DNA from: Salinibacter pepae
GTDB taxonomy: Bacteria > Bacteroidota > Rhodothermia > Rhodothermales > Salinibacteraceae
Assembly: GCF_947077775.1 (NCBI RefSeq)
Contig: NZ_CAMTTE010000001.1
Span: 248,001-312,000, forward strand
Direction: 5' to 3'
Length of the DNA stretch: 64,000 nt
In this document: positions 1 to 64,000 of the stretch, piece after piece
Layout: every line of letters starts with the position of its first letter
Position numbering within the stretch: position 1 is the stretch's first letter
Position numbers and translations under genes: made by a program
The notes under the pieces: generated by a model
The model's database searches: none
Told to the model about the DNA's origin: nothing
The model's input: only the letters and a program-made list of their open reading frames with translations

Positions 1-867
1 GCCGACCGGTCAGAACGGCTCCGACTCTCGGCAGTGCATCAACTGAATTCGAGCGACCGGGCCTTCGGGGCAACCCGCCCGACACGGAACCGGACCAATC
101 CCTGGGGCCAATCGCATGCCGTCTCCGCCCGGCTCAACTACACAAAAGCACGTGGAGGGGATCGGGTGTCGGCCGTTGCAGAGCTCGGGGGCACCCTTCG
201 CTCCTTCGATAGCGCCGCGTTTCCAGGGGAATCCTTCGACCAGGCCTCCCGCGTTTCGCTGACGGCCCAGCAGACGGCGGACCTCGGTGCCCTGACGGGC
301 CGGGCGAACCTTCAGTTCGGCCTCGGGGCCGACGGCCTGCTTCCCCACAAGCGCTTCGTCCTGGGCGGACGCTCGCTGGAGGCACAATGGCACAACGACA
401 CGTACCGGCAGGCGAGTGCGGCCTTTGAGCAGCCTGTGTCGGACGCCCATCTCGTCGGCTTCGGGCCAGCGGGGCCGGTTGCGTACCTTCGGGCCGCCAA
501 CGGGCGTCTCGGGCGCAGTGGCGAAAACATTACGGCCGGTCGCCTCTCGCTCGGCGGCGCCCCGTTCCCCAGCGTGAACGCCCTCTCGCCCCTGCGCCTG
601 TCCGCCTTCTCGGGCATCGGCACGACATGGAGCGAGGGCGCGTTTCTCTCCGGGTTTGCCGCGGAAAATCTGAAGGCCGACGCCGGCATCGGCGTCCGCT
701 ACAGCATCTCCGAGATTCCGCACCTCGAGCGCTGGACGGCCCAGTCAGATTTCCTGCAGGGGCTCGACGTGGTGGCCAAGTTTCCGCTCTGGGCCAGCGA
801 CCCGGGCCGCATTGAGGACAGCACCGACGAATTCGACTTCCGCTGGCGGATTGGAATCGAGCTGTAG
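1..867 (+). CDS. C-terminal part of an outer-membrane beta-barrel protein (5' end outside window)
   Basis: The reading frame is open from the first base and ends at TAG 865-867, so this is the last 288 codons of a longer gene; the GTG at 34 is not the real start. The protein shows alternating polar/hydrophobic stretches with aromatic residues, Gly-rich turns and a short hydrophobic end (RIGIEL), as in outer-membrane barrels. An 'FVLGGRSLEAQW' segment resembles the gating loop region of Omp85/surface-antigen barrels, but I cannot assign the family firmly; a barrel fused to a protease is the other option. It converges on the next gene with only 3 bp between stop codons. Barrel call moderate, exact family unknown. 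Confidence 0.55.
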   Translation, partial: ADRSERLRLSAVHQLNSSDRAFGATRPTRNRTNPWGQSHAVSARLNYTKARGGDRVSAVAELGGTLRSFDSAAFPGESFDQASRVSLTAQQTADLGALTGRANLQFGLGADGLLPHKRFVLGGRSLEAQWHNDTYRQASAAFEQPVSDAHLVGFGPAGPVAYLRAANGRLGRSGENITAGRLSLGGAPFPSVNALSPLRLSAFSGIGTTWSEGAFLSGFAAENLKADAGIGVRYSISEIPHLERWTAQSDFLQGLDVVAKFPLWASDPGRIEDSTDEFDFRWRIGIEL

Positions 868-870
868 GCG

Positions 871-1350
871 CTACTCGCCCCCGCCGTCCTGCTCCCGCAT
901 CTCGCGCTGGCGCATCGGCATCGCGTCGATCGTGTCGAAGAGGGAGCGCGCGGCGACCGGCTCTGCGTCACGGCGCTTCTCGGTGCCGTCCTTCCCCACC
1001 AGCACGACCCGGAACGCGTCTGGCGCCACGTCGAACCGGTCGCGCAGCCGCCGGGCCGCTGCCGCCGTGAAGCGCTGCGGCTCGGCTCCGGGGGCGGCCC
1101 GCTGCGTGCCTTCACTCTGGCCCACCACAGTCAGCACCAGAAGGTCCCGCTCCCGAAATCCCGGGTCGCGGCCTTCAAACGCAGTTTCCTGCTCGGCCCG
1201 CATCGCATTGGAGTCGGTCGGCGCAAACACGAACAGCAGCCGGTGCTCCCACTGATGGTGCTCGGGCCGGAAGTCGACGGAGTCGGCAGGGGTGCCCATG
1301 ACCGTGAGGGGCAGTGCTAGGACGATGCAGGCGACGAGGAGGGTTCGCAT
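871..1350 (-). CDS. DUF4174 family exported protein
   Basis: A 159-residue protein with an N-terminal signal peptide (about residues 1-19, ending near TVMG) and no cysteine, so probably periplasmic and soluble. The centre (LLFVFAPTDSNAM) and the segment 'LVGKDGTEKRR' followed near the C terminus by 'LFDTIDAMPMRQREM' match the DUF4174 family, a small thioredoxin-like fold without the redox cysteines. Function of that family is not established. It lies 83 bp downstream of the FAD oxidoreductase on the same strand and may be cotranscribed with it. The C-terminal tail is short and Gly/Glu rich. Family call is fairly secure; role unknown. Confidence 0.75.
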   Translation of the reverse strand: MRTLLVACIVLALPLTVMGTPADSVDFRPEHHQWEHRLLFVFAPTDSNAMRAEQETAFEGRDPGFRERDLLVLTVVGQSEGTQRAAPGAEPQRFTAAAARRLRDRFDVAPDAFRVVLVGKDGTEKRRDAEPVAARSLFDTIDAMPMRQREMREQDGGGE

Positions 1351-1433
1351 GGGTCGAAGGGGCCGTCGTGGGGGGGCGCTGCTTCCTCTCGTCCCACGGC
1401 TCGAACGTCGGCATGGGGCATGAGGGGGTCCGG

Positions 1434-2660
1434 TCAGGAATCAGTAGAACGGGATCGGTCCGGGGCCGCTCCTGCCTGTTTTGCGTCCGGGGCCTCGAAG
1501 CGGGAGGCGGCAAACAGATCAAGGGCTTTCGGCGTCTCGTTCGCCGACACCAAGTCTGCCAGCAGGCGCCCCATCCGGAAGCCGTACCCCATGCCGTGCC
1601 CCGTAAACCCGGTGGCATAGACGCCTTCCGGATGCTCTGGCACCCGCCCCACCACGGGCCGTCCGTCCGGCGAAAAGCCCATGGTCCCGCTCCAGCGGTG
1701 CTCGATGGCGAGTGACTGGCTCCACGGAAAGTGGGTGTGGAGGTAGCGCTCGATGGTGGCCTGCACCGCCGGGGTCGTCGCGTCGGTGCTCGTCTCCTCG
1801 GCCGCACGATGCGCGTGCCGGCCGCCCCCGACGAGCAGGCGCCGATCCTCTCGCTGCCGCACGTAGAACCCGCCGCGGTGGGAGTAGACCGGCACCGGAA
1901 TCCGCACCGCATCGGCGGGGGCCGTCGCCAGCATCTGCGCCCGCACCGACCGGACGACGGACGACACGGCGGGAACCAGCTCTGGCAGCGCAGGGCCGAG
2001 GGCGAAGACCACCCTGGGCGCCCGAAAGTGCCGATCAGGGGTCCCCAGCACGGCTCCGGTTTCCCCCCAGCGCACGTGTTCGACCGGGTGCTGCGTGTGC
2101 ACGTCGGCGCCGCTCTTCGCGGCCACGTGCTGGACGAGGTGCAGCGGGTTCACGGCGGCGCCCGTGGTGACGAAGAGGCTGCCGTGGAAGCTCGAGGCCC
2201 CAATCCGGTCGTTGGTCTCCTCCGCGTCGAGGTGGACGGCCGGGGCGCCCGCGGCGCGGAGGTGGGGCAGGCTGGTCCGCAACCGCTCGTCCTCCTCCGC
2301 AGTACCGGCCGCGACGAGGGCGCCGTCGGCCCGCCACGAAAACGCGCTTCCCCGCAACTCCGCCGCGAGAAGGTCGCGGTTTTCCCGCGTGAACTGCCAC
2401 AGGCGACGGGCCGTCCGCTTGCCGTAGCGCTCCACATCGGTCCGGTAGTCGGCGTGCGTGCCCTGCAGGACAAAGCCCGCGTTTCGGCCGCTCGCCTCGG
2501 CCCCGAGTGTCCGGGCCTCCAGCAGGGCGACGTCGAGCGATGGGGCACGGCGGCCGAGCCAATAGGCCGTCGAACACCCGACGATGCCCCCGCCCACCAC
2601 GATCACGTCGTAGGCCGCTTCCCGCTTCTGGTGCGCCTGCTGCCAGATGGAGACCGTCAT
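1434..2660 (-). CDS. FAD-dependent oxidoreductase, DAO family
   Basis: A 408-residue flavoprotein of the D-amino-acid oxidase (DAO) fold. The Rossmann fingerprint GGGIVG sits at residues 23-28 after a beta strand (YDVIVV), followed by 'EARTLGAEASGRNAGF', the typical FAD-contact region of glycine oxidase, D-amino-acid dehydrogenase and gamma-glutamylputrescine oxidase-like enzymes. Near the C terminus 'WSGTMGFSPDGRPVVG' and 'GFTGHGMGYGFRMG' are the conserved FAD-closing motifs. It probably oxidises a secondary or primary amine in the cytoplasm; the substrate cannot be told from sequence. The last 25 residues are a charged, low-complexity tail. The ATG at 2660 is 16 codons before the FAD strand, the usual distance. 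Confidence 0.85.
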   Translation of the reverse strand: MTVSIWQQAHQKREAAYDVIVVGGGIVGCSTAYWLGRRAPSLDVALLEARTLGAEASGRNAGFVLQGTHADYRTDVERYGKRTARRLWQFTRENRDLLAAELRGSAFSWRADGALVAAGTAEEDERLRTSLPHLRAAGAPAVHLDAEETNDRIGASSFHGSLFVTTGAAVNPLHLVQHVAAKSGADVHTQHPVEHVRWGETGAVLGTPDRHFRAPRVVFALGPALPELVPAVSSVVRSVRAQMLATAPADAVRIPVPVYSHRGGFYVRQREDRRLLVGGGRHAHRAAEETSTDATTPAVQATIERYLHTHFPWSQSLAIEHRWSGTMGFSPDGRPVVGRVPEHPEGVYATGFTGHGMGYGFRMGRLLADLVSANETPKALDLFAASRFEAPDAKQAGAAPDRSRSTDS

Positions 2661-2767
2661 GCAGATGGGTATTGGGCTGCTACCGAAGGGGAGAATCTAC
2701 GACGCCGTACTTTTTCAGGACTTGCTCTTGCGTACAGGAAAAACGCCCACTCGATTCAGACCGCCCT

Positions 2768-3415
2768 TCATGCCGCCCCGTTCCCCTGCACGTCGACGAG
2801 AATTCGCCCCTGCACCTCGCCCGCCAGGAGGGCCCGGCTGGCCTCCGGAATGTCCCCCAGTGAAATCGTCCGGGCGTGAATGCGGTCGAAGTGCGCGTCG
2901 GTGAGCAGCTGCGCGAGCCGGCCCCAGGCCGTGCGACGACGGTCGTTCGGGCAGGTGTTCGAGTCGATGCCGAGCAGGTTCACCCCCCGCAGGATAAACG
3001 GGAGGACCGTCGTGTGCAGTTCGTGCCCCCCCGCATTCCCGAATGAGGCCACGCTGCCGTGCCGTTTTAACTGCGCGATGAGCGTCGCGAGGGTATCGCC
3101 CCCCACTGCATCGATCGCCCCCCCCCACCGGCCCGACTCCATGGGGCGATCCGGGCCCTCCCCCAACGTGCGACGGTGCACAATCCGGTCGGCCCCCAGG
3201 GACCGAAGGTACGCGTGCGCGGTCTCGCTCCCCGTGGAGGCGACCACCTCGTGCCCGAGGGCGTCCAGCAGCGCGACGGCAATGCTCCCCGCCCCCCCCG
3301 ACGGCGAGCCGGACGAGGCCCGCCCCGCTGCCTCGTCCCTTGCCGGCGCCTCTCCCGACGACCAGCGGGGCGATGCGGACGAGTAGCGGCCCGGCCGCCC
3401 CTCTGCTTTTCGCAA
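2768..3415 (-). pseudogene. 5'-truncated acrylyl-CoA reductase / YhdH-type quinone oxidoreductase remnant
   Basis: From about 3313 down to 2768 the translation matches the C-terminal part (about 181 residues) of AcuI/YhdH medium-chain reductases: a degraded nucleotide-binding loop (SGSPSGGAGS in place of the usual VTGASGGVGS), 'YLRSLGAD', 'WGGAIDAVGG', 'VLPFILRGVNLLGIDS' and 'EVQGRILVDV'. The family is about 325 residues long. Here the N-terminal catalytic half is absent in every frame, and the 34 codons before the match do not resemble the family. mdh starts divergently at 3500, so a deletion between about 3313 and 3490 probably removed the front of the gene. Loss of the substrate half should make any product inactive. 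Confidence 0.8.
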
Positions 3416-3499
3416 AATATTGCTGGCAGTCCGGCACTGCAGTCTGTTGGTTAAAGGCGTATCACGTCATAACCCTTTCCTCAAATCCCTCATTCTCCC

Positions 3500-4444
3500 A
3501 TGAAAGTGACAGTTATCGGTGCCGGCAACGTGGGCGCCACCGTCGCCGAGTGTGTGGCCCGACAGGACGTGGCGAAAGAGGTCGTCATGGTCGACATCAA
3601 AGACGGCATGCCGCAGGGCAAGGCCCTCGACATGCGCGAATCGAGCCCCATCCACGGCTTCGACACCCGTGTGACGGGCACCAACGACTACGGCCCTACC
3701 GAAGACTCGGACGTATGTATCATCACGGCCGGCCTGCCCCGCAGCCCCGGCATGAGCCGCGACGACCTGCTGGCCAAGAACACGGAGATCGTGGGCGGGG
3801 TCACGGAACAGTTCGTGGAGGGCAGCCCGGACAGCACGATCATTGTGGTGGCGAACCCGCTCGACGTGATGACCTACGTCGCCTACGAGGCGAGCGGCTT
3901 CCCCACGAACCGCGTGATGGGCATGGCCGGCGTGCTCGACACCGGCCGCTTCCGCTCGTTCATCGCCGAGGAGCTGGACGTGTCGGTCCGCGACGTGCAG
4001 GCGCTTCTGATGGGCGGCCACGGCGACACGATGGTGCCCCTGCCCCGCTACACGACGGTCGGCGGCATTCCGGTCCCGCAGCTGATTGACGACGCCCGGA
4101 TCGAGGAGATCGTGGAGCGCACGAAGGGGGCCGGCGGGGAGATTGTGGACCTGATGGGCACCTCCGCCTGGTACGCCCCGGGCGCCGCGGCGGCCGAGAT
4201 GACGGAGGCCATCCTCAAGGACAACAAGCGCATCCTCCCCTGCGCGGCCTACTGCGACGGCGAGTACGGCCTAGAAGACCTCTTCATCGGCGTGCCCGTA
4301 AAGCTCGGGGCCGGCGGCGTGGAAGAGGTGATTGAGGTCGACCTCGACGCCGACGAAAAGGCCCAGCTCAAAACCTCGGCCGGGCACGTGCACAGCAACC
4401 TGGACGACCTCCAGCGCCTTCGCGACGAGGGCAAGATTGGGTAG
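3500..4444 (+). CDS. mdh: Malate dehydrogenase
   Basis: A 314-residue NAD-dependent malate dehydrogenase of the LDH-like group, catalysing malate/oxaloacetate interconversion in the TCA cycle. Visible features: Rossmann loop GAGNVG at 8-13, Asp32 (NAD ribose), Arg81 in 'LPRSPGMSR', which gives malate rather than lactate specificity, Arg87, Asn119 in 'ANPLDVM', Asp147 and Arg150 in 'GVLDTGR', and the catalytic His174 in 'GGHGD'. Length is normal. The protein is rich in Asp/Glu and poor in Lys on its surface stretches, as expected in a salt-in halophile. ATG at 3500 starts directly at the first beta strand. It converges with the CDF transporter. Confidence 0.97.
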   Translation: MKVTVIGAGNVGATVAECVARQDVAKEVVMVDIKDGMPQGKALDMRESSPIHGFDTRVTGTNDYGPTEDSDVCIITAGLPRSPGMSRDDLLAKNTEIVGGVTEQFVEGSPDSTIIVVANPLDVMTYVAYEASGFPTNRVMGMAGVLDTGRFRSFIAEELDVSVRDVQALLMGGHGDTMVPLPRYTTVGGIPVPQLIDDARIEEIVERTKGAGGEIVDLMGTSAWYAPGAAAAEMTEAILKDNKRILPCAAYCDGEYGLEDLFIGVPVKLGAGGVEEVIEVDLDADEKAQLKTSAGHVHSNLDDLQRLRDEGKIG

Positions 4445-4486
4445 ACCGGCGCGGAATGGACGGGGGGGATGCCCATCCGCCTCGTC

Positions 4487-5464
4487 CTATCTCAGCACTT
4501 CGCGGAGCGGGTCCGTCGGCTCGCGGTGCTCGTCCGGATGGGCCTCGTCGTGCTGACGCGGCTCAAGATGGGCGGTGACGTGCACGTCCTCGTCCGGAAA
4601 GAGGGCGTCGACCCGGTCTTCGACCTCATGGGACCGGGCGTGCGCCTCGTGGATCGGCATATCGCCCGGAAACATGAGGTGGTATTCGATCCACACCTGG
4701 TCGCCGGACGTGCGGTGGCGCACCTGGTGGAAGCTGGCGATGAGCCCCTCCTCCACCGCGGTGCCCAGCTCGTCGAGCAGGGCGGAGGAGGCCTCCCAGT
4801 CCGCCTCGTCCATCAGGCCGTAGACGGACCGGCGGAGCAGCCCGGTGGCCGTCCACACGATGTTGGCCGCCACCAGCAGCCCCACCGCGGGGTCGAGCCA
4901 ACGGATGCCGGTGACCCACACGAGCCCAACCCCGACGATGACGCCCAGGCTCGTCCACATGTCGGTCAACACGTGCTCCCCGTTCGACACGAGGACGAGG
5001 CTGTTGGTGCGCCGCCCCACGCGGACGAGGTATTTTCCAAGCGCGAAGTTGACGGCCGTAAGCCCGCCGATGAGGTAGAGGCCCACGTCGAGCTGCCGAA
5101 GGTCGGCGCCCGTCACGAGGTCCTGCACGGCCATCCACCCGATGCCGACGGCGGCGGCAAGAATAAGGGCGCCCTCCACAGCCGACGCAAAGTACGCCAC
5201 CTTGCCGTGCCCGTACGGGTGCTCCACGTCCGGCGGCGTGGACGCGTACCACAGGCTGAAGCCCGCGAACCCGGTCGCGAAGAGGTGGATGACGGACTCC
5301 GCGGCGTCGGAGAGGATCGCGGTGCTGCCGGTGAGGGACGCCGCCGTGAGCTTCCCCACGAGCATCAGGAACGACACCAGGAGGCTCGCCGTCATGGCCC
5401 GCCGCCGTGCGCGCTCCGCCTCGTCGCGGGGCTCATCGTGTGAGGACTGGGATTCGAACATCAC
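4487..5464 (-). CDS. Cation diffusion facilitator (CDF) family metal exporter
   Basis: A 325-residue inner-membrane metal/proton antiporter with about six transmembrane helices between residues 25 and 210 and a C-terminal cytoplasmic domain. TM2 carries 'LSDAAESVIH' (Asp53; Ser57 where many zinc transporters have a second Asp) and TM5 'HVLTDMWTS' with His164 and Asp168, the usual intramembrane site. 'HPYGHGK' (83-88) in the TM2-TM3 loop is a CDF signature. The tail is His/Glu/Asp rich (HDEAHPDEHRE), a possible metal-sensing extension. Substrate could be Zn, Fe, Co or Mn; the Asp/Ser pair argues against a canonical YiiP-type zinc site. It is divergent from the epimerase-hydrolase gene, 98 bp away. 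Confidence 0.9.
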   Translation of the reverse strand: MMFESQSSHDEPRDEAERARRRAMTASLLVSFLMLVGKLTAASLTGSTAILSDAAESVIHLFATGFAGFSLWYASTPPDVEHPYGHGKVAYFASAVEGALILAAAVGIGWMAVQDLVTGADLRQLDVGLYLIGGLTAVNFALGKYLVRVGRRTNSLVLVSNGEHVLTDMWTSLGVIVGVGLVWVTGIRWLDPAVGLLVAANIVWTATGLLRRSVYGLMDEADWEASSALLDELGTAVEEGLIASFHQVRHRTSGDQVWIEYHLMFPGDMPIHEAHARSHEVEDRVDALFPDEDVHVTAHLEPRQHDEAHPDEHREPTDPLREVLR

Positions 5465-5562
5465 ATTGCCCGTACCTGAACGGGCACTCTCAGGTTCATC
5501 GTTTCCCTTCTTTTCGCACCGAGACGGGTTCCCACGCTCGTCCCCAGCACCCGCCCCCCGCT

Positions 5563-6726
5563 ATGGCTCACCTCGACCACATCGGCATCGCCGTCGACGA
5601 CACCGCGGCCGTCGTCGAACGGTTCCGGGAGCTGCTCGGCATTGCCCCCTACAAGACAGAGGCGGTGCGCGACCAGCAGGTGCGGACCCACTTCCTGGAT
5701 GCCGGCTCGGCCAACCTCGAACTGCTGGAGGCGCTCGCCGACGAGTCTCCGGTTCGGCGCTTTCTGGACCGCCGCGGGGAGGGGCTCCACCACATCGCAT
5801 TCGAGGTCGACGCCCTGTCGGCCACGATGGCGCGCCTCCAGGAGGCCGGGTTTGAGCTGCTAAGCGAGACGCCCCAGGCCGGGGCGGACGACAAGCAAAT
5901 TGTGTTTGTGCACCCGAGCCAAACCCACGGGGTCCTGGTGGAGTTTTGTGAATCCACCACACCCGACTGGACGGCCCGAACCGTGCCCCGCCACGACGGG
6001 CACCTCGCCGTCTTCGAACGGGGGGCACGGGACCGGCCCTCCCTCCTCGTCCTGCACGGCGCCGCGGGGACGACGCAGCACGACGCGGCCCCCCTCATTC
6101 GGCGGTTGGAGTCGTCCTTCCACGTCGTCGGCGTTGACCTGAGCGGACACGGCACGTCGGCCCTGCCTGGGGACGCGCCCCTTTCGCTCGACCTGTTTGC
6201 GGAGGACGTACGCACCGTCCTAAACGCGCTCGACCTGCCCTCGGCGCACGTCGTTGGCTTCTCGCTCGGGGGCGGCGCGGCCCTCCGCCTCGCCCAGCTG
6301 CACCCCGGGCGGGTCGACCGCCTGGCGGTTTTTCAGACAAACGCCCACTGGACGGACGACCACGCCCGTCGCATGCAGGCGCGGCTCGACCTCGATGGCC
6401 TCGCGGACCGGGCCCCGCGCCGCGCAGCGCGCCTCCGGGCCCGCCACGACGCCCCCGACCGCCTCGTGCCGGCCCTCCAGACATTCGTCACCACCCTGCC
6501 GGACGCGTCGGACACGCTTGTCCAAACGCTGCCGGACCTCGACGCCCCGACCCTCGTCGCAGGGCTCGACCGGGATCCCCTCTTCGAACTGGCCTCCACC
6601 CGGGCCCTCCACGACGCCCTCCCCAACGCGCGACTGGCCGTCCTCCCCGGCGACACCCACAGCCTGTCGCGCGCGCCTGTGAGCCGCCTTGCCTCCCTCC
6701 TGGCGAATCATTTCTTGGAGGCATAG
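5563..6726 (+). CDS. Methylmalonyl-CoA epimerase-like (VOC) domain fused to an alpha/beta hydrolase
   Basis: A 387-residue two-domain protein. Residues 1-130 are a vicinal-oxygen-chelate fold like methylmalonyl-CoA epimerase: His6 in 'LDHIGIAVDD', 'NLELLEAL' (51-58), 'GEGLHHIAFEV' with His76/77 and 'GVLVEF' with Glu127 correspond to the metal-ligand strands. Residues 145-387 are an alpha/beta hydrolase: oxyanion 'LHGAAG' (165-169), nucleophile elbow GFSLG with Ser234, acid probably Asp336 or Asp338, and His366. Each half is complete. The frame opens upstream at 5407, but homology starts exactly at ATG 5563. Known family biology suggests CoA-thioester chemistry for the first half; whether the second hydrolyses the same acyl-CoA is inference. 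Spaced 42 bp from the next gene. Confidence 0.85.
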   Translation: MAHLDHIGIAVDDTAAVVERFRELLGIAPYKTEAVRDQQVRTHFLDAGSANLELLEALADESPVRRFLDRRGEGLHHIAFEVDALSATMARLQEAGFELLSETPQAGADDKQIVFVHPSQTHGVLVEFCESTTPDWTARTVPRHDGHLAVFERGARDRPSLLVLHGAAGTTQHDAAPLIRRLESSFHVVGVDLSGHGTSALPGDAPLSLDLFAEDVRTVLNALDLPSAHVVGFSLGGGAALRLAQLHPGRVDRLAVFQTNAHWTDDHARRMQARLDLDGLADRAPRRAARLRARHDAPDRLVPALQTFVTTLPDASDTLVQTLPDLDAPTLVAGLDRDPLFELASTRALHDALPNARLAVLPGDTHSLSRAPVSRLASLLANHFLEA

Positions 6727-6768
6727 GCCGCCCCTCTCATCCCTCCTCCCCGAAGTCGCACCCTCACC

Positions 6769-7770
6769 ATGTCCCTTCCCTCCTACCGCTACCTCGGCGA
6801 CACCGGCGTGAAGGTGTCCCCCCTCTGCTTGGGCACCATGTCCTTCGGCGGCGCCGCGGACCGCGACACGTCTGCCGCGATGTTTCGGCGCTGCCGCGAG
6901 GCCGGGATCAACGTGTTCGACTGCGCCAACGTGTACGAGGACGGCCGCTCCGAGGAGATCCTGGGCGACCTCGTGGCCGACTGCCGGGACGAGGTCGTCC
7001 TCACGACCAAGGCCTACTTTCCGACCGCGGAGGACCCCAATGCCCGCGGGGCAAGCCGGTACCATCTCGTCCGTGCGGTGGAGAACAGCCTGCGGCGGCT
7101 CGGCACGGATCGGATCGACGTGTTCTTCGTGCACCGTTTCGACGAGCAGACGCGTCTCGACGAGACCCTCCGCGCCCTCGAGACGCTAGTGCAGCAGGGC
7201 AAGGTGCTCTACCTCGGCGCCTCGAATTTCGCCGCCTGGCAGGTGATGAAGGCGCTCGGGCGGCAGCGCGCCGAAGGCTGGACGCCCTTCCACGTCCTCC
7301 AGCCGATGTACAACCTCACGAAACGCCAGGCGGAGGTGGAACTCTTGCCGATGGCCCGGAGCGAGGGCCTCGGCGTGCTGTCGTACAGCCCGCTCGGCGG
7401 GGGCCTGCTGACCGGCAAGTACGGGGTCGACCAGCGCCCCGACGACGGGCGGCTGGTCGACAACCCGATGTACCAGACCCGATACGGGGCCGACGTGCAC
7501 TACCAGGTGGCGGAACGGTTTACGACCTTCGCCGCGGAGCAGGGCTACGACCCCGTCTCGCTAGCCGTCGCCTGGGTGGCGCACCATCCCGCGATTACGG
7601 CGCCCATCATCGGTGCCCGCACCCTGGCCCAGCTGGAGGGCTCGCTTGGCGCGCTCGACATTGACATGACCGATGACCTGCGGGCCGAAATCAGCGCCCT
7701 CGCCCCCACCCCACCGCCGGCCACCGACCGCGTCGAGGAGCGCTCAGAGCACACCTACGGCGACCGCTAA
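6769..7770 (+). CDS. Aldo/keto reductase
   Basis: A 333-residue NADP(H)-dependent reductase with the complete aldo/keto reductase TIM barrel. The catalytic tetrad is Asp51, Tyr56, Lys81 and His122 (FDCANVYEDG, LTTKAYF, FFVHRFD). 'LGASNFAAWQV', 'QPMYNLTKRQAEVELLP' and 'YSPLGGGLLTGKYG' are typical of the YajO/Tas-like and potassium-channel-beta-like subgroup, and the C-terminal 'PIIGARTLAQLEGSLGALD' forms the cofactor phosphate site. It reduces aldehydes or ketones in the cytoplasm; the natural substrate is not evident. It follows the epimerase-hydrolase gene closely on the same strand and precedes a hypothetical gene by 16 bp, suggesting a three-gene transcript. Confidence 0.93.
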   Translation: MSLPSYRYLGDTGVKVSPLCLGTMSFGGAADRDTSAAMFRRCREAGINVFDCANVYEDGRSEEILGDLVADCRDEVVLTTKAYFPTAEDPNARGASRYHLVRAVENSLRRLGTDRIDVFFVHRFDEQTRLDETLRALETLVQQGKVLYLGASNFAAWQVMKALGRQRAEGWTPFHVLQPMYNLTKRQAEVELLPMARSEGLGVLSYSPLGGGLLTGKYGVDQRPDDGRLVDNPMYQTRYGADVHYQVAERFTTFAAEQGYDPVSLAVAWVAHHPAITAPIIGARTLAQLEGSLGALDIDMTDDLRAEISALAPTPPPATDRVEERSEHTYGDR

Positions 7771-7786
7771 CCCAGATCCTCCTACG

Positions 7787-8293
7787 ATGAGCTATTACGT
7801 TCCCCAGAAAGACGCGTGGACGGAGACCTCGTCTCTGCCCAACCCTCCATACCTCGCCGTGGACGCGGAGGCCGCGGCCCTGGACTTCGTGGGCGGCCCC
7901 GATGCGTCCGTTGAGGTCACGGGCGCCCCCGTCGACCCCGCGGCCGATACCGTCCACACGGTGGCGACGGTGGACCCGTCTCTTCGGAAGGGCTCCCCGC
8001 TTGGTGCCCTCTACGTGCGGGACACCGATCTCGACGTGGAGGACCGACGCTCCCCGGACGCCCCCCCGGCCCATGCGGACGCCCTAGACCAACTGCGGTC
8101 GGCGCTCGACGAGATCATGATTCCCGTGTACATCGACGATGCAATCGAGGAACTCGGAGAGCCCCTCGACGGACTCCTCGTGCTCCACACCGTGCAGCAC
8201 GAGGACGGGCGCGACGCCCCACCCACCTATTTTCGAGCAGCGATCTTCGAAGACGGGAATCTCGTCCTGGAGACCGAGCACGGGGCCCTTTGA
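7787..8293 (+). CDS. Hypothetical acidic protein, 168 aa
   Basis: I do not recognise this protein. It starts at ATG 7787, 16 bp after the aldo/keto reductase, and ends at TGA 8291-8293. It is acidic, has no signal peptide or membrane segment, and no cysteine, so it is probably a cytoplasmic soluble protein. The N-terminal half contains alternating strand-like segments (YLAVDAEAAALDFV, SVEVTGAPVD); the C-terminal half has a helix-like region rich in Leu/Asp and a hydrophobic patch 'PLDGLLVLHTVQHEDG'. Codon use and composition match the neighbours, which supports a real gene in the same transcript as the reductase. No function can be assigned. Confidence 0.6.
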   Translation: MSYYVPQKDAWTETSSLPNPPYLAVDAEAAALDFVGGPDASVEVTGAPVDPAADTVHTVATVDPSLRKGSPLGALYVRDTDLDVEDRRSPDAPPAHADALDQLRSALDEIMIPVYIDDAIEELGEPLDGLLVLHTVQHEDGRDAPPTYFRAAIFEDGNLVLETEHGAL

Positions 8294-8790
8294 CACCCGG
8301 GATTCATTGCTCTCTCCGCCGCTCAGGTGCAACCCAGGAGGGCACCGATCGTCCCGACCGTCGAGTCCCTGCGTTTGCGGAGCACGCGGCCCTCGACATG
8401 AACGATTCCATTCTCGGCGTCCAGGTTCGTCTGTCGGACGGTCGCGTCGCCAATCCGCACCTGCTCCCCCTCGGCTTGGATGCGGGAGCTCCTTCCGCCC
8501 ATCGACGATCGGGACGAACGGTCCGCGACGTTCTAGGCCCCCGGCCCCCTGGACAACGTGGTTGTTGAGGGGGCCTGGAGGCGTGTCCTGGTTTCCGGCT
8601 TCACGCAGGCCCCCGGCGGTGGAGCCCCCTACGGACCTTCGGGAGCCCCGCACCTGTGTTTGTGGGCACGCCCCTAGCGACAAGAGGTCGTAACCGTCAG
8701 TGGAGCGGCGGAACGCAGCGACGCCCAGCGTCTTAACCGTTTCGAAGACAGGACTTTGTTCCGTCCCTCGTCAATTCCAAAACTCTCATC
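8294..8790. other. 497-bp intergenic stretch, no convincing gene
   Basis: Short open frames on both strands lack recognisable domains, and none has a good start context. The only clear structure is a hairpin at 8543-8575 (listed separately). The promoter of msrA should lie in the last 100-150 bases, but I see no convincing -35/-10 pair. Confidence 0.5.
8543..8575. repeat. Long imperfect palindrome / hairpin
   Basis: Outer arms GGCCCCCT (8543-8550) and AGGGGGCC (8568-8575) are perfect complements; inner arms ACAAC (8553-8557) and GTTGT (8561-8565) pair around a 3-base loop GTG. One mismatch and one G.T wobble separate the two stems. No T-run follows, so it is not a standard terminator. It may be an mRNA 3' end structure for the hypothetical gene or a protein-binding palindrome. 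Confidence 0.6.
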
Positions 8791-9480
8791 ATGGCCTTCT
8801 CATCCCGCTCCCTCTGGCTGATCGGGGGACTGTTTCTGCTCACGCTCATTGGTGGATTTTACCTCTCGGCCCCGGCGTCCGACGTGGAGAGTTCTTCGGC
8901 CTCGGCCGCCCCGGCGATCTCGCCGGTCGTGGCGGACACCGCGACCTTTGCCGGGGGGTGCTTCTGGTGCATGGAGCCGCCCTACGACAAGATCGACGGC
9001 GTCGCGTCCACCACCTCCGGGTTTGCGGGCGGCGAGATGGTCGATCCCTCCTACCAGCAGGTGGCCAGCGGCGCCACGGAGCACACCGAGGTGGTGCAGG
9101 TGGTCTACGACTCCACGGCGGTCTCGTACGACCGGCTGCTGCGGGTCTACTGGCACAATGTCGACCCGTTCGACGGCACCGGACAGTTCTGCGACCGCGG
9201 GTCCCAGTACCGCCCCGCCATCTTTGCCCACGACGCCCAGCAGCAGCGAAGCGCCGAGCGGTCGAAGGACACCGTTGCGGCCCGGTTCGACCGGGACATT
9301 GCCGTCCAGGTGCAGTCGCTGGATGCCTTCTACGCCGCGGAGCAGTACCACCAGAACTACTACCAGAAAAACCCCGCGGACTACAAGCGCTACCGGCAGG
9401 GCTGTGGGCGCGACGCGCGGCTCCGGGAGGTCTGGGGCGAGGCGGCCCTGTCGGACGCACCGCTCGACGGAACGACCTGA
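8791..9480 (+). CDS. msrA: Peptide methionine sulfoxide reductase MsrA, membrane-anchored
   Basis: A 229-residue MsrA that reduces the S-epimer of methionine sulfoxide in proteins. Catalytic motif GCFWCME at 56-62 gives nucleophile Cys57; 'TEHTEVVQVVYD', 'HNVDPFDGTGQFCDRGSQYRPAIF' and 'AEQYHQNYY' are family signatures, and the C-terminal 'RQGCGR' supplies a resolving cysteine. Residues 1-26 form a hydrophobic signal anchor (WLIGGLFLLTLIGGFYL) with a Ser/Ala-rich linker to about residue 48, so the enzyme is probably exported or tethered on the periplasmic face, where it would repair oxidised envelope proteins. The gene stands alone, with long gaps on both sides. Confidence 0.95.
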   Translation: MAFSSRSLWLIGGLFLLTLIGGFYLSAPASDVESSSASAAPAISPVVADTATFAGGCFWCMEPPYDKIDGVASTTSGFAGGEMVDPSYQQVASGATEHTEVVQVVYDSTAVSYDRLLRVYWHNVDPFDGTGQFCDRGSQYRPAIFAHDAQQQRSAERSKDTVAARFDRDIAVQVQSLDAFYAAEQYHQNYYQKNPADYKRYRQGCGRDARLREVWGEAALSDAPLDGTT

Positions 9481-9981
9481 TCTCTCACTCCCCTTCATTT
9501 CACGAGTAGAGAAGGACTCGGAGGCGTACTGGCCGTGTGCAGTCGGGGAATTCCGTTCGTCGGTGCCAGGTCGGCCTGTACTGATGAACGCTGCGGCATG
9601 CCTCGGTTCTCGCCTACCGCCACTCTCAGCCTTGTTTTTCCCCGCTAAAATCAAATCGCTTCCTTTTTCTCCTTCCCGGACCATCTCTGTTTGGCGTCGG
9701 TCCCGGGGACGGCCGGCCAACCTTCCCGGACGGGTGGTGCCGGGCGGCCCGCCAGAGGGGCGAACCACCCGCAGCATTGGGGCGATCAGGAGGACTCGTT
9801 GTCCCACTGAAAGTTCTACTCAACCACCGGATGGGAGGGGGGGCGCCCGTTTCAGTCCGACGCCGAATCAGTGCGGTCCCCTGATACCGCAGAGGAAGAC
9901 GTTGCGTCCGCCGACTGTCGTTTGTAGTATCAGGGGCGGAGCCGCATCCTCCGTGCGTTTTGTCGCAACGATACCGCCTCC
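9481..9981. other. 501-bp intergenic stretch with an inverted repeat near its end
   Basis: No gene is supported: open frames here are in-frame extensions of shadow frames. The region separates msrA from the AbgT transporter. A 10-bp inverted repeat at 9878-9936 (separate entry) is the only notable structure, and it is placed where a 5' leader of the transporter mRNA would be. Confidence 0.5.
9878..9936 (+). promoter_or_regulatory. 10-bp inverted repeat in the presumed leader of the AbgT gene
   Basis: CCCCTGATAC (9878-9887) and GTATCAGGGG (9927-9936) are perfect complements separated by 39 bases, ending 45 bases before the transporter start codon. In RNA this would give a stem closing a sizeable loop, as in a structured leader. 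As DNA the 49-bp centre spacing could instead be two operator half sites. No known riboswitch class is recognised. Confidence 0.4.
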
Positions 9982-11526
9982 ATGTCTTCCGATCCCGCCC
10001 CCACCGACGACGCCCCTCCGAGCTGGTCCGACCGCTGGCTGAACCGCATCGAGCGCACCGGCAACGCCCTCCCCGACCCGGTCACGCTCTTCTTCATCTT
10101 CATCGCGGTCGTGATGGTGGCGTCGTGGATCACGCACACCGCCGACGTGAGCGTGGTGCACCCGGGCACCGACGAGACGATCACCGCCGACAACCTCTTC
10201 TCCGACGAAAACATCCGCCGCCTCTTCACGGACATGGCGGAGACGTTCGCCGACTTTCCGCCGCTGGGCCTGGTGCTGGTGGTGATGCTCGGCATCGGGG
10301 TGGCGGACAAGACCGGGCTCATCAGCGCGGCGCTCAAGTCGTTCGTCGCCAGCGTGCCGAACGCACTGCTGACGGCGGCGCTCGTCTTTGCCGGCATCAT
10401 GTCGAGCCTCGCGGTCGACGCCGGGTACGTCGTCGTCATTCCGCTGGGGGCCGTGCTCTTCTACGGCGTGGGGCGCCATCCCCTCGCCGGCCTCGGGGCC
10501 GCGTTTGCGGGGGTGTCGGCGGGCTTTAGTGCCAACCTGCTGCTCACCTCCCTCGATCCCCTGCTGGCCAGCTTCACCGAGCCGGCCGCCCAGCTCATCG
10601 CGGAGGACTACAGCGTGCCGGTGACGGGCAACTGGTACCTCATGATTGGCCTCACCCCCGTCTTCGTGGTCCTCGGCGCGTACATAACCGATAACATTGT
10701 GGAACCCTACCTCGGCGACTACGAGCCGCCGGAGGACTTCGACACCGAGGGGACCGAGTCGGGCGAGCTGACCGACGAGGAGCGGCGCGGGCTGCGCTGG
10801 GCCGGGGGCGTCACCGTCGCGTCCATCCTCGGGGTCGTCCTGCTCGCCGTGCCGGAGGGCGCGCCGCTGGCCGAGTTCGAGGCGCTGATCGAGAGCATCG
10901 TCGCCCTCATGGTGTTTCTGTTTTTCCTGCCCGGCCTCACCTACGGCATCGTGGTGGGCGAGATCGAGGACGACTCCGACGTGGCCGACATGATGGCCGA
11001 CTCCATGGCCGACATGGGCGCGTACATCGTTCTGGCCTTCGCCGCGGCCCACTTCATCGCCATGTTCGAGTGGTCCAACCTCGGCTCCATCATCGCCATC
11101 AGCGGCGCCGACGCCCTGCAGAGCATCGGCTTTACGGGGCTGCCGCTCCTGTTTTCGTTCATCTTTGTGTCGGCGCTCATCAACCTGTTCGTGGGCAGCG
11201 CCTCCGCAAAGTGGGCCATCATGGCGCCTGTCTTCGTGCCGATGCTCATGCTGGCGGGCGATCCCGGCTACTCCCCCGAAACGGTCCAGGCGGCCTACCG
11301 CATCGGGGATTCGTTCACGAACATTCTCACCCCGCTCCTCCCCTACTTCCCTCTCGTCATCATCTTCGCCCAGCGGTACGACGAGGACGCCGGGATCGGG
11401 AGCATCATCGCCCTCATGCTCCCCTACTCCGTCGGCTTCGGAGTCGTGAGCACGATCGTCTTCCTCCTGTGGGTGCTGCTGGGCGTGCCGCTCGGGCCCG
11501 GCGCGGAGCTCTACTACGTGGGGTAG
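9982..11526 (+). CDS. AbgT family transporter
   Basis: A 514-residue polytopic inner-membrane protein of the AbgT family (p-aminobenzoyl-glutamate uptake in E. coli; antimetabolite/sulfonamide export in other members). Signatures: 'GNALPDPVTLFFIFIAVV' near the N terminus, 'GLVLVVMLGIGVADKTGLISAAL', the re-entrant 'GIMSSLAVDAGYVVVIPLGA', 'GFSANLLLTSLDPLLASFTEPAA', and 'FVGSASAKWAIMAPVFVPMLMLAG' plus 'DSFTNILTPLLPYFPLV' in the C-terminal half. A charged, acidic loop (EPPEDFDTEGTESGEL) lies between transport halves. Length is normal (about 510). Substrate direction cannot be told. It is a single gene and converges on the PIN toxin gene 15 bp away. Confidence 0.92.
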   Translation: MSSDPAPTDDAPPSWSDRWLNRIERTGNALPDPVTLFFIFIAVVMVASWITHTADVSVVHPGTDETITADNLFSDENIRRLFTDMAETFADFPPLGLVLVVMLGIGVADKTGLISAALKSFVASVPNALLTAALVFAGIMSSLAVDAGYVVVIPLGAVLFYGVGRHPLAGLGAAFAGVSAGFSANLLLTSLDPLLASFTEPAAQLIAEDYSVPVTGNWYLMIGLTPVFVVLGAYITDNIVEPYLGDYEPPEDFDTEGTESGELTDEERRGLRWAGGVTVASILGVVLLAVPEGAPLAEFEALIESIVALMVFLFFLPGLTYGIVVGEIEDDSDVADMMADSMADMGAYIVLAFAAAHFIAMFEWSNLGSIIAISGADALQSIGFTGLPLLFSFIFVSALINLFVGSASAKWAIMAPVFVPMLMLAGDPGYSPETVQAAYRIGDSFTNILTPLLPYFPLVIIFAQRYDEDAGIGSIIALMLPYSVGFGVVSTIVFLLWVLLGVPLGPGAELYYVG

Positions 11527-11541
11527 CGAGACGCGCCGTCG

Positions 11542-11964
11542 TCAGTCCCGTCGGTGGTCGAGAATCGTGAGCAGCTCCGTCGGGGTGTGTACCGACAGTG
11601 AGGCGGCGCTGAAGTCCGCCGTGTTGCGGGTTACGATACCGTCCGCGCCTGCCATCCGGGCCGCGCCGTGGAGGACCGCGTCCTCGTAGTCGGCGAATTC
11701 GGACTCGGCCGCCTGGGCCAGAACCCGACGATTCACCGCCGCGACGTCGAAGAGACGAAGAAGCGCCTCCACCTTTTCGTGGGCAACCGTGTTTCCGCGA
11801 TCGCTGGCGAGAAGATAGTAGATCGTTGTGACGGTAGTCGCCCCCAGCATGCCCTCTATATCCCCGCGAGCATTCGCATCAAAAAGGTGCGCGGCGGCCT
11901 CGACGAACGGGTCCCGATCCAGAAAAACATCGAGGACCACATTGGTATCAAACAGGATTCTCAT
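11542..11964 (-). CDS. PIN-domain toxin (VapC-like ribonuclease)
   Basis: A 140-residue PIN domain, the family of Mg-dependent endoribonucleases that act as toxins by cutting tRNA or rRNA. The acidic site is visible: Asp6 in 'MRILFDTNVVLDVFLDR', the 'DYEDAV' helix start (Asp92, Asp95) and Asp117 in 'VTRNTADF'. Length is typical for VapC (about 130-140). Its start overlaps the stop of the upstream antitoxin gene by 4 bp, the classic translationally coupled order antitoxin then toxin. Family knowledge says the antitoxin masks the active site; the cellular RNA target here is unknown. Confidence 0.9.
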   Translation of the reverse strand: MRILFDTNVVLDVFLDRDPFVEAAAHLFDANARGDIEGMLGATTVTTIYYLLASDRGNTVAHEKVEALLRLFDVAAVNRRVLAQAAESEFADYEDAVLHGAARMAGADGIVTRNTADFSAASLSVHTPTELLTILDHRRD

Positions 11965-12212
11965 GTCGACTCGTCGAGGTATTTCTCTTCGAGGTGCTGT
12001 TTGTAGTCAGCCTCGTCGGCCTCGTCCAAGACCCCGATAAACTGACGGGTGGTGCCGGAGAACGATGTCTGCTTGCGGTCCCCATTTGTCTCCGTCACGG
12101 CGGCAAAATACGCCTCCACGAGCCGCGACACCGACGTGTCTCGGTCCGCCGCGTAGGCCTTGGCCCGCTCAATCACGTCCTCGTCGAGCCGCAGCGTGAG
12201 TTTTTTGGACAT
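11961..12212 (-). CDS. DUF6364-like antitoxin partner of the PIN toxin
   Basis: An 83-residue protein with an N-terminal ribbon-helix-helix-like segment (MSKKLTLRLDEDVIERAKAY, then 'DTSVSRLVEAYF') typical of DUF6364 antitoxins, which bind DNA as dimers. The C-terminal part (TRQFIGVLDEADEADYKQHLEEKYLDEST) is acidic and is probably the toxin-wrapping tail. The frame extends upstream to 12341, but the homology begins at ATG 12212, and the operator at 12239-12265 would be inside the gene if the longer start were used. It overlaps the toxin start by 4 bp. Autoregulation through the palindrome upstream is likely. Confidence 0.85.
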   Translation of the reverse strand: MSKKLTLRLDEDVIERAKAYAADRDTSVSRLVEAYFAAVTETNGDRKQTSFSGTTRQFIGVLDEADEADYKQHLEEKYLDEST

Positions 12213-12238
12213 GGCGGAGAGTGGTTTGTGACAGGCAC

Positions 12239-12265
12239 ACGTACAGTGTTCCAATTTCTGTACGT
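12239..12265 (-). promoter_or_regulatory. Palindromic operator of the toxin-antitoxin pair
   Basis: ACGTACAG (12239-12246) and CTGTACGT (12258-12265) are a perfect 8-bp inverted repeat with an 11-bp AT-rich spacer, 26 bases upstream of the antitoxin ATG. The geometry (half-site centres 19 bp apart, two helical turns) suits a pair of ribbon-helix-helix dimers covering the promoter. It also sits about 90 bp before uvrC on the other strand. Confidence 0.65.
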
Positions 12266-12352
12266 CCTGCAATCCCACGGGTTCGGCCGAATCACGCCCC
12301 CACCCCTTGGCGTTTCGTTCCCGCGTGATTTCGGATTCCAACCCCCCCGTCC

Positions 12353-14254
12353 ATGAGCGAGATTCTCGACGACAAGCCCGAGGTCCTCGTCCAGAAGCTC
12401 GACGCCCTCCCCACCGACCCGGGCGTCTACAAATTTCTGGACGACGAGGGGTCGGTCCTCTACGTGGGCAAGGCCAAGACCCTGCGCAATCGGGTGCGCA
12501 CCTACTTCCAGAGCAGCCGCCAGCGCGACGGGCGGATCGAGGTGATGGTGCAGAAGGCCGTCGACGTGGACATCATCGTGACGGACACGGAGGCGGAGGC
12601 GCTCATTCTGGAGAACAACCAGATCAAGGAGCTGCAGCCCCGCTACAACGTCAACCTGCGGGACGACAAGACCTACCCCTACATCTGCATCAAAAATGAG
12701 CGCTTCCCCCGCGTCTTCAAGACGCGAAATGTGAAGCAGGACGGGTCCGAGTACTTCGGCCCGTACGCGGACGTGTCCAAGATGAACGCGATGATGGACG
12801 CGATCCGGTCGGTCTTTCAGCTGCGCACCTGCTCGCTCGACCTCACCGAGGAGAAAATTGAGGCCGGCACGTACGACGTGTGCTTGCAGCACCACATCGA
12901 CAACTGCAAGGGCCCGTGCGAGGGGCTGCAGTCCGAGGCGGACTACATGGAGACGATCGAGCAGGTCAAGAAGCTGCTCAACGGCCAGACGCAGTCGCTC
13001 ATCGACCTCCTCAAGGACGAAATGCAGGCGCAGTCCGACCGAAAAAACTTTGAGGAAGCCGCGCGCCTGCGCGACCAGGTGAAGGCGCTGAAGGACTACT
13101 CCCAGCAGCAAAAGGTCGTCAGCCAGGACTTTGCGGACCGCGACGTGTTTGCCCTCCACGTCGAGCGGGACGAGGACATCGGCTGCGGCGTGCTCTTTCA
13201 GGTGCGGGAGGGCAAGATGATCGGCAAGCGGCACAAGTTTCTCCGCTCGGTAGAGGAGCGGTCGAACGCGGAGCTGATCCTGTCCCTGGTGGAGAACTAC
13301 TACGCCGAGGCGAACTTCTACCCGGAGGAGGTCCTCCTCTCCCACGACCCGAACGACCACCCGGCCCAGGACACCCACGCCCTCGAAGCACTGCTCCGGC
13401 GGGAGCAGGGGCACCAGGTGCCAATCAAGGTCCCTCAGCGCGGCGAGAAGGCCAGCCTCGTCCGCATGGCCGCGTCCAACGCGAAGCTGCAGGTCGGCGA
13501 GTGGAAGACCCAGCAGATGAAGCGGGAGCGCAACCGCATCCCAGAGAGCATCAAGGCGCTGGGCGAGGCGCTCGACATGGACGCCCCCCCGCGGCGCGTG
13601 GACGGCATCGACGTGTCCCACCACGGCGGCAAGGAGACGGTCGCCTCCTGCGTCGTCTTCACCGACGCGACGCCGCGCAAGAGCGACTACCGCACCTACA
13701 AGATCCGCTCGACTGAGGAGGGCACGCCCGACGACTACAAGGCGATGCGCGAGGTGGTGCGGCGCCGCTACCGGCGCATGGTGGAGGAGGACGGCCCCTG
13801 GCCCGACCTGGTCGTTATCGACGGCGGGAAGGGCCAGCTGTCCAGCGCCGTGGAGATGCTCAAAGAGGTGGGTGCCTTCGACCGGTTCCCCGTCATCGGC
13901 CTCGCGAAGCGTCTCGAAGAGGTCTACCGCCCCGGCGACTCCGACCCGGTCTTCCTCGCAAAGGACAGCCCCGCGCTGCAGCTGCTCCAGAAGGTGCGGG
14001 ACGAGGCCCACCGGTTCGCCGTCACCTACCAGCGCAAGCGCCGCAAGAAGAAGACGCTCCAGTCCGAGCTGCTCGACATCCACGGCATCGGCCCCAAGAC
14101 CGCGAAGACGCTGCTCGGGGAATTGGGGTCCGTGGCGAAGGTCAAGGAGGCCGACGAAGAGGCCCTGGCCGAGGTCGTGGGCCCGGCCAAAGCCGAGACC
14201 ATCACGGACTACTACGACGAGACCGAGGCCCCGGCGCCCGCGGAGACGGAGTAG
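12353..14254 (+). CDS. uvrC: UvrABC excision nuclease subunit C
   Basis: A 633-residue UvrC, which makes both incisions around a DNA lesion after UvrA/UvrB recognition. Domains in order: GIY-YIG nuclease (about 14-95, 'PGVYKFLDDEGSVLYVGKAKTLRNRV'), Cys-rich spacer ('CSLDL', 'CLQHHIDNCKGPCEG'), UVR helical hairpin binding UvrB (about 205-240, 'NFEEAARLRDQVKAL'), the RNase H-like endonuclease ('RRVDGIDVSHHGGKETVASCVVF', 'DLVVIDGGKGQL'), and a C-terminal helix-hairpin-helix pair ('LLDIHGIGPKTAKTLLGELGSV'). Length is normal. The N-terminal Met at 12353 is eleven residues before the fold begins. The gene stands divergent from the toxin-antitoxin pair. Confidence 0.97.
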   Translation: MSEILDDKPEVLVQKLDALPTDPGVYKFLDDEGSVLYVGKAKTLRNRVRTYFQSSRQRDGRIEVMVQKAVDVDIIVTDTEAEALILENNQIKELQPRYNVNLRDDKTYPYICIKNERFPRVFKTRNVKQDGSEYFGPYADVSKMNAMMDAIRSVFQLRTCSLDLTEEKIEAGTYDVCLQHHIDNCKGPCEGLQSEADYMETIEQVKKLLNGQTQSLIDLLKDEMQAQSDRKNFEEAARLRDQVKALKDYSQQQKVVSQDFADRDVFALHVERDEDIGCGVLFQVREGKMIGKRHKFLRSVEERSNAELILSLVENYYAEANFYPEEVLLSHDPNDHPAQDTHALEALLRREQGHQVPIKVPQRGEKASLVRMAASNAKLQVGEWKTQQMKRERNRIPESIKALGEALDMDAPPRRVDGIDVSHHGGKETVASCVVFTDATPRKSDYRTYKIRSTEEGTPDDYKAMREVVRRRYRRMVEEDGPWPDLVVIDGGKGQLSSAVEMLKEVGAFDRFPVIGLAKRLEEVYRPGDSDPVFLAKDSPALQLLQKVRDEAHRFAVTYQRKRRKKKTLQSELLDIHGIGPKTAKTLLGELGSVAKVKEADEEALAEVVGPAKAETITDYYDETEAPAPAETE

Positions 14255-14387
14255 CTCCCCTTACAGCCCCGAACTTTGACGGCGGGCTTTTCTTGCAATA
14301 ACGGTCATAGACAGGATCGAAGAAGCGTCGATCCCGTCCAGTCTACACTCGACGTCTGTTTTCTCTGTCACTTCCCCACCCCCCTAC

Positions 14388-14720
14388 ATGCCTCCCCCCG
14401 ACCCCGGATCGCTGCTCACCCGGCTCGTCGACGAACACTGGGACACCGCAGCCCGGCACGCCTGGCGCCAGTACGACCAACGGGGGCGTGGGGCGATCGT
14501 CTTTACCGTCCAGGCCGACGCCGCCCCCGAGGAGCGCACGCCCCTCAAGTACCTCACCTTCAACGACCCGTCCGCGGCCGAGGACGGGGCCTTCTCGAAG
14601 CTCCACGAACTGGTGCGGGCGTACAACCCCGAGGAGCAGGTCGTGGCCGCCGCCGTGTTGCCCGACGAGCGCACCGTCTTTGAGGTGTACGAGCAGGAGC
14701 CGCATCCCCCTCAGGCCTGA
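14388..14720 (+). CDS. Hypothetical protein, 110 aa
   Basis: I do not recognise this small protein. It begins at ATG 14388, 133 bp after uvrC, on the same strand. It is soluble, with no signal peptide, membrane segment or cysteine. The middle contains 'GRGAIVFTVQADAAPEERTPLKYLTFND' and 'KLHELVRAYNPEEQVVAAAVLPDERTVFEVYEQ', strand-helix-strand patterns suggesting a compact alpha/beta fold, possibly a small regulatory or metabolic protein. Composition and third-position GC match the neighbours. A paired membrane or nuclease role cannot be claimed. Confidence 0.6.
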   Translation: MPPPDPGSLLTRLVDEHWDTAARHAWRQYDQRGRGAIVFTVQADAAPEERTPLKYLTFNDPSAAEDGAFSKLHELVRAYNPEEQVVAAAVLPDERTVFEVYEQEPHPPQA

Positions 14721-14903
14721 CCGGACAAGAGGCAAGCAGGAGCCACAGGCGCCGAACCGGCGGAACGGCCCGTTCGCCCCGGTACAGCACGGAGTCATTC
14801 CGCCGTCCGGGTGACGGAGGGACGTCGGTCTCTGCGACGATCGGCACGTGCTTCTACTTTGTACCCCTTCACCCCTCGTTTGCGTAGGGGCACATCGGCG
14901 GAC

Positions 14904-15533
14904 CTATCCATCCACAACGGGGGAAGACGCCCCGACGACGGGCCGAAGCCGTTCCGCAAGCTCCGTGTCGGTGTCCTCCCAGCCGCCCGCCTCGTAGTGC
15001 TCAAGAAACTCGCCGACGAGCTCCATCTTGTCGTCGTACTTCTCCGCCAGCTCTTCAAAGCGGCGGGCCGCCGCGTCCGGCCGCGGGCCCCACGTGAAAA
15101 GCTCCGTCCCCTCGCTGGAAAACGCCACGAGCTTCGGGATGCTGCGGCTTCCGTCCGTGAGGTACTGGTCCATCACGTCCAGATTCTCGTCTCGGGGCAG
15201 GATGCGGAGCGACACCTGATCGGACAAGGCCGCCGCCTCCGCAATCACCGGGAGCAGGAACGCCGAGTCGCCACACCACGGCTCGGTGAGCACCGTCCAG
15301 AGCTGGGGCTCCTCGATGGCCGCCACGGCCTCACGGAGCGGCTCCGACGGGGCGTAGCTTTCGTGGACCTGCGCCTGCCGGTCCCAATTGTATTCGAGGT
15401 AGTGGTGCAGGCGCCGCGCCTCCGGATCGGCGTCGTCGGCGGGCGGCGTGTCCAGTCGCTTGGCCCAGGCTTCTCGGTATTCCTCGTAGCGCAATCCGTC
15501 GTGCAGACGGCCTTCGTCGAACAAATCGGGCAT
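14904..15533 (-). CDS. Thioredoxin-like protein with a WCGDS site
   Basis: A 209-residue cytoplasmic protein with a thioredoxin fold in its C-terminal two thirds. At residues 86-90 the redox loop reads WCGDS, so only the first cysteine (Cys87) of the usual CxxC is present. The following 'FLLPVIAEAAAL' helix, 'LRILPRDENLDVMDQYLTDGSRSIPKLVAF' with the conserved cis-Pro region, and 'FTWGPRPDAAARRFEEL' complete the fold. The WCGDS/WCGDA family occurs widely in Bacteroidota and Firmicutes and may be bacillithiol- or monothiol-dependent, but its role is not established. The N-terminal 60 residues are helical and charged. The upstream gene is the LEA-like protein, 80 bp away on the same strand. Confidence 0.8.
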   Translation of the reverse strand: MPDLFDEGRLHDGLRYEEYREAWAKRLDTPPADDADPEARRLHHYLEYNWDRQAQVHESYAPSEPLREAVAAIEEPQLWTVLTEPWCGDSAFLLPVIAEAAALSDQVSLRILPRDENLDVMDQYLTDGSRSIPKLVAFSSEGTELFTWGPRPDAAARRFEELAEKYDDKMELVGEFLEHYEAGGWEDTDTELAERLRPVVGASSPVVDG

Positions 15534-15613
15534 CGGTCGGGAGACGAAGATTCGAGATCGTAGCGAATGGGGCCCTTCCGGGACCCGGGGTCGTCCAGGG
15601 GCGCGGATCGTCG

Positions 15614-16378
15614 CTACAGCCAGCGACGCACCTTCGCCGCGAGATAGCCGCCCGCCGCCAGGCCGGCCACCGTGAAGATCGACTGGCGGAGCGCCGAAGA
15701 CTCGTCCTCGCCCGCGAGGGTTTCCTGTGCGGACTCCACCTGTTCTTCGATGGTGTCCTCCGCCTCGTCCGCGAGCCGCGCCCCGAGCTCTCGGGCCTCG
15801 TCGGAGGCCTCGGCCGTCGCCTGCCGCACCGTTTCGCCGGCCTCGGTCCCTGCACGTCGGGCCTGCTCGGAAGCGCGCCGGGCCAGGTCTTCGGCCTGCT
15901 TGCGGAGGCCCGCCCCTTGTTTCTGGGCCTGATCGGCGAGGCGCCGACCGGTCTCTTCGGCACGGTTGCGGACGCCTTCACCGGAACGGGCGGCCCGTTC
16001 AGACAGGTCCTTCCCCACGCCGGTCGCCACGCGCTGGGCCTCGTCGGCCAGGCGGCGCAGGCGGCCACGGGCTCGCTCTGATAGGCTGGGCGGCTGCGGC
16101 CGCGTGGCCCGGGCGGCCCCGTATCCGGCGGCCGCCCCCGCGAGTGAAGAGATCGTCAGTGCAAGGAACGGATGGCGCTGCACCCAGCTTTCGGCCTGCT
16201 TCTTGGCCTGCTGGGCCCGCAGGCGCGTCACCTCGGCCCGCAGTTCTTCGAGCAAGTCGTTCATTTCTTGTGCCGTCTTGTCCGCAGTCGACTCGTCCGC
16301 AGTCGACTCGTCGGAGGGGGCGGCCGAGGACGTCTCCGAGGCATCGGTGCGGTCAATATCGGAATTGTCTGGGCTCAT
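15614..16378 (-). CDS. Ala-rich coiled-coil membrane protein, LEA-like
   Basis: A 254-residue protein with no recognised enzymatic domain. Order: disordered acidic Ser/Thr/Asp-rich head (1-38) containing the duplicated peptide DESTADESTAD; a coiled coil (about 39-62); a transmembrane helix (about 70-90, 'PFLALTISSLAGAAAGYGAA'); a long Ala/Arg/Glu-rich amphipathic region (about 98-225) with roughly 11-residue periodicity, resembling group 3 LEA proteins and apolipoprotein-type helices; and a second Gly-zipper hydrophobic helix at the end (TVAGLAAGGYLAA). It may be an envelope or stress-protection protein. ATG 16378 (MSPDN) is chosen over the longer frame because the acidic head begins there. 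Shares the WVxQH-TM pattern with the next gene. Confidence 0.65.
   Translation of the reverse strand: MSPDNSDIDRTDASETSSAAPSDESTADESTADKTAQEMNDLLEELRAEVTRLRAQQAKKQAESWVQRHPFLALTISSLAGAAAGYGAARATRPQPPSLSERARGRLRRLADEAQRVATGVGKDLSERAARSGEGVRNRAEETGRRLADQAQKQGAGLRKQAEDLARRASEQARRAGTEAGETVRQATAEASDEARELGARLADEAEDTIEEQVESAQETLAGEDESSALRQSIFTVAGLAAGGYLAAKVRRWL
16280..16309. repeat. 15-bp perfect tandem duplication
   Basis: GTCCGCAGTCGACTC occurs twice in a row (16280-16294, 16295-16309) inside the acidic head of the LEA-like gene, coding the repeated DESTA pentapeptide on the minus strand. As the unit is a multiple of three it keeps the frame and may vary in copy number between strains. Confidence 0.9.
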
Positions 16379-16465
16379 GGGCTGAAAGGGGTCGGAAGAG
16401 GGAAGTGAAGTTGAACGGGAGCCGGGGACCAAGGTCTCTTGGACGCACGCCCCGGCTGGGCTCCT

Positions 16466-16702
16466 TCAGTCTCGGAGCATCACCCCGACGAACACGCCGA
16501 CGCCGAACGCCCCGATCATCGTGGCCTTTTGGTGTTGCCGCACCCACGAACGGGCCATGTCCGTCGCGAGGGAGGACGACAGGCCGCCGGGCATCTCCAT
16601 CTCATCCGCCTGATCCCAAGATGAGGGATCGGGGTCCTCGAAGGGAGCCCCCGAAGACGTCGGGGAATCACCGGGCGCAGGATCAGTCGAAGGATTAGGC
16701 AT
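16466..16702 (-). CDS. Small C-terminally anchored membrane protein, 78 aa
   Basis: A 78-residue protein with a disordered Pro/Asp/Ser-rich head (1-35), a Leu/Ser linker, and one C-terminal transmembrane helix (about 60-76, 'ATMIGAFGVGVFVGVMLRD') with a Gly zipper. The sequence just before the helix, 'WVRQHQKA', matches 'WVQRHPF' before the first helix of the neighbouring LEA-like protein 87 bp downstream on the same strand, so the two probably share a fold at the membrane (DUF883/YqjD-like arrangement). YqjD-type proteins anchor to the inner membrane by such C-terminal helices; whether this one binds ribosomes as YqjD does is unknown. Confidence 0.6.
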   Translation of the reverse strand: MPNPSTDPAPGDSPTSSGAPFEDPDPSSWDQADEMEMPGGLSSSLATDMARSWVRQHQKATMIGAFGVGVFVGVMLRD

Positions 16703-16925
16703 GGGCGTCTAATCGCTTGGGAGAAAAGGGGTTGAGACGGAGTGGATTTAGAAGTTTCTGAGTAACCGGGTGGGAACGAAGGCGCCGGCGGCGACTTTCG
16801 TCTAGGGCGCTCGTTCCGGGTCGAACCGCCCTCGGTTCGTGTCGTAGGAGAGAGTCATGCCGAGGACCCGGCCTCAAACTTTCGTTTCGGCGTCGTCATT
16901 CGGATTTGACTCGCACACCTCAAAA

Positions 16926-19900
16926 ATGATTCCCCACTGGCGTCGATTTCTTCTCCTCTGCGTGCTGGCGGGGACGGCCCTGTCCCCGGCCCGGGCCCAA
17001 CGGGAGGCCCCTCGGCCGGCGAACGCATTTGGGGGGGCGGTGGAGTTGTACGAGCAGCAGCTCTATCCGGACGCGGCTACGGCGTTCGCTACGTTTCGAC
17101 AGGCCCATGCGTCCCACGTCGCGGCCCCGCAGGCCCTTTACCTGGAAGCGCGGGCCGCCCTGGCGCAGGGAGACGACGCCGGCACCCGACGCCTGCTCAG
17201 CCGGCTTCAGCGCGAGTACCCGTCGCACCCGCGGGCCCGAACCGCCCGGCTCGGGCTGGCGCAGTACTACCTGGATCAGGGGAATCCCGACCGGGCCAAG
17301 TCGCAACTCCAAACCATCGCGACGGCCCCCGATCGCCCGGACGAGGGCGCGCGGGCCCTCTACCTCCTGGGCCGGACGGAGCAGAATCAGGGCAACCCCG
17401 ACGCCGCCCTCCCCTACTTCAAACAGGTCTACTCGCGCTACCCCGACGCCGAGTTGGCCCCAGCGGCCCTGTACGCCCGGGGCGTCACCCAGGTGCAACT
17501 GGAGCGCTACGACCGGGCCACGGCCTCGTTCGAGCGGCTCGGCGAGCAATTTCCGGACGCCCCGTTTTCGGAAAACCTGGGCACCATTCTGGGCGAAGTG
17601 TACTACCGGGTCGGCCAGTACGAGAATGCCGCCACGGAGCTGCAGCGACGCCTTCCCGACCTCACCGGCCCCGCCCGCGCCCGCACCCTGTTCCTGCTCG
17701 GCGAGACGTACAGTGCCCTCGGGCGCCGAGAGGACGCCACAACGCAGTACCGGTTGATTCTGGAGGAGCTGCCAAACAGCTCGTACACGACTCCTGCCCG
17801 CTACGGGCTCGCATGGCAGCACTACAACGCGGGGCGGCACGCGGCGGCCGCCGAGGCCTTCGCGGCGGTGCGCGCAGCGGACCATCCGCTCGCCGACAGG
17901 GCGACGTACTACGAGGCCGCGAGTCGAGCCCTCACCGGTGCCCGGGCGGATGCCCTGGAGCGATACCGCACCTTCCTCGATCGGGCCGAGGCGGGTCCGC
18001 TGGCAACCGCGGCCCGGTACGAGGTCGGCCTGCTTCACTACCGACAGGAGCGATACGACCGAGCGGCCTCGGCCTTCCGCGCCGCCACCCAACAGGCCTC
18101 GTCGGCGGGGCCGCGCGGCGAGGCATTCTACTGGCTCGGCAACGCCTACCTGGCGACCGACAATCTGGACTCGGCCCTAGATGCGTATACTGAGGCGATC
18201 GATCGGGGGGCCGCTCCCGAATCGGTAACCGCCACGGTGCGGTTTCAAAAGGCATGGTCCCTGTACCGCAACGGGCGCTACGGCGAGGCGGGGACGGAAT
18301 TCCGGGCCCTCGCCGACGCACACTCCGAAACGGCCCGGGGCCAGGAGGCGCTCTTCTGGGGGGGCGATACGTTCTATCAGCGGGAGCGATACGGAGCGGC
18401 CCGACGACAATTCCAGAAATACCTCGACACCAGCCCGGACGCACCGCAGCGAGCGGGCGCGCGGTACGCCCTTGCCTGGACGTATTTCAAGCAACGTCGC
18501 TTCGAGCCCGCCGCCCGGTCGTTTCGCCGGTTTCTGGACGTGTACGACGGGGACTCCACATCCGACGTCCCGTACCGGCAGGACGCCCGCCTTCGATTGG
18601 CGGACTGCTACTTTGCCCTCAAGCGGTACGACGACGCCCGGGCGGCGTACGACCGCGTCGACGGGGAAGGCGTCGAGTACGCGCTCTACCAGGGAGGACG
18701 GGCCCTGTACTACGCGGGCCAGCCGGGCGCCGCCCGCGATCGCCTCCGTCGCTTCGTCGAGGACTTTCCCGACAGTCCCCTCCGCCCCGATGCGCTGTAC
18801 CGCCTCGGGGACATTCACTTCCAGGAACAGCGCTACGAGGCCGCCCGGGACGCCTTCACTCAACTGCTCGAAGATTACCCCGAGACGGCCCGTGCCGCCG
18901 AGGCCCAGTACGCGATCGGGGACACCCACTACAACGCGGGCGAGATGAAGGACGCTGTGCAGGCCTACCGCGCCGTCCTCGAAACCTATCCCGAAAGCCC
19001 CTCCGCCAGTGAGGCGGCCTCCAGCCTCTTCTTTGCCCTCAACGCCGCGGGCCAACAGGATCGCGCCGACACGCTCATCGCGGCGATTGCGAACCGCGTG
19101 CCGGACGCCAACATGGAGGACCGCCTGCGCTACCACCGGGCCCGGGCCGCGTACCAGCGCGGCGACTCGAAGCGGGCCCTCCGCCTCTTCCGCACGTTTG
19201 TGCGCACCACCTCCACCCCGGCGCGCGTGCCGGACGCGTACTACTATCTCGGGCTCTTGTACGCCGACACCGACCAGTACGAGGAGGCCAAAAACTACCT
19301 CCGGCAACTCACGGACCAGTACCCCGACAGCGAATACCTCTCGGATGCCAGCCTTCGTCTCGGGGAAATTTACCTCGAGGAGGGGGCCAACGAGCAGGCC
19401 GCGGCGGCCTACCGCACCGCCGCCGAGCAGGACGACACCCGGGACGAGCTGCGTGCCCAGGCCCGGTACGGCCAGGGTCAGGCCCTCCTGCGGCTCGGCC
19501 GCACCAGCGCGGCCGACACCCTCCTGTCCCAGATTCTGGAGGCCGAGCCCCAGGGCCCCCTCCGAAATGCCGCGCGGCTCGGCCTCGGGCGGGTTCGAGA
19601 GGAGCAGGGACGCACCGACGAGGCGCTCGACCTCTACCGGCGTGTCATTCGGGCGTCGGACGGGGAAACCGGCGCCGAGGCGCTGTACCGCCTCGGGCGG
19701 CAGCTCCGGCGGCAGGGGAATCCCCAGACCGCCATCCGTGAACTGGAGCGCATGCCGTCCCTCTTCGCCGGACACCCCGAGTGGGAGGCCCGGGCGCTGC
19801 TCGAACAGGCCCGGGCCTACCGCGCCCAGGGCGAGACCGGCCAGGCCGTTCAGCTGTACGACGAGGTGCAACAGACCTACGGCGGCACTCCGTTTGCCGA

Positions 19901-19937
19901 AACGGCCCGGGACGAACAACAGGCAATTGAATCGTAG
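16926..19937 (+). CDS. Exported protein of tandem TPR repeats, 1003 aa
   Basis: A large periplasmic or outer-membrane-associated scaffold. Residues 1-24 are a signal peptide (WRRFLLLCVLAGTALSPARAQ) without a lipobox. The rest is a nearly continuous array of about 25 tetratricopeptide-like units of 34-40 residues, with recurring 'A.Y.LG..Y...G....A...F......YP.S' patterns of the YbgF/BamD/Tol-Pal type. Such repeats bind peptides and often act in envelope assembly. ATG 16926 is chosen over the open frame beginning at 16857 because the signal peptide starts there. It is followed 56 bp later by an outer-membrane barrel gene, then HU/SPOR and ExbB/ExbD genes, suggesting an envelope complex. Confidence 0.85.
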   Translation: MIPHWRRFLLLCVLAGTALSPARAQREAPRPANAFGGAVELYEQQLYPDAATAFATFRQAHASHVAAPQALYLEARAALAQGDDAGTRRLLSRLQREYPSHPRARTARLGLAQYYLDQGNPDRAKSQLQTIATAPDRPDEGARALYLLGRTEQNQGNPDAALPYFKQVYSRYPDAELAPAALYARGVTQVQLERYDRATASFERLGEQFPDAPFSENLGTILGEVYYRVGQYENAATELQRRLPDLTGPARARTLFLLGETYSALGRREDATTQYRLILEELPNSSYTTPARYGLAWQHYNAGRHAAAAEAFAAVRAADHPLADRATYYEAASRALTGARADALERYRTFLDRAEAGPLATAARYEVGLLHYRQERYDRAASAFRAATQQASSAGPRGEAFYWLGNAYLATDNLDSALDAYTEAIDRGAAPESVTATVRFQKAWSLYRNGRYGEAGTEFRALADAHSETARGQEALFWGGDTFYQRERYGAARRQFQKYLDTSPDAPQRAGARYALAWTYFKQRRFEPAARSFRRFLDVYDGDSTSDVPYRQDARLRLADCYFALKRYDDARAAYDRVDGEGVEYALYQGGRALYYAGQPGAARDRLRRFVEDFPDSPLRPDALYRLGDIHFQEQRYEAARDAFTQLLEDYPETARAAEAQYAIGDTHYNAGEMKDAVQAYRAVLETYPESPSASEAASSLFFALNAAGQQDRADTLIAAIANRVPDANMEDRLRYHRARAAYQRGDSKRALRLFRTFVRTTSTPARVPDAYYYLGLLYADTDQYEEAKNYLRQLTDQYPDSEYLSDASLRLGEIYLEEGANEQAAAAYRTAAEQDDTRDELRAQARYGQGQALLRLGRTSAADTLLSQILEAEPQGPLRNAARLGLGRVREEQGRTDEALDLYRRVIRASDGETGAEALYRLGRQLRRQGNPQTAIRELERMPSLFAGHPEWEARALLEQARAYRAQGETGQAVQLYDEVQQTYGGTPFAETARDEQQAIES

Positions 19938-19993
19938 CGGGCCGTCGCCTCCCGCCTCTCACTCTCGCTGTAATCTCTTCTTGGCTCTCCCGT

Positions 19994-21721
19994 ATGCGCA
20001 CCCTTCGTCTCGGACCCGTGCCCATGCGTTCCCGTCTCATCGGCCTCTGCCTCACCGGGATGGTCCTCCTCTTGATCGCCTCGCCCGTGCAGGCCCAGCA
20101 GACCGACACGACACAGCTTCCCGAGATTGCTCCGCGGGAGATCGAAATTCGGGGCGAGCGCCAGATCGCCCTTCCTTCCCTGGAGCGCCAGCCCCTGACC
20201 GGCTTCGCGACGCCCCCTGCAGTCCCGACCGTGCCGCCGGACCATCGGCCGTATACCGGCCCCTACGACCAGCCCCTGGACGGCCTTCCCGAGCGCCTGC
20301 CGGTTCCCGAAACGGTCGCGTCGTCGATGGCCCCCACCGCCGAACCGGCTCAGGGCTACCTGGAGGGCGGCAGCGGCCGGTACTTCAGCCGCTTCTTCGA
20401 AGGCCGGGTCGGGGTGCCGGTGTCGCCCCGGAGCCGCCTCTCCCTGCGCGGCGCGTACACGGGCACCGAGGCGGACCCGAACGATGACGTCGCCGAGGCC
20501 CGCGTGCGTCTTCAACATACGCAGGACGCTGTTCGGGTCGACGCGACGGCGCACGGCAATGTGCAGCGGTACGCCCTCCACGGCGCCGCCCCCACCCGGC
20601 CCTCCGTCGCCGAGGTCCCCGACCGGGAGAGCCACTCGGCCGGCGGCGCGGTGCAGGTCCGCCGCACATCCCCGAATGCCCCGGCCCGGGCGGCGGTGCG
20701 CTACGACCACACCGAATACACCTCTCACTTCGATCCTGCCACCTCGGAGCAGACCTACAGCCAACAACAGGTGGGCCTCCGTGGATCGGCGACGGCCCCG
20801 GTTCGCTACCGGCCCCGCGTGCAGGCCCAGTACCGACGATCGTGGTTGGGGGAGGACCCGCAGACCCAAACCGCCTACGACGCGGACGTCAGCGGCACGG
20901 TCTCACACTCCCCGATCGAGTCGGTGTCTGTCGAGGCCGGCGCCGCCGTCCTCGCCTTCGATACGCCCGCCCAGCCGACTCAGCCAAACGCAGGCTCCGT
21001 TGAAGCGACCTTCGTCGCGCCGGTCGTGGATGCCGAGTGGCGACTCGGCACGAGGACTCGCCTCTTCCTTCGCAATCAGCCTCGCCTCGGCGATACGGCC
21101 CTGGATGCGCTCTACGCCACAAATCCGTACGCCCAGCACGCCCCCTCTCTCCGCCCCACCCTCGAAACGACCCACGCGGAGGGGGGCCTCACCCTCACGC
21201 GCGGCCCGGTGCGGATGAAGGCCGCCGCGGGGTACCGGTATGCCCCAACCTACCGGTACTTCGACCGCGCCGGCCAGGGCGCCTACCAGGAGCTGTATCG
21301 GGTTCGGTACGATGCCGCCCGCATTTTGGAAGGACGGGGCGAGGTGGCCCTGCAGGGCGTCGACGGCGTGCAGGCCTCCCTGGGCCTGTCGGTGCGGGAC
21401 GGGACGCTTCCCGACGTGGACGGCCCCATTCCGAACTTTGCCGCCGTCACGGCGGACGCCCTCGTCGCGGTCTCATTCGCAGGGGGCGACGGCTTTTTGA
21501 AGGCCCACGGGGAGTTTCACGGACCGCGCGACGCCGGCCTCGCCCGCACCGTTCGGCTTGACCCATACGTCTCCGTCGACCTCGAAGGTACCTACGCCGT
21601 GGGGGCGGACCTCGAGCTCGTGGCCCGCGCCGAGCAGCTCTCGCCGGACGCACCAACCCTGTGGGCGAACTATCCGCAGCCCGTCGCCGAGCTCTCGGTG
21701 GGCCTGCGGCTGCAATGGTGA
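19994..21721 (+). CDS. Outer-membrane beta-barrel protein, 575 aa
   Basis: A 575-residue outer-membrane protein. A signal peptide ends at 'LLIASPVQAQ' (about residue 34; starts at 19994 or 20024 are both possible). After a Pro-rich linker (about 40-115: 'PPAVPTVPPDHRPYTGPYDQP') comes an array of amphipathic strands with frequent Tyr/Arg/Gly (YFSRFFEGRVGVPVSPRSRLSLRGAY and onward) and an aromatic C terminus (VGLRLQW), the signal for barrel insertion. There is no TonB box or plug domain that I can see, so it is not a typical TonB receptor. It resembles the barrels coded beside TPR/YbgF genes in Bacteroidota. Function unknown; context suggests it works with the upstream TPR protein. Confidence 0.8.
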   Translation: MRTLRLGPVPMRSRLIGLCLTGMVLLLIASPVQAQQTDTTQLPEIAPREIEIRGERQIALPSLERQPLTGFATPPAVPTVPPDHRPYTGPYDQPLDGLPERLPVPETVASSMAPTAEPAQGYLEGGSGRYFSRFFEGRVGVPVSPRSRLSLRGAYTGTEADPNDDVAEARVRLQHTQDAVRVDATAHGNVQRYALHGAAPTRPSVAEVPDRESHSAGGAVQVRRTSPNAPARAAVRYDHTEYTSHFDPATSEQTYSQQQVGLRGSATAPVRYRPRVQAQYRRSWLGEDPQTQTAYDADVSGTVSHSPIESVSVEAGAAVLAFDTPAQPTQPNAGSVEATFVAPVVDAEWRLGTRTRLFLRNQPRLGDTALDALYATNPYAQHAPSLRPTLETTHAEGGLTLTRGPVRMKAAAGYRYAPTYRYFDRAGQGAYQELYRVRYDAARILEGRGEVALQGVDGVQASLGLSVRDGTLPDVDGPIPNFAAVTADALVAVSFAGGDGFLKAHGEFHGPRDAGLARTVRLDPYVSVDLEGTYAVGADLELVARAEQLSPDAPTLWANYPQPVAELSVGLRLQW

Positions 21722-21842
21722 CCCAGTCCGGACGCGTCGGGGACCGGCGTCCTCAGGCCCCGGATTTTATGTTGCGCCCCACGAACGTATTTTTAGGGTG
21801 ACCTTTGGACCACTCCCGCTCATTCATTCTCCCACGTTCGTC

Positions 21843-22049
21843 ATGGAGTCCCCTTCCGCCGAAGAGGTCATCGAGGCGTTCACCGACGCGGTCCAGGATC
21901 AACTGGACACCGGAAACGCCGTAGAGGTGCCGGGCCTCGGCACGTTTTCCGTTGAGCACCGCCCGAGCGGGGTGCAGGAGGAGGACGGCGTTCGTCGTCT
22001 CGCCCCGCCCCGCAACGAGGTCGTCTTCACCCCAGAACCGGGCGCGTGA
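21843..22049 (+). CDS. Mini HU-like DNA-binding protein, 68 aa
   Basis: A 68-residue protein matching the N-terminal dimerisation half of HU/IHF: a helix-turn-helix 'PSAEEVIEAFTDAVQDQLDTGNAVEVPGLGTFSVEHR', where the 'GLGTF' turn is diagnostic. The following strand pair is short (RRLAPPRNEVVFTPEPGA), so the long DNA-clamping arms of classical HU (about 90 residues) are mostly missing. It could be a compact HU of the HU-CCDC81 type. It lies 24 bp before the HU-SPOR gene, which carries a second copy of the same fold, so the two may heterodimerise. ATG 21843 directly precedes the first helix. DNA binding is inferred. Confidence 0.75.
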   Translation: MESPSAEEVIEAFTDAVQDQLDTGNAVEVPGLGTFSVEHRPSGVQEEDGVRRLAPPRNEVVFTPEPGA

Positions 22050-22073
22050 CTCCTTCATCACTTGCAGACCCCC

Positions 22074-22913
22074 ATGCCCACATCCATCATCCCCCTCCTC
22101 GCGGAGCGGCTCGACATTCCGGAGGACCAGGTCCGCCCCCTGCTGAGCACCATGGTGGAGGAGCTCCGCCAGCGCGCCGCGTCCGATGGCGTTCAGCTGT
22201 CCGGACTCGGCACGTTTCGGAAGGACGGCGACGCCCTCACCTTCGCCCCCAGCCCGGCACTGCAACGGCGCGTCAATCGGCCGTACGAGGGCCTCTCCGC
22301 GGAGGCCCTCTCTCCTGAAGCCGAGTCCGACGCATCCGCCGCCCCGGATCCTTCCGAGGAGGCCGCGCCGTCCCCGGCGTCGGACGCCGATCAGGACGAG
22401 GACCTCGCGCAGGACCGCCCCCCGGCACAGCCCGACGCCGCCCCCCGCTCCCCGGACTCTTTCACGATCCTCAGTGGCGTGCTCACGGCTCTTTTCCTTG
22501 CTGGAGCCGGATGGTTCGTGGTCACCCAGACAAACGTGTTGGGCCCGACCCAGAACTCGCCGCCCTCCACGGCCACCGAGACGCCGGCCGACCCGACCGG
22601 GCGTAACACCACCACGGATTCCGCCTCTGACGCCCAGTCTGCCGACTCGACGGTCCCCGAGAACGAGGCCTCAGACGCTCGGGACTGGACCATCGTCGTG
22701 GCCTCCAGCTCCTCCCGCGACGGCGCACAGGAGGCCGCGGACCGGTATGCCTCCCGGTTCGATTCCGTCGCCGTCGTGTCCGGAACGGTGGACAATACGA
22801 CGTGGTACCGCGTGACGATTGGGCGGTATGCCTCCGAGTCGACCGCCGAACGCGTCCTCACCGAGCGGGCCGATGCCCTCCCGTCGGACGCGTGGACCCA
22901 CCGCCTCGAATAG
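22074..22913 (+). CDS. HU-domain, transmembrane, SPOR-domain protein
   Basis: A 279-residue protein of three parts. Residues 1-78: an HU-like fold (IIPLLAERLDIPEDQVRPLL, 'VQLSGLGTFRKDGDALTFAPSPAL'), which would be cytoplasmic. Residues 79-128: acidic Pro/Ala/Asp linker. Residues 131-151: one transmembrane helix (TILSGVLTALFLAGAGWFVV). Residues 152-203: Ser/Thr-rich periplasmic linker. Residues 204-279: SPOR domain (WTIVVASSSSRDGAQEAADRYAS ... WYRVTIGRYASESTAERVL), a fold that binds denuded glycan strands at sites of septal synthesis. This domain order is known in Bacteroidota as HU-CCDC81/SPOR proteins; function unproven. TTG 22062 is an alternative start. ExbB and ExbD genes follow at 30 and 47 bp. 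Confidence 0.88.
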   Translation: MPTSIIPLLAERLDIPEDQVRPLLSTMVEELRQRAASDGVQLSGLGTFRKDGDALTFAPSPALQRRVNRPYEGLSAEALSPEAESDASAAPDPSEEAAPSPASDADQDEDLAQDRPPAQPDAAPRSPDSFTILSGVLTALFLAGAGWFVVTQTNVLGPTQNSPPSTATETPADPTGRNTTTDSASDAQSADSTVPENEASDARDWTIVVASSSSRDGAQEAADRYASRFDSVAVVSGTVDNTTWYRVTIGRYASESTAERVLTERADALPSDAWTHRLE

Positions 22914-22943
22914 CATTTCTCGAACCGACCCCATCTCGCCCCT

Positions 22944-23681
22944 GTGCCTTCTGCTCTGCTGACCGCCGCGACCGTCCTCCCTCAACAGGTGGACACCACG
23001 GCCCTCGACACCACCCAAACCGCATCGGGGCAGGCCTCCTCCCTCCTCGATATTCTGGTGCTGGGGGGATGGGTGATGGTGCCACTGGTGTTGCTTTCCC
23101 TGCTCACCATCTACCTGCTGGTGGAGCGGCTCATCACGATCCGACAGGCCGCCTCCGACCCCGAGGCCATTACCGATCGGGTGCGCGAGTTCGTGCGCAG
23201 CGGCAACGTCGAGGCCGCCATCCAGTACTGTGAGGAGAAGAACGTGCCCATTACCCGCATTCTGCAGCAGGGCCTCGAGCGCCTGGGGCGGCCGATCTCC
23301 GAGATTCAAGACGCCGTGCAGGCCGCGGGCAAGCACGAAACCTTTGACCTGGAGAAGCGGACGAACCTGCTCGCCAGCATCGCCGGCATTGCGCCCATGC
23401 TCGGCTTCTTCGGGACGGTGGTCGGCATGATCCGGGCGTTTCAGCAGATTCAAAACCTGCAGGGGAACGTGAACCCCTCCGTACTGGCAGGGGGGATTTG
23501 GGAGGCCCTCATCACGACCGCGGCGGGCCTGCTGGTCGGCATCCTGGCGCTCTTCTCGTACAACTACCTCATGGGGCGCATCCGGCGCCTGTCGAACGAC
23601 ATGGAGCGCTCCGCCACGGACTTCATCGACCTACTGCAGGAGCCCGTCTCGCCGGAGCGGTCCGAGGAGCTGCCGTCGTGA
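22944..23681 (+). CDS. MotA/TolQ/ExbB proton channel family protein
   Basis: A 245-residue inner-membrane protein forming, with ExbD/TolR, a proton-driven motor that acts on envelope proteins. Three membrane segments: 'ILVLGGWVMVPLVLLSLLTIYLLVERL' (about 37-62), 'LLASIAGIAPMLGFFGTVVGMIRAF' (about 142-167) and 'WEALITTAAGLLVGILALFSYNYL' (about 188-212), with the characteristic 'GTVVGM' and 'ALITTAAGL' motifs. A large cytoplasmic loop (63-140) is normal for the family. The start is a GTG at 22944, 30 bp after the HU-SPOR gene. It could serve a Tol-Pal-like or TonB-like system; the absence of TonB or Pal here leaves the partner open. Confidence 0.92.
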   Translation: MPSALLTAATVLPQQVDTTALDTTQTASGQASSLLDILVLGGWVMVPLVLLSLLTIYLLVERLITIRQAASDPEAITDRVREFVRSGNVEAAIQYCEEKNVPITRILQQGLERLGRPISEIQDAVQAAGKHETFDLEKRTNLLASIAGIAPMLGFFGTVVGMIRAFQQIQNLQGNVNPSVLAGGIWEALITTAAGLLVGILALFSYNYLMGRIRRLSNDMERSATDFIDLLQEPVSPERSEELPS

Positions 23682-23728
23682 ACCTGCGCCTGCGCCGCCC
23701 CGCTCGTTGACCAACCGCCCGCACCGCC

Positions 23729-24136
23729 ATGCCGCTCGACTTCTCCCCGTCCCGCGAGCCGATGACAACCTTCAGCCTCGCGGGCATGACGGACGTCGTC
23801 CTGCTGCTCCTGATTTTCTTCCTGCTCACTTCGAGCTTCATCCCGCAGATGGGCATCCAGGTGAACCTGCCGCAGGTCGACAGCGCCTCGCCCGTGTCGG
23901 AGCAGTCAATCACCGTGTCCCTCACGAAGGACGGCAACTACTACGTGGCCGGCTCGCCGGTGCCGCAGGGGCGCCTCGTGAGCGAGCTGCGCGCCCGCCG
24001 GACCGACCAGCAGTTCCTCATCATGCGGGCCGACCAGGCGGCCCGCATCGGCCAGTTCGCCACGGTTGCGTCCGCGGCGCAGGCCCTGAACATGCGCGTA
24101 CTCGTGGCGACGGAACGGGCCGGGCAGTCGCGGTAG
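23729..24136 (+). CDS. ExbD/TolR family protein
   Basis: A 135-residue single-pass partner of the ExbB-like channel. Short cytoplasmic head (1-20), transmembrane helix about 19-42 ('GMTDVVLLLLIFFLLTSSF') carrying the proton-coupling Asp22, then a periplasmic domain with 'GIQVNLPQVDSASP', 'SITVSLTKDGNYYVAGSPV' and 'FLIMRADQAARIGQFATVASAAQALNM', the usual TolR/ExbD pattern. Length is normal. Many Bacteroidota carry two exbD genes beside exbB; only one is present here. It is the last gene of the module; comM converges on it 215 bp away, and I see no clear terminator between them. Confidence 0.92.
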   Translation: MPLDFSPSREPMTTFSLAGMTDVVLLLLIFFLLTSSFIPQMGIQVNLPQVDSASPVSEQSITVSLTKDGNYYVAGSPVPQGRLVSELRARRTDQQFLIMRADQAARIGQFATVASAAQALNMRVLVATERAGQSR

Positions 24137-24351
24137 CTGTGGCGCTTGTTCTTGACCCGTACTCTCGCCGATCCACGCCCCGAACGTGTGATCACGCCGC
24201 GGTCGAGGGGACTGACGGCAGTCGTGGTCGGTTTCGGGACGTCAGCCGAGGGGCCGTATGGGTCTGGTGCCCACGTCTGTGCCAAACACCGAAGTGGCAC
24301 TTGATCACCGGTTGGCGACGAGAAGATGGCTCCCTTCGGACACTCGGCGTC

Positions 24352-25902
24352 TCATCCGTGCCACCACTCCCGATCCAGGGAGCGGTACTGAATGGCCTCG
24401 GAAACGTGGGCGGGCCGAATGGACGCACTCGCCTCCAGGTCCGCGACGGTCCGGGCCACCTTCAGGATGCGCGTGTAGCCCCGCGCGCTCAGGCCGAGGC
24501 GATCGGACGCCGTGCGGAGTAGGTTCTGCCCCGCATCGTTGAGCGAGCAGTGCTCCTGCACCCGCTGGGCATCCATCTGGGCATTGTTGTAGAGGGCCTC
24601 CACCGCCCCGAACCGCTCCGACTGCCGCTCTCGGGCCTGCACCACCCGCTTTCGCACGGCAGTGGACGACTCACCGGTCCGCTCGGCGCTCATCGCATCG
24701 AAGTCCACCGGCGCCACCTCCACGTGCAGGTCGATCCGGTCCATGAGGGGCCCGCTTATCTTGCCGAGGTACCGTTGCACCTGGGCGGGCGTGCAGACGC
24801 ACTCCTGATTCGGGTCGTTGAGGTGCCCGCACGGGCACGGGTTCATCGAAGCGATGAGCATGAAACGGGCCGGGTAGGTGACGGTCGTCTCCGCCCGACT
24901 AATCGTGATGCGCCCCTCCTCCATCGGCTGGCGGAGCACCTCCAGGACCCGCCGCTGAAACTCGGGCAGCTCGTCGAGGAACAGGACGCCGTTGTGGGCG
25001 AGGGAGATTTCGCCGGGGGTCGGATGGGCACCGCCCCCACAGAGGCCCGCGTCGGAAATGGTGTGGTGCGGGGCCCGAAACGGACGCGTGGCCAGGATCC
25101 CGTGGTCGGACGCGAGTTCGCCGCTGACGGAGTGAATCTTGGTCGTTTCGAGCGCCTCGTCGGTGCTGAGCGGCGGCAGGATCGTGGGCATGCGGCGGGC
25201 GAGCATGGTTTTGCCCGAGCCGGGCGGGCCCACCATGAGGGCGTTGTGGCCCCCGGCCGCCGCCACTTCGAGGGCGCGCTTTACGTTTTCCTGGCCCCGC
25301 ACGTCGCTGAGGTCGCGTCGGTACTGGCGTGCCTGGTCGAAGATCGCGTCCAGGTCGTTCGTGTAGGGCTCCGGCGCCGCCGGGCCGTGGGGATCGTGTA
25401 GAATGTCAAATGCGTCGGTGACCGTCTCCACCGGGTAGACCCTGAGGTCGTCCACCACGGCGGCCTCCGCGGCGTTCTCGGCGGGCACGAGCACGCCCTC
25501 GTATCCTTCTTCCCGCGCCTTCATCGCCATCGGCAGCACGCCGTTCACGGGACGCACGGTGCCGTCCAGGGCCAGCTCGCCCGTGAGCCAGTACCGGTCC
25601 AGCACGTCCGCAGTGACCGTGGTGCCGCTGGCGGCCACCCAGCCCACCGCCATGGGCAGGTCGAACGCCGCGCTTTCCTTCGGCACGTCCGCCGGCGCGA
25701 GGTTGATGGTAATGCGTCCCCACTCTACGGGGACGTCGTTGTTCTCGAGGGCGGCGCGCACCCGGTCGAAGCTCTCCCGCACCGCCGCCCGCGGGAGGCC
25801 CACGACCGAAAGGCCCCGCATGCCGGAGGCGACGTTCGTTTCGAGCTCGACCGGCAGGGCCTCGACACCGTGCGTCGTGCTACTCCAGACCTGGCTCAAC
25901 AT
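24352..25902 (-). CDS. comM: ComM / YifB family AAA+ ATPase (Mg-chelatase-like)
   Basis: A 516-residue ComM/YifB protein. In Vibrio and Haemophilus, ComM is a hexameric helicase that promotes branch migration during natural transformation. Order: N-terminal Lon-like (ChlI) domain with 'LVSVVGLPRAAVRESFDRVRAAL'-type residues (MRGLSVVGLPRAAV) and 'LTGELALDGTVRPVNGVLP'; AAA+ core with Walker A 'GPPGSGKTMLARR', Walker B 'GVLFLDELPEF', and the Zn-binding-like 'NPCPCGHLNDPNQECVC'; C-terminal Mg-chelatase helical domain ('LSARGYTRILKVARTVADLEASASIRPAHVSEAIQYRSLD'). Length is normal (about 510). It may support DNA uptake and recombination here; no other competence genes are in view. Confidence 0.95.
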   Translation of the reverse strand: MLSQVWSSTTHGVEALPVELETNVASGMRGLSVVGLPRAAVRESFDRVRAALENNDVPVEWGRITINLAPADVPKESAAFDLPMAVGWVAASGTTVTADVLDRYWLTGELALDGTVRPVNGVLPMAMKAREEGYEGVLVPAENAAEAAVVDDLRVYPVETVTDAFDILHDPHGPAAPEPYTNDLDAIFDQARQYRRDLSDVRGQENVKRALEVAAAGGHNALMVGPPGSGKTMLARRMPTILPPLSTDEALETTKIHSVSGELASDHGILATRPFRAPHHTISDAGLCGGGAHPTPGEISLAHNGVLFLDELPEFQRRVLEVLRQPMEEGRITISRAETTVTYPARFMLIASMNPCPCGHLNDPNQECVCTPAQVQRYLGKISGPLMDRIDLHVEVAPVDFDAMSAERTGESSTAVRKRVVQARERQSERFGAVEALYNNAQMDAQRVQEHCSLNDAGQNLLRTASDRLGLSARGYTRILKVARTVADLEASASIRPAHVSEAIQYRSLDREWWHG

Positions 25903-26522
25903 GGGACGCCGGGGGCGTCGGTTCGGGGACGGCGGGCAGGGTCCACAGACACATCGGCATCACGGGGCATAACGTTCGCCCGTCACGGCCTGCGCCGTCG
26001 CGTTTCTGGGCCGCAGCCAGACGGGTGCCCTCGGTGTCCGCCCCACCGCCGTCCGCATGAATTTCCCCTCACCCCGATTCATGCCCCGCTGCCATCCGGA
26101 AAGGGGCCGCCCGGGCCGACCGTTCAATCTGGATCCAGTGGGGAGATCGTGGTTCCCTTCCCGAGCCCCCAACGTGCGACGGGCCCAGTGGGATTTGATC
26201 GACCCCCAGTCTTACTCGTGGGGGGTCCAAGTTGCGGCACCATGACAAGAGTGCCCGTCCGGGCGCTCCCGTACGGAGATTGACGGAACAACCGGGTCTC
26301 GCCAAGTCATGGCTGGCGGGGCTCAACGCGTTGTCGCCCAGCCGCCTATGCAGGGGGAATCGCTGGGCCTACTGCATGAACCAGAGGCGCCGTGGCACGG
26401 GGCGCGGGGATGCGCCCCGTGCCGGCGTCCTCAGAGGGGACATCGACAACTGCAGGAGTGTGTCCCCCCGGAGAGTTGAATCTTCGAGGCAGGCCCGCAT
26501 CCACGGACCTGCGGGGCCGGTC
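25903..26522. other. 620-bp stretch without a supported gene
   Basis: Short open frames on both strands lack homology or start context. Three structures are visible: a 7-bp stem GACCCCC (26201-26207) / GGGGGTC (26221-26227) with a 13-base loop, a perfect 12-bp hairpin at 26394-26423 (separate entry), and an AT-poorer tract running into the azurin 3' end. It holds the presumed promoter of comM in its first 150 bases. Confidence 0.5.
26394..26423 (-). terminator. Perfect 12-bp hairpin downstream of the azurin gene
   Basis: GGCACGGGGCGC (26394-26405) and GCGCCCCGTGCC (26412-26423) are perfect complements around a 6-base loop. It lies 100 bp past the azurin stop in that gene's direction of transcription. 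No T-run follows on either strand, so it may protect the mRNA 3' end or act as a T-less terminator rather than a classic intrinsic one. Confidence 0.5.
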
Positions 26523-27080
26523 TTAGGTCACGATCATTGTGCCCTGCATGGTCGCCCAGTGGCCCGGATACGTGCATACGTAGCCGTACTCGCCCGACTC
26601 CGACGGCGTCGTGAACGTCACCGATACCGTTTCGCCCGGCTTCGAGATGTCCGTGGCCGCCAATACCGCAGGGTGGTCGGGGACATATTCGTTCGATGCG
26701 CCCGCCTGCACGCCGGCCTGTCCCACCTCCTTAAAGGTGCCCTGCTCCGGGGGCTTGTTCATCACGAGCACATTATGCTGCATCGACGGGCTCGATGCGG
26801 TGTTCTCGAACACCAGCTCAATCTCCGTGTCCGCCGGCACCTCGAACTCGGTTTCCTTGTACTTCATCTGATTGCCCTGCGGGTGGATCGTCACCGTCTG
26901 GGCGCCGCCCCCGCTCGACTGCCCGGACGCCTGGCTCGTGGACCCAGAGGGGGAGCCGCCTTCCTCGCCGCCCCCGCCCCCGCAGGCCGATACCAGCGAT
27001 CCGGCGCCAAGGCCCGCAATGCCGACCACACTCAGGCGCTGTAAGAAATCACGTCGCGAAACGTCCTGTTCATTTGCCAT
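26523..27080 (-). CDS. Azurin-like blue copper lipoprotein with Tat signal
   Basis: A 185-residue electron carrier. Residues 8-14 (SRRDFLQ) form a twin-arginine motif and LVSAC (29-33) a lipobox, so Cys33 is probably lipidated after Tat export of the folded copper protein. A Gly/Ser linker (34-60) leads to the cupredoxin domain. Type 1 copper ligands are His102 (MQHNVLV), Cys169 (YGYVCTYPGHW), His174 and Met178; the Cys-5-His-4-Met spacing equals that of azurin. Azurins pass electrons to cytochrome oxidases or reductases. The gene stands divergent from a 378-bp leader region and opens the copper-related part of the window. Confidence 0.95.
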   Translation of the reverse strand: MANEQDVSRRDFLQRLSVVGIAGLGAGSLVSACGGGGGEEGGSPSGSTSQASGQSSGGGAQTVTIHPQGNQMKYKETEFEVPADTEIELVFENTASSPSMQHNVLVMNKPPEQGTFKEVGQAGVQAGASNEYVPDHPAVLAATDISKPGETVSVTFTTPSESGEYGYVCTYPGHWATMQGTMIVT

Positions 27081-27152
27081 AGTGATGCAAAAACTTAGTT
27101 TAGGGTCTAGCCGAAGGATGTCAGGTCTCTACGCCTTGAAAGCCCGCTGCAG

Positions 27153-27172
27153 TCACGGGGTCCTACCCGTGA
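27153..27172 (+). repeat. 7-bp perfect hairpin
   Basis: TCACGGG (27153-27159) pairs with CCCGTGA (27166-27172) around a 6-base loop. It lies 46 bases upstream of the terminator-like hairpin, so both could belong to one short transcript. Confidence 0.55.
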
Positions 27173-27218
27173 TTAAGACACCACGAAAAGTAGTTTACTC
27201 GACCACGAAGACCGATTG

Positions 27219-27244
27219 GGGCCAGACGCGCTTCGGCCCTTTTT
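27219..27244 (+). terminator. Intrinsic-terminator-like hairpin without an annotated upstream gene
   Basis: GGGCC (27219-27223) pairs with GGCCC (27235-27239), and five T follow (27240-27244). Reading rightwards there is no coding gene ahead of it between 27081 and 27218, so it either ends a small RNA or acts as an attenuator in a long leader of the DUF3047 gene that starts at 27459. The stem is short, so it is weak. Confidence 0.4.
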
Positions 27245-27336
27245 CTTCACGACAGTAAGGTGAATTGGTAGATTAAGGTTTCACACGCGCAAGGGCATCG
27301 AGACAGGGACTCAACGTCGCCGTAGTCTTTGTTCAA

Positions 27337-27360
27337 CACTTCCCATTTGCAGGGGAAGTG
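27337..27360 (+). repeat. 8-bp perfect hairpin upstream of the DUF3047 gene
   Basis: CACTTCCC (27337-27344) pairs with GGGAAGTG (27353-27360) around an 8-base loop, about 100 bases before the start codon. It may be an operator or a leader stem; there is no T-run. Confidence 0.5.
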
Positions 27361-27458
27361 CACGTGCGCCCAGTCGGATTAACATTGCGTGGTGGGTGTC
27401 CCCACACAAGCAAATCGTCCACAGTCGTCCGCACCTCGCCCCCACACCTGTGAGGTTG

Positions 27459-28268
27459 ATGATCTCAGTCCTACGTTCGCCCGCTTGCTGGTCGCTCGTC
27501 CTCTGCGCCATTGGCCTGATGGTCGGCTTCGCCACGCACGCCCCCCCGCAGCAGTACATCGGGCGCTTTTCGACTGCCGAGGCCACCCCCGACGGGCATC
27601 CATCCGGGTGGCAGACTGTCCGCTTCGGGGACGTAGAGACGGAGACCCGGTACCGGCTTGTTGAACGACCGGTCGGGGGCGACTCCACCGCGGTCGTTCG
27701 GGCCGTCAGCGACGGCGGGGCCGCGGGCCTGGGGCGCACGCTAACCCTCGACCCGAAGCGGTACCCGGTGTTGTCCTGGCGGTGGAAGGTGACCAACGTG
27801 CTCGACGAGGGCGACGCCCGAACCAAAGACGGGGACGACTATCCGGCTCGGCTCTACGTTACCTTCGACTACGACCCGAGCAACTTTGGCCTGGTCGATC
27901 GCGCCAAGTACGAAGCCCTCCAGGCCCTCGGGTACGACCAGGTCCCGACTCGGGCCCTGAACTACGTCTGGGCAAGCCGGGTCGCCCCGGACACCATTCT
28001 CCCGAACGCGTTCACGGACTGGGTGCAGATGATTCCCGTCGAGAGCGGCTCGACGAAGGTGGGGACGTGGGTTCGGGAGCAGCGGGACATTCGTGTGGAC
28101 TACCGCCGGGCGTTTGGAGAATCCCCGCCGCCCATCGACGGCGTCGCCATCATGACCGACACCGACAACACCGGCGAGGCCGCCACGGCCTACTACGGCG
28201 ACATCGTCGCCCGGCAGCCCCGCTCCGTTCAGGACATCGAGATCGACGGATTGAGCCTGCCCGACTGA
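27459..28268 (+). CDS. DUF3047 family exported protein
   Basis: A 269-residue protein with an N-terminal signal or anchor (about 1-30, 'SPACWSLVLCAIGLMVGFATHA'). The body matches DUF3047: a strand-rich domain with 'ETRYRLVERPVGGDSTAVVRAVSDGGAAGLGRTL', 'YPVLSWRWKVTNVLDEGDARTKDGDDYPARLYVTF', 'LNYVWASR' and 'VDYRRAFGESPPPIDGVAIMTDTDNTG'. It is a jelly-roll-like fold reminiscent of carbohydrate-binding modules; the function is unknown. ATG 27459 is preferred over in-frame TTG 27456 and the upstream ATG-less extension, as the hydrophobic segment begins there. It lies between the azurin gene and the copper-export operon and converges on the ATPase remnant. Confidence 0.82.
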   Translation: MISVLRSPACWSLVLCAIGLMVGFATHAPPQQYIGRFSTAEATPDGHPSGWQTVRFGDVETETRYRLVERPVGGDSTAVVRAVSDGGAAGLGRTLTLDPKRYPVLSWRWKVTNVLDEGDARTKDGDDYPARLYVTFDYDPSNFGLVDRAKYEALQALGYDQVPTRALNYVWASRVAPDTILPNAFTDWVQMIPVESGSTKVGTWVREQRDIRVDYRRAFGESPPPIDGVAIMTDTDNTGEAATAYYGDIVARQPRSVQDIEIDGLSLPD

Positions 28269-28330
28269 TCTACGCCCGGCCGGTGTGGAGCCCCCGCCCC
28301 GGCGGTCCAGAGCCGGCCAGGGGCCATCTC

Positions 28331-28891
28331 TCAGTCGAGCGTAAGGTACCGGGCGTTGACGGCGACAACCACGGGACTCAGGCTCATCAGGACGGCCCCG
28401 ACCGCCGGACTCAGGAGAATGCCCACCGTGGCCAGTGCCCCCGCGGCCAACGGGAGGGCGACGACGCTATAGCCGGTGGCCACCACAGGTTTTGGATCAT
28501 CTCGCGGCGGGCGGCCTGCGCGAGCCGGATCACGTCCACCGCCTCGCGCCGGTCGTTCTCCACGAGGACGATGTCGGCGGTCTCGACTGCCACATCGGCC
28601 GGGGCGAGGGCCGGGGCGTCGTTTACGCCGCCGCCCATTATGGCCACGAGCTTGCCTTCCGCCTGCAGCTGCGCGATCACGGCGCTCTTTTCGTCGGGCG
28701 GTACCTCCGCAATCACGGTGTCCAGGCTCAGCTCCTCCGCCACCCAGTGCGCACCGTTTCGACGTGGTGGGCGTGATGCCCCTCTCCGTCATGACCATGG
28801 CCGTGACCAGACCCCGAATGGGCGTAATCCGCGTGCGGACGCTCTTCGTCCGTGGCCGCTCGTCCGTAGCCGCTTTGCTTTGCGTCTCCAT
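28331..28891 (-). pseudogene. Wrecked CopB-type copper/heavy-metal P-type ATPase
   Basis: Only the two ends of a CopB-like P1B ATPase remain. From ATG 28891 the first codons ([11 protein letters not shown]) run into a 14-bp imperfect tandem duplication (28847-28860, 28861-28874) that shifts the frame; another frame then codes the His-rich metal-binding head ([21 protein letters not shown]). At about 28745 this joins directly to the C-terminal hinge ([21 protein letters not shown]), with some 500 residues of membrane and phosphorylation domains missing. The hinge motif reads GGGVNDAPA instead of GDGVNDAPA, about nine residues (GIAIGAGTD-like) are deleted after it, and a missing G near 28480 shifts the frame again before '[14 protein letters not shown]'. 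It is the last element of the copper operon. Confidence 0.85.
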
Positions 28892-28933
28892 CGAACGTGC
28901 TGAGGTGTGTGCAACAAAACACGGACGCTCTCC

Positions 28934-29590
28934 TCAGGAGTGATTCGGGACCGCCTCCACGACCATCATACCCCAAATGAGGTCGAACCGGTAACGGAAC
29001 TGGCGGTGTGTCGAAAAGTCGGCCTCGGCGAGCAGGGCCCGCATCTCGTCGAGCGTGTAGCAGTACTGGTAGGCCGGGTCGAGGTGAGGGAGCACGGCGT
29101 CCATGACGCGGCACGTCCAGACGTCGCGGCACCAGTCGAGCACAACCAGCCGCCCGCCGGGCCGGAGCACGCGGCGGGCCTCCGTCAGCACCTGCTCCGG
29201 GTGCGTAAAGTAGTGAAACGTATTGGCGCACACGGCCACGTCGAAGGCGTTGTCGCCGAAGGGGAGGTCGTGCACGTCGGCCTGCTCGAACCGAACGCCC
29301 GGCCGCCCGTCGAGCTTGGCCCGGGCCCGCTCCACCATCGCCGGGCTGAGGTCGACCCCCACGAGGGTCGCGTCCGGCTCTTCGTCCAGCACCCGCCACT
29401 CAAACGGCCCGGTGCCGCAGGCCAGGTCGAGCCCCCGCTCGCCCGCCGTCACGTCCGCCACCCGCTGCAGCACGGGGATCGTCTTGTTCACGTAGCGGGC
29501 CCAAAAGAGGTCGTAGACCGTCGCCCAGGCGTCGTACTGCGCGGGCACGGCCGGGTCCTGGCGAGGTGTGCGGTCGTGACTGTGGCTCAC
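28934..29590 (-). CDS. Class I SAM-dependent methyltransferase
   Basis: A 218-residue methyltransferase of the UbiE/Methyltransf_11 type. Motif I is 'GLDLACGTGPFEWRVL', followed by 'LVGVDLSPAMVERARAKL' (acidic SAM ribose residue), 'FEQADVHDLPFGDNAFDVAVCANTFHYFTHPEQVL' and 'EARRVLRPGGRLVVLDWCRD'. All SAM-binding parts are present; the acceptor is not evident. A His-rich start (MSHSHDRTP) is unremarkable. It sits 67 bp after cusA on the same strand, so it may be cotranscribed with the copper genes. Methyltransferases of this kind next to metal efflux genes sometimes act on metalloids, but no Cys pattern typical of ArsM is seen, so that role is unsupported. Confidence 0.88.
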   Translation of the reverse strand: MSHSHDRTPRQDPAVPAQYDAWATVYDLFWARYVNKTIPVLQRVADVTAGERGLDLACGTGPFEWRVLDEEPDATLVGVDLSPAMVERARAKLDGRPGVRFEQADVHDLPFGDNAFDVAVCANTFHYFTHPEQVLTEARRVLRPGGRLVVLDWCRDVWTCRVMDAVLPHLDPAYQYCYTLDEMRALLAEADFSTHRQFRYRFDLIWGMMVVEAVPNHS

Positions 29591-29657
29591 TGAAACACTG
29601 GGATTGGTTCAAGGAGTCGAAGGCTCGTTGTCATGCGGGGGGCGTTCGGGGGCAGCC

Positions 29658-32600
29658 CTATCTCGTCGTTTCGGCCCCGACAGGGTCCGCCGCTTCGTCG
29701 GTCCCCTCGGGCGTTTCCGCCCACCCGTTCCCAAACCATGCCCGGTTCACGAACACGTACGCCGCCGGCAGCACCACCAGCGTGAGGAGCGCGGCGCTGA
29801 AGAGCCCCCCCACCATTGGCGTCGCCAGCCGCTGCATCACCTGCGCCCCCGTCCCGGTCGAAGACATGAGCGGCAAGAGGCCGAAGAACGTCGTGAAGAC
29901 CGTCATCAGGAGTGGGCGCACGCGCATGACGGCCCCCTCCTCCAGCGCCGCCCGCAGGGCATCGCGCGACGTGAGCCGGCCTTCCTCCCGGTACCGCGCA
30001 ATCGCCTCGTCGAGGTAGACGAGCATCACCACGCCCGTCTCCGCCGCGAGGCCCGCCACGGCAATTACGCCCACCCCCACGGCGATGCTCATGTTGAACG
30101 CCAGCGCCCACATGAGCCACGCCGCCCCCACCAGGCAGAACGGCAGCAGCCCCAACAGGAGCGCCGACTTCGTGGCACTCCGAAAGTGCAGCAGGAGCAG
30201 CAGGAAAATGATGGCGAGCGTCACCGGCACCAGCAGTTGCAGGCGCTCGTTGGCCCGTTCCATGTACTGGTACTGCCCGCTCCACGTCAGCGAATAGCCC
30301 GCCGGGAGGTCCACGTTCTCCCGCACAACCTGCCGGGCCCGCTGCACGAACGAGCCGATGTCGGTGCCCTCCGACAGGTCCACGAACACCCACGCGTTGG
30401 GCCGCGCCTGCTCGCTCTTGATCATGGGCGGCCCCTCCACCCGCGCCAGCGTCGCCAGCTGCCCGAGGGGCACCTCGGCCCCCGTCGGCAGCGGCACGCG
30501 CACCTCGCGCAGGGCCGGCAGGTTGTCGCGCAGGCCGCGCGGGTAGCGCACGTTCACCGAGTAGCGCTCCAGCCCCTCCACGGTCGTCGTGACGGGCATG
30601 CCCCCTACCGCCGTCTGGATGATGTCCTGCACGTCGCCGGTCGTGAGCCCATAGCGCGCCGCCGCGGCCCGGTCCACGTCGATGTCCAGAAACGTGCCCC
30701 CCATCACCCGCTCGGCGTACACGGATTGCGTGCCGTCCAGCGGCGAGAGCGCCCCCTCCACCCGCTCGCCGATCCGCTCCAGCGTCCGCAGGTCCGCCCC
30801 GGCAATCTTGATGCCCACCGGCGTCTTGATGCCCGTCGCCAGCATGTCGGTGCGCGCCTCGATCGGCTGCGTCCACGCGTTCGTGAGGCCCGGGATCTGC
30901 AGCGACTGGTCCAGTGTGCTGATGAGTTTCTCCTTCGTCATCCCCTCGCGCCACTTGTGCTTCGGCTCCAGGATGATGGTCGTCTCCAGCATCGAGAGCG
31001 GCGCCGGGTCGGTGGCCGTCTCCGCACGGCCCGCCTTGCCGAAGACCGACTTCACCTCCGGAAAATCTGCGATGATCCGGTCGGTCTGCTGCAGCAGTTC
31101 CTTGGCCTTCTGCGGCGACACGCCCGGGAGCGTCGTCGGCATGTAGAGCACGTCGCCCTCGTTCAGCGGCGGCATAAACTCCGATCCGATCTGCGGAAAC
31201 GGCACCACCGGCTCGCCAATCGTCATGCGCTGCAGGGGCAGGAACGTGATCCCCAGAATGAGCACGGCCCCCACCAGCACCGTCCCCGGCCACCGCAGCA
31301 CGCGCCGAATCACCGGGCGGTAGACGCGAATGAAGAACCGGGCGATGGGATTCTCGTCCTCGCGCCGGATGCGGCCCTTCACGAACGTGACCATGAGCGC
31401 CGGCACCAGCGTCACCGCCAGGAGCGCGGCCGCCGCCATGGCAAACGTCTTTGTAAACGCCAGCGGCCGAAACAGCCGCCCCTCCACCTGCTGCAGCGTA
31501 AAGACCGGCAGGAAACTCACCGTCACGATCAACAGCGAAAAGAACAGACTCGGCCCCACCTCCTTCGCCGCCCGGATCACCGCCTCCACCCGCGTGGCAT
31601 TATCGAGCTGCGAATTGCGAGTTTTGAATTCGGCGCCTCCGCCCATCCCTGGAATCCACTCCACAAAACGCCGCCACCCACCGCCCTCGTCGGCCCGCCC
31701 ACCTTCAATCTGCCCACTTTCAACCTCTCCATCTTTACGCAACCGCTCGATGTGTTTGTGCGCATTCTCCACCATCACCAACGACGCGTCCACCATCACC
31801 CCGATCGCGATCGCAATCCCGCCCAGGCTCATCACGTTCGCGTTGATCCCGAGCAGATACATCACCAGCAGCGACACCACAATGCCCACCGGCACCGTCA
31901 CCAGCGCCACGAATGCACTCCGCATGTGCAGCAGAAACAACATCACCACCACGGCCACCACCAGCATCTCCTCCGCCAGCTGCGTCGTGAGCGTACTGAT
32001 GGCCCGTTCGATGAGCGGCCGCCGGTTGTACTCGGGCTCGATGTAAACGCCCTCCGGCAGACCCGGCTGTAGCTCCGCGATCCGCGCCTCCACCCGCTCG
32101 ATCACCTCCATCGCGTTCTCGCCGGAGCGCATCACCACGATGCCGCCCACAACCTCGCCCTCCCCGTTCACGTCGGCAATGCCGCGCCGCAGCTCCGGCC
32201 CCGTCCGCACCCGCGCCACGTCGCCGATGGTGAGCGGCGTCCCCCGATCCGCCTGGAGGCCCACGCTCCGTATGTCGTCCATGCCCTCTAGGTACCCCTG
32301 CCCCCGCACCACGAACTCGCGCTCGCCCCTCTCCACGATCCGCCCGCCCACGTCCTGACTGGACCGCTTCAGCGCCCGCCGCACGTCCGCAATCGTCACG
32401 TCGTAGGCCGCCAGCTTCTGCGGATCGACCACCACCTGGTACTGCTTCTGAAAGCCGCCGACCGACGCAATCTCGGACACCCCCTGCACGCCCTGCAGCT
32501 CGTAGCGCAGGAAGAAGTCCTGAATCGACCGCAGTTCCGCCAGGTCGTGCCGCCCGGTGGTGTCGCGCACGGTGTACTGGTAGACCCAGCCCACCCCGCT

Positions 32601-32999
32601 TGCGTCCGGCCCCAGCGCCGGGGAGGCCGCGTCCGGCAGCTCCTCCTCGACCGTACTCAGCGACTCCAGCACCCGGCTCCGCGCCCAGTACAGATCCGTC
32701 CCGTCCTCAAAAATCACGTACACGAACGAGGTCCCGAACATCGAGTAGCCGCGCACGGTCTTCGCGTACGGCACCGACATGAGGGACGTCGTGAGCGGAT
32801 ACGTCACCTGCTCCTCCACCACCTTCGGCCCTTGGCCCGGGTACTCCGTCTTGATGATCACCTGCGTCGGCGAGAGGTCCGGAAACGCGTCCACCGGCAT
32901 GTTGATGGTTGCCCACGTCCCCGCCGCCGCCACCAACAGCGCCATCAACGCCACCAGCAGCCGATTCCGGGCACTCCACTCAATGATTGATTTCAGCAC
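29658..32999 (-). CDS. cusA: CusA/CzcA family heavy-metal RND efflux permease
   Basis: A 1113-residue proton-driven pump of the HME subfamily of RND exporters, which moves Cu/Ag or Zn/Co/Cd across the envelope with CusB and CusC. Signatures: '[34 protein letters not shown]' near the N terminus, TM4 '[26 protein letters not shown]' with the proton-relay Asp, '[37 protein letters not shown]', '[14 protein letters not shown]' and '[16 protein letters not shown]'. Length exceeds the usual 1030-1050 because of a low-complexity insert (about residues 420-465) in the cytoplasmic loop after TM4, coded by repeat-like DNA at 31605-31738. Copper as substrate is inferred from neighbours. Confidence 0.95.
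   Translation of the reverse strand: [1113 protein letters not shown]
31605..31738 (-). repeat. Oligonucleotide-repeat insert translated inside cusA
   Basis: This AT-richer tract breaks the CusA sequence between '[12 protein letters not shown]' and '[13 protein letters not shown]'. Its right part on the plus strand reads as repeated CACCTTCAATCTGCC/CACTTTCAACCTCTCC phrases (31700-31732), and its left part (31605-31631) has the CGAATTGCGAGTTTTGAATTC type of phrase. Both resemble interspersed repeats usually found between genes. It keeps the reading frame and adds about 45 residues. Confidence 0.7.
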
Positions 33000-33000
33000 A

Positions 33001-33039
33001 ACGATGGACCAATTGAATCAATGAGCCAATGACCAATGA
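33001..33039. repeat. Degenerate 7-8 bp repeat between cusB and cusA
   Basis: On the minus strand the junction reads CATTGGT, CATTGGCT, CATTGATT, CAATTGGT in a row: four near-copies of a 7-8 bp unit in the 48 bp between the two genes. It resembles short tandemly repeated sequences known from cyanobacteria and other bacteria. It fills most of the spacer where a cusA ribosome-binding site would be. Confidence 0.65.
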
Positions 33040-33047
33040 AGCGGCAC

Positions 33048-34448
33048 TTAGTGCTGATGCCCGCCGCCCCCGCTGGACGTTGTGCTGTCTCCCATCGCCG
33101 CCAGTGCCCCGCTCAGCCGCGCCTCCGAATCGATCAGGAACTGCGCGCTCGTGACCACCCGCTCGGCCCCCTCCAGCCCGTGCAGCACCTGCGTCCGCCC
33201 GTTCGCCGAGAGGCCCGTCTGCACCGGCACCGGCCGGAAGCGCCCGTCCCCGAGCGCCGTGACCACAATCTCCCGCGTCCCACTGCTCACGATGGCGGAT
33301 TCCGGCACCAGCGGCGTCGGCTCCGTCGTGCCCCCCGTTAACCGAACCGTCGCGTACATGCCCGGCTTCAGCGTCCGGTCCGGGTTCGGCACCGCAATGC
33401 GCGCCCGCACTGTACGGGTGTCGTCGTCCACCTCGTCGTAAATGTAGTCCACCCGCCCCGTCACCGTCCGCCCCGGATCGTACGGTAGCTCCACCTGCGC
33501 CCGACTGCCCACGTCAACCCACGACAGATCCTGCTCGTAGACGTCTACCGTGAGCCAGAGTGGATTTAGGCCAGTGATGTGGAGGAGCGTCTGTCCCGGC
33601 GAAAACTTCTCCCCCTCCGTGATCTGCTTCGTGGTGACGGTCCCGCTCGCGGGGGCGGTGACGGTCATCGTTCGCATCGGCGTGCGCGTCTCCCGCAACC
33701 GCTCAATCTGCTCCGCGGCGATGTCCCAGTAGTCGAGGCGCCGCCGGGCCGCGTCCACCAGCCGCTGGGCCCCCTCGTCGGCCTCCATCTTGTTGGCGGT
33801 CCGGAGCGCCGCCAGGTACTCCTCCTGCGTCGCCACCAGCTGCGGGCTGTAGAGCTCGAACAGCGGATCGCCCGCCTGCACCCGGGCGCCCTCGTAGCCC
33901 ACGTGCAGCGTCTCCACCCAGCCGCCCACCTTCGGCGCCACCGCCGTCATCCGCCGCTCGCTCGCCTGAAACCGCCCGGTCGTGCGCACCGACCGCTCCA
34001 GAGACTCGACCGACACCGTCGCCGTCCGCACGCCGATGTTCTGCATCGTCACCGGCGAGATTTCGACCGTCCCCGCCTCCTGCCCGCCCACCGGCGTCCG
34101 CGTCAGGTCCATCCCGCAGATGGGACACGGCCCCGGCTCGTCACGCACAATGTCCGGATGCATCCCCCCCTGGTAGACGTAGCCGTCGCCGTCGGTGTCG
34201 TACGTCGCCAGCCCGGTCGCCAACCCGCCCCCGTCGCTGCGCGTGTCCATGCCGGTGGCCGAATCGCTCTCCATGTCCCTCTCGCCCGCCCCGGCGCTCT
34301 GCGCATGGGACGAGGGACGGGTCGGCGTCCCGACGAAATATGGCCCGCCGACCCACACCACGGCCCCGCCCCCGAGCGCAAGCCCCACAAGAAGGGCGTA
34401 GACGGCGATGGCTCCCTTGCTGGTGAACACAGATCGAACGTTCGACAT
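33048..34448 (-). CDS. cusB: CusB family periplasmic adaptor with heavy-metal-binding domain
   Basis: A 466-residue membrane-fusion protein linking CusA to CusC. After a signal anchor (about 8-33, 'GAIAVYALLVGLALGGGAVVW') comes a Ca-loop-like 'DTDGDGYVY', then the short heavy-metal-binding domain 'GGMHPDIV...CPICGMDL', in which a first Cys of the usual CPMHP is replaced. The body has the standard order of barrel-sandwich hybrid, helical hairpin ('VATQEEYLAALRTANKM'), lipoyl return ('TVTAPASGTVTTKQITEGEKF'), beta barrel ('LWLTVDVYEQDLSWVDVG') and membrane-proximal domain. The tail is His-rich (GGGGHQH). ATG 34448 is chosen over 34550 because the longer start would translate intergenic repeat DNA. 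Confidence 0.94.
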   Translation of the reverse strand: MSNVRSVFTSKGAIAVYALLVGLALGGGAVVWVGGPYFVGTPTRPSSHAQSAGAGERDMESDSATGMDTRSDGGGLATGLATYDTDGDGYVYQGGMHPDIVRDEPGPCPICGMDLTRTPVGGQEAGTVEISPVTMQNIGVRTATVSVESLERSVRTTGRFQASERRMTAVAPKVGGWVETLHVGYEGARVQAGDPLFELYSPQLVATQEEYLAALRTANKMEADEGAQRLVDAARRRLDYWDIAAEQIERLRETRTPMRTMTVTAPASGTVTTKQITEGEKFSPGQTLLHITGLNPLWLTVDVYEQDLSWVDVGSRAQVELPYDPGRTVTGRVDYIYDEVDDDTRTVRARIAVPNPDRTLKPGMYATVRLTGGTTEPTPLVPESAIVSSGTREIVVTALGDGRFRPVPVQTGLSANGRTQVLHGLEGAERVVTSAQFLIDSEARLSGALAAMGDSTTSSGGGGHQH

Positions 34449-34499
34449 AGCGACTCTCTGTTTTCGGAAAAACACGAAACCCCATTCTGGAATGAAGCC

Positions 34500-34625
34500 C
34501 CCCATCACTGCCCACCTCCGACCTTCCATTTTCTCACCTTCCCCCTTCACACCTTCTCACCTTGTCACTTTCAATTTTCCAACGTTCCCTCTTCCAATCT
34601 CCCATCTGCACATCTGCTCTCTCCA
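34500..34625. repeat. Pyrimidine-rich oligonucleotide-repeat tract between cusC and cusB
   Basis: On the plus strand this reads as loose repeats of CACCTTC/CCCCTTCA/CACCTTCT/CACCTTGT/CACTTTC followed by AATTTTCCAACGTTCCC and CTCTTCCAATCTCCC phrases. The gap between the two genes is 185 bp, long for this operon. Phrases such as TTGAAAGTG and GTGGGCAG (minus strand) are shared with the tract inside cusA, so the two are probably related elements. Confidence 0.65.
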
Positions 34626-34633
34626 ATGGAGGG

Positions 34634-35968
34634 TTACTCGCCCCCGTCAGCCAATCCCACCCGCCCCGCCGTCCGCTCCCATTCCGCCTGCGTGGTCAGC
34701 AGCCGCGCAAAGACCGACGCCCGCTGCAGCCGCAGTTGAAAGAGCGTCCGCTCCGCGTCGAGCAGGTCCAAAAAGTCGTTCTGCCCGGTGCGGTACCCGC
34801 TGAGCGACGTTTCGAGGGCCGTCTCGGCCTTGGGCAGCAGCGTCTCGTCCAGGAGCGTAAGCTGGCGCCGGTGCCGCTCGATCTGTTGCTGAAGGTCGGC
34901 CAGCCGGGTGCGTACCTCCAGGCGAAGGCCTTCAAGCTGCGTCTCCGCCCGCCGCCGCTCGATCCGGGCCTCCTGAATATTCGCCTCCTGCTTGCCGCGC
35001 CAGAGCGGCACTGTTACGCCCACGCTCAACGCCAGCGCGTCGCGCCCCGTCATGGTCGGGCCGAGGCCGCTGGCCCCGATGTCGAAATACTGCGCGCCGA
35101 CGGTGAAGTCGGGCCACTGCTCCGTCTTCGCCAGCTCCGCCTCGCGCTCGGACTGCTGGATGCGGCGGCGGAGCTTCTCGGCCTCCGGCCGTCGGTCGAG
35201 GGCCTCGTCGGGGGCGGTGGACGGAAGATCGGGACGGGACGGAATCGCCACCTGCGTGTCGCGCTCCGCGAGGGCCGCCCGCCCCGTGAGGCGCGCCAGC
35301 GTCTGGAGGGCCGACTGCCGCTCGGCCGCCAGCCCTTCGAGGCGCGTTTGCAGGCGCTGCCGCTCAATCTGCGCCTTCAGAACGGCCGACTGCCCCTCCT
35401 CCCCGACCTCGTACTGCGCGATCGCCGCCCGCTCGAACTGCTCCAGGTCCGCCTGGAAACGGCGGATGGAATGCTCATGGGACTGCACGCGCACGAGGGT
35501 GTAGTAGGCCCGGCGGATGCGGAGGGCGAGGGTCTGTTCGAGGGCCTGGGCGTCGGCCCGCGCCACGTCCGCCCCGAGGTCGGCCACTTCGCGGCGTAGA
35601 GTCCTTTTGCCGGGAAACGGAATCGCCTGCTGCACGCGCCACTGCGTGCGCTGCTCCCCGCGGGCCGTCACGAGGGGAACCGGAAAGGCGGTGGCCCCCA
35701 CGGTGGGGTCGGGGAGCGCCCCGGCCTGCGCCCCGCGCTGCGCCCGCGCCTCGGCCTTGAGGCGGGCGGCCTGCAGCGACGGGTTGCCGCGAGCCGCGGC
35801 GGCGAGCAACGAATCCAGACGAAGGGTTGGGGCCGCCGACGGGGCGGCAGACGTCGAATCAAGCAGGGCCGGGCGCACCGCATCGGGCTGCGGCTGCGCG
35901 GCGGCACACGGCCCCGCCAGCATCAGCATCGCGCCCACGGCGCTCGCCCAAAGCGAGCAACGAGACAT
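34634..35968 (-). CDS. cusC: TolC/CusC family outer-membrane efflux protein
   Basis: A 444-residue outer-membrane channel of the heavy-metal efflux pump. A signal peptide (about 1-24, 'LWASAVGAMLMLAGPCAAAQ') has no clear lipobox at the cleavage point, though a Cys lies in it. The body has the two-fold OEP repeat: 'LRLDSLLAAAARGNPSLQAARLKAEARA', 'QAIPFPGKRTLRREVADLGADVARADAQAL', then 'GVTVPLWRGKQEANIQEARIERRRAETQLEGL' and 'GYRTGQNDFLDLLDAERTLFQLRL' ('FLDLLDAERTL' is typical of the CzcC/CusC group). ATG 35968 is chosen because the signal peptide starts there. It is the first RND gene in transcription order and is followed by the repeat tract and cusB. Confidence 0.93.
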   Translation of the reverse strand: MSRCSLWASAVGAMLMLAGPCAAAQPQPDAVRPALLDSTSAAPSAAPTLRLDSLLAAAARGNPSLQAARLKAEARAQRGAQAGALPDPTVGATAFPVPLVTARGEQRTQWRVQQAIPFPGKRTLRREVADLGADVARADAQALEQTLALRIRRAYYTLVRVQSHEHSIRRFQADLEQFERAAIAQYEVGEEGQSAVLKAQIERQRLQTRLEGLAAERQSALQTLARLTGRAALAERDTQVAIPSRPDLPSTAPDEALDRRPEAEKLRRRIQQSEREAELAKTEQWPDFTVGAQYFDIGASGLGPTMTGRDALALSVGVTVPLWRGKQEANIQEARIERRRAETQLEGLRLEVRTRLADLQQQIERHRRQLTLLDETLLPKAETALETSLSGYRTGQNDFLDLLDAERTLFQLRLQRASVFARLLTTQAEWERTAGRVGLADGGE

Positions 35969-36057
35969 AGATCGAGCACGGCATTGGGAATCGCGGACAG
36001 TGAGGACTCGCCCCGCCGGACGGCTGTTGTAGCCGCCAGAGGACGCCGATGCCGTGC

Positions 36058-36477
36058 TCAACTTAAGAAGGTGGCCGTCCAGACGTGCAGGCGGACGGGC
36101 AATGCAGGGTCGGGATCGAACTCTTGAGCCCAACCGGAATTGTCACGATCGGGGGCCGGGATCGATACGGACTCCTCACTGCGGAGCCGCGTGAGGTCGG
36201 CGGCCGCGCCGCGATCCGGCAGGCGCAGGTCCGGGGCGTCGGTCAACGACGCCACGGATACACAGCAGGCAATCCCGGCACAGTCGTCCTCACAGTCGGG
36301 GGACGATGACCGTGAATGGGTCTCGGCCTCGGTTTCCGCATGCATGGCAACGGCCTGTTGCAACGACGCTGTCATCTCCGCACACAGCCCCTGCAGGCCC
36401 GGGAGCACGCCGCCCAGCAGAAGCACCCCGCTCAGGAGCGCGGCCATCCAGCGATGTGTGGCGCGGTGTCGAGTCAT
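36058..36477 (-). CDS. Small Cys-rich exported protein of the copper operon
   Basis: A 139-residue exported protein. Residues 1-30 are a signal peptide (WMAALLSGVLLLGGVLPGLQG). The mature part is short and has the pattern 'CAEM', then 'HAETEAETHSRSSSPDCEDDCAGIACCVSVASL', giving five Cys and several His/Asp in about 30 residues, a plausible metal-binding cluster; the end (PVRLHVWTATFLS) is strand-like. Small Cys/His proteins of this sort are common next to cus/czc genes in Bacteroidota and gamma-proteobacteria, but the family name is uncertain (some are DUF2946-like). It lies 89 bp upstream of cusC on the same strand. A periplasmic copper chaperone role is inference. Confidence 0.6.
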   Translation of the reverse strand: MTRHRATHRWMAALLSGVLLLGGVLPGLQGLCAEMTASLQQAVAMHAETEAETHSRSSSPDCEDDCAGIACCVSVASLTDAPDLRLPDRGAAADLTRLRSEESVSIPAPDRDNSGWAQEFDPDPALPVRLHVWTATFLS

Positions 36478-36578
36478 ATCGTGGGGCCGTAACCGACCGG
36501 CAGATAGGGGTTCCAGGTGAAGGGCCGGCCCGCCGCGTGCACCAATGGCAGAGGCCTCCAGAAAAAGGCCGCCAGACG

Positions 36579-37139
36579 TCAGTTGGTGGGGGCGGTGACC
36601 GTGAGGGCGCCTTCCATGCCGAGTTCGTAGTGCTTCTTCTCCCCGGTGGTCTCAAAGCAGGCGATGGTGTACGTTCCTGCCTTCTCGGGCGGAAGCGTGA
36701 ACGTCATGGTGCCACTGCCCCCGGGCGGCAACTCGAAGACATTCTCGTGACTGCCTTCCTCTTCCTCGTGCTCTTCTTCACTCTCCTCGTGCCCCCCGGT
36801 CTGCTTGTTCTTCTCGATCGAGATGCCACTGAAAAGGTTCTGCTCGAAGCTGTCGTTGTCACTCGCAATCGTGTCGCCGACGACAAAGTAGTGCTCGACC
36901 GCTCCGGTGTTGGTGAACGCGAGCGTGACGTTCTGGCCAGCCGGGATGGTGAGGGTATCGGGCTGGTAGGCGAAGTCTTTCATCGCGACCTCGATCGTGT
37001 CGGTCAGCGTCGACGTCGTTGCACTGGGTGACGGGGGATCTGATGAGTGCCCGTCGCCGCCTCCGCAGCCAACGCCAACGGCGGTCATTCCCGCCAACAA
37101 GAGTGCGCCAACAAATCGCGTGACGGGAAGTCGAGTCAT
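36579..37139 (-). CDS. Cupredoxin-domain lipoprotein
   Basis: A 186-residue lipoprotein: signal peptide 1-24 with lipobox VGVGC (Cys25), Gly/Ser/Pro linker, then a cupredoxin-like barrel. Strands 'IEVAMKDFAYQPDTLTIPAGQNVTLAFTNTGAVEHYFVV' and 'GSGTMTFTLPPEKAGTYTIACFETTGEKKHYELGM' carry the candidate copper ligands His83, Cys161, His170 and Met175. Between them is a very acidic loop (about 118-131, 'EESEEEHEEEEGSHE') that may bind extra metal or adapt to high salt. The Cys-His spacing (9) is longer than in azurin (5). It lies between copA and the Cys-rich protein, so a copper-carrier or delivery role in the periplasm fits. ATG 37139 is chosen because the signal peptide begins there. Confidence 0.85.
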   Translation of the reverse strand: MTRLPVTRFVGALLLAGMTAVGVGCGGGDGHSSDPPSPSATTSTLTDTIEVAMKDFAYQPDTLTIPAGQNVTLAFTNTGAVEHYFVVGDTIASDNDSFEQNLFSGISIEKNKQTGGHEESEEEHEEEEGSHENVFELPPGGSGTMTFTLPPEKAGTYTIACFETTGEKKHYELGMEGALTVTAPTN

Positions 37140-37307
37140 CGTAGGGGGGTGTTCGAATTGATTCTCGTTTGCGTGAGCGCAGTGGGACACACTGGGGTGG
37201 GGAAAATCTGGTTCCGAAAGCGGCGTCCGTCGGGAATGACTCGACCAGTCTTTTAGAAGTCGCGACGCTCGTCCCCACGACCCGGCAGGATGCCTTTCCG
37301 CATCGAC

Positions 37308-39944
37308 CTACGCCGCGGCCGGGACGGTCGTCCCCGTGGCGGACGCATCCTCCCCCACAGCCGCCTCCAGGCGCCGCAGCCGCAGCGCATTGCCCACCAC
37401 AAAGAGGTCGGAGAACACCATTGCGAGCGCCGCGAGGGCGGGCGACAGCAGGAGGCCGAATGCCGGGTAGAGCACACCCGCCGCCACCGGAATCAGGAGC
37501 ACGTTGTACGCGAAGGCCCAGAACAGATTCTGCTTGATGTTGCGGAGCGTGTGCGTCGACAGGTGAACCGCGTTCGGCACGCCGCGCAGGTCGCCGGACA
37601 TCAGCACGATGTCGCCGCTCTCGATGGCCACGTCGGTGCCGGTGCCGATGGCGATCCCCACATCGGCCTGGGCGAGGGCGGGCGCGTCGTTGATGCCATC
37701 GCCCACAAACGCGACCGTCTGGCCCTGCTCCTGAAAGGCCGTGATGGCCGCGGCCTTCTCGTCGGGCAGCACCTCGGCCTGCACGCGGTCGATGCCGAGC
37801 TCGCGAGCGATGGCCTGCGCCGTCCGCTCGTCGTCGCCCGTAATCATGGCGACCTCGATGCCGAGCGTGTGCAGCGCGTCGAGCGCGGCGGGCGTGGAGT
37901 CCTTGATGGGGTCGGCCACCGCGACGACCGCCGCCAGCGTGCCGTCTACGGCCACGTAGAGGGGCGTCTTGGCGGCGTCCGCCAGGTCGTTGGCCGTGGC
38001 CTGCTGCCCGTCGAGTGCCACGTCCAGTCGGTCCATCAGCCGCTCGGCCCCAATGGCGACGGTGCGGCCGTCGACGGTCGCCTGCACGCCGTGGCCGGGG
38101 ATGGCGTCGAAGTCGGCGGCGTCCGGCCAATCGACCCCCTGCTCCTCCGCCCGTGTGACCAGCGCCTCCCCAATCGGGTGCTCCGATTGCGACTCGACAG
38201 CAGCGATCCAGCGGAGCAGGTCGTCTTCCTCGAAACCGTTTTGCGGCCGGAAATCCGTGACCTCGGGGGTTCCCTTCGTGAGGGTCCCCGTCTTGTCGAG
38301 CGCCACGAGGTCGGCGGTGTGGAGCGCCTGTAGCGCCTCGCCCTCGCGGACGTAGACACCCAGCTCGGCGGCCCGCCCCGTCCCCACCATCACCGAGATC
38401 GGCGTGGCGATGCCCATCGCGCAGGGACACGCAATGATAAGGACGGATACGGCGGACACCAGGGCGTATGTGAGCACCGGGTCCGGCCCCCATACCATCC
38501 AGACGCCAAAGGTGAGGGCGGCCGTCGCCAGGACGAACGGGACGAAGACCCGGACCACCCGGTCGGCAAGTGACTGAATCGGCGGGGCCGAGCCCTGCGC
38601 CTGCTCCACCATCTCCACGATCTGGGAGAGCACCGTCTCCTCCCCCACGCGGGTCGCCTTGAAGGTGAAGCTCCCGGTCTTGTTGAGCGTGCCGCCCACC
38701 ACCTCGTCGCCCTCCGCCTTGCTCACCGGATCGGGCTCCCCGGTCACCATCGACTCGTCGACGTACGAAGAGCCATCAATCACCTCGCCGTCCACCGGCA
38801 CCTTCGCGCCGGGCCGCACGCGGATCACGTCGCCCGGCCCCACCTCGCGCACGTCCACCTCTTCTTCCTCCCCGTCGCGCACCACGCGGGCGGTGGTGGC
38901 CTGCAGGTCGAGCAGCGCTCGAATCGCGTCACTCGCACGGCCCTTGGCCAACGCCTCCATGTAGTTGCCCGCCAGAATCAGCGTGATGATGACGGCCGCC
39001 GCCTCGTAGTACACGTGCACGGTTCCCTCGGGAAGCACCTGCGGCAGAAACGTCGCCACGACCGAGTAGCCGTACGCCGCCGAGGTCCCAATCATGACGA
39101 GCGTATTCATGTCCGGACTTCCGTTCTTGAGCGCGGGCCAGCCGTGCCGGTAGAAGTATCGGCCCGGCCCGAACATGACAACCGACGTCAGGGCAAACAG
39201 CACGTAGTACAGCGTCTGGGTGGACACCTGATCGGTGATCCAGGCCTCCATCGTCGGGATGTGCATGAAGCCCATCTCCAACACGAATACCGGAAGCGCG
39301 AAGGCCAGCGCCCGGAGGAACCGCTGCCTCATCGACCGCTGCTCGTCTTCTCGGGCCTGGTTCTCCACGTCGGCACGGTCGCCCCCGTCTTCCGTCCCGC
39401 CCCCCTCGTAGCCGGCGTCGCGAATGGCCTGCGTGAGGTCCGTGCGCTCGGTTGCCCCCGGCACGTAGCGCACCGTGGCACGGTCGGTGGCGAGATTCAC
39501 GGTCGCCTCCAGCACCCCCTCCACCGCGTTGAGGGCGTCTTCGACGCGGGAGACGCACGAGGCGCAGGTCATCCCCTGCACCGTGAGGGCCGTTTCGGCG
39601 GTGCGCACCTCGTAGCCACTGTCGGCGACGGCCTGCGCCAAGTTCTCAACCGGCACCCGTCGCCCCTTCTGAAGCCCCACTTGAGCCCGCTCGGTGGCAA
39701 AGTTGACACGGGCCTCCGCCACCCCATCAACACCCGCGAGCCCCCCCTCCACGCTCTTCGCGCAGGAGGCGCACGACATGCCCTTTATGGGCAGGGTCAG
39801 GCGCTCTTCTCGCTCCCCGGAGGAATGGCCCTCCTGATGTTCGGAAGGGACCGGCTCGGCCGCACAGGCGTCCCCCTCGGCGGATGGGGCGTGGGGGGGA
39901 GCGTCTGGTGGCGACGTCTCGGTCTCGGGAGAAGGATGGCTCAT
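37308..39944 (-). CDS. copA: Copper-translocating P1B-type ATPase CopA
   Basis: An 878-residue Cu(I) export ATPase. Two heavy-metal-associated domains at the N terminus carry GMSCASC (Cys58, Cys61) and GMTCASC (Cys127, Cys130). Then come the membrane helices, actuator '[32 protein letters not shown]', the intramembrane CPC site in '[13 protein letters not shown]', phosphorylation Asp550 in 'DKTGTLTKG', the 'SEHPIGEAL' HP motif that defines P1B pumps, and hinge '[35 protein letters not shown]'. The head before the first domain is acidic and has one extra Cys. It is the first gene of the copper set, and a CsoR-like palindrome lies 44-62 bp upstream of its start. Length is normal for two HMA domains. 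Confidence 0.97.
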
Positions 39945-39987
39945 GGATTAAACTGGGGCCCGTTTGTCAGCGTGTGAGGCGCTTCTT

Positions 39988-40006
39988 TATAGGGTACCCC
40001 CCTATA
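39988..40006 (-). promoter_or_regulatory. CsoR-like operator upstream of copA
   Basis: TATAGGG (39988-39994) and CCCTATA (40000-40006) form a perfect 7-bp inverted repeat with a 5-bp spacer TACCC. This G/C-tract with flanking TATA arms is the type of site bound by CsoR/RcnR-family copper sensors in other bacteria. It lies 44-62 bp before the copA start codon, in the promoter zone. No csoR gene lies in the window. It could also serve the divergent gene at 40205. Confidence 0.6.
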
Positions 40007-40204
40007 CCACAAGCAGACCAGTCAGGTTTCAATTGCACCCGAGTTCCGCGGGCCGCGTCCTCGGGGCGTGCCAAGAACCCGTACAGTCCGGAACCCCGGC
40101 GCAGGAGCGCCAATAGAGCATCCCGTCGTCGCGCCTGGGCCCTCCGGCGCCCATGGTCGACGTCTCCCCCCGATCGGTTTCTTTTCGCCCATCTGTCCGT
40201 CGTC

Positions 40205-40558
40205 ATGATTGAAGTCACAATTCTCAACGCCCAAGAGCTCGCTCGCCGCCAGATGGGGGCCCGTGCCGCTCAAGCCTCCGGGGCCGGGGTCGACATCGAA
40301 TCGGCCGTCCGGAACCAGATGGCCGATCACCTGGAGGAGGGATTTCAGAGCCGCGGCATCGAGGCCTACGTCGACACGAAGGGGGCCCGGAAATTGGAGA
40401 TCACCGTTGAGGACGCCACGGAAGCCGCGTGGCAGCAGGGATACCTTGCCTGGCTGGTCGCCAAGTTCGTCCCGAGCACCGTCGAGCAGAACCTTGCCCC
40501 GGAGGTTCGCGATCGCCTCAACGACCAGGGCATCGAGGCGGAGGTCGAGGTAGAATAG
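40205..40558 (+). CDS. Hypothetical acidic protein, 117 aa
   Basis: I do not recognise this protein. It is 117 residues, acidic, soluble, without cysteine. It starts 'MIEVTILNAQELARRQM' and contains helical parts ('VRNQMADHLEEGFQSRGIEAYVD', 'AAWQQGYLAWLVAKFVPSTVEQNL') around a strand 'ARKLEITVEDA'. The ends 'APEVRDRLNDQGIEAEVEVE' suggest a small alpha/beta domain in which the two segments 'GIEAYVD' and 'GIEAEVEVE' repeat a motif. The open frame extends upstream to 39884, but the ATG at 40205 is the first with coding-like composition and leaves the copA promoter region free. It may be cotranscribed with the methyltransferase 17 bp downstream. Confidence 0.55.
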   Translation: MIEVTILNAQELARRQMGARAAQASGAGVDIESAVRNQMADHLEEGFQSRGIEAYVDTKGARKLEITVEDATEAAWQQGYLAWLVAKFVPSTVEQNLAPEVRDRLNDQGIEAEVEVE

Positions 40559-40575
40559 TCCGCCGCTTCCCAACT

Positions 40576-41358
40576 GTGCCGCGAGATCCCGTCGATAGAC
40601 CAGGCGATCCCCTTTCGGTGGCCGTTCCGCTCCGTCCGGACCTCTCATCTCGCCTGGAGACCGAGGAGTGGATGGATGATTTTTCGATCGCGGACGCTCG
40701 TCTCACGCGGGCCCTCCGCGACCTCCGACGCATCAACCGGCTGCTCGGAGGGTACCGGGCCACGGATCACGTCCTCGACCCGGCGCTCAGGCACCACGAA
40801 CGCCTCCGTCTGCTGGACGTGGGGTGCGGGAGCGGAGACCACTTGGTCCACCTGGCCCGGCGAGGCGAGCGCTTCGGGTGCACCCTGGACCTCATCGGCG
40901 TTGACGCCAACCCCGTCACGGTGGGCCATGCCCGGGCCCATCTGGACCAACACCTGCCCCCCCGTCTTCGGGACCGGGTCCGTGTCGAGATCGGGGACGC
41001 CCAGGCCCTTTCCCACGATGCCGGGGCCGTCGACATCGCCCACGCGGCCCTGTTTCTGCATCACTTTCACGGCCCCTCGGCGGTCCGGGTGCTCTCGGAG
41101 ATGCAGCGGGTGGCCCGGTACGGCCTTCTCGTAAACGACCTCCACCGGCACCTCCTCGCCTATGTGGGAATCTGGGGCCTCAGCCGCGCCCTCGGGCTCG
41201 CCCCGATGGTGCAGCACGACGGGCCCGTGTCCGTCCGGCGTGGGTTTCGTCGGGCGGACCTCCACACCCTCGCCCGGGACGCCCGGCTGCCCGCCCCAAC
41301 CGTCCGGTGGCATTGGGCCTTCCGGTGGACCCTGTCGACGCTCGACCTCGACGCATGA
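40576..41358 (+). CDS. SAM-dependent methyltransferase
   Basis: A 260-residue methyltransferase. The SAM site is 'LRLLDVGCGSGDHLVHLARRG', followed by 'LIGVDANPVTVGHARAHL', 'VEIGDAQALSHDAGAVDIAHAALFLHHF' and 'GLLVNDLHRHLLAYVG'. The C-terminal part (AYVGIWGLSRAL...SVRRGFRRADLHTLARDA) matches the group of methyltransferases often encoded beside FAD oxidoreductases and type III polyketide synthases in bacteria. The start is a GTG at 40576, chosen because it lies 17 bp after the previous gene and the upstream frame overlaps that gene; an ATG at 40672 is too close to the fold. The next gene, 117 bp later, is an FAD oxidoreductase, probably its pathway partner. Confidence 0.85.
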   Translation: MPRDPVDRPGDPLSVAVPLRPDLSSRLETEEWMDDFSIADARLTRALRDLRRINRLLGGYRATDHVLDPALRHHERLRLLDVGCGSGDHLVHLARRGERFGCTLDLIGVDANPVTVGHARAHLDQHLPPRLRDRVRVEIGDAQALSHDAGAVDIAHAALFLHHFHGPSAVRVLSEMQRVARYGLLVNDLHRHLLAYVGIWGLSRALGLAPMVQHDGPVSVRRGFRRADLHTLARDARLPAPTVRWHWAFRWTLSTLDLDA

Positions 41359-41475
41359 CGGCCCCGCGCCGAAAGACGTTTCCATTCTGTGACGGACGGG
41401 TCCGCGGCCGTCGGGAGCCAACCGGCCGGTTGCCAGTTGCTTCAATCCATTGCCATTCGCAACCAACATCCTTTC

Positions 41476-42633
41476 ATGCCCTACGATGCGCTCGTAATTG
41501 GCGGCGGCCTATCGGGGTGCAGCACCGCACTCCAACTGGCCCGCGAGGGCCACGACGTGCTTCTGGCCGAGCAGTCAACCTACCCGCGCCAGAAACTGTG
41601 TGGGGAGTTCTTGTCGCCGGAAGCGCAGTCCTCGTTCCGACGCCTCGGCGTGCTCGACGACGTTCGCGCCGCGGGGGCGAAACCCATCGGACGGACGTGC
41701 CTGACCACCTCCAGCGGCGCCTCAACGTCCCACTCTCTTCCCAATGCGGCCCTTGGCTTTAGCCGCTACCGGCTCGATCAACTGCTCTTCCAAAAGGCCT
41801 GCACGACGGGGGTCGAAGGCCGCCCCGGGACCCGGGTTACAAACATCCGTGGCAGTCTCCGGGACGGGTTCGTAGCAAGCGTCGGTGGAGACCCTGTAGA
41901 GGCCCGTCTCGTGCTGGGGGCGCACGGCCGCCGGAGTCGACTGGACCGGTCGTTGGAACGGCCCTTTCTGTCGGAAACCACGCCGTACGTGGCCTTCAAG
42001 GCCCACTACGCCGGCCCCGCCGCGGCGGACCTGGAGAACACGATTGAGCTTCATAGCTCCTCGGGCGCGTACTGCGGACTGTCTCCGGTTGAGGGGGACC
42101 GCATCAACGTCTGTTGGATCGGGCGCACCGACGCCCTCAAGGACGCCGGCGGATCGCCCGAGGGCATGCTCAACACCACCCTCCGCCAGAACCCGGCCTT
42201 CGACGAGCGGCTCAGCGGACTGACGCGTGTCAGCGACCGCTTCGAGGCGGTGAGCCAGGTCCCCCTCATGCCGAAATCCCGGTTCGCAGATGACGTGTGC
42301 ATGATCGGAGACGCCGCGGGCATGATTGCCCCGCTCTGCGGCGACGGGATGGCGATGGCGCTCCGGACCGCGGATCTCGTGAGTCCGCTGGCATCCGACT
42401 TTCTCAACGGACGGCATCCGGCCCGCGCGTTCCGGTCGAGCTACAAGACCGCCTGGACCGACACGTTCGGCCAACGCATGCGGTTGGGGCGGTGGATCCA
42501 CGCGGCGGCGTTTCGTCCAGGGGCCGCCTGGGCCCTGGTCCAGAGCTGTCGGCTGCTTCCGCCGCTCGCGCAGTGGATCATCCGTAGCACCCGGGGGCGG
42601 CAGGGGGCCCTCGCCGGTGCGGGGGCGCCGTGA
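41476..42633 (+). CDS. FAD-dependent oxidoreductase, geranylgeranyl-reductase-like
   Basis: A 385-residue flavoprotein of the geranylgeranyl-reductase/PHBH-like group. FAD fingerprint 'GGGLSGCSTALQLAREGHDVLLAEQ' near residues 9-14 and 'KLCGEFLSPEA' follow the family; the second FAD motif is 'CMIGDAAGMIAPLCGDGMAMALRTADL'. The C-terminal part is helical and basic with a hydrophobic patch, suggesting a lipid or polyketide substrate. In other bacteria this gene and a methyltransferase flank type III polyketide synthases that make alkylresorcinols or related quinones; no synthase is seen within this window, so the substrate is open. It starts at ATG 41476 and converges on the sua5 gene. Confidence 0.85.
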   Translation: MPYDALVIGGGLSGCSTALQLAREGHDVLLAEQSTYPRQKLCGEFLSPEAQSSFRRLGVLDDVRAAGAKPIGRTCLTTSSGASTSHSLPNAALGFSRYRLDQLLFQKACTTGVEGRPGTRVTNIRGSLRDGFVASVGGDPVEARLVLGAHGRRSRLDRSLERPFLSETTPYVAFKAHYAGPAAADLENTIELHSSSGAYCGLSPVEGDRINVCWIGRTDALKDAGGSPEGMLNTTLRQNPAFDERLSGLTRVSDRFEAVSQVPLMPKSRFADDVCMIGDAAGMIAPLCGDGMAMALRTADLVSPLASDFLNGRHPARAFRSSYKTAWTDTFGQRMRLGRWIHAAAFRPGAAWALVQSCRLLPPLAQWIIRSTRGRQGALAGAGAP

Positions 42634-42683
42634 TGAACCCGGTGCTCCGAGCGAAATGAATGTCGCGCACAGGCCCGACCGTT

Positions 42684-43631
42684 CTACCGGGCCGCCGCAC
42701 GACGAAGGCGGTCGTTGAGCGCCCGCCCCAGTCCGCTGGGCGGTACGGTCTGGGCGTAGATGACCTCAACCTCGTTCTCGTCACAGGTCCGAAAGATATG
42801 GAAGAGGTCGTGGGCGTAGGCCCTCACGCTCTCCTCGACATACACGGTCCCGAGGGCGTCCGGATGGGGAGGCCCATCGAGCCCGACGTACGCGTGGCGC
42901 TCCCCGGAGACGGCCTCCGAGGGATCCTCGACGAGCCGCACCTGGGCGGACGGCGCGTAGTGCCGGTGGCGCGTGCCCGGGCTCCGCGCGCTTCCCTCCG
43001 CGTCCGAGGAGGGCACCTGCACGGCCCCCAGGGCGCGACGGAGGGACTCGACCGTCACGGCCCCGGGGCGAAGCACCGTGGCGGGGGCTGTGGTGCAGTC
43101 CACGACCGTCGACTCAACCCCGGCGTCCGTGCGCCCGCCCTGCAGGATGCAGTCGATGCGCCCCGCCAGGTCGTGCTCTACGGCCTCCCAGCTCGTCGGG
43201 CTCGGCCGGCCCGACCGGTTGGCCGACGGCGCCGGCACCGGCGTGTCGCACGCCTCCAGAAAAGACTGCGTCAGCGGCAGCCGCGGGATGCGGACCCCCA
43301 CTGTCTCGAGCCCCGCCGTGACGACCGAGGGGAGGTCCTCATGCTTGGGCAGAACGAGGGTCAGGGGGCCCGGGGCGAAGGCATCCAGGAGGTGCTGCGC
43401 GACAGAGGGGACGCGGGCCGCCACCTGCCCAATCTGGTCCCGGCGTCGGAGATGGACGATCAGCGGATTGTCGGCCGGACGGCCCTTGGCCTCAAAGATG
43501 CGCCGCACGGCGTCCGGCTGGAAGACGTCCGCCCCGAGCCCGTAGACCGTTTCGGTGGGAAAGGCGACCAGCTCGCCGCGGCGAAGGCGAGCGGCTGCCT
43601 CCGTGGGAGAAGTCGTGCGTGTGGTTGCCAC
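42684..43631 (-). CDS. L-threonylcarbamoyladenylate synthase (Sua5 type)
   Basis: A 315-residue enzyme that makes threonylcarbamoyl-AMP from Thr, bicarbonate and ATP, the first step of the universal tRNA t6A37 modification. The YrdC fold spans about residues 8-200 ('RRGELVAFPTETVYGLGADV', 'IFEAKGRPADNPLIVHL' with the Lys/Arg nucleotide contacts, 'PVPAPSANRSGRPSPT', 'STVVDCT', 'LRPGAV'). The C-terminal Sua5 domain ('RHRHYAPSAQVRLVEDP', 'LFHIFRTCDENEVEVIYAQ', 'GLGRALNDRLRRAA') makes this the long Sua5 form. The frame is open to 43922, but homology begins just after GTG 43631, and the longer frame would run into the divergent DUF1232 gene. Start choice is moderate. Confidence 0.9.
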   Translation of the reverse strand: MATTRTTSPTEAAARLRRGELVAFPTETVYGLGADVFQPDAVRRIFEAKGRPADNPLIVHLRRRDQIGQVAARVPSVAQHLLDAFAPGPLTLVLPKHEDLPSVVTAGLETVGVRIPRLPLTQSFLEACDTPVPAPSANRSGRPSPTSWEAVEHDLAGRIDCILQGGRTDAGVESTVVDCTTAPATVLRPGAVTVESLRRALGAVQVPSSDAEGSARSPGTRHRHYAPSAQVRLVEDPSEAVSGERHAYVGLDGPPHPDALGTVYVEESVRAYAHDLFHIFRTCDENEVEVIYAQTVPPSGLGRALNDRLRRAAAR

Positions 43632-43754
43632 AGGAAAAACCAACAGCGAGTTCGAGACGACTGCCCGGGCGGGCACTACCGATGCGGTTGACTTTCCTCC
43701 CCATCTTCTCTTAGCATCGAAGAGACGCATCTTTCCGACCCGGCCCTCGTTCCC

Positions 43755-44219
43755 ATGCCCTCCGACCCGACCTCTCGTGGTGAGCAAACGTCTACGCCAG
43801 AGCTTGCCTTGGGCCCAGCGCCGAGCCGTTCGGAGGTGACAAGCACCCTCACCGAGGCCGCCCGTCGGGTTTTGCGGCGCCGGTTTCGGGTGGTGCTGCT
43901 CATCCGGGATGCCTATGCCCACCTAGAGGCCAACACCGACGCCCTCACGGCCGTGTGGACGGATCTGCAGGCGGCCCTCCGCCTTCTGGTGGCCTGGACG
44001 CGCCGGTCGTACCGAAAGGTTTCCACGACGTCTCTGGTGCTTCTGGTGGCCGCCCTCCTGTACTTCGTCGCCCCAATCGACGCCATTCCCGACCCCCTTG
44101 GGGCCCTCGGGTTCGTCGACGACCTTGCCGTCGTTCAGACGGCCGTGGAGACGGTGCGCGACGAGCTGGATCAGTTCCGCAACTGGGAGGCGAGACAGCG
44201 CCTTCCGGCATCGTCGTAG
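43755..44219 (+). CDS. DUF1232 (YkvA-like) membrane protein
   Basis: A 154-residue protein carrying the DUF1232 signature 'LLVAALLYFVAPIDAIPDPLGALGFVDDLAVV' (about residues 95-127), a membrane hairpin with the highly conserved PxDxIPD core. The head (1-35) is Ser/Thr/Pro rich and probably disordered, followed by a basic helical segment (VLRRRFRVVLLIRDAYAHL). The end is charged. The function of YkvA-like proteins is not settled. It lies on the plus strand, divergent from sua5, and a 26-aa membrane peptide gene follows 37 bp later. Family call is firm, role unknown. Confidence 0.87.
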   Translation: MPSDPTSRGEQTSTPELALGPAPSRSEVTSTLTEAARRVLRRRFRVVLLIRDAYAHLEANTDALTAVWTDLQAALRLLVAWTRRSYRKVSTTSLVLLVAALLYFVAPIDAIPDPLGALGFVDDLAVVQTAVETVRDELDQFRNWEARQRLPASS

Positions 44220-44256
44220 CCCCCGCGCCCTTCTCCATCCGAGCCCACGGCCGTTT

Positions 44257-44337
44257 ATGTTTACCTACATCCTCCTCGCCCTGATCGCCGGGCTTCTCAC
44301 CGGGGTGCTGATCGCCTGGTACCGTCGCAACAACTAG
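44257..44337 (+). CDS. 26-aa single-pass membrane peptide
   Basis: A tiny ORF from ATG 44257 to TAG 44335-44337 codes for MFTYILLALIAGLLTGVLIA followed by WYRRNN. The first 20 residues are one hydrophobic helix with a Gly-x3-Gly spacing, followed by Trp/Tyr and basic residues, as in small inner-membrane proteins (positive-inside anchoring). It is 37 bp after the DUF1232 membrane protein gene in the same direction, so coexpression is likely. As it is too short for statistics, support comes only from the hydrophobic pattern and position. It converges on the ferredoxin gene 10 bp away. Confidence 0.5.
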   Translation: MFTYILLALIAGLLTGVLIAWYRRNN

Positions 44338-44347
44338 CCTCCCCGTG

Positions 44348-44593
44348 CTAGGGGACGATCCGCTCCCCATCCTCGTCCTCCACGATCAGTGCATCCACCG
44401 GACACAGGGCCGCTGCTTCCTCCAAGCGTCCCTGTTCAATGTCAGGCGTTTCGTCCTGAAAGTCGACGATGTTGTCTTCCCGGATCACGTAAATCTCGGG
44501 CGCGATGTTCGTGCAGTTGCCCGATCCAATGCAGAGGGTACGATCGATGCGAACCGTCTGGCCGCTGATTTCTCGTTCGCGGGTGTCAGCCAT
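44348..44593 (-). CDS. Ferredoxin, three-cysteine (3Fe-4S-type)
   Basis: An 81-residue acidic ferredoxin resembling the small electron carriers of P450 and Streptomyces-type systems. Cys21, Cys27 (CIGSGNC) and Cys64 (CPVDAL) give three ligands, and the fourth position of a 4Fe-4S cluster is Gly/Ser, which suggests a [3Fe-4S] cluster or one with a non-Cys ligand. 'FQDETPDIEQGRLEEAAALCPVDALIVEDEDG' matches the family end. The frame is open to 44761, but MADTRE at 44593 is the natural start. No P450 or reductase gene is adjacent. The neighbour upstream is the GCS2-CBS gene on the same strand, 171 bp away. Confidence 0.85.
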   Translation of the reverse strand: MADTREREISGQTVRIDRTLCIGSGNCTNIAPEIYVIREDNIVDFQDETPDIEQGRLEEAAALCPVDALIVEDEDGERIVP

Positions 44594-44685
44594 GCTTCTG
44601 AGGGTGGGTATCAAGATGCTAGAACAGAGTGGATTTCCCGTTCCAGTGCCACGGGCGGCGCCCCCGCACGTTCCCCTTTTGCCGC

Positions 44686-44715
44686 GTTTCGTCGCGCGTC
44701 GTTTCGTCGCGCGTC
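44686..44715. repeat. 15-bp perfect tandem duplication
   Basis: GTTTCGTCGCGCGTC occurs twice in a row (44686-44700, 44701-44715) in the 171-bp spacer between the ferredoxin and GCS2-CBS genes, within the presumed promoter region of the ferredoxin gene. The unit could set spacing of a promoter element. Confidence 0.9.
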
Positions 44716-44764
44716 TCACGAGGAGCGAGGGGCTTTGCGGAGGAATCCGTCCGCCCCTCACGGG

Positions 44765-46738
44765 TTAGGAGCTCGCGTCAACGCCCCCCGAGTCCGACGA
44801 GGCGCCGCTGGCCTCTGCGTCCCCGTCCAGGCCGAGCGTCTCGTCGAGGATATTGCCCGCAATCTGAATGAAGTCATGCTCGGTAATGATGCCGACCAGT
44901 CGGTTCTCGCGCACCACGGGCAGGGCCCCGATTTCGTGCTCACGCATGAGCTCCACGGCCTCCAGGGTCGGGCGGTCCGGGGACACCGAGATGGGATCCT
45001 CGACCATAATCTCTCCCACCGGCACGCCGCCCTCCGGCTGCTCGGTCCGTTCGGCCATGTGGCGGAGAAGGGTGCGGTGGCTCACGAGTCCCACGAGCCG
45101 GTGCTCTTCGTCCTCCACGAGGACATGGCGGATCTTTTGCCAGTCCATCAGCCGTGCCACAAACTCGATCGATTCCTTCTCGTGCACGGTGAAGGGATCC
45201 GTGGTCATGTAGGCCTCTACGTTCGTTTCCTGCATGCCGGTCGGGGTGTACCCCTCCTCGAGGGTCGCCAGGGACCACTCGTGGACCGGGTGCCCCTCCT
45301 TCTGACGCTCCACCATCCCCCGCGTGAGCGCCCCGAGGCGCTCGGCCCGCGACCCGACCTCCTCCATGCGGGCCAGGGAGTCGAGCTGCCACTGCGCTCC
45401 GGTCTGCTGGGTTTCTACGCGTTTCTGGATGACCCCGAGGTACCGATCAATGTCCGACGACGCAATGTCGGAGGTTCGGAGGCCCTCCTCCGCCAGCGGG
45501 ATGAGGGTGTCGAGAATCAGCTCGTGGGCCGGGCGGTTGCTGCCGTCCAGCCACGTAAACTGGGAGGCCAGGCCGCTCCGGGCGGCCGCGTTGAAGTTGT
45601 ATCGGGCCTCATAGAAGTCGATGTGCTCGGACACGTCGCGGTACTCGTGGGCCAGCCCCGCCACGAGCCCGTACCAGAAGACCGCGTTTGCGATCTCGTC
45701 GATGACGGTTGGGCCGGACGGCAACACCCGATTCTCGATCCGCAGGTGGGGCTTCCCGTCGGTGATGCCGTAGCAGGCGCGGTTCCAGCGATACACGGTG
45801 CCGTTGTGGAGCTGCAGGGCCTTGAGATTGGGCACCCTCCCTGCCTCCAGCGCCTCCAGCGAGTCCTCACCCAGCTCCGTCGTCAGGAGCACCCGGAAGC
45901 GGGAGATGTCCTGCTTGAAGATTTCCATCACCGACTCGTCCACCCAGTCCGTGCCGAAGTGCACGCGGGGGCTCATCTCTCGCAGGTATAGGTTGGTCGA
46001 CCGCGTATCGACGGCCTGCTGGAAGAGCGCAATCCGGGTCTCGCGCCAGAGCCGCTTGCCGAAGAGGAGCGGCGAGTTGGTGGCCGCGGCGAGGCATGGG
46101 GCCGCCACCACCTGGGCAATGTTGTAGTAGCGCGGAAACTCCTCCGGCGACACCTGGAAGTGCGTCTGGAAGCTCGTGTTGCACCCCTCCAGCATGATGG
46201 AGTCGTGCTTCACGAACAGCTCGTCGATGCCGCGGATCTGATACTGCCCCGCCCCGCCCCGCAACCGGGAGATGGCGTCGTTAAGGGCGTAGTAGCGCGG
46301 CCGAGGGGTCATGTAGTCCATTGCGAAGTCCGACAGGTGGGCCGTGGGCAGGATGCCCGTGAGGGCAATCTCACTGTCCACCTGTTGCGTGAGGCCCCGC
46401 ACTGTCTCGACCAGCTCGGACGTCGACGCCTCCATCTGCTGGAAGCAGTCTCCCCCAAACCGAAGCGGGTCCATGTTGAACTCCACGTTGTACCGCGTCA
46501 GCTCCGTGACGATGCGCTCGTCGGTGTTTCGCTCGAGGACCTCTTCGATGACGGGCGCCGGGTCGCCCCGCTCGTCCACCATGAAGAGCTCCTGCTCGGC
46601 CCCGATGCGGCGCGTTCCGCTCTCAAACATGTCCTCGTGGAGCATGAGCTCCAGCGCCCGGACATCCCGCATCAGGTGATTTGTAAACTTGCGGAGCTTG
46701 GAGGGCTCAGCGTCCCGGCGTACGTTGTGTTCACCCAT
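44765..46738 (-). CDS. Glutamate-cysteine ligase (GCS2)-like protein fused to two CBS domains
   Basis: A 657-residue two-part protein. Residues about 20-420 are a GCS2-type carboxylate-amine ligase ('GAEQELFMVDERGDPAP', 'ELTRYNVEFNMDPLRFGGDCFQQME', 'NTSFQTHFQV', 'PCLAAATNSPLLFGKRLWRETRIALFQQA', 'TVYRWNRACYGITDGKPHLRIENRVLPSGPT'). Members make gamma-glutamylcysteine or related gamma-Glu amides. Residues 507-633 are two CBS repeats ('AYMTTDPFTVHEKESIEF', 'EIMVEDPISVSPDRPTLEAVELMREHEIGALPVV'), adenine-nucleotide sensors. The tail is acidic. Nucleotide control of ligase activity is inferred. The product is unknown; a low-molecular-weight thiol is possible. ATG 46738 is preferred over 46777. It is divergent from the TPR gene. 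Confidence 0.85.
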   Translation of the reverse strand: MGEHNVRRDAEPSKLRKFTNHLMRDVRALELMLHEDMFESGTRRIGAEQELFMVDERGDPAPVIEEVLERNTDERIVTELTRYNVEFNMDPLRFGGDCFQQMEASTSELVETVRGLTQQVDSEIALTGILPTAHLSDFAMDYMTPRPRYYALNDAISRLRGGAGQYQIRGIDELFVKHDSIMLEGCNTSFQTHFQVSPEEFPRYYNIAQVVAAPCLAAATNSPLLFGKRLWRETRIALFQQAVDTRSTNLYLREMSPRVHFGTDWVDESVMEIFKQDISRFRVLLTTELGEDSLEALEAGRVPNLKALQLHNGTVYRWNRACYGITDGKPHLRIENRVLPSGPTVIDEIANAVFWYGLVAGLAHEYRDVSEHIDFYEARYNFNAAARSGLASQFTWLDGSNRPAHELILDTLIPLAEEGLRTSDIASSDIDRYLGVIQKRVETQQTGAQWQLDSLARMEEVGSRAERLGALTRGMVERQKEGHPVHEWSLATLEEGYTPTGMQETNVEAYMTTDPFTVHEKESIEFVARLMDWQKIRHVLVEDEEHRLVGLVSHRTLLRHMAERTEQPEGGVPVGEIMVEDPISVSPDRPTLEAVELMREHEIGALPVVRENRLVGIITEHDFIQIAGNILDETLGLDGDAEASGASSDSGGVDASS

Positions 46739-46967
46739 GAGTGAGTATGAGGTCTTGTTGGCTACAAAACGACGCACCCCACCGGACTCGTCGGCCGGAA
46801 GGAGTTCCCAAATTTGGCGCAGGGCGTTCGGACACTGGCTGCAAGGTAGAAACGGTTCCTTGTCATTATCAAATCAAAATGAACCACGTCCGTGCCGCGC
46901 CCGTCGAAATGCAGGGTCTCATGGCCCCCAGGTCTGTATCCCGTTCGCATTGTCCCTCCCTCCACGC

Positions 46968-48734
46968 GTGGACGTTCGTTTGCCCTCCCGGTTGGCCCCG
47001 CCCCTGGGCGCAGTGCTCCTGTGTACACTCTTGATGGGCGGGCCGCCGCCCACCGTTGCGTCTCCGGCTGTGCTCCCCCCGTCCGCCGACACCACGTCCC
47101 CCCGGGCTCGCCGGCTGCTCCTTCAGGGCACCACCGAGGCGCAGTTGGGGGACTATGAGGAGGCCATTTCGCACTTTGAGGCGGCGCTGGAGCAGGTGCC
47201 AAAAGCCCCGGTCCTTCTCCAGGCCCTCGCCGACGCGCATGAGGCCCAGGGCGCCCTCTCCACCGCCCTCTTCTATGCGCAGCGGGCCCAGACGCAAGGA
47301 TCGCCTCGCCCGTCGCCCTACCGGCGCCTCGCCGAAATGCAGCGGGCTGCTGGGGACCCGGCCGCAGCCCTCCGCACCTACCAGCAGCTTCTCGACCATT
47401 TCCCCCACGCCAACGACGCGCACCGGGCCCGGGCGTCAATTCAGGCGGACCTGGGGCGGACGAAGGGCGCAATTCAATCCTACAAAATGTACCTCCAGCA
47501 CACCGATTCGCCCCCGATCGACGTGTATCGTCGGCTGCTTTCCCTCTACCGCAAAACGGGCGACAAAGACGGAGTTAAGACCACCCTTCGAACCCTGGTA
47601 GACCGGCGGCCCAATGATCGTTCGTACCGGCGTCGCCTCGGGGAATACTACGCAGACGAGGGGCAGCCCCGAGAGGCGCTCGCCCTACTGGCTCCGCTGG
47701 GGCGGCAGTTCCCCAACGACGAAGCCCTTCGGCGGCAGGTCCGACGGCTCGCCCGCCAGACCGGGCAATCAATTGCCTCCCCCACTCAGCGGGGGCAGTC
47801 GGACTCGACCCGCTCTCAGAGCGCATCCCCGGATGCGCCCCTGCGCCGTGCCCGGTCGATGTACAACGCAGCGACCGCCTCGTCCCCGCCCGACACCGCA
47901 CAGCTGCGCGCCGCGGCGGGGGTGTTGCGGGATGTCTTGCATCAATCCCCCGACCCTGAAGCGGCCCTCTCCCTCCAGGCCGAGCTCTACCAGGCATGGG
48001 GCCGCCCCGAGGAGGCAGGGCGGGCGATGGAGCGGCTTTTGGATCTTACCCCCCGGGCCGCAGGCCGATGGGTGCGGACCGCACAGACGTACCAGCGGGC
48101 GCACCTGTACGCTCGTGCCGCCGAGGTGGCCGAAGAAGGATTCCGGCTCTTCCCCGGACACATGCCCCTGGCCCGCACCGCCGCGTTCGCACGACTTCGC
48201 GCAGGCGACCCCGCCAAGGCCCGACGCCACTTCCAGGATGCCCTGTCTCTCCTCGGCGACTCCACCGGCGCCGCGGCAGAAGCCGTCTTGCACGCTGGCC
48301 TCGGGCTCGCCAAGAGCCGGCTCGGGCGGCCCCGGGAGGCCGACGACGCCCTGAAGAACGCTCGCGCCCTCGCCCCCCAGCATCCACGGGTGGTTCGCCT
48401 GTATGCCCGAAGCCTGGCCCGGCAGGACGACCGGCTGGACCAGGCCCTCGACCTCGCAGAGCGGGCCGTGGAGAATGCCCCGGATTCGCCGTCGGCCCAC
48501 CGCGCGCTGGGACAGGTGCAGTTCCGGCGCGACGAGTTGGAGGCCGCGCGGCGTCACCTGCGCATCGCCCTGGACGCCGGCGGCCCCGCTGCCACGCTCT
48601 TGGAGCGGCTGGGCGACGTGGAGGCGGCGCTGGGCAACGACAGGGCGGCCCGAACGTACTGGCAACGGGCGCTCGACCGCACTCCCGATCGCTCCTCCCT
48701 GCGCGAGAAGCTTGCCGCACCCGCGAACTCATAG
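46968..48734 (+). CDS. Exported TPR protein, 588 aa
   Basis: A 588-residue periplasmic tetratricopeptide protein. The GTG at 46968 begins a signal peptide (LAPPLGAVLLCTLLMGGPPPTVASPA, about residues 8-33); the open frame reaches back to 46689 without homology. Some 12-14 TPR-like units follow, for example 'LLQGTTEAQLGDYEEAISHFEAALEQVPKAPVLLQALADAHEAQG' and 'VLHAGLGLAKSRLGRPREADDALKNARALAPQHPRVV'. A Ser/Gln-rich break (about 270-300) divides two arrays. In Bacteroidota this gene type precedes a DUF4292 lipoprotein gene and an EnvC-like gene, exactly as here, so it may belong to cell-wall remodelling or lipoprotein handling. The spacing to the next gene is 64 bp. Confidence 0.8.
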   Translation: MDVRLPSRLAPPLGAVLLCTLLMGGPPPTVASPAVLPPSADTTSPRARRLLLQGTTEAQLGDYEEAISHFEAALEQVPKAPVLLQALADAHEAQGALSTALFYAQRAQTQGSPRPSPYRRLAEMQRAAGDPAAALRTYQQLLDHFPHANDAHRARASIQADLGRTKGAIQSYKMYLQHTDSPPIDVYRRLLSLYRKTGDKDGVKTTLRTLVDRRPNDRSYRRRLGEYYADEGQPREALALLAPLGRQFPNDEALRRQVRRLARQTGQSIASPTQRGQSDSTRSQSASPDAPLRRARSMYNAATASSPPDTAQLRAAAGVLRDVLHQSPDPEAALSLQAELYQAWGRPEEAGRAMERLLDLTPRAAGRWVRTAQTYQRAHLYARAAEVAEEGFRLFPGHMPLARTAAFARLRAGDPAKARRHFQDALSLLGDSTGAAAEAVLHAGLGLAKSRLGRPREADDALKNARALAPQHPRVVRLYARSLARQDDRLDQALDLAERAVENAPDSPSAHRALGQVQFRRDELEAARRHLRIALDAGGPAATLLERLGDVEAALGNDRAARTYWQRALDRTPDRSSLREKLAAPANS

Positions 48735-48798
48735 CCGTCTTCCTGTTCTCTCCTAAGCGGCACTCGCTGTCTCTTGATCTCAAGGTCCCTCCTCGATC

Positions 48799-49590
48799 TT
48801 GACGTCCTCCCCGGTCCCTTCCGCCTCCCGTGCGCTCCTGCTCACGCTGACCTGTGCTCTTTTTCTCATCGGCTGCGGCAGTTCGTCGCCGAACACCGCC
48901 CCGCGCCTCCCCGACGCCTTTCCCGACCATTCGGTCGATCAGATCCGGACCCAGATTACGAGGGGCACCGACACGATTCGGGGCTACACCGCGAAAGCGC
49001 GGGTCCGCGTCCAGACCCCCAACCAGACCCAATCGTTCAACGCCGTCATTCATCACCGGCGGGCCGACTCCCTGTTCATGCGCCTCAGCCTGTTCGGGAT
49101 CGAAGGGGGACGCCTCCTCCTGACGCCCGACAGCGTGTTTTTCTACGACACGCGCAACACGGTCCTGCGCGTGGGGCCGGTGGAGGCCGTCCAGGAGCTC
49201 TTTCCCGCCCCGGTGTCGTCGGACCAGTTCTTCGACAACATGCTCGGGGTGCTCGCCCCGGCCGCCCGCCCCGCATGGTCGCTACAGTCCGACAGCACCC
49301 TGTACTACCTGTCGGACGCCACGGACCGGGAGCGCTACACGGTCGACCCGGCCCACTGGCGCGTCGTCCGGTACGAAGAGCGCTCGGCCACCGGAACCGT
49401 CCGTCAGAAACGGCTGTTTTCGCAATTCCGACGGGTCGAGGACGTGTTGCTGCCCGCCCGTCTGATCTTTCAACAGCCGTCCGACGACCTCCGGGCCGTG
49501 GTGACCTACGAGGAGATGACCCTCAACCCGTCAGGACTTTCCTTCTCCCTCGACGTGCCCGACCAGGTGCCCCGCCGGAGATTTCAGTAG
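48799..49590 (+). CDS. DUF4292 lipoprotein (LolB-like)
   Basis: A 263-residue lipoprotein. The signal peptide 'ALLLTLTCALFLIGC' ends in the lipobox LIGC (Cys near residue 26). The mature part has the DUF4292 pattern: 'IRGYTAKARVRVQTPNQTQSFNAVIHHRRADSLFMRLSLFGIEGGRLLLTPDSVFFYD' and 'VRQKRLFSQFRRVEDVLLPARLIFQQ', a half-barrel resembling LolA/LolB lipoprotein carriers. It may carry hydrophobic molecules to or across the outer membrane; this is inference. The start is a TTG at 48799, chosen because the signal peptide begins there and no ATG/GTG is in frame near it. The EnvC gene follows 58 bp later. Confidence 0.85.
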   Translation: MTSSPVPSASRALLLTLTCALFLIGCGSSSPNTAPRLPDAFPDHSVDQIRTQITRGTDTIRGYTAKARVRVQTPNQTQSFNAVIHHRRADSLFMRLSLFGIEGGRLLLTPDSVFFYDTRNTVLRVGPVEAVQELFPAPVSSDQFFDNMLGVLAPAARPAWSLQSDSTLYYLSDATDRERYTVDPAHWRVVRYEERSATGTVRQKRLFSQFRRVEDVLLPARLIFQQPSDDLRAVVTYEEMTLNPSGLSFSLDVPDQVPRRRFQ

Positions 49591-49648
49591 CGGGACAACG
49601 ACCCGGGTTCGCTCCCGCCATCAACCGCCGACCGATCGCCATCTACGG

Positions 49649-50887
49649 ATGCGTTCTCCCTGGCCGCCACGACAAATCGCCCAGTGGGCAGTGCGGGCCG
49701 GCCTCGTCGTGCTTCTCGCCCTCGCGGGGCCCGTCGCGCCTCCGGCCGCGCACGGACAGGACGCCTCGTCTCGTCGCGAGACCACGGAGCAACGCCTCGA
49801 CCAACTTCAGCAGCAGATCCAGCAGGAGCAGCAGCGCCTCCAGAAAACAGAAAGGGAGGCGGAGTCTACCCAGGAGCAGCTCGAATCGCTCCAACGCGAG
49901 ATTGCCCTCCGCGAAAAGCTGGTGTCAACCTACCAGGCCCGTCTCGACGAGCTGGGCCGGGAGCGCTCGCGCCTCCGCGACACGCTGTCGACCCTGCAGA
50001 CGCGCCTCGAAACGCTTCGGAAGGACTACCGGGACCAGCTCGTCCACGCCTACAAGTACGGGCGCCTGCACGACCTGGCCCTGCTGCTCGCCTCCCGGTC
50101 CATCAACCAGATGCTCATCCGTGCGCGGTACCTGCGGCGGTTCGCCACCGACCGTCGCCGGCAGCGGAGTGCCATCCAGACGGCCGCGGGGGAGGTTCGC
50201 TCCTCGCGCAAACAGCTGGCCGCAAAGCGGGCCGAGACCCGGGACCTCCTCGCCGAGGCACGCACCGAGCGCACAAACCTGCGGGCCCTCGAACGGGAGC
50301 GGCGACAGGTCATTGACGAGCTGCGGGCCCGGCGCTCCGAGCTGGAACAGCAGATCGAGCAGAAGCAGCGGCAGGCCCAGCAACTCGAACAGCGCATCCA
50401 GACGCTCGTGGCCCGGGCCAGGCGCGAGCAGGCCGACTCGGGCATGGAGGCCGAGGTTGCCGCCACCCTCTCCGCCTCGTTTCAGGCAAACCGCGGGGCC
50501 CTGCCCTGGCCCGTAGAGGGGGCCGTCACGACCGACTTTGGCAATCAGGTGGACCCCGTCCACGAAACGACCACGTACCACCCCGGCATCCTCATCGCGA
50601 CCTCTCCCCGCAGTCCGGTCCGGGCCATCTTCGACGGCACGGTGACCGGAATCGACTTCGTGCCCGGGTACGGCACGTACGTCGTCATCCAGCACGGCGA
50701 GTACCTCTCGGTGTACAGCAACTTCTCCACCCTGTCGATCGCCGAGGGCAACCAGATCGAGGCGGGGCAGGTCATCGGGCAGTCCGGCACCGAGAGCGAA
50801 CCGCGGGGCGCCAGCCTCTTCTTCGGCCTCGTAAACCGATCGTCAAGCGAGTTTGTGGATCCGTCCGGATGGCTCTCGGTCCGTTAA
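49649..50887 (+). CDS. EnvC-like murein hydrolase activator (degenerate M23/LytM)
   Basis: A 412-residue exported protein. Signal peptide about 1-36, then a long coiled coil (about 40-260, Gln/Arg/Glu rich: 'QLQQQIQQEQQRLQKTE' and so on), then a LytM-type peptidase M23 domain (about 285-410, 'ALPWPVEGAVTTDFGNQ'). In active M23 enzymes the motif is HxxxD with a later HxH; here it is 'YHPGILIA' with Leu in place of Asp, and 'VIQHGEYLSVYSNFS' where the last His is replaced by Asn. It is thus probably catalytically dead and, like E. coli EnvC, would activate cell-wall amidases at division. It closes the TPR-DUF4292-EnvC set; lpdA follows after 140 bp. Confidence 0.88.
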   Translation: MRSPWPPRQIAQWAVRAGLVVLLALAGPVAPPAAHGQDASSRRETTEQRLDQLQQQIQQEQQRLQKTEREAESTQEQLESLQREIALREKLVSTYQARLDELGRERSRLRDTLSTLQTRLETLRKDYRDQLVHAYKYGRLHDLALLLASRSINQMLIRARYLRRFATDRRRQRSAIQTAAGEVRSSRKQLAAKRAETRDLLAEARTERTNLRALERERRQVIDELRARRSELEQQIEQKQRQAQQLEQRIQTLVARARREQADSGMEAEVAATLSASFQANRGALPWPVEGAVTTDFGNQVDPVHETTTYHPGILIATSPRSPVRAIFDGTVTGIDFVPGYGTYVVIQHGEYLSVYSNFSTLSIAEGNQIEAGQVIGQSGTESEPRGASLFFGLVNRSSSEFVDPSGWLSVR

Positions 50888-51027
50888 TTCCGCGAGTGCC
50901 CGCCCCATCGGATTCACGAAAACCTTTTCCCCCACGGGAAGCGGCCATTTGGGATTGCTGAAGGGCGGGGCGTATCTTGGCAAGCACCTTATTCGCCTAC
51001 ACATCCGACCAACTTTTTCTCGCCCCT

Positions 51028-52446
51028 ATGGCTACGGACTACGATTGCGTGATTGTCGGCAGCGGCCCCGGCGGCTACGAAACGGCCATCCGGGCCACCC
51101 AGCTCGGCATGGAGACGGCCATCGTTGAGAAGGACAAGCTCGGCGGCGTCTGCCTGAACGTCGGCTGCATTCCGACGAAGGCCCTCCTCAAAAGCGCCGA
51201 GGTGATGGCCGAGACCAGCCACCTCGACGACTTCGGGCTGGAGCTGGACGGGTCGGTCTCCCCCGACTTCCCGAGCGTCATCGAGCGCAGCCGCGGGGCG
51301 GCCCACCAGATGAACCAGGGCGTCCGGTTCCTGATGCAGAAAAACGACATCGACGTCCTGCGCGGCCACGGGCGCCTGACCGCGCCGGACACCGTCGAGA
51401 TTGAGCCGTCGGTCAACATGGACGGGGAGGAGGTCGGGGAGGCCCGCACCGTCACGGGCGAGCACATCATCCTGGCCACCGGCGCCCGGCCGAACGAGCT
51501 TCCCTTCCTCCCGATCGACGGGGAGAAGGTAATGAGCTCCAAGGAGGCGATGCTCCAGACCGAACGGCCCGACTCCCTGGTGATCGTCGGCGCCGGGGCC
51601 ATCGGGGTCGAGTTTGGGTACTTCTACCACCACATGGGCACGGACGTCACCATCATTGAGGTGCAGGACCGCATGGTGCCCGCCGAGGACAAGGACGTGT
51701 CCAAAGAGCTGGAGAAGGCCTACACGAAAATGGGCATCGAGGTCATGACCGGGGCCAACGTCAAGGGCGTAGACAAGGACGCCGAGCCCCTCCGCGTGGA
51801 GGTCGAGACCGGCGGCAGCACCGAGCACATCGAGTGCGACCAGGTGCTCTCCGCCGTCGGCGTCGTGGGCAACGTCGAAAACATCGGCCTGGAGACGGTC
51901 GGCGTCGAGACGGAGAGCGGCGACATCGTGGTCGACGACTACTACCGGACCAACGTCGACGGGGTCTACGCCATCGGCGACGTCACCGGGGCGCCCTGGC
52001 TTGCCCACAAGGCCAGCCACGAGGGCATTCTCTGCATCGAGAAGATCGCGGGCCACGACGTGCGGCCGATGGACCCGAACGACATTCCGGCCTGCACCTA
52101 CTGCCAGCCGCAGATCGCCTCGGTGGGCCACACCGAAGAGGAGGCTAGGGAGGCCGGCTACGACGTGAAGGTCGGCACCTTCCCGTTCAAGGCCAACGGG
52201 AAGGCCGCCGCGCTGGGCCACCAGGAGGGCTTCGTCAAGACCATCTACGACGAGAAGTACGGCGAGCTGCTGGGCTGCCACATCATCGGGGAGGACGCCA
52301 CGGAGCTGATCTCGGAGGTCGTCGCGGCGCGGAAGCTGGAGACGACGGGCCTGGAGATCATGGAGTCGATGCACCCGCACCCGACCCTCTCGGAGACGGT
52401 CATGGAGGCGACCCGCGAGGCCTACGGCCAGCCGATCAACATCTAA
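51028..52446 (+). CDS. lpdA: Dihydrolipoyl dehydrogenase
   Basis: A 472-residue flavoprotein, the E3 subunit shared by pyruvate, 2-oxoglutarate and branched-chain dehydrogenase complexes and the glycine cleavage system; it reoxidises dihydrolipoamide with NAD. FAD motif 'GSGPGGYETAIRATQLG' (11-27), redox disulfide GGVCLNVGCIP (Cys42, Cys47), NAD motif 'VIVGAGAIGVEFGYFYHHMG', 'GVYAIGDVTGAPWLAHKASHEGI', and C-terminal 'HPHPTLSE' with the catalytic His451-Glu456 pair. Length is normal. It is acidic. ATG 51028 is chosen over the 50977 start because the FAD strand begins 8 residues later. A strong intrinsic terminator follows directly. The acyltransferase subunits are not in this window. Confidence 0.97.
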   Translation: MATDYDCVIVGSGPGGYETAIRATQLGMETAIVEKDKLGGVCLNVGCIPTKALLKSAEVMAETSHLDDFGLELDGSVSPDFPSVIERSRGAAHQMNQGVRFLMQKNDIDVLRGHGRLTAPDTVEIEPSVNMDGEEVGEARTVTGEHIILATGARPNELPFLPIDGEKVMSSKEAMLQTERPDSLVIVGAGAIGVEFGYFYHHMGTDVTIIEVQDRMVPAEDKDVSKELEKAYTKMGIEVMTGANVKGVDKDAEPLRVEVETGGSTEHIECDQVLSAVGVVGNVENIGLETVGVETESGDIVVDDYYRTNVDGVYAIGDVTGAPWLAHKASHEGILCIEKIAGHDVRPMDPNDIPACTYCQPQIASVGHTEEEAREAGYDVKVGTFPFKANGKAAALGHQEGFVKTIYDEKYGELLGCHIIGEDATELISEVVAARKLETTGLEIMESMHPHPTLSETVMEATREAYGQPINI

Positions 52447-52473
52447 CTTCGGTTCCTTCTGTCCGGACCGGCG

Positions 52474-52505
52474 GCCCCGTTCTCCTCGGAGGACGGGGCT
52501 TTTTT
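52474..52505 (+). terminator. Intrinsic terminator of lpdA
   Basis: GCCCCGT (52474-52480) pairs with ACGGGGC (52493-52499); inside, CTCC and GGAG extend the stem around a short loop. Six T follow (52500-52505). It starts 28 bp after the lpdA stop codon. It is the clearest rho-independent terminator in the window. Confidence 0.9.
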
Positions 52506-52587
52506 GTTTGGTGGGGGCGCCGCTCCGTCGTCGCCGAACGACGTCGCCCCCGTCCGTGAATGGCCCGGAGGGGGCCCGCGTCGACGG

Positions 52588-54237
52588 CTACTGTCGGCGG
52601 AGCACCCAGCCCGCCGGGTCCACCGCCACGCCCGCGTCCGCCGGGACCGAAAGGCGCCCCTCCCCGCCGGTCATGGACACCCGTCGCGTTGAATCGGCGA
52701 CGCGCACCGGCACGGGCACCTCGAACGTCGCCTCCCCCGTGTGTGTCCACCGCAGTTGCAGGCGCCCGTCGGCCCGGCTCGTCTCCAGAACCGGCAGTGT
52801 GTCCCGGTACAGATACACCTCGAAGAACGCGTCGAGGGATCGGCCCGAGACCGACTCGGCCAGCCGGATAAATTCCGCCGTCGTGACGTTGCGAAAGGGC
52901 GTTCCTCCGTCCCGTACGGGGCCGTCCGGATACGCAAACCGGCGTAGAATGGTGCGCAGGGCCTCCTCCCCCACGACGTGCCGGAGGGTGTGGAGGGCGA
53001 GGGCCCCACGGTTGTACACATCGCCGTGATAGATGTCTTCGGCCGATGTCGGATCGCGGCGGGCAATCGGCGTGCCGCCGGTCATCGCCTGCCGAAAGTC
53101 GTCGATGCGCCCGTGGTAGGCGCTCTCCCCTCGCCGGGCCTCCGCGTACAGGGCTTCTAGGTACGTGGCCGTCCCCTCGTGGAGCCAGAAATCCTTCCAG
53201 TCCCGCACCGTGACGAGGTTGCCGTACCACTCGTGGGCCAGTTCGTGAAAGTGAAGGGCGTCGAAGGAGGCGCCGTAGCCGAGCCCCCCGGGCGTAAAGT
53301 CGTGGCCGTACGCAATCAGGGACTGGTGCTCCATGCCGAGGAAGGGCGACTGGGCAAGCCCGTACTTGTCCGCCCGTGGGGGGTAGGGCCCGAGCGTCTC
53401 CTCCAGGAAGCGCACCTGATCGAGAAAGTCCGGCAGGGCCCGGGCGGCGCGGGCCGAGTCCGACGGCAGCACGTAGGCGGCCACCGGCACGGCATCGCCG
53501 CTGGTGCTGGTGTAGGTGGTGTCGAGGGACACGTACGGCGCCGCGTTGAGGGTCACGTTGTAGGTGTTAATCGGTGTGGACACGTGCCACCGGTAGGTCT
53601 CCGTCGAGTCTGAGGCCCGCTCCACCGAACGGAGGCGCCCGTTGGAGGCGGCGACGAGCGAGGTGGGCACCGTGAACGCGAGGTCCATCGAGTCCGGCTC
53701 GTCGGAGGGATGGTCCTTCACCGGCCACCACAGGTCGGCCCCTTCCGTCTGGCACGACGTCGCGATCCAGGGCGCGCCCGCCGGGGTCTCGTCCCACGTC
53801 AGGCCGCCGTCCCAGGGCGGGTTCGGGGCGACACGGGGGCGCCCTTCGTACGCCACCCGCGCGTGCAGGGTGTCGCCGGCGGCATACGACCGGCCCAGGT
53901 CGATCCAGAGCTCGTTCCGGCCGTCCTTCCGCTCTACAGAACGACGTGTGTCTTGGGCTCCGATCTCCCAGGCCTGCCGCACGGACAAACGGCGGTCGAG
54001 ATTGAGAACCAGGACCTCCAAGGGGGCCTCGACGACCGCCCGCACGTCGACCGTCCCTTCAACTCGCTCGCGGGCCGGGTCCACCGCGACGTCCAGGTCG
54101 TAGTGAAATACATCGTAGGCCGCCTGCTCGGGCGGGAGCGGCCCGCCCGAATCTTGCGCCGAGGTAGAAGAGCACCCCCCAAGCCCGGCAAAGAGCAGGA
54201 GCAGCACGAGGATTCGGACGGGACGGCGGCAGACCAT
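52588..54237 (-). CDS. M1 family zinc metallopeptidase lipoprotein
   Basis: A 549-residue aminopeptidase-like lipoprotein. Signal peptide with lipobox GLGGC (Cys22). The N-terminal saddle domain (about 35-240) and the catalytic domain follow: zinc motif HELAH with His331, Glu332, His335, and the third ligand Glu354 in 'WLHEGTATYLE', 18 residues on, as in all M1 enzymes. The exopeptidase loop that is usually GAMEN reads 'LGMEHQSLIAYG' (Gly301-Met-Glu-His304), with the Asn replaced by His, as in several periplasmic M1 members. The C terminus has a short Ig-like domain. It probably trims peptides outside the cell membrane. It lies 56 bp after the J-domain gene and is last in the mutS strand. Confidence 0.9.
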   Translation of the reverse strand: MVCRRPVRILVLLLLFAGLGGCSSTSAQDSGGPLPPEQAAYDVFHYDLDVAVDPARERVEGTVDVRAVVEAPLEVLVLNLDRRLSVRQAWEIGAQDTRRSVERKDGRNELWIDLGRSYAAGDTLHARVAYEGRPRVAPNPPWDGGLTWDETPAGAPWIATSCQTEGADLWWPVKDHPSDEPDSMDLAFTVPTSLVAASNGRLRSVERASDSTETYRWHVSTPINTYNVTLNAAPYVSLDTTYTSTSGDAVPVAAYVLPSDSARAARALPDFLDQVRFLEETLGPYPPRADKYGLAQSPFLGMEHQSLIAYGHDFTPGGLGYGASFDALHFHELAHEWYGNLVTVRDWKDFWLHEGTATYLEALYAEARRGESAYHGRIDDFRQAMTGGTPIARRDPTSAEDIYHGDVYNRGALALHTLRHVVGEEALRTILRRFAYPDGPVRDGGTPFRNVTTAEFIRLAESVSGRSLDAFFEVYLYRDTLPVLETSRADGRLQLRWTHTGEATFEVPVPVRVADSTRRVSMTGGEGRLSVPADAGVAVDPAGWVLRRQ

Positions 54238-54293
54238 TGAGGACGTGGATCGAAATGACAAAGCTCGCCCGCTGTCGGTCGTCAGGGCACCGC

Positions 54294-54845
54294 TCATCGA
54301 CCGGTCAAGAAGATTTCCGCGTACGCCCACACGCTGCCCAGGGCGAACCCGCAGGCGCTCCCCACGAGCCCGACGAGGAGAACATCGAAGAGAAAGAGGC
54401 CAGTCCCGTGCATCGTGAGCGGGTCGTACAGAAACACGGACACAGTGAGCACCGCGCAGGCCGGGATCGTAATTTTATTTTTTTCGCGGATGAGCCGATA
54501 TTCGCCGGACAGCCCCGACACGCGATCGACGACCTCTTTGCGCACGCGCACCTTCTCCGCACTGCGCCACCGCTCCGCGAACGACCGCCGTCGGCCCCGC
54601 CCGCTCGCCCCCTCCTCATCCGAGGAGTCTCCGTTGCGGGCGCCCCGCGACCAACGCTCGTCCTCCGACTCGCTCAGGGTCTCGAAGGCCTCCCGGACCC
54701 GCAAAAACTCGCGCTGGGCCTCTTCTTTGTCCCCCTCGTCGGCCTGATCGGGGTGGCACTCCAGCGCGCGACGGCGGAACGCGTGCTTGATTTCCTCCTG
54801 GGACGCCCCCGGATTGATGCCCAAAATGTCGTGGTACGTGCTCAT
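54294..54845 (-). CDS. J-domain membrane protein
   Basis: A 183-residue DnaJ-like protein. Residues 1-65 are a J domain (TYHDILGINPGASQEEIKHAFRRRALECHPDQADEGDKEEAQREFLRVREAFETLS) with the invariant HPD tripeptide (about 34-36) that stimulates Hsp70 ATPase. A charged linker (66-125) follows, then two hydrophobic helices (about 128-145 and 150-175, 'FLFDVLLVGLVGSACGFALGSVWAYA'), so the J domain is probably tethered to the inner membrane, facing the cytoplasm. It would recruit DnaK to the membrane; the client is unknown. It lies 87 bp after mutS on the same strand. Confidence 0.87.
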   Translation of the reverse strand: MSTYHDILGINPGASQEEIKHAFRRRALECHPDQADEGDKEEAQREFLRVREAFETLSESEDERWSRGARNGDSSDEEGASGRGRRRSFAERWRSAEKVRVRKEVVDRVSGLSGEYRLIREKNKITIPACAVLTVSVFLYDPLTMHGTGLFLFDVLLVGLVGSACGFALGSVWAYAEIFLTGR

Positions 54846-54932
54846 GGCGCCACGCAACCGGCTGCAACGGACAGGACTCGTGCCCCTTTGTGGTTCGTTG
54901 AACCTGTCCGCGGACCGTCTGTTGCGGCGCGG

Positions 54933-57644
54933 TCAGTCCGCCAGCGTCTCCTTCATCTCCGCCAGCTTCATGAGCGCCTCCACCGGCGTGATTCGGTTCG
55001 GGTCGATCTCGCCGAGCATCTCCTTGATCTCTTCCGCGGCCGGGTCGGGCTGCCCAAAGAGGTGCATCTGGTTGGCCTGGCTGTCCTCCAGGTCCGTCAC
55101 CGCGCCGGCCTCGCCCTTCCGGGCACGCACACCGTCTCCCGAGGGCGGGTCCTCCGAGGGGGCCCCATCCGCCTCGTCGGCCCCCACCTCCAGGTGTTGG
55201 CTCTCCAGGTTCTGGAGGACCTCCCGGGCCCGGGCGATCACCGCGTCCGGCAGGCCGGCCATCTTCGCCACCTCAATGCCGTAGGAGTGATCCGCGCCCC
55301 CCGGAATGAGCTTGCGGAGGAAGACGATCTCGCCCTCGTGCTCGCTCACCTGGATGCGGTAGTTGTGCACCCGCTCCAGGCGGTCGGCCATGGCGTTGAG
55401 CTCGTGGTAGTGGGTGGCGAAGAGGGTCCGCGCCGCCACCTCGGGCCGTTCGTGCAGGTACTCCACGATGGCCCACGCGATGGACAGGCCGTCGAACGTG
55501 GACGTGCCGCGCCCCACCTCGTCGAACAGGATGAGGGACCGGGCCGTGGCGTTGTTGAGGATGTTGGCCGCCTCGTTCATCTCGACGAGGAACGTGCTCT
55601 CCCCCGCCGCGAGGTTGTCCGACGCCCCGACGCGGGTAAAGATGCGGTCCACCACCCCGATCTGGGCCGCCTCGGCGGGCACGAACGAGCCGACCTGCGC
55701 GAGCAGCACGATGAGGCCCACCTGCCGCAGGGCGACGCTCTTGCCGGCCATGTTGGGCCCCGTGATGATGAGGACCTGCTCGTCGTCCGGGTCGAGGGCC
55801 ATGTCGTTGGGGATGAAGGGGTCGCCCGGCGGGAGCGTCTGCTCCACCACCGGGTGGCGCCCCTCCTCAATGTCGATGGTGAGCCCGTCGTCCACCGACG
55901 GCCGCATGTAGTCGTGCTGCTCGGCCACCTCGGCCAGGCCCGCAAAACAGTCGAGATGCGCCAGGAGCTCGGCGTTTTCCTGCAGAATGCCCGTCTGCTG
56001 GGCAATTTGGGCTCGGAGCTCGTTGAAGAGCTCCTGCTCCAGCGTCTCGATTTTTTCCTCCGCCGTCAGGATCTTCTCCTCCATCTCCTTCAGCTCCGGC
56101 GTCACGTACCGCTCCGAATCCACGAGCGTCTGCTTGCGGATGTAGTCCTCGGGCACCTTGTCGGCGTGGGTGTTGGTCACCTCGATGTAGTACCCAAACA
56201 CCTTGTTGAAGCCGACCTTGAGGGACGGAATGTCGGTGCGCTCGCTCTCCTCTTTCTCCAGGTTGGCCACCCAGTCCTTGCCCTCCTGCGCGATGGTCCG
56301 CAGCTCGTCGAGCTCCTCGGAGTAGCCGTCGCGGATGAGGCCGCCCTCACTGATCTTCGCGGGCGGGTCGTCCACGAGGGCGCCCTGGATCCGATCGACC
56401 ATCTCGGGACAGGGCCGTAGGTCGTCCTCGATGGCGCCCAGGGCGTCCGAGTCGGCGTTCGCCAGGAGCCCGAGCACGTTCGGGAGGCGGCGGAGCGTGT
56501 GCTTGATCGCGATCAGGTCGCCGGGGGCGGCGCGGCCCGTGGCCACCTTGCCCGCCAGCCGCTCCAGGTCGCCCATCTGGTTCAGCTCTTCGCGGAGGTC
56601 GTCCCGCAGGGGGCGAGCGTCGACGCAGGCCTCCACAGCGTCCAGGCGGTGCCGAATGCGGCCCACGTCGCGGAGGGGGCGCACCAGCCAGGCGCGGAGG
56701 CGGCGCCCACCCATCGGCGTCTCCGTCTCGTCGAGGATGCTCACGAGCGTGCCCTCGTGCCCGTCGTCCTGGATGGACTGCACGAGCTCGAGGTTGCGCT
56801 TCGTCTCCGGGTCGAGCGCGATGTGCTCGTCCTTCGAGTAGCGCTTGATCTTGCGGACGTGGGGCAGCGCCCCCTTTTGCGTCTCGCCCAGGTAGTGGAG
56901 CGCCGCGCCCGACGCCACCACGCCCAGGTCCATGTCGTCCACCCCGAAGCCCTTCAGCGAGTGGGTCTCGAAGTGCTCCAGGAGCGTCTGGTACGCGAAG
57001 TCGTACTTGAAGACCCAGTCCTCCTGCTCGGTCACGGTAAACGGCACCTCCCGGAGGTGCTGCTGGAGGCGCTCTGTCTTGCGCTTGTCCACGATCACCT
57101 CCGACGGGGCCACCGTCTGGATGAGGTCCTGCAGCTGGTTGAGGCCGGCCTCGGTGACGCTGAACTCGCCCGTGGTGGCGTCGATGAAGGAAAAGCCGAT
57201 GCGGTCCTTGTCGCGGCCGGTGCCGAAGTGGAGGGCCGCCAGGAAGTTCGACTGCTTCGGGCTCAGCAGTTGGTCGTGGAACGACACGCCCGGCGTCACG
57301 ACCTCCACCACGTCGCGGTCCACGACCTTCCCGCTCGAGTCGTCGGCGTCCTCCACCTGCTCGCAGATGGCCACACGAAGGCCAGACCGGATGAGCTTGG
57401 GCAGGTGGCTGTCGAGAGCGTGGTGCGGAAAGCCCGCCATCGGGACGTCGTCGGCGTCGCCGTTGTTGCGCTCGGTGAGCGTAATCCCGAGGAGCCGACT
57501 GACCGTCTTCGCGTCGTCGTCGAACGACTCGTAGAAGTCGCCCATGCGGAACAGAAGGATCGCCTTCGGGTGGCGCTCCTTAATTTTGTAGTACTGCCGC
57601 ATGAGGGGCGTACGGCCGCGTTGCTGGGTGCTGGACTGAGCCAT
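54933..57644 (-). CDS. mutS: DNA mismatch repair protein MutS
   Basis: A 903-residue MutS. The N-terminal mismatch-recognition domain has the Phe-x-Glu motif in 'LLFRMGDFYESFDDDAKTVSRLLGITLT' and 'VPMAGFPHHALDSHLPKLI'. Then come the connector, lever ('GGRRLRAWLVRPLRDVGRIRHRLDAV') and clamp domains, and the ATPase with Walker A 'TGPNMAGKS', 'FTRVGASDNLAAGESTFLVEMNEAANILNNAT' and Walker B 'SLILFDEVGRGTSTFDG'. The C-terminal part carries an acidic, low-complexity linker (EADGAPSEDPPSGDGVRARK), then a helical tail. It is longer than E. coli MutS (853), mainly in that linker. The start at 57644 (MAQSSTQQRG) precedes the conserved 'TPLMRQYYKIK'. J-domain and M1 genes follow on the same strand. Confidence 0.97.
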   Translation of the reverse strand: MAQSSTQQRGRTPLMRQYYKIKERHPKAILLFRMGDFYESFDDDAKTVSRLLGITLTERNNGDADDVPMAGFPHHALDSHLPKLIRSGLRVAICEQVEDADDSSGKVVDRDVVEVVTPGVSFHDQLLSPKQSNFLAALHFGTGRDKDRIGFSFIDATTGEFSVTEAGLNQLQDLIQTVAPSEVIVDKRKTERLQQHLREVPFTVTEQEDWVFKYDFAYQTLLEHFETHSLKGFGVDDMDLGVVASGAALHYLGETQKGALPHVRKIKRYSKDEHIALDPETKRNLELVQSIQDDGHEGTLVSILDETETPMGGRRLRAWLVRPLRDVGRIRHRLDAVEACVDARPLRDDLREELNQMGDLERLAGKVATGRAAPGDLIAIKHTLRRLPNVLGLLANADSDALGAIEDDLRPCPEMVDRIQGALVDDPPAKISEGGLIRDGYSEELDELRTIAQEGKDWVANLEKEESERTDIPSLKVGFNKVFGYYIEVTNTHADKVPEDYIRKQTLVDSERYVTPELKEMEEKILTAEEKIETLEQELFNELRAQIAQQTGILQENAELLAHLDCFAGLAEVAEQHDYMRPSVDDGLTIDIEEGRHPVVEQTLPPGDPFIPNDMALDPDDEQVLIITGPNMAGKSVALRQVGLIVLLAQVGSFVPAEAAQIGVVDRIFTRVGASDNLAAGESTFLVEMNEAANILNNATARSLILFDEVGRGTSTFDGLSIAWAIVEYLHERPEVAARTLFATHYHELNAMADRLERVHNYRIQVSEHEGEIVFLRKLIPGGADHSYGIEVAKMAGLPDAVIARAREVLQNLESQHLEVGADEADGAPSEDPPSGDGVRARKGEAGAVTDLEDSQANQMHLFGQPDPAAEEIKEMLGEIDPNRITPVEALMKLAEMKETLAD

Positions 57645-57858
57645 GAAGGTCCGGGATCAACAAAAACTGATTCGAGAGGACGCCCTCGGCCACGCGACGA
57701 GGGGCGGGGCCTGCAGAACGACAGGGAAAGTCTGACAAAGAGGCTGCCGGTCGCTTCCCCACTCGTCGCGCCCCGATGATCTGCATCGACACAACGTAGC
57801 CGTCCACGTCCCAAATCACAACGGGCCGGCCCGGGGCGCGCCGATCCTTCGCCGGTCT

Positions 57859-58548
57859 TTAGAGGCGGGCCGTGCGCCAGCGCTTGAGCCGCCGCAGGCG
57901 CTCGCGCAGCCTGCGCTTGCGGGCCCTGAGGGCCGACTCCGGATCGACGTCGCCGGTCTCCGTCACGGCATCGTACGTCTCCGACGCGCGGAGGCGCTCA
58001 ATCGAGGCCTCAAGCGCCGACACCGCCTGCTCCAGGGACGCCTCCGCGTCGGGCAGGGACGACTCGGGAGAGGCGGTGGGCGCCCGGGGGAAGCCCCAGG
58101 TTTCCAGAGAGTCAGCGATGGCGCGCACCGCCGCCGAATGCTCGGCGTCGAACGCCGACTCGAGCGCCCGGAACGTGGCGGCCGCCTCGTCGCGGTAGGC
58201 GTCGGCGACCGCGTCCGGGTGGCACAGCTTCGTGGCCCGGCGGTAGGCCGCTTTCAGGTCCGGGGCCGAACGGGCCGTCTCCGTCGGCGCCTGCCTCCGT
58301 CGCTCCCGGAAGGCATCGTAGGCCTCCTGGGCGTCGTGGTAGGCATTGCGGAGGCGGGCGCTCCGCCTGCGGGCCTGTGCTGCCTCTTTCAGGCGTTCCA
58401 TCTGCAGGCGCAGGACCTCCTCCCGAAGCGGCGCCACTTCTTCTTCGAACTGCGACTGCGCCGCACGAACCGTCTGTTCCAGCTCCGCCTTCTCCTGCAG
58501 CCGGCGCGCGAGAGACCGTCGCAAGGCGTGGAGATCAGAACGTGCCAT
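57859..58548 (-). CDS. Coiled-coil protein with a J-like segment
   Basis: A 229-residue soluble protein. Residues 1-95 are a long, charged coiled coil (SLARRLQEKAELEQTVRAAQSQFEEEVAPLREEVL). Residues about 100-150 resemble a J domain: 'LKAAYRRATKLCHPDAVADAYRDEAAATFRALESAFDA', with HPD in the usual context of J-domain helices II and III. The end is basic (RARKRRLRERLRRLKRWRTARL), possibly nucleic-acid binding. A similar protein is the 'J domain-containing' or DnaJ-like molecular chaperone of Bacteroidota. The frame is open far upstream (to 59679) but overlaps the divergent stress gene; ATG 58548 is the last sensible start. It lies 215 bp downstream of the mutS start on the same strand as mutS. 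Confidence 0.7.
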   Translation of the reverse strand: MARSDLHALRRSLARRLQEKAELEQTVRAAQSQFEEEVAPLREEVLRLQMERLKEAAQARRRSARLRNAYHDAQEAYDAFRERRRQAPTETARSAPDLKAAYRRATKLCHPDAVADAYRDEAAATFRALESAFDAEHSAAVRAIADSLETWGFPRAPTASPESSLPDAEASLEQAVSALEASIERLRASETYDAVTETGDVDPESALRARKRRLRERLRRLKRWRTARL

Positions 58549-58701
58549 GTCCACCGTTGAAGGGTTGTGCCACGACTTTTCTCTTCGGTAATTTAATGAT
58601 ACACTGCGAGTGGGAGATCCGCCGCGCGCGTCGACGACAGACGCTTCGGAATTCCGATCCCGCCAACTCGACCTGCCTTTTTCGCTTCCCCCCTCTGCTT
58701 C
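58549..58701. promoter_or_regulatory. Divergent promoter region of the J-like and UspA genes
   Basis: A 153-bp gap between divergent genes. The AT-rich stretch at about 58585-58605 (GGTAATTTAATGATACACT) is the lowest-GC part and probably holds the -10 elements; a TTGTGC at 58565-58570 lies 18 bp before TAATTT (58589-58594) in the plus direction. No palindrome is seen. Confidence 0.35.
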
Positions 58702-59124
58702 ATGTACGACGTCCTCCTCATTCCGGTTGACCTCTCCAGCACCAACGAATCCGTCCTCGATGCGGCCCGAGACCTTGCCGCCCCGGACCATACCCGCGTG
58801 GTGCTCCACCACGCCATCGAAACGCTTCAGGACGAGGCGCCCGGCGAAATGGACGACTTTTACGCGGACCTCCAGCAGGAGGCCGAAAAAAAGCTGGGGG
58901 CGTGGACGAGCGACCTGGCCGAGGACGGGTTTGACGTCGACTTCATGATCACGTACGGGGAGCGCGGCCCCGAAATCACACGGGTCGCCGAGGAGCAGGA
59001 CGCGGATCTTCTCGTGATGCGCTCCCACCGGGTGGACCGGGACGACCCGGACAGCCCGGTCGGAACGGTGAGCCACCAGGTGGCCGTCTTCGCCCCGTGC
59101 TCCGTCCACCTGGTACGTCCCTAA
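58702..59124 (+). CDS. Universal stress protein (UspA family)
   Basis: A 140-residue Usp domain: 'YDVLLIPVDLSSTNESVLDAARDLA' (strand 1 and ATP-adenine loop), 'TRVVLHHAIETL', the central 'FDVDFMITYGERGPEITRVAEEQDADLLVMRSHR', and the end 'GTVSHQVAVFAPCSVHLVRP'. The ATP-binding signature GxxG...(S/T) of the UspFG-type reads 'SHRVDRDDPDSPVGTVSHQV', where the Gly-x2-Gly-x9-Gly(S/T) core is degraded, so nucleotide binding is uncertain. Family roles lie in stress tolerance. It is acidic. It is a single gene, divergent from the J-like gene and 222 bp before nadK. Confidence 0.92.
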   Translation: MYDVLLIPVDLSSTNESVLDAARDLAAPDHTRVVLHHAIETLQDEAPGEMDDFYADLQQEAEKKLGAWTSDLAEDGFDVDFMITYGERGPEITRVAEEQDADLLVMRSHRVDRDDPDSPVGTVSHQVAVFAPCSVHLVRP

Positions 59125-59346
59125 GCCCCCATCCCCGACGGTGGGAAGCCGCCGCCTCGCCGCGCTCCCGTTCGACCGAAACGGCCGTCGTGTCGTTCGC
59201 CCACCAGCGGGTTGACAGGGAGACGAGGGCACCCCTGTCGCGTCTCTGCCCGGTCGGAACGTTCTACTGACCGGAAGCTTTGAGACGGATGTTGGCGCTG
59301 GGGCAAACCGCGTTGTTCGTCGCCTCTTCGAACCACCTTGGGCTAC

Positions 59347-60291
59347 ATGGTCTACGGCATCACTGGCAACCCGACCAAGGACGCGCTCTGGGCCCCATTG
59401 GCAAAACTCATCGACCGGTTGACGGACGACGACCTTCCGTTTCGGATTCACGCGCCCATCGCCACCGGCCTCGTGGAGCAGGGCCTCGTCGACGAGGAGA
59501 GGTGCCGCGCCCACGCCGTGGACGACGTGGCGGCGGCCGGCGACATCGTACTGTCTTTTGGGGGGGACGGGACCCTCCTGCGCACCGCCCACCGCACGGG
59601 GCCGAACGGCACGCCGCTCCTGGGCGTCAACATCGGCCGCCTCGGCTTTCTCGCCGACATTGAGATCGGCCAAATTCACGACGCGATCGATGCCCTGGAG
59701 GCCGGGGACTACCGGACCGAGGAACGGCTCGCCCTCCAGGCCGACCTGGAATCCGGCTCGGGGCTCGACACGGAGTGGGCCCTCAACGAATTCGTGCTGG
59801 ACCGCAGTGGGGCCGCCGGCCTCATCGAAATCGAGGTGGCCGTTGACGGGACGCCGCTCAACACCTACTGGGCCGATGGCCTTATCATCAGCACCCCGAC
59901 CGGCTCCACGGCGTACTCGCTCTCCACCGGCGGCCCCATCATCACCCCCGGGGTGGACGCCATCATCCTAACCCCCATCGCCCCCCACACCCTCACGGTC
60001 CGCCCGATTGTCCTCCCGGCCGACGCCACCATCACCTGCCAGGTTCGTGAGAACGACCAGCCGTACGTCTTTGCCGCGGACGGGCAGAGCACGATGTTCG
60101 ACGAGCACAACCTGGAATTCAGTGTGGAACGGGCCGACCACGCGGTCAACCTCGTCAAGCTCCCCGGCCAACACTTTTTCCACACCCTGCGCTCGAAACT
60201 GATGTGGGGCGCACGCCGTTCGGAGGAGCCGACTGACCGCGGGCAATCCATCTCTGCCCCGCGCGACCCATCCCCGTTGAAGGGGGAATGA
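59347..60291 (+). CDS. nadK: NAD kinase
   Basis: A 314-residue kinase that phosphorylates NAD to NADP. Motifs: 'DIVLSFGGDGTLLRTAH' with GGDG at 72-75 and catalytic Asp74, 'LLGVNIGRLGFLADI', 'EWALNEFVLDRS' with the NE pair, 'YWADGLIISTPTGSTAYSLSTGGPII' (NAD ribose and adenine contacts), and 'LTPIAPHTLTVRPIVLP'. The C-terminal tail (MWGARRSEEPTDRGQS...) is longer than usual and probably disordered. The frame is open nine bases earlier (TTG 59338), but ATG 59347 fits the first strand. It stops 60 bp before tRNA-Phe; the tRNA has its own promoter. Confidence 0.96.
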   Translation: MVYGITGNPTKDALWAPLAKLIDRLTDDDLPFRIHAPIATGLVEQGLVDEERCRAHAVDDVAAAGDIVLSFGGDGTLLRTAHRTGPNGTPLLGVNIGRLGFLADIEIGQIHDAIDALEAGDYRTEERLALQADLESGSGLDTEWALNEFVLDRSGAAGLIEIEVAVDGTPLNTYWADGLIISTPTGSTAYSLSTGGPIITPGVDAIILTPIAPHTLTVRPIVLPADATITCQVRENDQPYVFAADGQSTMFDEHNLEFSVERADHAVNLVKLPGQHFFHTLRSKLMWGARRSEEPTDRGQSISAPRDPSPLKGE

Positions 60292-60308
60292 AACAACCGG
60301 AACGGTCG

Positions 60309-60337
60309 TTGACAAGCGCAGCCGGGACCGGTACATT
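60309..60337 (+). promoter_or_regulatory. Sigma-70-type promoter of the tRNA-Phe gene
   Basis: TTGACA (60309-60314), a 17-bp spacer and TACATT (60332-60337). The -35 is a perfect consensus and the -10 differs by two bases from TATAAT. The start of transcription would be near 60344, eight bases before the tRNA. The strongest promoter I can see in the window. Confidence 0.75.
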
Positions 60338-60351
60338 CGTGTGTGTTTTGA

Positions 60352-60424
60352 GGTCAGGTAGCTCAGGTGGTAGAGCAACGGCCTGAAAAGCCGTGTGTCG
60401 GCGGTTCGAATCCGCCCCTGACCA
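60352..60424 (+). tRNA. tRNA-Phe (anticodon GAA)
   Basis: A 73-base cloverleaf: acceptor GGTCAGG (60352-60358) pairs with CCTGACC (60417-60423), D arm GCTC/GAGC, anticodon stem ACGGC/GCCGT with loop CTGAAAA (anticodon GAA), variable loop GTGTC, and T arm GGCGG-TTCGAAT-CCGCC. The discriminator is A60424, and the following bases are CCC, not CCA, so the CCA end is added after transcription. It has its own promoter 15 bp upstream and a terminator 8 bp downstream. Confidence 0.97.
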
Positions 60425-60750
60425 CCCCCGCCCCCGCTTTTCGCCGTCCAGCGGCGCAGAGCGGGGATTTTATTTGGGACAAACGCTTCAATGCCAAGAC
60501 GCGGCCGCCGTCGGTCGCGTTCGGCAGGCCGAGAGCGGCGCGCTTTCGATTCCGGATTGCCCGCCCGCAGGCCGCCGTCGGCCCCGGACGGCCGGCCCCG
60601 GACCGGCCCGGGCCCACATCGCGAACAGCGTGCCGTCCTCAGAGCACCCGCCTGTCCTGGAAAACGTCCGGTCTGTTGATCCTCCCCCGCTCGACGCCGA
60701 GGTTAACCAGTGCCCTTTCGCTCCCCACCTCACCCGCTTCCTACTCCGCA
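60425..60750. other. 326-bp gap between tRNA-Phe and fumC
   Basis: Apart from the tRNA terminator in the first 50 bases, I see nothing that is clearly functional. The open frame reading through here (from 60367) is only an upstream extension of the fumC frame and starts inside the tRNA. The fumC promoter should lie in the last 150 bases. Confidence 0.55.
60432..60475 (+). terminator. Intrinsic terminator of tRNA-Phe
   Basis: CCCCGCT (60432-60438) pairs with AGCGGGG (60460-60466); an inner stem CGCCG/CGGCG extends the hairpin. TTTTATTT follows (60468-60475). It begins 8 bp after the tRNA 3' end, so the tRNA is a one-gene transcript. Confidence 0.8.
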
Positions 60751-62163
60751 ATGAGCTCCGACTACCGAACCGAAAGCGACTCCCTCGGGGACGTGCGCGT
60801 CCCCGCCGAGGCCCTCTACGGCGCCCAGACCCAGCGGGCCAAGGAGAACTTTCCGGTCAGCGACCTTCGGTTCTCCCGCCGCTTCATCGAGGCGCTCGGC
60901 CACGTCAAGCGCGCCGCCGCCCGGGCCAACCAGGACCTCGACCGCCTGGGGGACGAGACCGCCGAGGCGATCGTCGACGCCGCCGAGGAGGTGATCGATG
61001 GCCGGCACGACGAGGACTTCGTGCTCGACATTTTTCAAACCGGCAGCGGCACCTCCACGAACATGAACGCCAACGAGGTGATCGCCAACCGGGCGTCGGT
61101 GCTCTTGGGGGCCGGCCGCGGCAGCAAGGCGGTCCACCCCAACGACGACGTCAACATGTCGCAGTCGTCGAACGACACCATCCCGACCACCCTGCACGTC
61201 GCCGCCCGGATGGGCATTGAGCACGACCTGCTGCCGGCCCTGGAGGCCCTGCAGGGCGCGCTCGAGGAGAAGGCCGAAGCCTTCGACGACGTGCTCAAGA
61301 GCGGCCGGACGCACCTGATGGACGCCACCCCGGTGCGGCTGGGCCAGGAATTCGGCGGGTACGCGGCCCAGATCGAGCACGCCATCCAGCGGATTGAGCT
61401 GGCGTCAAACCGCCTCTCGGAAGTCACCCTCGGCGGCACCGCCACGGGCACGGGCCTCAATTGCCCGGAGGGCTTCCCCGAAACGGCCCTCCAGCACCTC
61501 ACCGACGCCACCGAGCTCTCGTTCTACAAGACGGGGAACCACTTTGCCCAGCAGGCCGGCAAGGAGCTCTACGTGGACGCCCACGGCGCCCTGAACACCC
61601 TCGCGACGGCCCTGCTCAAAATCGCAAACGACCTGCGCCTCCTCTCCAGCGGCCCCACGAGCGGCATCGGCGAGATCACCCTTCCGGTCATCCAGCCCGG
61701 CTCCTCCATCATGCCCGGGAAGGTGAACCCGGTACAGAGCGAGCAGGTGATGATGGTCGCCACGCAGGTCACGGGCAACCACCAGACCCTCACCGTCGCC
61801 AACACGCACGGCAACTTTGAGCTGAACGTGATGATGCCGGTGATGGCCCACGCCATGCTGCAAAGCATCGACCTGCTCGCAAACAGCGTGGACGCCTTTC
61901 GCGGCAAGTGCGTGGAGGGCATCGAGGCAGACCGGGAGCGCTGCCGGGAGCTTCTGGAATTGAACCCCTCCGTCGCGACGGCCCTCAACACGGCCATCGG
62001 CTACGACAAGGCCAGCGAGGTCGCGAAGACGGCCGCGAAGAACCGCGAAAGCGTCCGGACGGTTGTAAAACAAATGGGACTTCTCGACGAGGACCAGCTC
62101 GACGAGTACCTGGACATCCGGCGCATGACGCAGCCGGGCGTGCCCGGCGGGGATGCGTCGTAG
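60751..62163 (+). CDS. fumC: Class II fumarate hydratase
   Basis: A 470-residue oxygen-stable fumarase of the TCA cycle, converting fumarate and malate. Superfamily signatures: 'TGSGTSTNMNANEVIANRAS' , 'HPNDDVNMSQSSNDTIPTTLHVAA' (B site and catalytic region), 'KSGRTHLMDATPVRLGQEFGGYAAQ' with the catalytic His, and the flexible loop 'GSSIMPGKVNPVQSEQ'. Length is normal. ATG 60751 fits the family start (SSDYRTESDSLGDVRVP). Strong acidic bias. With mdh at 3.5 kb it provides two consecutive TCA steps, though the genes are not adjacent. I see a GC-rich hairpin 30-70 bp after the stop without a T-run. Confidence 0.97.
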   Translation: MSSDYRTESDSLGDVRVPAEALYGAQTQRAKENFPVSDLRFSRRFIEALGHVKRAAARANQDLDRLGDETAEAIVDAAEEVIDGRHDEDFVLDIFQTGSGTSTNMNANEVIANRASVLLGAGRGSKAVHPNDDVNMSQSSNDTIPTTLHVAARMGIEHDLLPALEALQGALEEKAEAFDDVLKSGRTHLMDATPVRLGQEFGGYAAQIEHAIQRIELASNRLSEVTLGGTATGTGLNCPEGFPETALQHLTDATELSFYKTGNHFAQQAGKELYVDAHGALNTLATALLKIANDLRLLSSGPTSGIGEITLPVIQPGSSIMPGKVNPVQSEQVMMVATQVTGNHQTLTVANTHGNFELNVMMPVMAHAMLQSIDLLANSVDAFRGKCVEGIEADRERCRELLELNPSVATALNTAIGYDKASEVAKTAAKNRESVRTVVKQMGLLDEDQLDEYLDIRRMTQPGVPGGDAS

Positions 62164-62374
62164 CTTCCCTCCGGTAGCGTGGGTGCTGCGGCCGGCCGGG
62201 GCACTTCCCCCGGCGGCCCCGCGTTGTTACAATTCCCACACAGGGGGCGGTACGAAATTCCGGCAGCCGTCCGTTTAGAAGAGGTAGGAGGCCGGGTCGC
62301 GACGATCTGAGAGGCTCGACGCCGAATCCTCGTCCCTTCATCGCGTTCTTTCCCTACGACTTTCCGCACGTTTG

Positions 62375-63934
62375 ATGAGCACGCAAGGCAAAGTCTCTCT
62401 CGCCGTCGTTGTTGGTGGCGCCTTCTTGGCCGGCATTCTGTTCGCCACCGCGGGGGCCAACCTGTTTGGGGTGGGCGACGCCGTGGGCACCTCCAGTCAG
62501 GCCGCAAACCTCGATGGGTCTACGCAAATTGAGCAGCCTCCCCCCAACACGCCCAACGGGTTTGAGACCGCATTTTCGGACGTTGCCCAGTCCGTCAACC
62601 CCGCCGTCGTCCAGATCCGGGCGGCCAAGGTGGTGGACCGCCGGATGCGCAACCCGTTCGAGGGCACCCCGTTCGAGCGGTTCTTTGGGCAGCGCGGGCC
62701 GTCGGAGCCGGAGGTCCGGCAGGGGCTCGGCTCCGGCGTCGTCGTGCGCTCCGACGGACACATCGTCACCAACAACCACGTGATTCAGGACGCTGAGCGG
62801 CTGAGCGTTCAGACCCTGGACGGCGAGCAGTATCAGGCCGAGGTCGTGGGAACCGACCCGTACAAGGACCTGGCCGTGCTCAAGGTGGATGCGTCCGACA
62901 TGACGGCCATCAGTTTCGGCAACTCGGAGCAGGTTAGCGTTGGGCAGTGGGTCATGGCGTTTGGCTCCCCCCTCGACCCTCAACTCAACAACAGCGTCAC
63001 GGCCGGCATCATCAGCGCCCTTGGCCGCCTTCAGGCCAGCCCACAGCGGGGCCGGAGCTCCAGTCAGGGCGGTGGGGTGCAGAACTTTATCCAGACCGAC
63101 GCGGCCATCAACCCCGGCAACTCCGGTGGGCCCCTCGTAAACCTGCAGGGGGAGCTCGTGGGCATTAACACGGCCATCGTGTCCCGGTCCGGCGGCAACC
63201 AGGGCATCGGGTTCGCCATTCCGTCCAGCACCGTCGAGCGCATCGCCACTCAGATCATTGAAGAAGGCGACGTGCGACGGGCCTACCTCGGCATCCGCTA
63301 CGGCGGGGCCCCCGAGACCCTCGTCGACAACGAGAATCTTCCGAAGGGGTCGGCGGTCGTTTCACAGGTGGAAGAGGGCGCCCCCGCGGACGAGGCGGGC
63401 CTTGAGGCCGGCGACATCATCACGGGCATCAACGGGACGCCGCTGGAAGACTACCTCCAGCTGGGCAATCAGATCGCCAGCATGCGCCCCGGAGAGGAGG
63501 CGGAGCTTCAGATCAATCGTGACGGGGAAACCCGCACCCTTACGGTCACGCTCGGCGCCCGCGGCGAGAGCATGACGGCGTCGTCCGACGACCGCAGTGA
63601 AAGCAATGGCCCGTCGTCCGCCGAGGCGCTTCAGGAGGAGTTGGGCCTTCAGCTGCAAGACGTCACGCCCGACATGGCGCGGCGCCTCGGGCTCGATGAG
63701 GCCCAGGGCGTCGTCATCACGGGCGTGGACCAGTCCAACCGGATGATCCGCGAATCGGGCCTCCAGCCCCGACAGATTATCTTCAAGATGGCCGGGGAGC
63801 AGATCTCGGACATGGGCACCTTCATGGAGGTCTACCGGAGCGTCGAGCCCGGCGATGCGTTCCGGATGGCGGTCCGGAATCCCGACGGGTTCGTCTTCGT
63901 CACGAGCCTCCGTCGCCCGGCCGATACCGAATAA
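62375..63934 (+). CDS. degP: Do-family periplasmic serine protease (DegP/HtrA type)
   Basis: A 519-residue envelope protease/chaperone. Residues 1-28 are an uncleaved-type membrane anchor (VSLAVVVGGAFLAGILFATAGANLF). The trypsin-like domain has catalytic His135 ('VTNNHVIQ'), Asp165 ('YKDLAVLKVD') and Ser250 ('GNSGGPLVNL'). The LA loop region (RNPFEGTPFERFFGQRG) is typical of Do proteases. Two PDZ domains follow (about 300-390 'AYLGIRYGG', 'VVSQVEEGAPADEAGLEAGDIITGINGTPL'; and about 425-515 'LGLQLQDVTPDMARRLGLDEAQGVVIT'). It degrades or refolds damaged proteins in the periplasm. TTG 62372 is one codon earlier and less likely. A hairpin terminator follows at 63960. Confidence 0.95.
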   Translation: MSTQGKVSLAVVVGGAFLAGILFATAGANLFGVGDAVGTSSQAANLDGSTQIEQPPPNTPNGFETAFSDVAQSVNPAVVQIRAAKVVDRRMRNPFEGTPFERFFGQRGPSEPEVRQGLGSGVVVRSDGHIVTNNHVIQDAERLSVQTLDGEQYQAEVVGTDPYKDLAVLKVDASDMTAISFGNSEQVSVGQWVMAFGSPLDPQLNNSVTAGIISALGRLQASPQRGRSSSQGGGVQNFIQTDAAINPGNSGGPLVNLQGELVGINTAIVSRSGGNQGIGFAIPSSTVERIATQIIEEGDVRRAYLGIRYGGAPETLVDNENLPKGSAVVSQVEEGAPADEAGLEAGDIITGINGTPLEDYLQLGNQIASMRPGEEAELQINRDGETRTLTVTLGARGESMTASSDDRSESNGPSSAEALQEELGLQLQDVTPDMARRLGLDEAQGVVITGVDQSNRMIRESGLQPRQIIFKMAGEQISDMGTFMEVYRSVEPGDAFRMAVRNPDGFVFVTSLRRPADTE

Positions 63935-63959
63935 CCCAGGGCCAATCCCGCCCCACAGG

Positions 63960-63987
63960 CGCCCCATCCTCCCCCGAGGGTGGGGCG
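63960..63987 (+). terminator. Hairpin terminator after the Do protease
   Basis: CGCCCCATCCT (63960-63970) pairs with AGGGTGGGGCG (63977-63987) with one T.G wobble and a 6-base loop, 11 bp in all. Only TT and then CGTGT follow, so the T-run is weak. It begins 26 bp after the stop codon. Confidence 0.65.
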
Positions 63988-64000
63988 TTCGTGTGGATTC

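Follow-up and report, generated by a model that had tools for sequence, protein, structure and literature searches.

A methylmalonyl-CoA epimerase of Salinibacter pepae fused to a putative accessory serine hydrolase, with probable repeated loss of the hydrolase at one locus

The window (the whole stretch of 64,000 nucleotides analysed here, C1:248001-312000 of a 3.63-Mb genome) contains a gene in which a methylmalonyl-CoA epimerase (MCE) domain is joined to an alpha/beta hydrolase domain. The data as a whole are best explained, and we think probably correctly, by an old fusion of the sole epimerase to a complete accessory serine hydrolase that has since been lost repeatedly in place. The fused protein would be the organism's only MCE, with a second, apparently catalytically complete serine hydrolase attached. 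The epimerase would serve the mutase pathway; the hydrolase would be an active accessory esterase or thioesterase, not a required step, and possibly clears a side product of propionyl/methylmalonyl metabolism. The fusion would have had a single origin, in the ancestor of the order Rhodothermales or of the MCE-keeping part of that order, and several lineages would later have lost the nucleophilic Ser along with the lid, so that the same locus now encodes, after the epimerase, either a compact non-catalytic module or nothing. The features concerned are as follows, in window positions.

4487 to 5464, minus strand: cation-efflux gene (PF01545), the divergent neighbour; conserved locus marker from synteny
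5563 to 6726, plus strand: fused MCE-alpha/beta hydrolase gene, identified from its open reading frame and translation; 387 aa, ATG start, TAG stop
5563 to 5964, plus strand: N-terminal MCE domain, residues 1-134 (TIGR03081; model matches MCE structures)
5965 to 6723, plus strand: C-terminal alpha/beta hydrolase domain, residues 135-387 (Abhydrolase_1; fold match)
6262 to 6264, plus strand: nucleophile Ser234 in GFSLGG, invariant in 34 of 34 intact fusions
6340 to 6540, plus strand: helical hydrolase lid, roughly residues 260-326 (in the model, the helices that lie between strands 251-257 and 330-335)
6574 to 6576, plus strand: probable catalytic acid Asp338, which aligns with the DPL in human valacyclovir hydrolase (Asp336 is invariant too)
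6658 to 6660, plus strand: catalytic His366, invariant in 34 of 34 and aligned with a His of valacyclovir hydrolase
6769 to 7770, plus strand: aldo/keto reductase (PF00248), not judged part of the system
12353 to 14254, plus strand: downstream gene taken to be uvrC, named from synteny in relatives; conserved locus marker and tree marker

Both domains appear complete, and both halves look competent. Residues 3-130 score 132.8 bits against NCBIfam TIGR03081, passing the curated equivalog cut-off of 114.95, and residues 159-269 score 79.1 bits against Pfam Abhydrolase_1 (cut-off 25.8). An AlphaFold2 model of the intact fusion, based on 34 intact sequences, has a pLDDT of 93.4 and a pTM of 0.87 and includes a complete alpha/beta hydrolase with helical lid. 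H6, E53, H76 and E127 of the MCE domain and S234, D336, D338 and H366 of the hydrolase are invariant in 34/34 intact sequences (L122, which lies at a contig end, was left out of this count), as are the lid residues W263 and H295. S234, D338 and H366 form a putative Ser-Asp-His triad in the usual alpha/beta hydrolase order. The four MCE residues are retained in all 106 aligned MCE sequences; we take them to be the metal-ligand positions (His-Glu(Gln)-His-Glu), with roles as in known epimerases. The initial annotation had described a complete epimerase domain with metal ligands joined to a complete Ser-Asp-His hydrolase, and both parts of that description are confirmed. It had also advised a search for proteins of the same domain order, which returned the intact fusion in 34 genomes. 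Since 33 of these are genomes other than that of the window, with identities of 38-92%, and the junction is common to all 34, we discard the idea that an assembly error joined two genes.

The N-terminal domain resembles known MCEs (TIGR03081; 3oa4, 6wf6, 1jc4, 3rmu) over its whole extent, in its metal-ligand positions and in a score above the cut-off. However, the solved MCE chains matched are 134-161 aa long, whereas the present chain continues into a hydrolase. The hydrolase is like BPHL (human valacyclovir hydrolase, 2ocg; Z 30.6, rmsd 2.4-2.5 over 246 residues for model residues 135-385) and C-C hydrolases such as CumD (1iuo; Z 29.8) in its core, its helical lid and its Ser-Asp-His residues, but its identity to them is at most 22%, and both were solved as separate enzymes. 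The residue after the Ser is Leu here (GFSLGG), as opposed to Asp in BPHL (GWSDGG). An Asp next to the nucleophile has a role in BPHL, and we rejected BPHL identity because this residue is missing. The 3-oxoadipate enol-lactonase PcaD (TIGR02427) was likewise rejected, at 73.4 bits against a cut-off of 255.85. Among solved structures, the best phmmer match for the hydrolase is PhaZ, the poly(3-hydroxybutyrate) depolymerase of Bacillus thuringiensis (8ynv), with about 111 residues in the best stretch, a match from which function is not inferable. The best reading is that the hydrolase is one of the general small-molecule alpha/beta hydrolases.

These comparisons bear on whether the hydrolase might act on an unrelated small ester or lactone, with only promoter and polypeptide in common with the epimerase. 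This is what one might expect of a domain whose nearest structures and sequences are generic small-molecule hydrolases, and which, among the NCBIfam matches listed (25 of 37), stays far short of the cut-off of any named hydrolase model. It fits less well with an intact fusion in six families that has invariant residues in both halves, and we regard it as quite possible but rather to be doubted than believed.

No second, stand-alone MCE in the genome passes the TIGR03081 cut-off, which answers a further check proposed in the initial annotation and leaves the fused gene as the sole one. There are four methylmalonyl-CoA mutase matches in the genome, of which those listed are C1:514664-516259, C1:516699-518237 and a third within a frame of 1221 aa at C1:400158; we read the first two as paired small and large mutase subunits. 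Four carboxyl-transferase (PF01039) matches are also above cut-off. Given a sole MCE together with mutase and carboxyl-transferase matches, the fused gene very probably encodes the epimerase for the route from propionyl-CoA to succinyl-CoA. Across the order, a mutase match was present in 97 of the 100 genomes examined. MCE matches are absent from all seven f3 family genomes, and in 7/7 the best mutase match listed is confined to positions 152-511 and lies in a frame of roughly 1160 aa; hence, MCE apparently accompanies the two-subunit mutase. One genome (G017), 62% complete, has an intact fusion yet no mutase match. Separately, one 395-aa frame at C1:3582913-3583713 (G000; L008, L009) contains two weak TIGR03081 VOC matches (35.8 and 29.4 bits) and may encode a dioxygenase with two domains, for instance 4-hydroxyphenylpyruvate dioxygenase.

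To place the fusion in a wider setting, we collected related genes from the order, the class and the phylum. The fusion is matched at E 1e-22 or better in 95 of 114 genomes of the order. With three genes at contig ends (L028, L029, L122) and one with a broken reading frame (L142) left out, 92 genes were classed: 34 are intact (243-260 residues beyond MCE), 35 are eroded (106-191 residues) and 23 are without the domain, and no C-terminal length lies between 191 and 243. The intact form is retained in six families. In other orders of the class, MCE is stand-alone in 14/14 outgroup genes. A phylum sample gave matches at E 1e-45 in 17 of 394 genomes, all within the order; no independent fusion outside the order was seen at this threshold, which a more diverged fusion would escape. 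Matches were present in 44 plasmid records, none covering 80% of the query. As for possible pre-fusion neighbours, no hydrolase ORF was found at E 1e-3 in 78 stand-alone MCE loci (L041-L118), nor in the 14 outgroup loci. We also considered whether the hydrolase had moved elsewhere in eroded genomes and rejected this, there being no strong candidate among the matches listed (to about E 1.4e-10, about 41 bits). The best hydrolase-only match among those listed, with fragments of truncated or frame-broken fusions (G022, G075) disregarded, scores 68.3 bits and belongs to G024, itself fusion-bearing; complete intact fusions score at least 223 bits.

MCE without a catalytic hydrolase thus accounts for 58 of the 92 classified genes, and from this we conclude that hydrolase function is dispensable. 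This result matters for the suggestion, made in the initial annotation, that a CoA thioester is isomerised and then cleaved, or that the hydrolase performs an editing or release step. In such a scheme, the hydrolase would cleave methylmalonyl-CoA or another thioester made by or near the epimerase, the two acting as one unit. Consistent with this, both active sites look complete and are co-conserved in 34/34 intact fusions, a mutase match is nearly always present in the order, as noted above, and the fold matches include a thioesterase domain (3qit). On the other hand, no CoA-specific feature was identified in the hydrolase, and its best matches fall among esterases and C-C hydrolases, along with a PHB depolymerase. 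Because so many relatives have lost the hydrolase while nearly all genomes have a mutase match, an obligatory coupled step is unlikely, and an accessory step is favoured. Hence, the competence of both halves stands, direct support for cleavage after isomerisation was not found, and we view a coupled editing enzyme as unlikely, giving the same rather low odds to a thioesterase that would act on CoA esters of the propionate route.

The accessory hydrolase appears to have been lost without the locus being exchanged. The upstream divergent cation-efflux gene and/or downstream uvrC lie in the fetched flanks of 29/34 intact, 28/35 eroded and 21/23 domain-free genes, compared to 0/14 outgroup genes; the fetched loci are similar in size (median 4420 bases inside the order and 4393 outside). 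Both neighbours are present in six genomes of f13 (intact) and in G032 of f7 (eroded). That the same flanking genes mark intact, eroded and domain-free forms indicates that the domain was dismantled in place. Two domain-free genes, those of G057 and G044, are without both conserved neighbours and may be gene replacements. In G057 (L156:1699-3411), the sole MCE match seen is divergent (91.5 bits) and has no hydrolase; its near relatives G063 and G069 have the intact fusion.

Two genes following the fusion in the same direction had been pointed out at the outset, an aldo/keto reductase and an acidic protein. Both are present. The aldo/keto reductase is a local neighbour, in the fetched flanks of 11/34 intact loci, all of the window's family, and tblastn homologues of the acidic protein (46-77% identity) lie close to the fusion in 8 of the loci fetched from close relatives. 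The acidic protein itself (168 aa, window 7787-8293) has no Pfam or NCBIfam match.

Erosion of the hydrolase takes a consistent form. A strict GxSxG motif is present in 34/34 intact and 0/35 eroded C-termini, and the MCE ligands are kept in all 35 eroded genes. Loss of the Ser and loss of lid-sized length co-occur, with no intermediate in 69 genes. The part deleted in eroded relatives is the lid, which is absent between the matched stretches of L132 and L127, where the nucleophile elbow reads GFGLGA and GYANGC, respectively.

To assess whether the stubs derive from the hydrolase, we compared them with the intact domain in several ways, leaving out L028 and L029 (contig ends) and L142 (broken frame). 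Against a profile of the intact hydrolase, eroded C-termini score 71.3 bits in f9, 68.1 in f12, 43.8 in f7 and 20.3-25.4 in f4. Weaker scores were obtained for f5 (G093, 19.1), f2 (G027, 15.7), f15 (at most 13.2) and f14 (at most 3.6), with reversed-copy controls reaching at most 2.7 bits. Searches with single sequences gave a profile match at E < 0.01 for 15/35 stubs, and 2/4 genes of f2 (G066, G060) showed no hydrolase homology in this search. Profile-profile comparison with the intact hydrolase gave probabilities of 99.3% for f12, 98.7% for f9, 97.6% for f7, 94.3% for f4, 93.6% for three long f15 stubs, 91.9% for two f5 genes, 79.8% for eleven short f15 stubs, 75.5% for f2 and 22.4% for f14. 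When intermediate forms served as the reference, the values rose to 87.9% for f14 and 95.9% for the short f15 stubs and fell to 35.5% for f2 and 62.4% for the two f5 genes; reversed controls gave at most 1.1%. Counter to the homology reading, f2 resembles the intermediate forms less closely than the intact ones, f14 versus f15 gave 0.4% and f5a versus f2 gave 4.6%. For the stubs of G054, G107, G108 and G110 (three f5 genes taken jointly and one alone), no hydrolase homology was found by profile-profile comparison (at most 0.9%). Judged from group profiles, then, 31 of the 35 stubs appear tied to the hydrolase, with f2 the weakest case, and the other four are unproven.

The number of losses was estimated on a UvrC tree, in which 10 of the 11 listed families were recovered as one side of a branch, the exception being f2. 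One caveat here is that the tree rests on one gene from 80 genomes and a quick search, with SH-aLRT only and no bootstrap; G110 has no UvrC in it. If the intact fusion is ancestral and there is no regain, the tree as drawn implies 8 losses, and collapsing weak branches gives 7-10 (<80), 6-10 (<90) or 3-13 (<95), with G057 counted as one of the losses and L028, L029, L122 and L142 left out. On this tree, the hydrolase would have been lost separately about 6-10 times, or three times if only the best branches are trusted. Both states occur together only in family f9, where G034 and G055 are intact and G046 is eroded.

The scatter of the intact form over this tree could instead mean that fused genes spread horizontally within the order, so that gains were independent and loss did not give rise to the shortened and stand-alone forms; the domain-free genes of G057 and G044, as possible replacements, would be in keeping with this. 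Such a history is hard to square with the same two flanking genes at intact, eroded and domain-free forms, or with the homology of the stubs to the hydrolase by group profiles, and we deem it very improbable.

What remains of the hydrolase after its loss is predicted to fold. The 249-aa stub form of f15 (L153, 14 sequences), which belongs to the smallest class of stubs, has a predicted pLDDT of 91.1 and pTM of 0.81, with block means of about 80-96 from residue 131 on, and its elements would correspond to those of the hydrolase core in the intact model, strands and helices alike, with the lid and the nucleophile helix missing. Because structure searches with the stub were filled with MCE and other one-VOC-domain matches, the only basis for judging its fold is the predicted elements and the sequence profiles. 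In 5/5 disjoint eroded pairs whose dS is below 1 for each of the two parts, stub dN is lower than dS, indicating that the stub is not drifting freely. Relaxed selection, which had been expected, did not reach significance: among 12 eroded and 12 intact disjoint pairs, picked by hand, the median C-terminal/MCE dN ratio is 2.21 versus 1.62 (p 0.12; p 0.27 for the same comparison on amino acids). An earlier impression of relaxed selection, based on overlapping pairs, disappeared with these disjoint pairs, and free decay of the stubs is unsupported. We infer that the stubs probably persist as a structural element of the epimerase. The f15 stub gene abuts or overlaps uvrC, so constraint from translational coupling with uvrC could be an alternative reason for the tail.

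Might the hydrolase have served the epimerase chiefly as structural support ever since the fusion arose, its catalysis being of lesser importance? One would then expect stubs in which the core persists without the active site, and the predicted fold and the dN values are in line with this. However, the triad together with W263 and H295 does not vary among the 34 intact forms, as one would anticipate of a catalytic domain, 23 genes manage without the domain, and the coupling to uvrC could also keep a tail in f15. An original structural role is therefore unlikely in our estimation. Our own reading of the series is that one ancestral fusion gave rise, several times independently and in place, to a compact non-catalytic alpha/beta module that is folded and selected as a structural part of the epimerase, with graded sizes of about 250, 146-191, 106-126 and 0 residues; at this level of detail we put it forward tentatively, as having not quite an even chance of being right.

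As set out by Prakash and Bateman (2015; PMC4432964), domain atrophy is the loss of core structural elements of a domain within a still-used protein, and the survey comprises 75 cases, most with functional sites unaffected. Compared to the cases described there, the active site is lost here, and one orthologous locus is intact, shortened or absent across one order. Core loss in a homologous protein, by which atrophy is recognized, seems to apply to the 31/35 stubs tied to the hydrolase by group profiles, in which the lid and nucleophile region are missing. A search of open-licence papers found no mention of the fusion or its erosion. Domain atrophy itself is a known concept.

Fusions are usually taken as a sign of functional coupling, whereas here a fusion persists while one partner repeatedly loses its catalytic residues. 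If true, repeated erosion amounts to a replicated natural experiment. The graded series at one locus allows a test of how a domain is dismantled and of whether structure alone is reason enough to retain an enzyme domain as it shrinks, and it bears on the original role of the hydrolase in methylmalonyl-CoA metabolism. The label 'methylmalonyl-CoA epimerase' alone can conceal a second domain. A gene of Roseithermus sacchariphilus is listed under this name in a table of PMC7409140.

Two further observations concern the genes surveyed. In a Chitinophagales MAG (L105:2614-4593), a 660-aa open frame encodes AAA-ATPase_like and PDDEXK_9 followed by a complete MCE domain, representing either a real fusion or read-through of a lost stop. 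The large mutase subunit of f10 and f13 (L230, L235, L237, L238, L240-L244) forms a very long branch together with f16 (L274), the f10/f13/f16 mutase open frames being mostly about 530-640 aa. We dropped the mutase tree as a species tree because the mutases of these three families are so different; in f10 and f13, a different mutase type has apparently replaced the usual one.

Follow-up and report, generated by a model that had tools for sequence, protein, structure and literature searches.

A conserved Ton/Tol-type gene set with a predicted plugless outer-membrane barrel in Salinibacter: parts of a possible trans-envelope force machine

Introduction

What could unite, within one short stretch of a bacterial chromosome, a proton-driven motor, a peptidoglycan-binding membrane protein, a large periplasmic protein, an outer-membrane barrel and two domains of the HU fold? 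The window analysed here, a 64,000-nucleotide stretch from a Salinibacter close to S. altiplanensis (its ExbB is 98% identical to the copy at locus L031), carries six consecutive plus-strand genes at 16926-24136, in the order TPR – barrel – mini-HU – HU-TM-SPOR – ExbB – ExbD. All six lie where a sequence-only reading had placed them, and its observation that proton-motor, peptidoglycan-binding, periplasmic and outer-membrane parts come together in one set is borne out, the set being conserved. We tentatively suggest, at a little below even confidence, that the block supplies most of a seven-part Ton/Tol-type machine exerting force across the envelope, in which a Ton-type motor acts on a plugless barrel in a SPOR-directed, Tol-Pal-like manner. 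The features on which the argument draws are as follows.

16926..19937, plus strand: periplasmic TPR protein of 1003 aa with a signal peptide; no lipobox cysteine seen
19994..21721, plus strand: outer-membrane protein, predicted plugless TonB-dependent-transporter (TBDT) barrel, 575 aa (AlphaFold2, structure and profile matches)
20135..20155, plus strand: TonB-box-like strand REIEIRG, residues 48-54 (pattern [IVLF]-x-[IV] kept in 26/26 members)
20342..21718, plus strand: barrel domain proper, residues 117-575 (AlphaFold2 model and structural alignment)
21843..22049, plus strand: mini-HU, 68 aa, split-off first HU domain of an HU-CCDC81 pair (PF00216, E=2e-9)
22074..22913, plus strand: HU-TM-SPOR protein, 279 aa (Pfam and sequence reading)
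22074..22253, plus strand: second HU domain, probably cytoplasmic by topology (HU-CCDC81_bac_2, 15.6 bits)
22458..22529, plus strand: single transmembrane helix (read from sequence)
22680..22862, plus strand: SPOR domain, periplasmic (PF05036, E=7e-11)
22944..23681, plus strand: ExbB/TolQ-type proton-channel subunit (MotA_ExbB PF01618, E=3e-33)
23729..24136, plus strand: ExbD/TolR-type subunit with a transmembrane Asp (MTDVVLLLL; PF02472, E=3e-21)

Results

Conservation of the gene set

Are these genes neighbours by chance? We used the ExbB sequence to scan 84,980 genomes and inspected the flanks of the matches for gene order. The six-gene order was found in Rhodothermales (loci L031-L051) and in the group of Pedobacter and its relatives (loci L055-L093), and it was seen again in Balneolales-type families and in further families of the same class and of the phylum. 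Relatives whose ExbB identity falls to about 40% keep the same order, so that the genes do not lie together by chance; the gene order is ancient, and the set may be ancestral in Bacteroidota. Lack of joint conservation, which the sequence-only reading had named as a result that would speak against it, was not what the gene neighbourhoods revealed. The adjoining genes, as identified from sequence, are ordinary: a UvrC-like gene upstream and, downstream, a ComM-like gene read from the other strand.

The 121-bp gap between the barrel and mini-HU genes had been considered a possible division of the set into two transcripts. It contains no promoter-like or terminator-like match, consensus scans being weak evidence in the GC-rich Salinibacter, and in Balneolales-type loci the two frames almost touch. 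The gap therefore looks like a local feature, and the two-transcript suggestion was dropped.

The first gene encodes a protein with 14 stretches of TPR_16 repeats (Pfam, E=6e-85). Its conserved orthologues of about 1010 aa likewise open the blocks of relatives, and a large TPR gene adjoins the barrel gene in nearly all loci. Orthology to YbgF, BamD or PorW was considered and dropped: repeats inflate the scores, and PorW and CpoB fall under the cut-off. Loci of the form TPR-ExbB-ExbD were also seen (L097 and L108).

A transporter barrel without a plug

On its own, the barrel protein has no Pfam match. Its AlphaFold2 model, built with 26 relatives, has a pLDDT of 82 and, by our count, 22 strands beginning at residue 120, while residues 29-114 are predicted to be largely disordered (mostly pLDDT <50). 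Foldseek gives BtuB and further TonB-dependent transporters as the best matches of the model (E=6e-18). Alignment to BtuB with VIA-align (Z 22.5, rmsd 3.1 over 386 residues) begins at BtuB residue 134, the start of the BtuB barrel, and both BtuB and FhuA align to the model (Z ~22) by their barrel parts only. The sequence profile alone leads to the barrel of PfeA (E=1.7e-11). The plug domain of such transporters (PF07715) has no match in the 26 barrel members. Within the free N-terminus, the best conserved hydrophobic pair falls in the TonB-box-like strand, which is hydrophobic at both key positions in every one of the 26 (REIEIRG here, EEIVVTTAYKP in L216). As modelled, the protein is a transporter barrel that has kept a putative handle for TonB and lacks the plug that TonB would move, which refines the outer-membrane barrel of the sequence-only reading.

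Such a barrel would form a wide pore, and the set could accordingly be read as a system for export or outer-membrane biogenesis, in which the barrel is a channel for protein, lipid or glycan, driven by the Ton-type motor, with the TPR protein as carrier or gate and the HU-SPOR protein as locator. The near-constant TPR neighbour of the barrel fits this reading, and the TBDT Oar is reportedly required to secrete the protease PopC in Myxococcus (PMC6434023). However, no cargo gene belongs to the travelling set, and the conserved SPOR/HU protein points toward the cell wall or the division site; we regard export as rather unlikely.

A split HU-CCDC81/SPOR protein

What, then, are the two HU-like genes? 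In Pedobacter and in the Rhodothermales-type loci L045 and L051, mini-HU and HU-SPOR form one fused protein. All 24 fused relatives match both HU-CCDC81_bac_1 and HU-CCDC81_bac_2, and 18 of them match SPOR. The HU-TM-SPOR protein of the window itself scores 15.6 bits against HU-CCDC81_bac_2, a weak match below the cut-off, compared with 43.5 bits for its orthologue in L038. Given the matches of the fused relatives, the two genes of the window are the split form of the named two-HU-plus-SPOR family (Pfam PF18174/PF18175).

The tandem HU arrangement was modelled with AlphaFold2 on the fused relative L064 rather than on the two genes of the window. In the model, both HU-like domains are confident, and they are followed by a membrane helix predicted at the place matching the transmembrane helix of the window protein, and a SPOR domain whose fold matches DedD (Z 8.9), CwlC (7.8) and RlpA (7.0); the peptidoglycan-binding SPOR domain on an HU membrane protein, already noticed in the sequence-only reading, thus holds. 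The second HU domain matches HU with Z 6.6. For the tandem, the best fold matches come from the doublet microtubules of sea urchin and Tetrahymena: chain 1K of 8snb (Z 8.4 across residues 1-127) and chain A of 8v3l (Z 8.8), both probably CCDC81 proteins themselves. In Tetrahymena, CCDC81b has been proposed to be a microtubule inner protein (PMC11961760).

Do these domains bind DNA? It had been proposed that the set is a nucleoid-to-envelope tether, proton force acting on a DNA-bound, peptidoglycan-bound connector in chromosome positioning. The probable cytoplasmic position of two HU-fold domains speaks for this possibility, and Burroughs, Kaur, Zhang and Aravind (2017, Cell Cycle) are reported to have predicted that bacterial HU-CCDC81 proteins act in chromosome partition. 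The RNP DNA-intercalating motif is, however, absent from all 24 HU-CCDC81 relatives, whose net charge, mostly neutral to acidic, runs from +3 to -5 in the first HU domain and from 0 to -10 in the second, also outside halophiles. Because the proteome is that of a halophile, the acidity of the HU encoded in the window was set aside as an argument, and charge was judged in the non-halophile relatives. Since, in addition, the second HU domain of the L064 model is without a beta-arm, canonical HU-type DNA binding by the pair is unsupported in both sequence and model, and the doublet-microtubule fold matches point the same way. Protein docking is the likelier function of the HU pair and DNA binding a less likely one; a DNA-bound connector is unsupported, and we hold the tether as a whole to be improbable.

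The motor and its transducer

The proton motor recognised in the sequence-only reading stands. Its ExbB scores 106 bits with the TolQ model and 61 bits with the ExbB model, both under cut-off, and its ExbD ties between ExbD-type and TolR-type models. The ExbB of the window groups with 32 other ExbBs of the module, apart from the second ExbB of the genome and the outgroups (86/80; 98/98 in a 31-row subset). This group roughly tracks the organism groups and includes the unlinked copies of Flavobacteriaceae-type genomes.

What does the motor drive? The sequence-only reading had seen no TonB, Pal, TolA or TolB in the set and concluded that the motor had no known classical partner here. The first statement is correct for the window, but most relatives' sets include a TonB/TolA-like gene, which is unlinked here; the second does not survive. 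In Balneolales-type families (L125, L127, L128, L129, L137, L138), and also in Pedobacter and Bacteroidales (L052-L054), this gene lies directly after exbD and encodes a protein of 270-330 aa with one N-terminal helix, a TonB/TolA-type C-domain and, in most, a Pro/Glu-rich spacer. A profile of the transducer finds one copy in the source genome (C1:734593-735294, E=1e-38), away from the block. The other Rhodothermales sampled have copies too, apart from family f7, which gives only one weak partial match; in Rhodothermales the transducer gene has moved away from exbD. The Salinibacter copy passes the cut-offs for TonB_C (PF03544, 31.6 bits against 24.6) and TonB_2 (PF13103, 27.1 against 22) and contains in its helix the transmembrane His that is characteristic of TonB. 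The Pedobacter protein is without this His, and its C-domain falls under the Pfam cut-off. TolA and TonB identity are inseparable by sequence here.

Barrel and transducer occur together across the phylum. Among 296 genomes, 183 have both and 93 neither, while 16 have the barrel only and 4 the transducer only, so that presence agrees in 276 and is discordant in 20; since the counts depend on thresholds and the genomes are related, a Fisher p-value for them is not a true probability. In a sample of 60 genomes, both are missing in the same seven genomes of f7. The barrel is nearly always present in one copy and is vertically inherited. Ordinary TonB-dependent nutrient import by a divergent receptor with accessory proteins, although consistent with the joint occurrence of ExbB, ExbD, a TonB-like protein and a TBDT-type barrel, is very improbable given the absence of a plug domain from all 26 barrel members, the fixed association with SPOR/HU and TPR proteins, and the single-copy, vertical inheritance, unlike that of substrate-specific TBDTs.

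Relation to known systems

The set resembles the Ton system in its ExbB/ExbD motor, its TonB-type transducer with a transmembrane His and TonB_C domain, and its TBDT-type barrel with a TonB-box-like strand. It differs in the missing plug, the fixed TPR and HU/SPOR partners, the usual single copy and the higher score of its ExbB to TolQ. Its motor and transducer may correspond to the TolQ/TolR/TolA trio of Tol-Pal, with which the set also shares a peptidoglycan-binding protein and a TPR protein that matches the YbgF/CpoB model through its repeats (under cut-off for CpoB); however, it has neither TolB nor a Pal lipoprotein, its outer-membrane end is a barrel, its peptidoglycan binding is of SPOR rather than OmpA type, and it adds a cytoplasmic HU pair.

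TolB_N (PF04052) has no match in the source genome and is absent from 38 of 40 genomes of the class, the other two having it. No Pal lipoprotein is encoded in the block; six OmpA-domain proteins are encoded elsewhere in the source genome. Bacteroidetes have no identifiable tol-pal loci, and PorE has been proposed for the missing role in a paper whose text makes no mention of SPOR (PMC12204202). PorE, a proposed tether between outer membrane and peptidoglycan in Bacteroidota, is thus a candidate for the same vacancy, but it is a single lipoprotein that combines CpoB-, TolB- and Pal-like domains and lies outside this block (PMC12204202). Either PorE or the six OmpA-domain proteins could serve as alternative tethers. 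The TPR – TolQ – TolR – vWA force transducers of the PVC group also place a TPR gene beside a TolQ/TolR motor, but use a vWA transducer, and neither a plugless barrel nor HU/SPOR is reported there (PMC12204202). The HU-CCDC81/SPOR proteins of Bacteroidota (PF18174/PF18175) have the same two HU domains, transmembrane helix and SPOR domain; the copy in the window differs in being split in two genes, tied to a motor operon and weak in its Pfam score.

Discussion

How might such a set work? The parts and their order, the barrel fold and its missing plug, the identity of the transducer and its co-occurrence with the barrel are computed results, and the force machine that we tentatively prefer is built on them. 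ExbB and ExbD would draw on the proton gradient, and the TonB/TolA-like rod, unlinked here and beside exbD in relatives, would transmit force across the periplasm, pairing by beta-strand addition with the TonB-box-like strand of the barrel. Without a plug to displace, the pull would bear on the barrel itself, and through it on the outer membrane as well as on anything held by the large TPR protein. This strand pairing we infer, as we do the septal location and the division role.

The location is suggested by the HU-CCDC81/SPOR protein. Domains of the SPOR type are also present in proteins that have no role in division. SPOR domains bind denuded glycan, which is enriched at septa (PMC6895207), and a membrane protein that binds it outside, with paired HU folds inside as a protein-docking (possibly DNA) module, would therefore bring the machine to the site of division. 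Its net effect would be to couple the outer membrane inward, or to stabilise it, during constriction, as Tol-Pal does elsewhere, for example in E. coli. Such a role is attractive but inferred; its appeal lies in the absence of TolB_N here and in most genomes of the class and in the lack of identifiable tol-pal loci in Bacteroidetes (PMC12204202). The fuller proposal, that the set is the missing Bacteroidota counterpart of Tol-Pal, its TonB-type motor pulling a plugless barrel inward at division with SPOR as septum sensor and the HU pair coupling to divisome or nucleoid, is possible, though we would not call it probable.

Two observations count against a tight machine. Family f7 retains HU-SPOR, beside SIS/ROK-type genes, although it has neither the barrel nor the transducer nor the module ExbB, so that the tie of HU-SPOR to the motor is not strict; Flavobacteriaceae-type genomes have the set spread over three loci.

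Every part of the set is a member of a known family; HU-CCDC81 proteins of bacteria were reportedly described in 2017, with a role in chromosome partition predicted for them. In the searchable literature, the set as a whole, a plugless transporter barrel served by a Ton motor of its own and the link of this pair to HU-SPOR are all unreported; our searches found no paper that names HU-CCDC81, and none that jointly treats SPOR-domain proteins, TonB, Bacteroidota and division.

The Bacteroidota, a major phylum of gut and environment, constrict and anchor their outer membrane without Tol-Pal (PMC12204202), and the set offers seven concrete candidate genes for this task, together with a testable contact between the C-domain of the transducer and the strand of the barrel. 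If the reading is true, a plugless TBDT-type barrel with its own Ton motor would extend TonB force beyond the displacement of a plug, and the HU-CCDC81 pair would tie a bacterial envelope machine to a domain family found in the interiors of eukaryotic ciliary microtubules.

Motor and transducer genes elsewhere in the genome

The TonB/TolA-like transducer gene of S. pepae has been relocated to a site where both flanking genes look like E1 subunit genes of a 2-oxoacid dehydrogenase, an odd setting for an envelope gene. The genome also holds a second motor set, which lacks an adjoining TonB.

L199:6594-7337 (contig C1:734593-735294), minus strand: relocated TonB/TolA-like transducer gene
L119:6089-8411 (region C1:380000-396000): second motor set, one ExbB and two ExbD genes

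Across the whole 64,000-nt window the sole Rfam match is a tRNA gene; a cupredoxin-like product is predicted from sequence only.

60352-60424: tRNA gene
26523-27080, minus strand: putative secreted protein resembling a cupredoxin and carrying a linker rich in Gly and Ser

Module components in other genomes

A large TPR gene adjoining ExbB-ExbD was repeatedly seen outside Bacteroidota, in regions of Planctomycetota type (L097, L108), Omnitrophota (L104, L106) and Methylacidiphilum/Verrucomicrobiota (L094, L098, L105). In families f37, f22 and f40 (regions L235, L236 and L240) the HU-SPOR proteins are only 209-256 aa long; either the SPOR domain or one of the HU domains may have been lost from them.

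Rhodothermales family f7 retains mini-HU and HU-SPOR without the barrel, the transducer or the module ExbB; there the pair lies next to SIS-domain and ROK-type genes.

L233:8169-9360: mini-HU and HU-SPOR
L232:8007-9101: mini-HU and HU-SPOR

This arrangement suggests that the mini-HU/HU-SPOR pair has a role independent of the motor, perhaps linked to cell-wall sugars.
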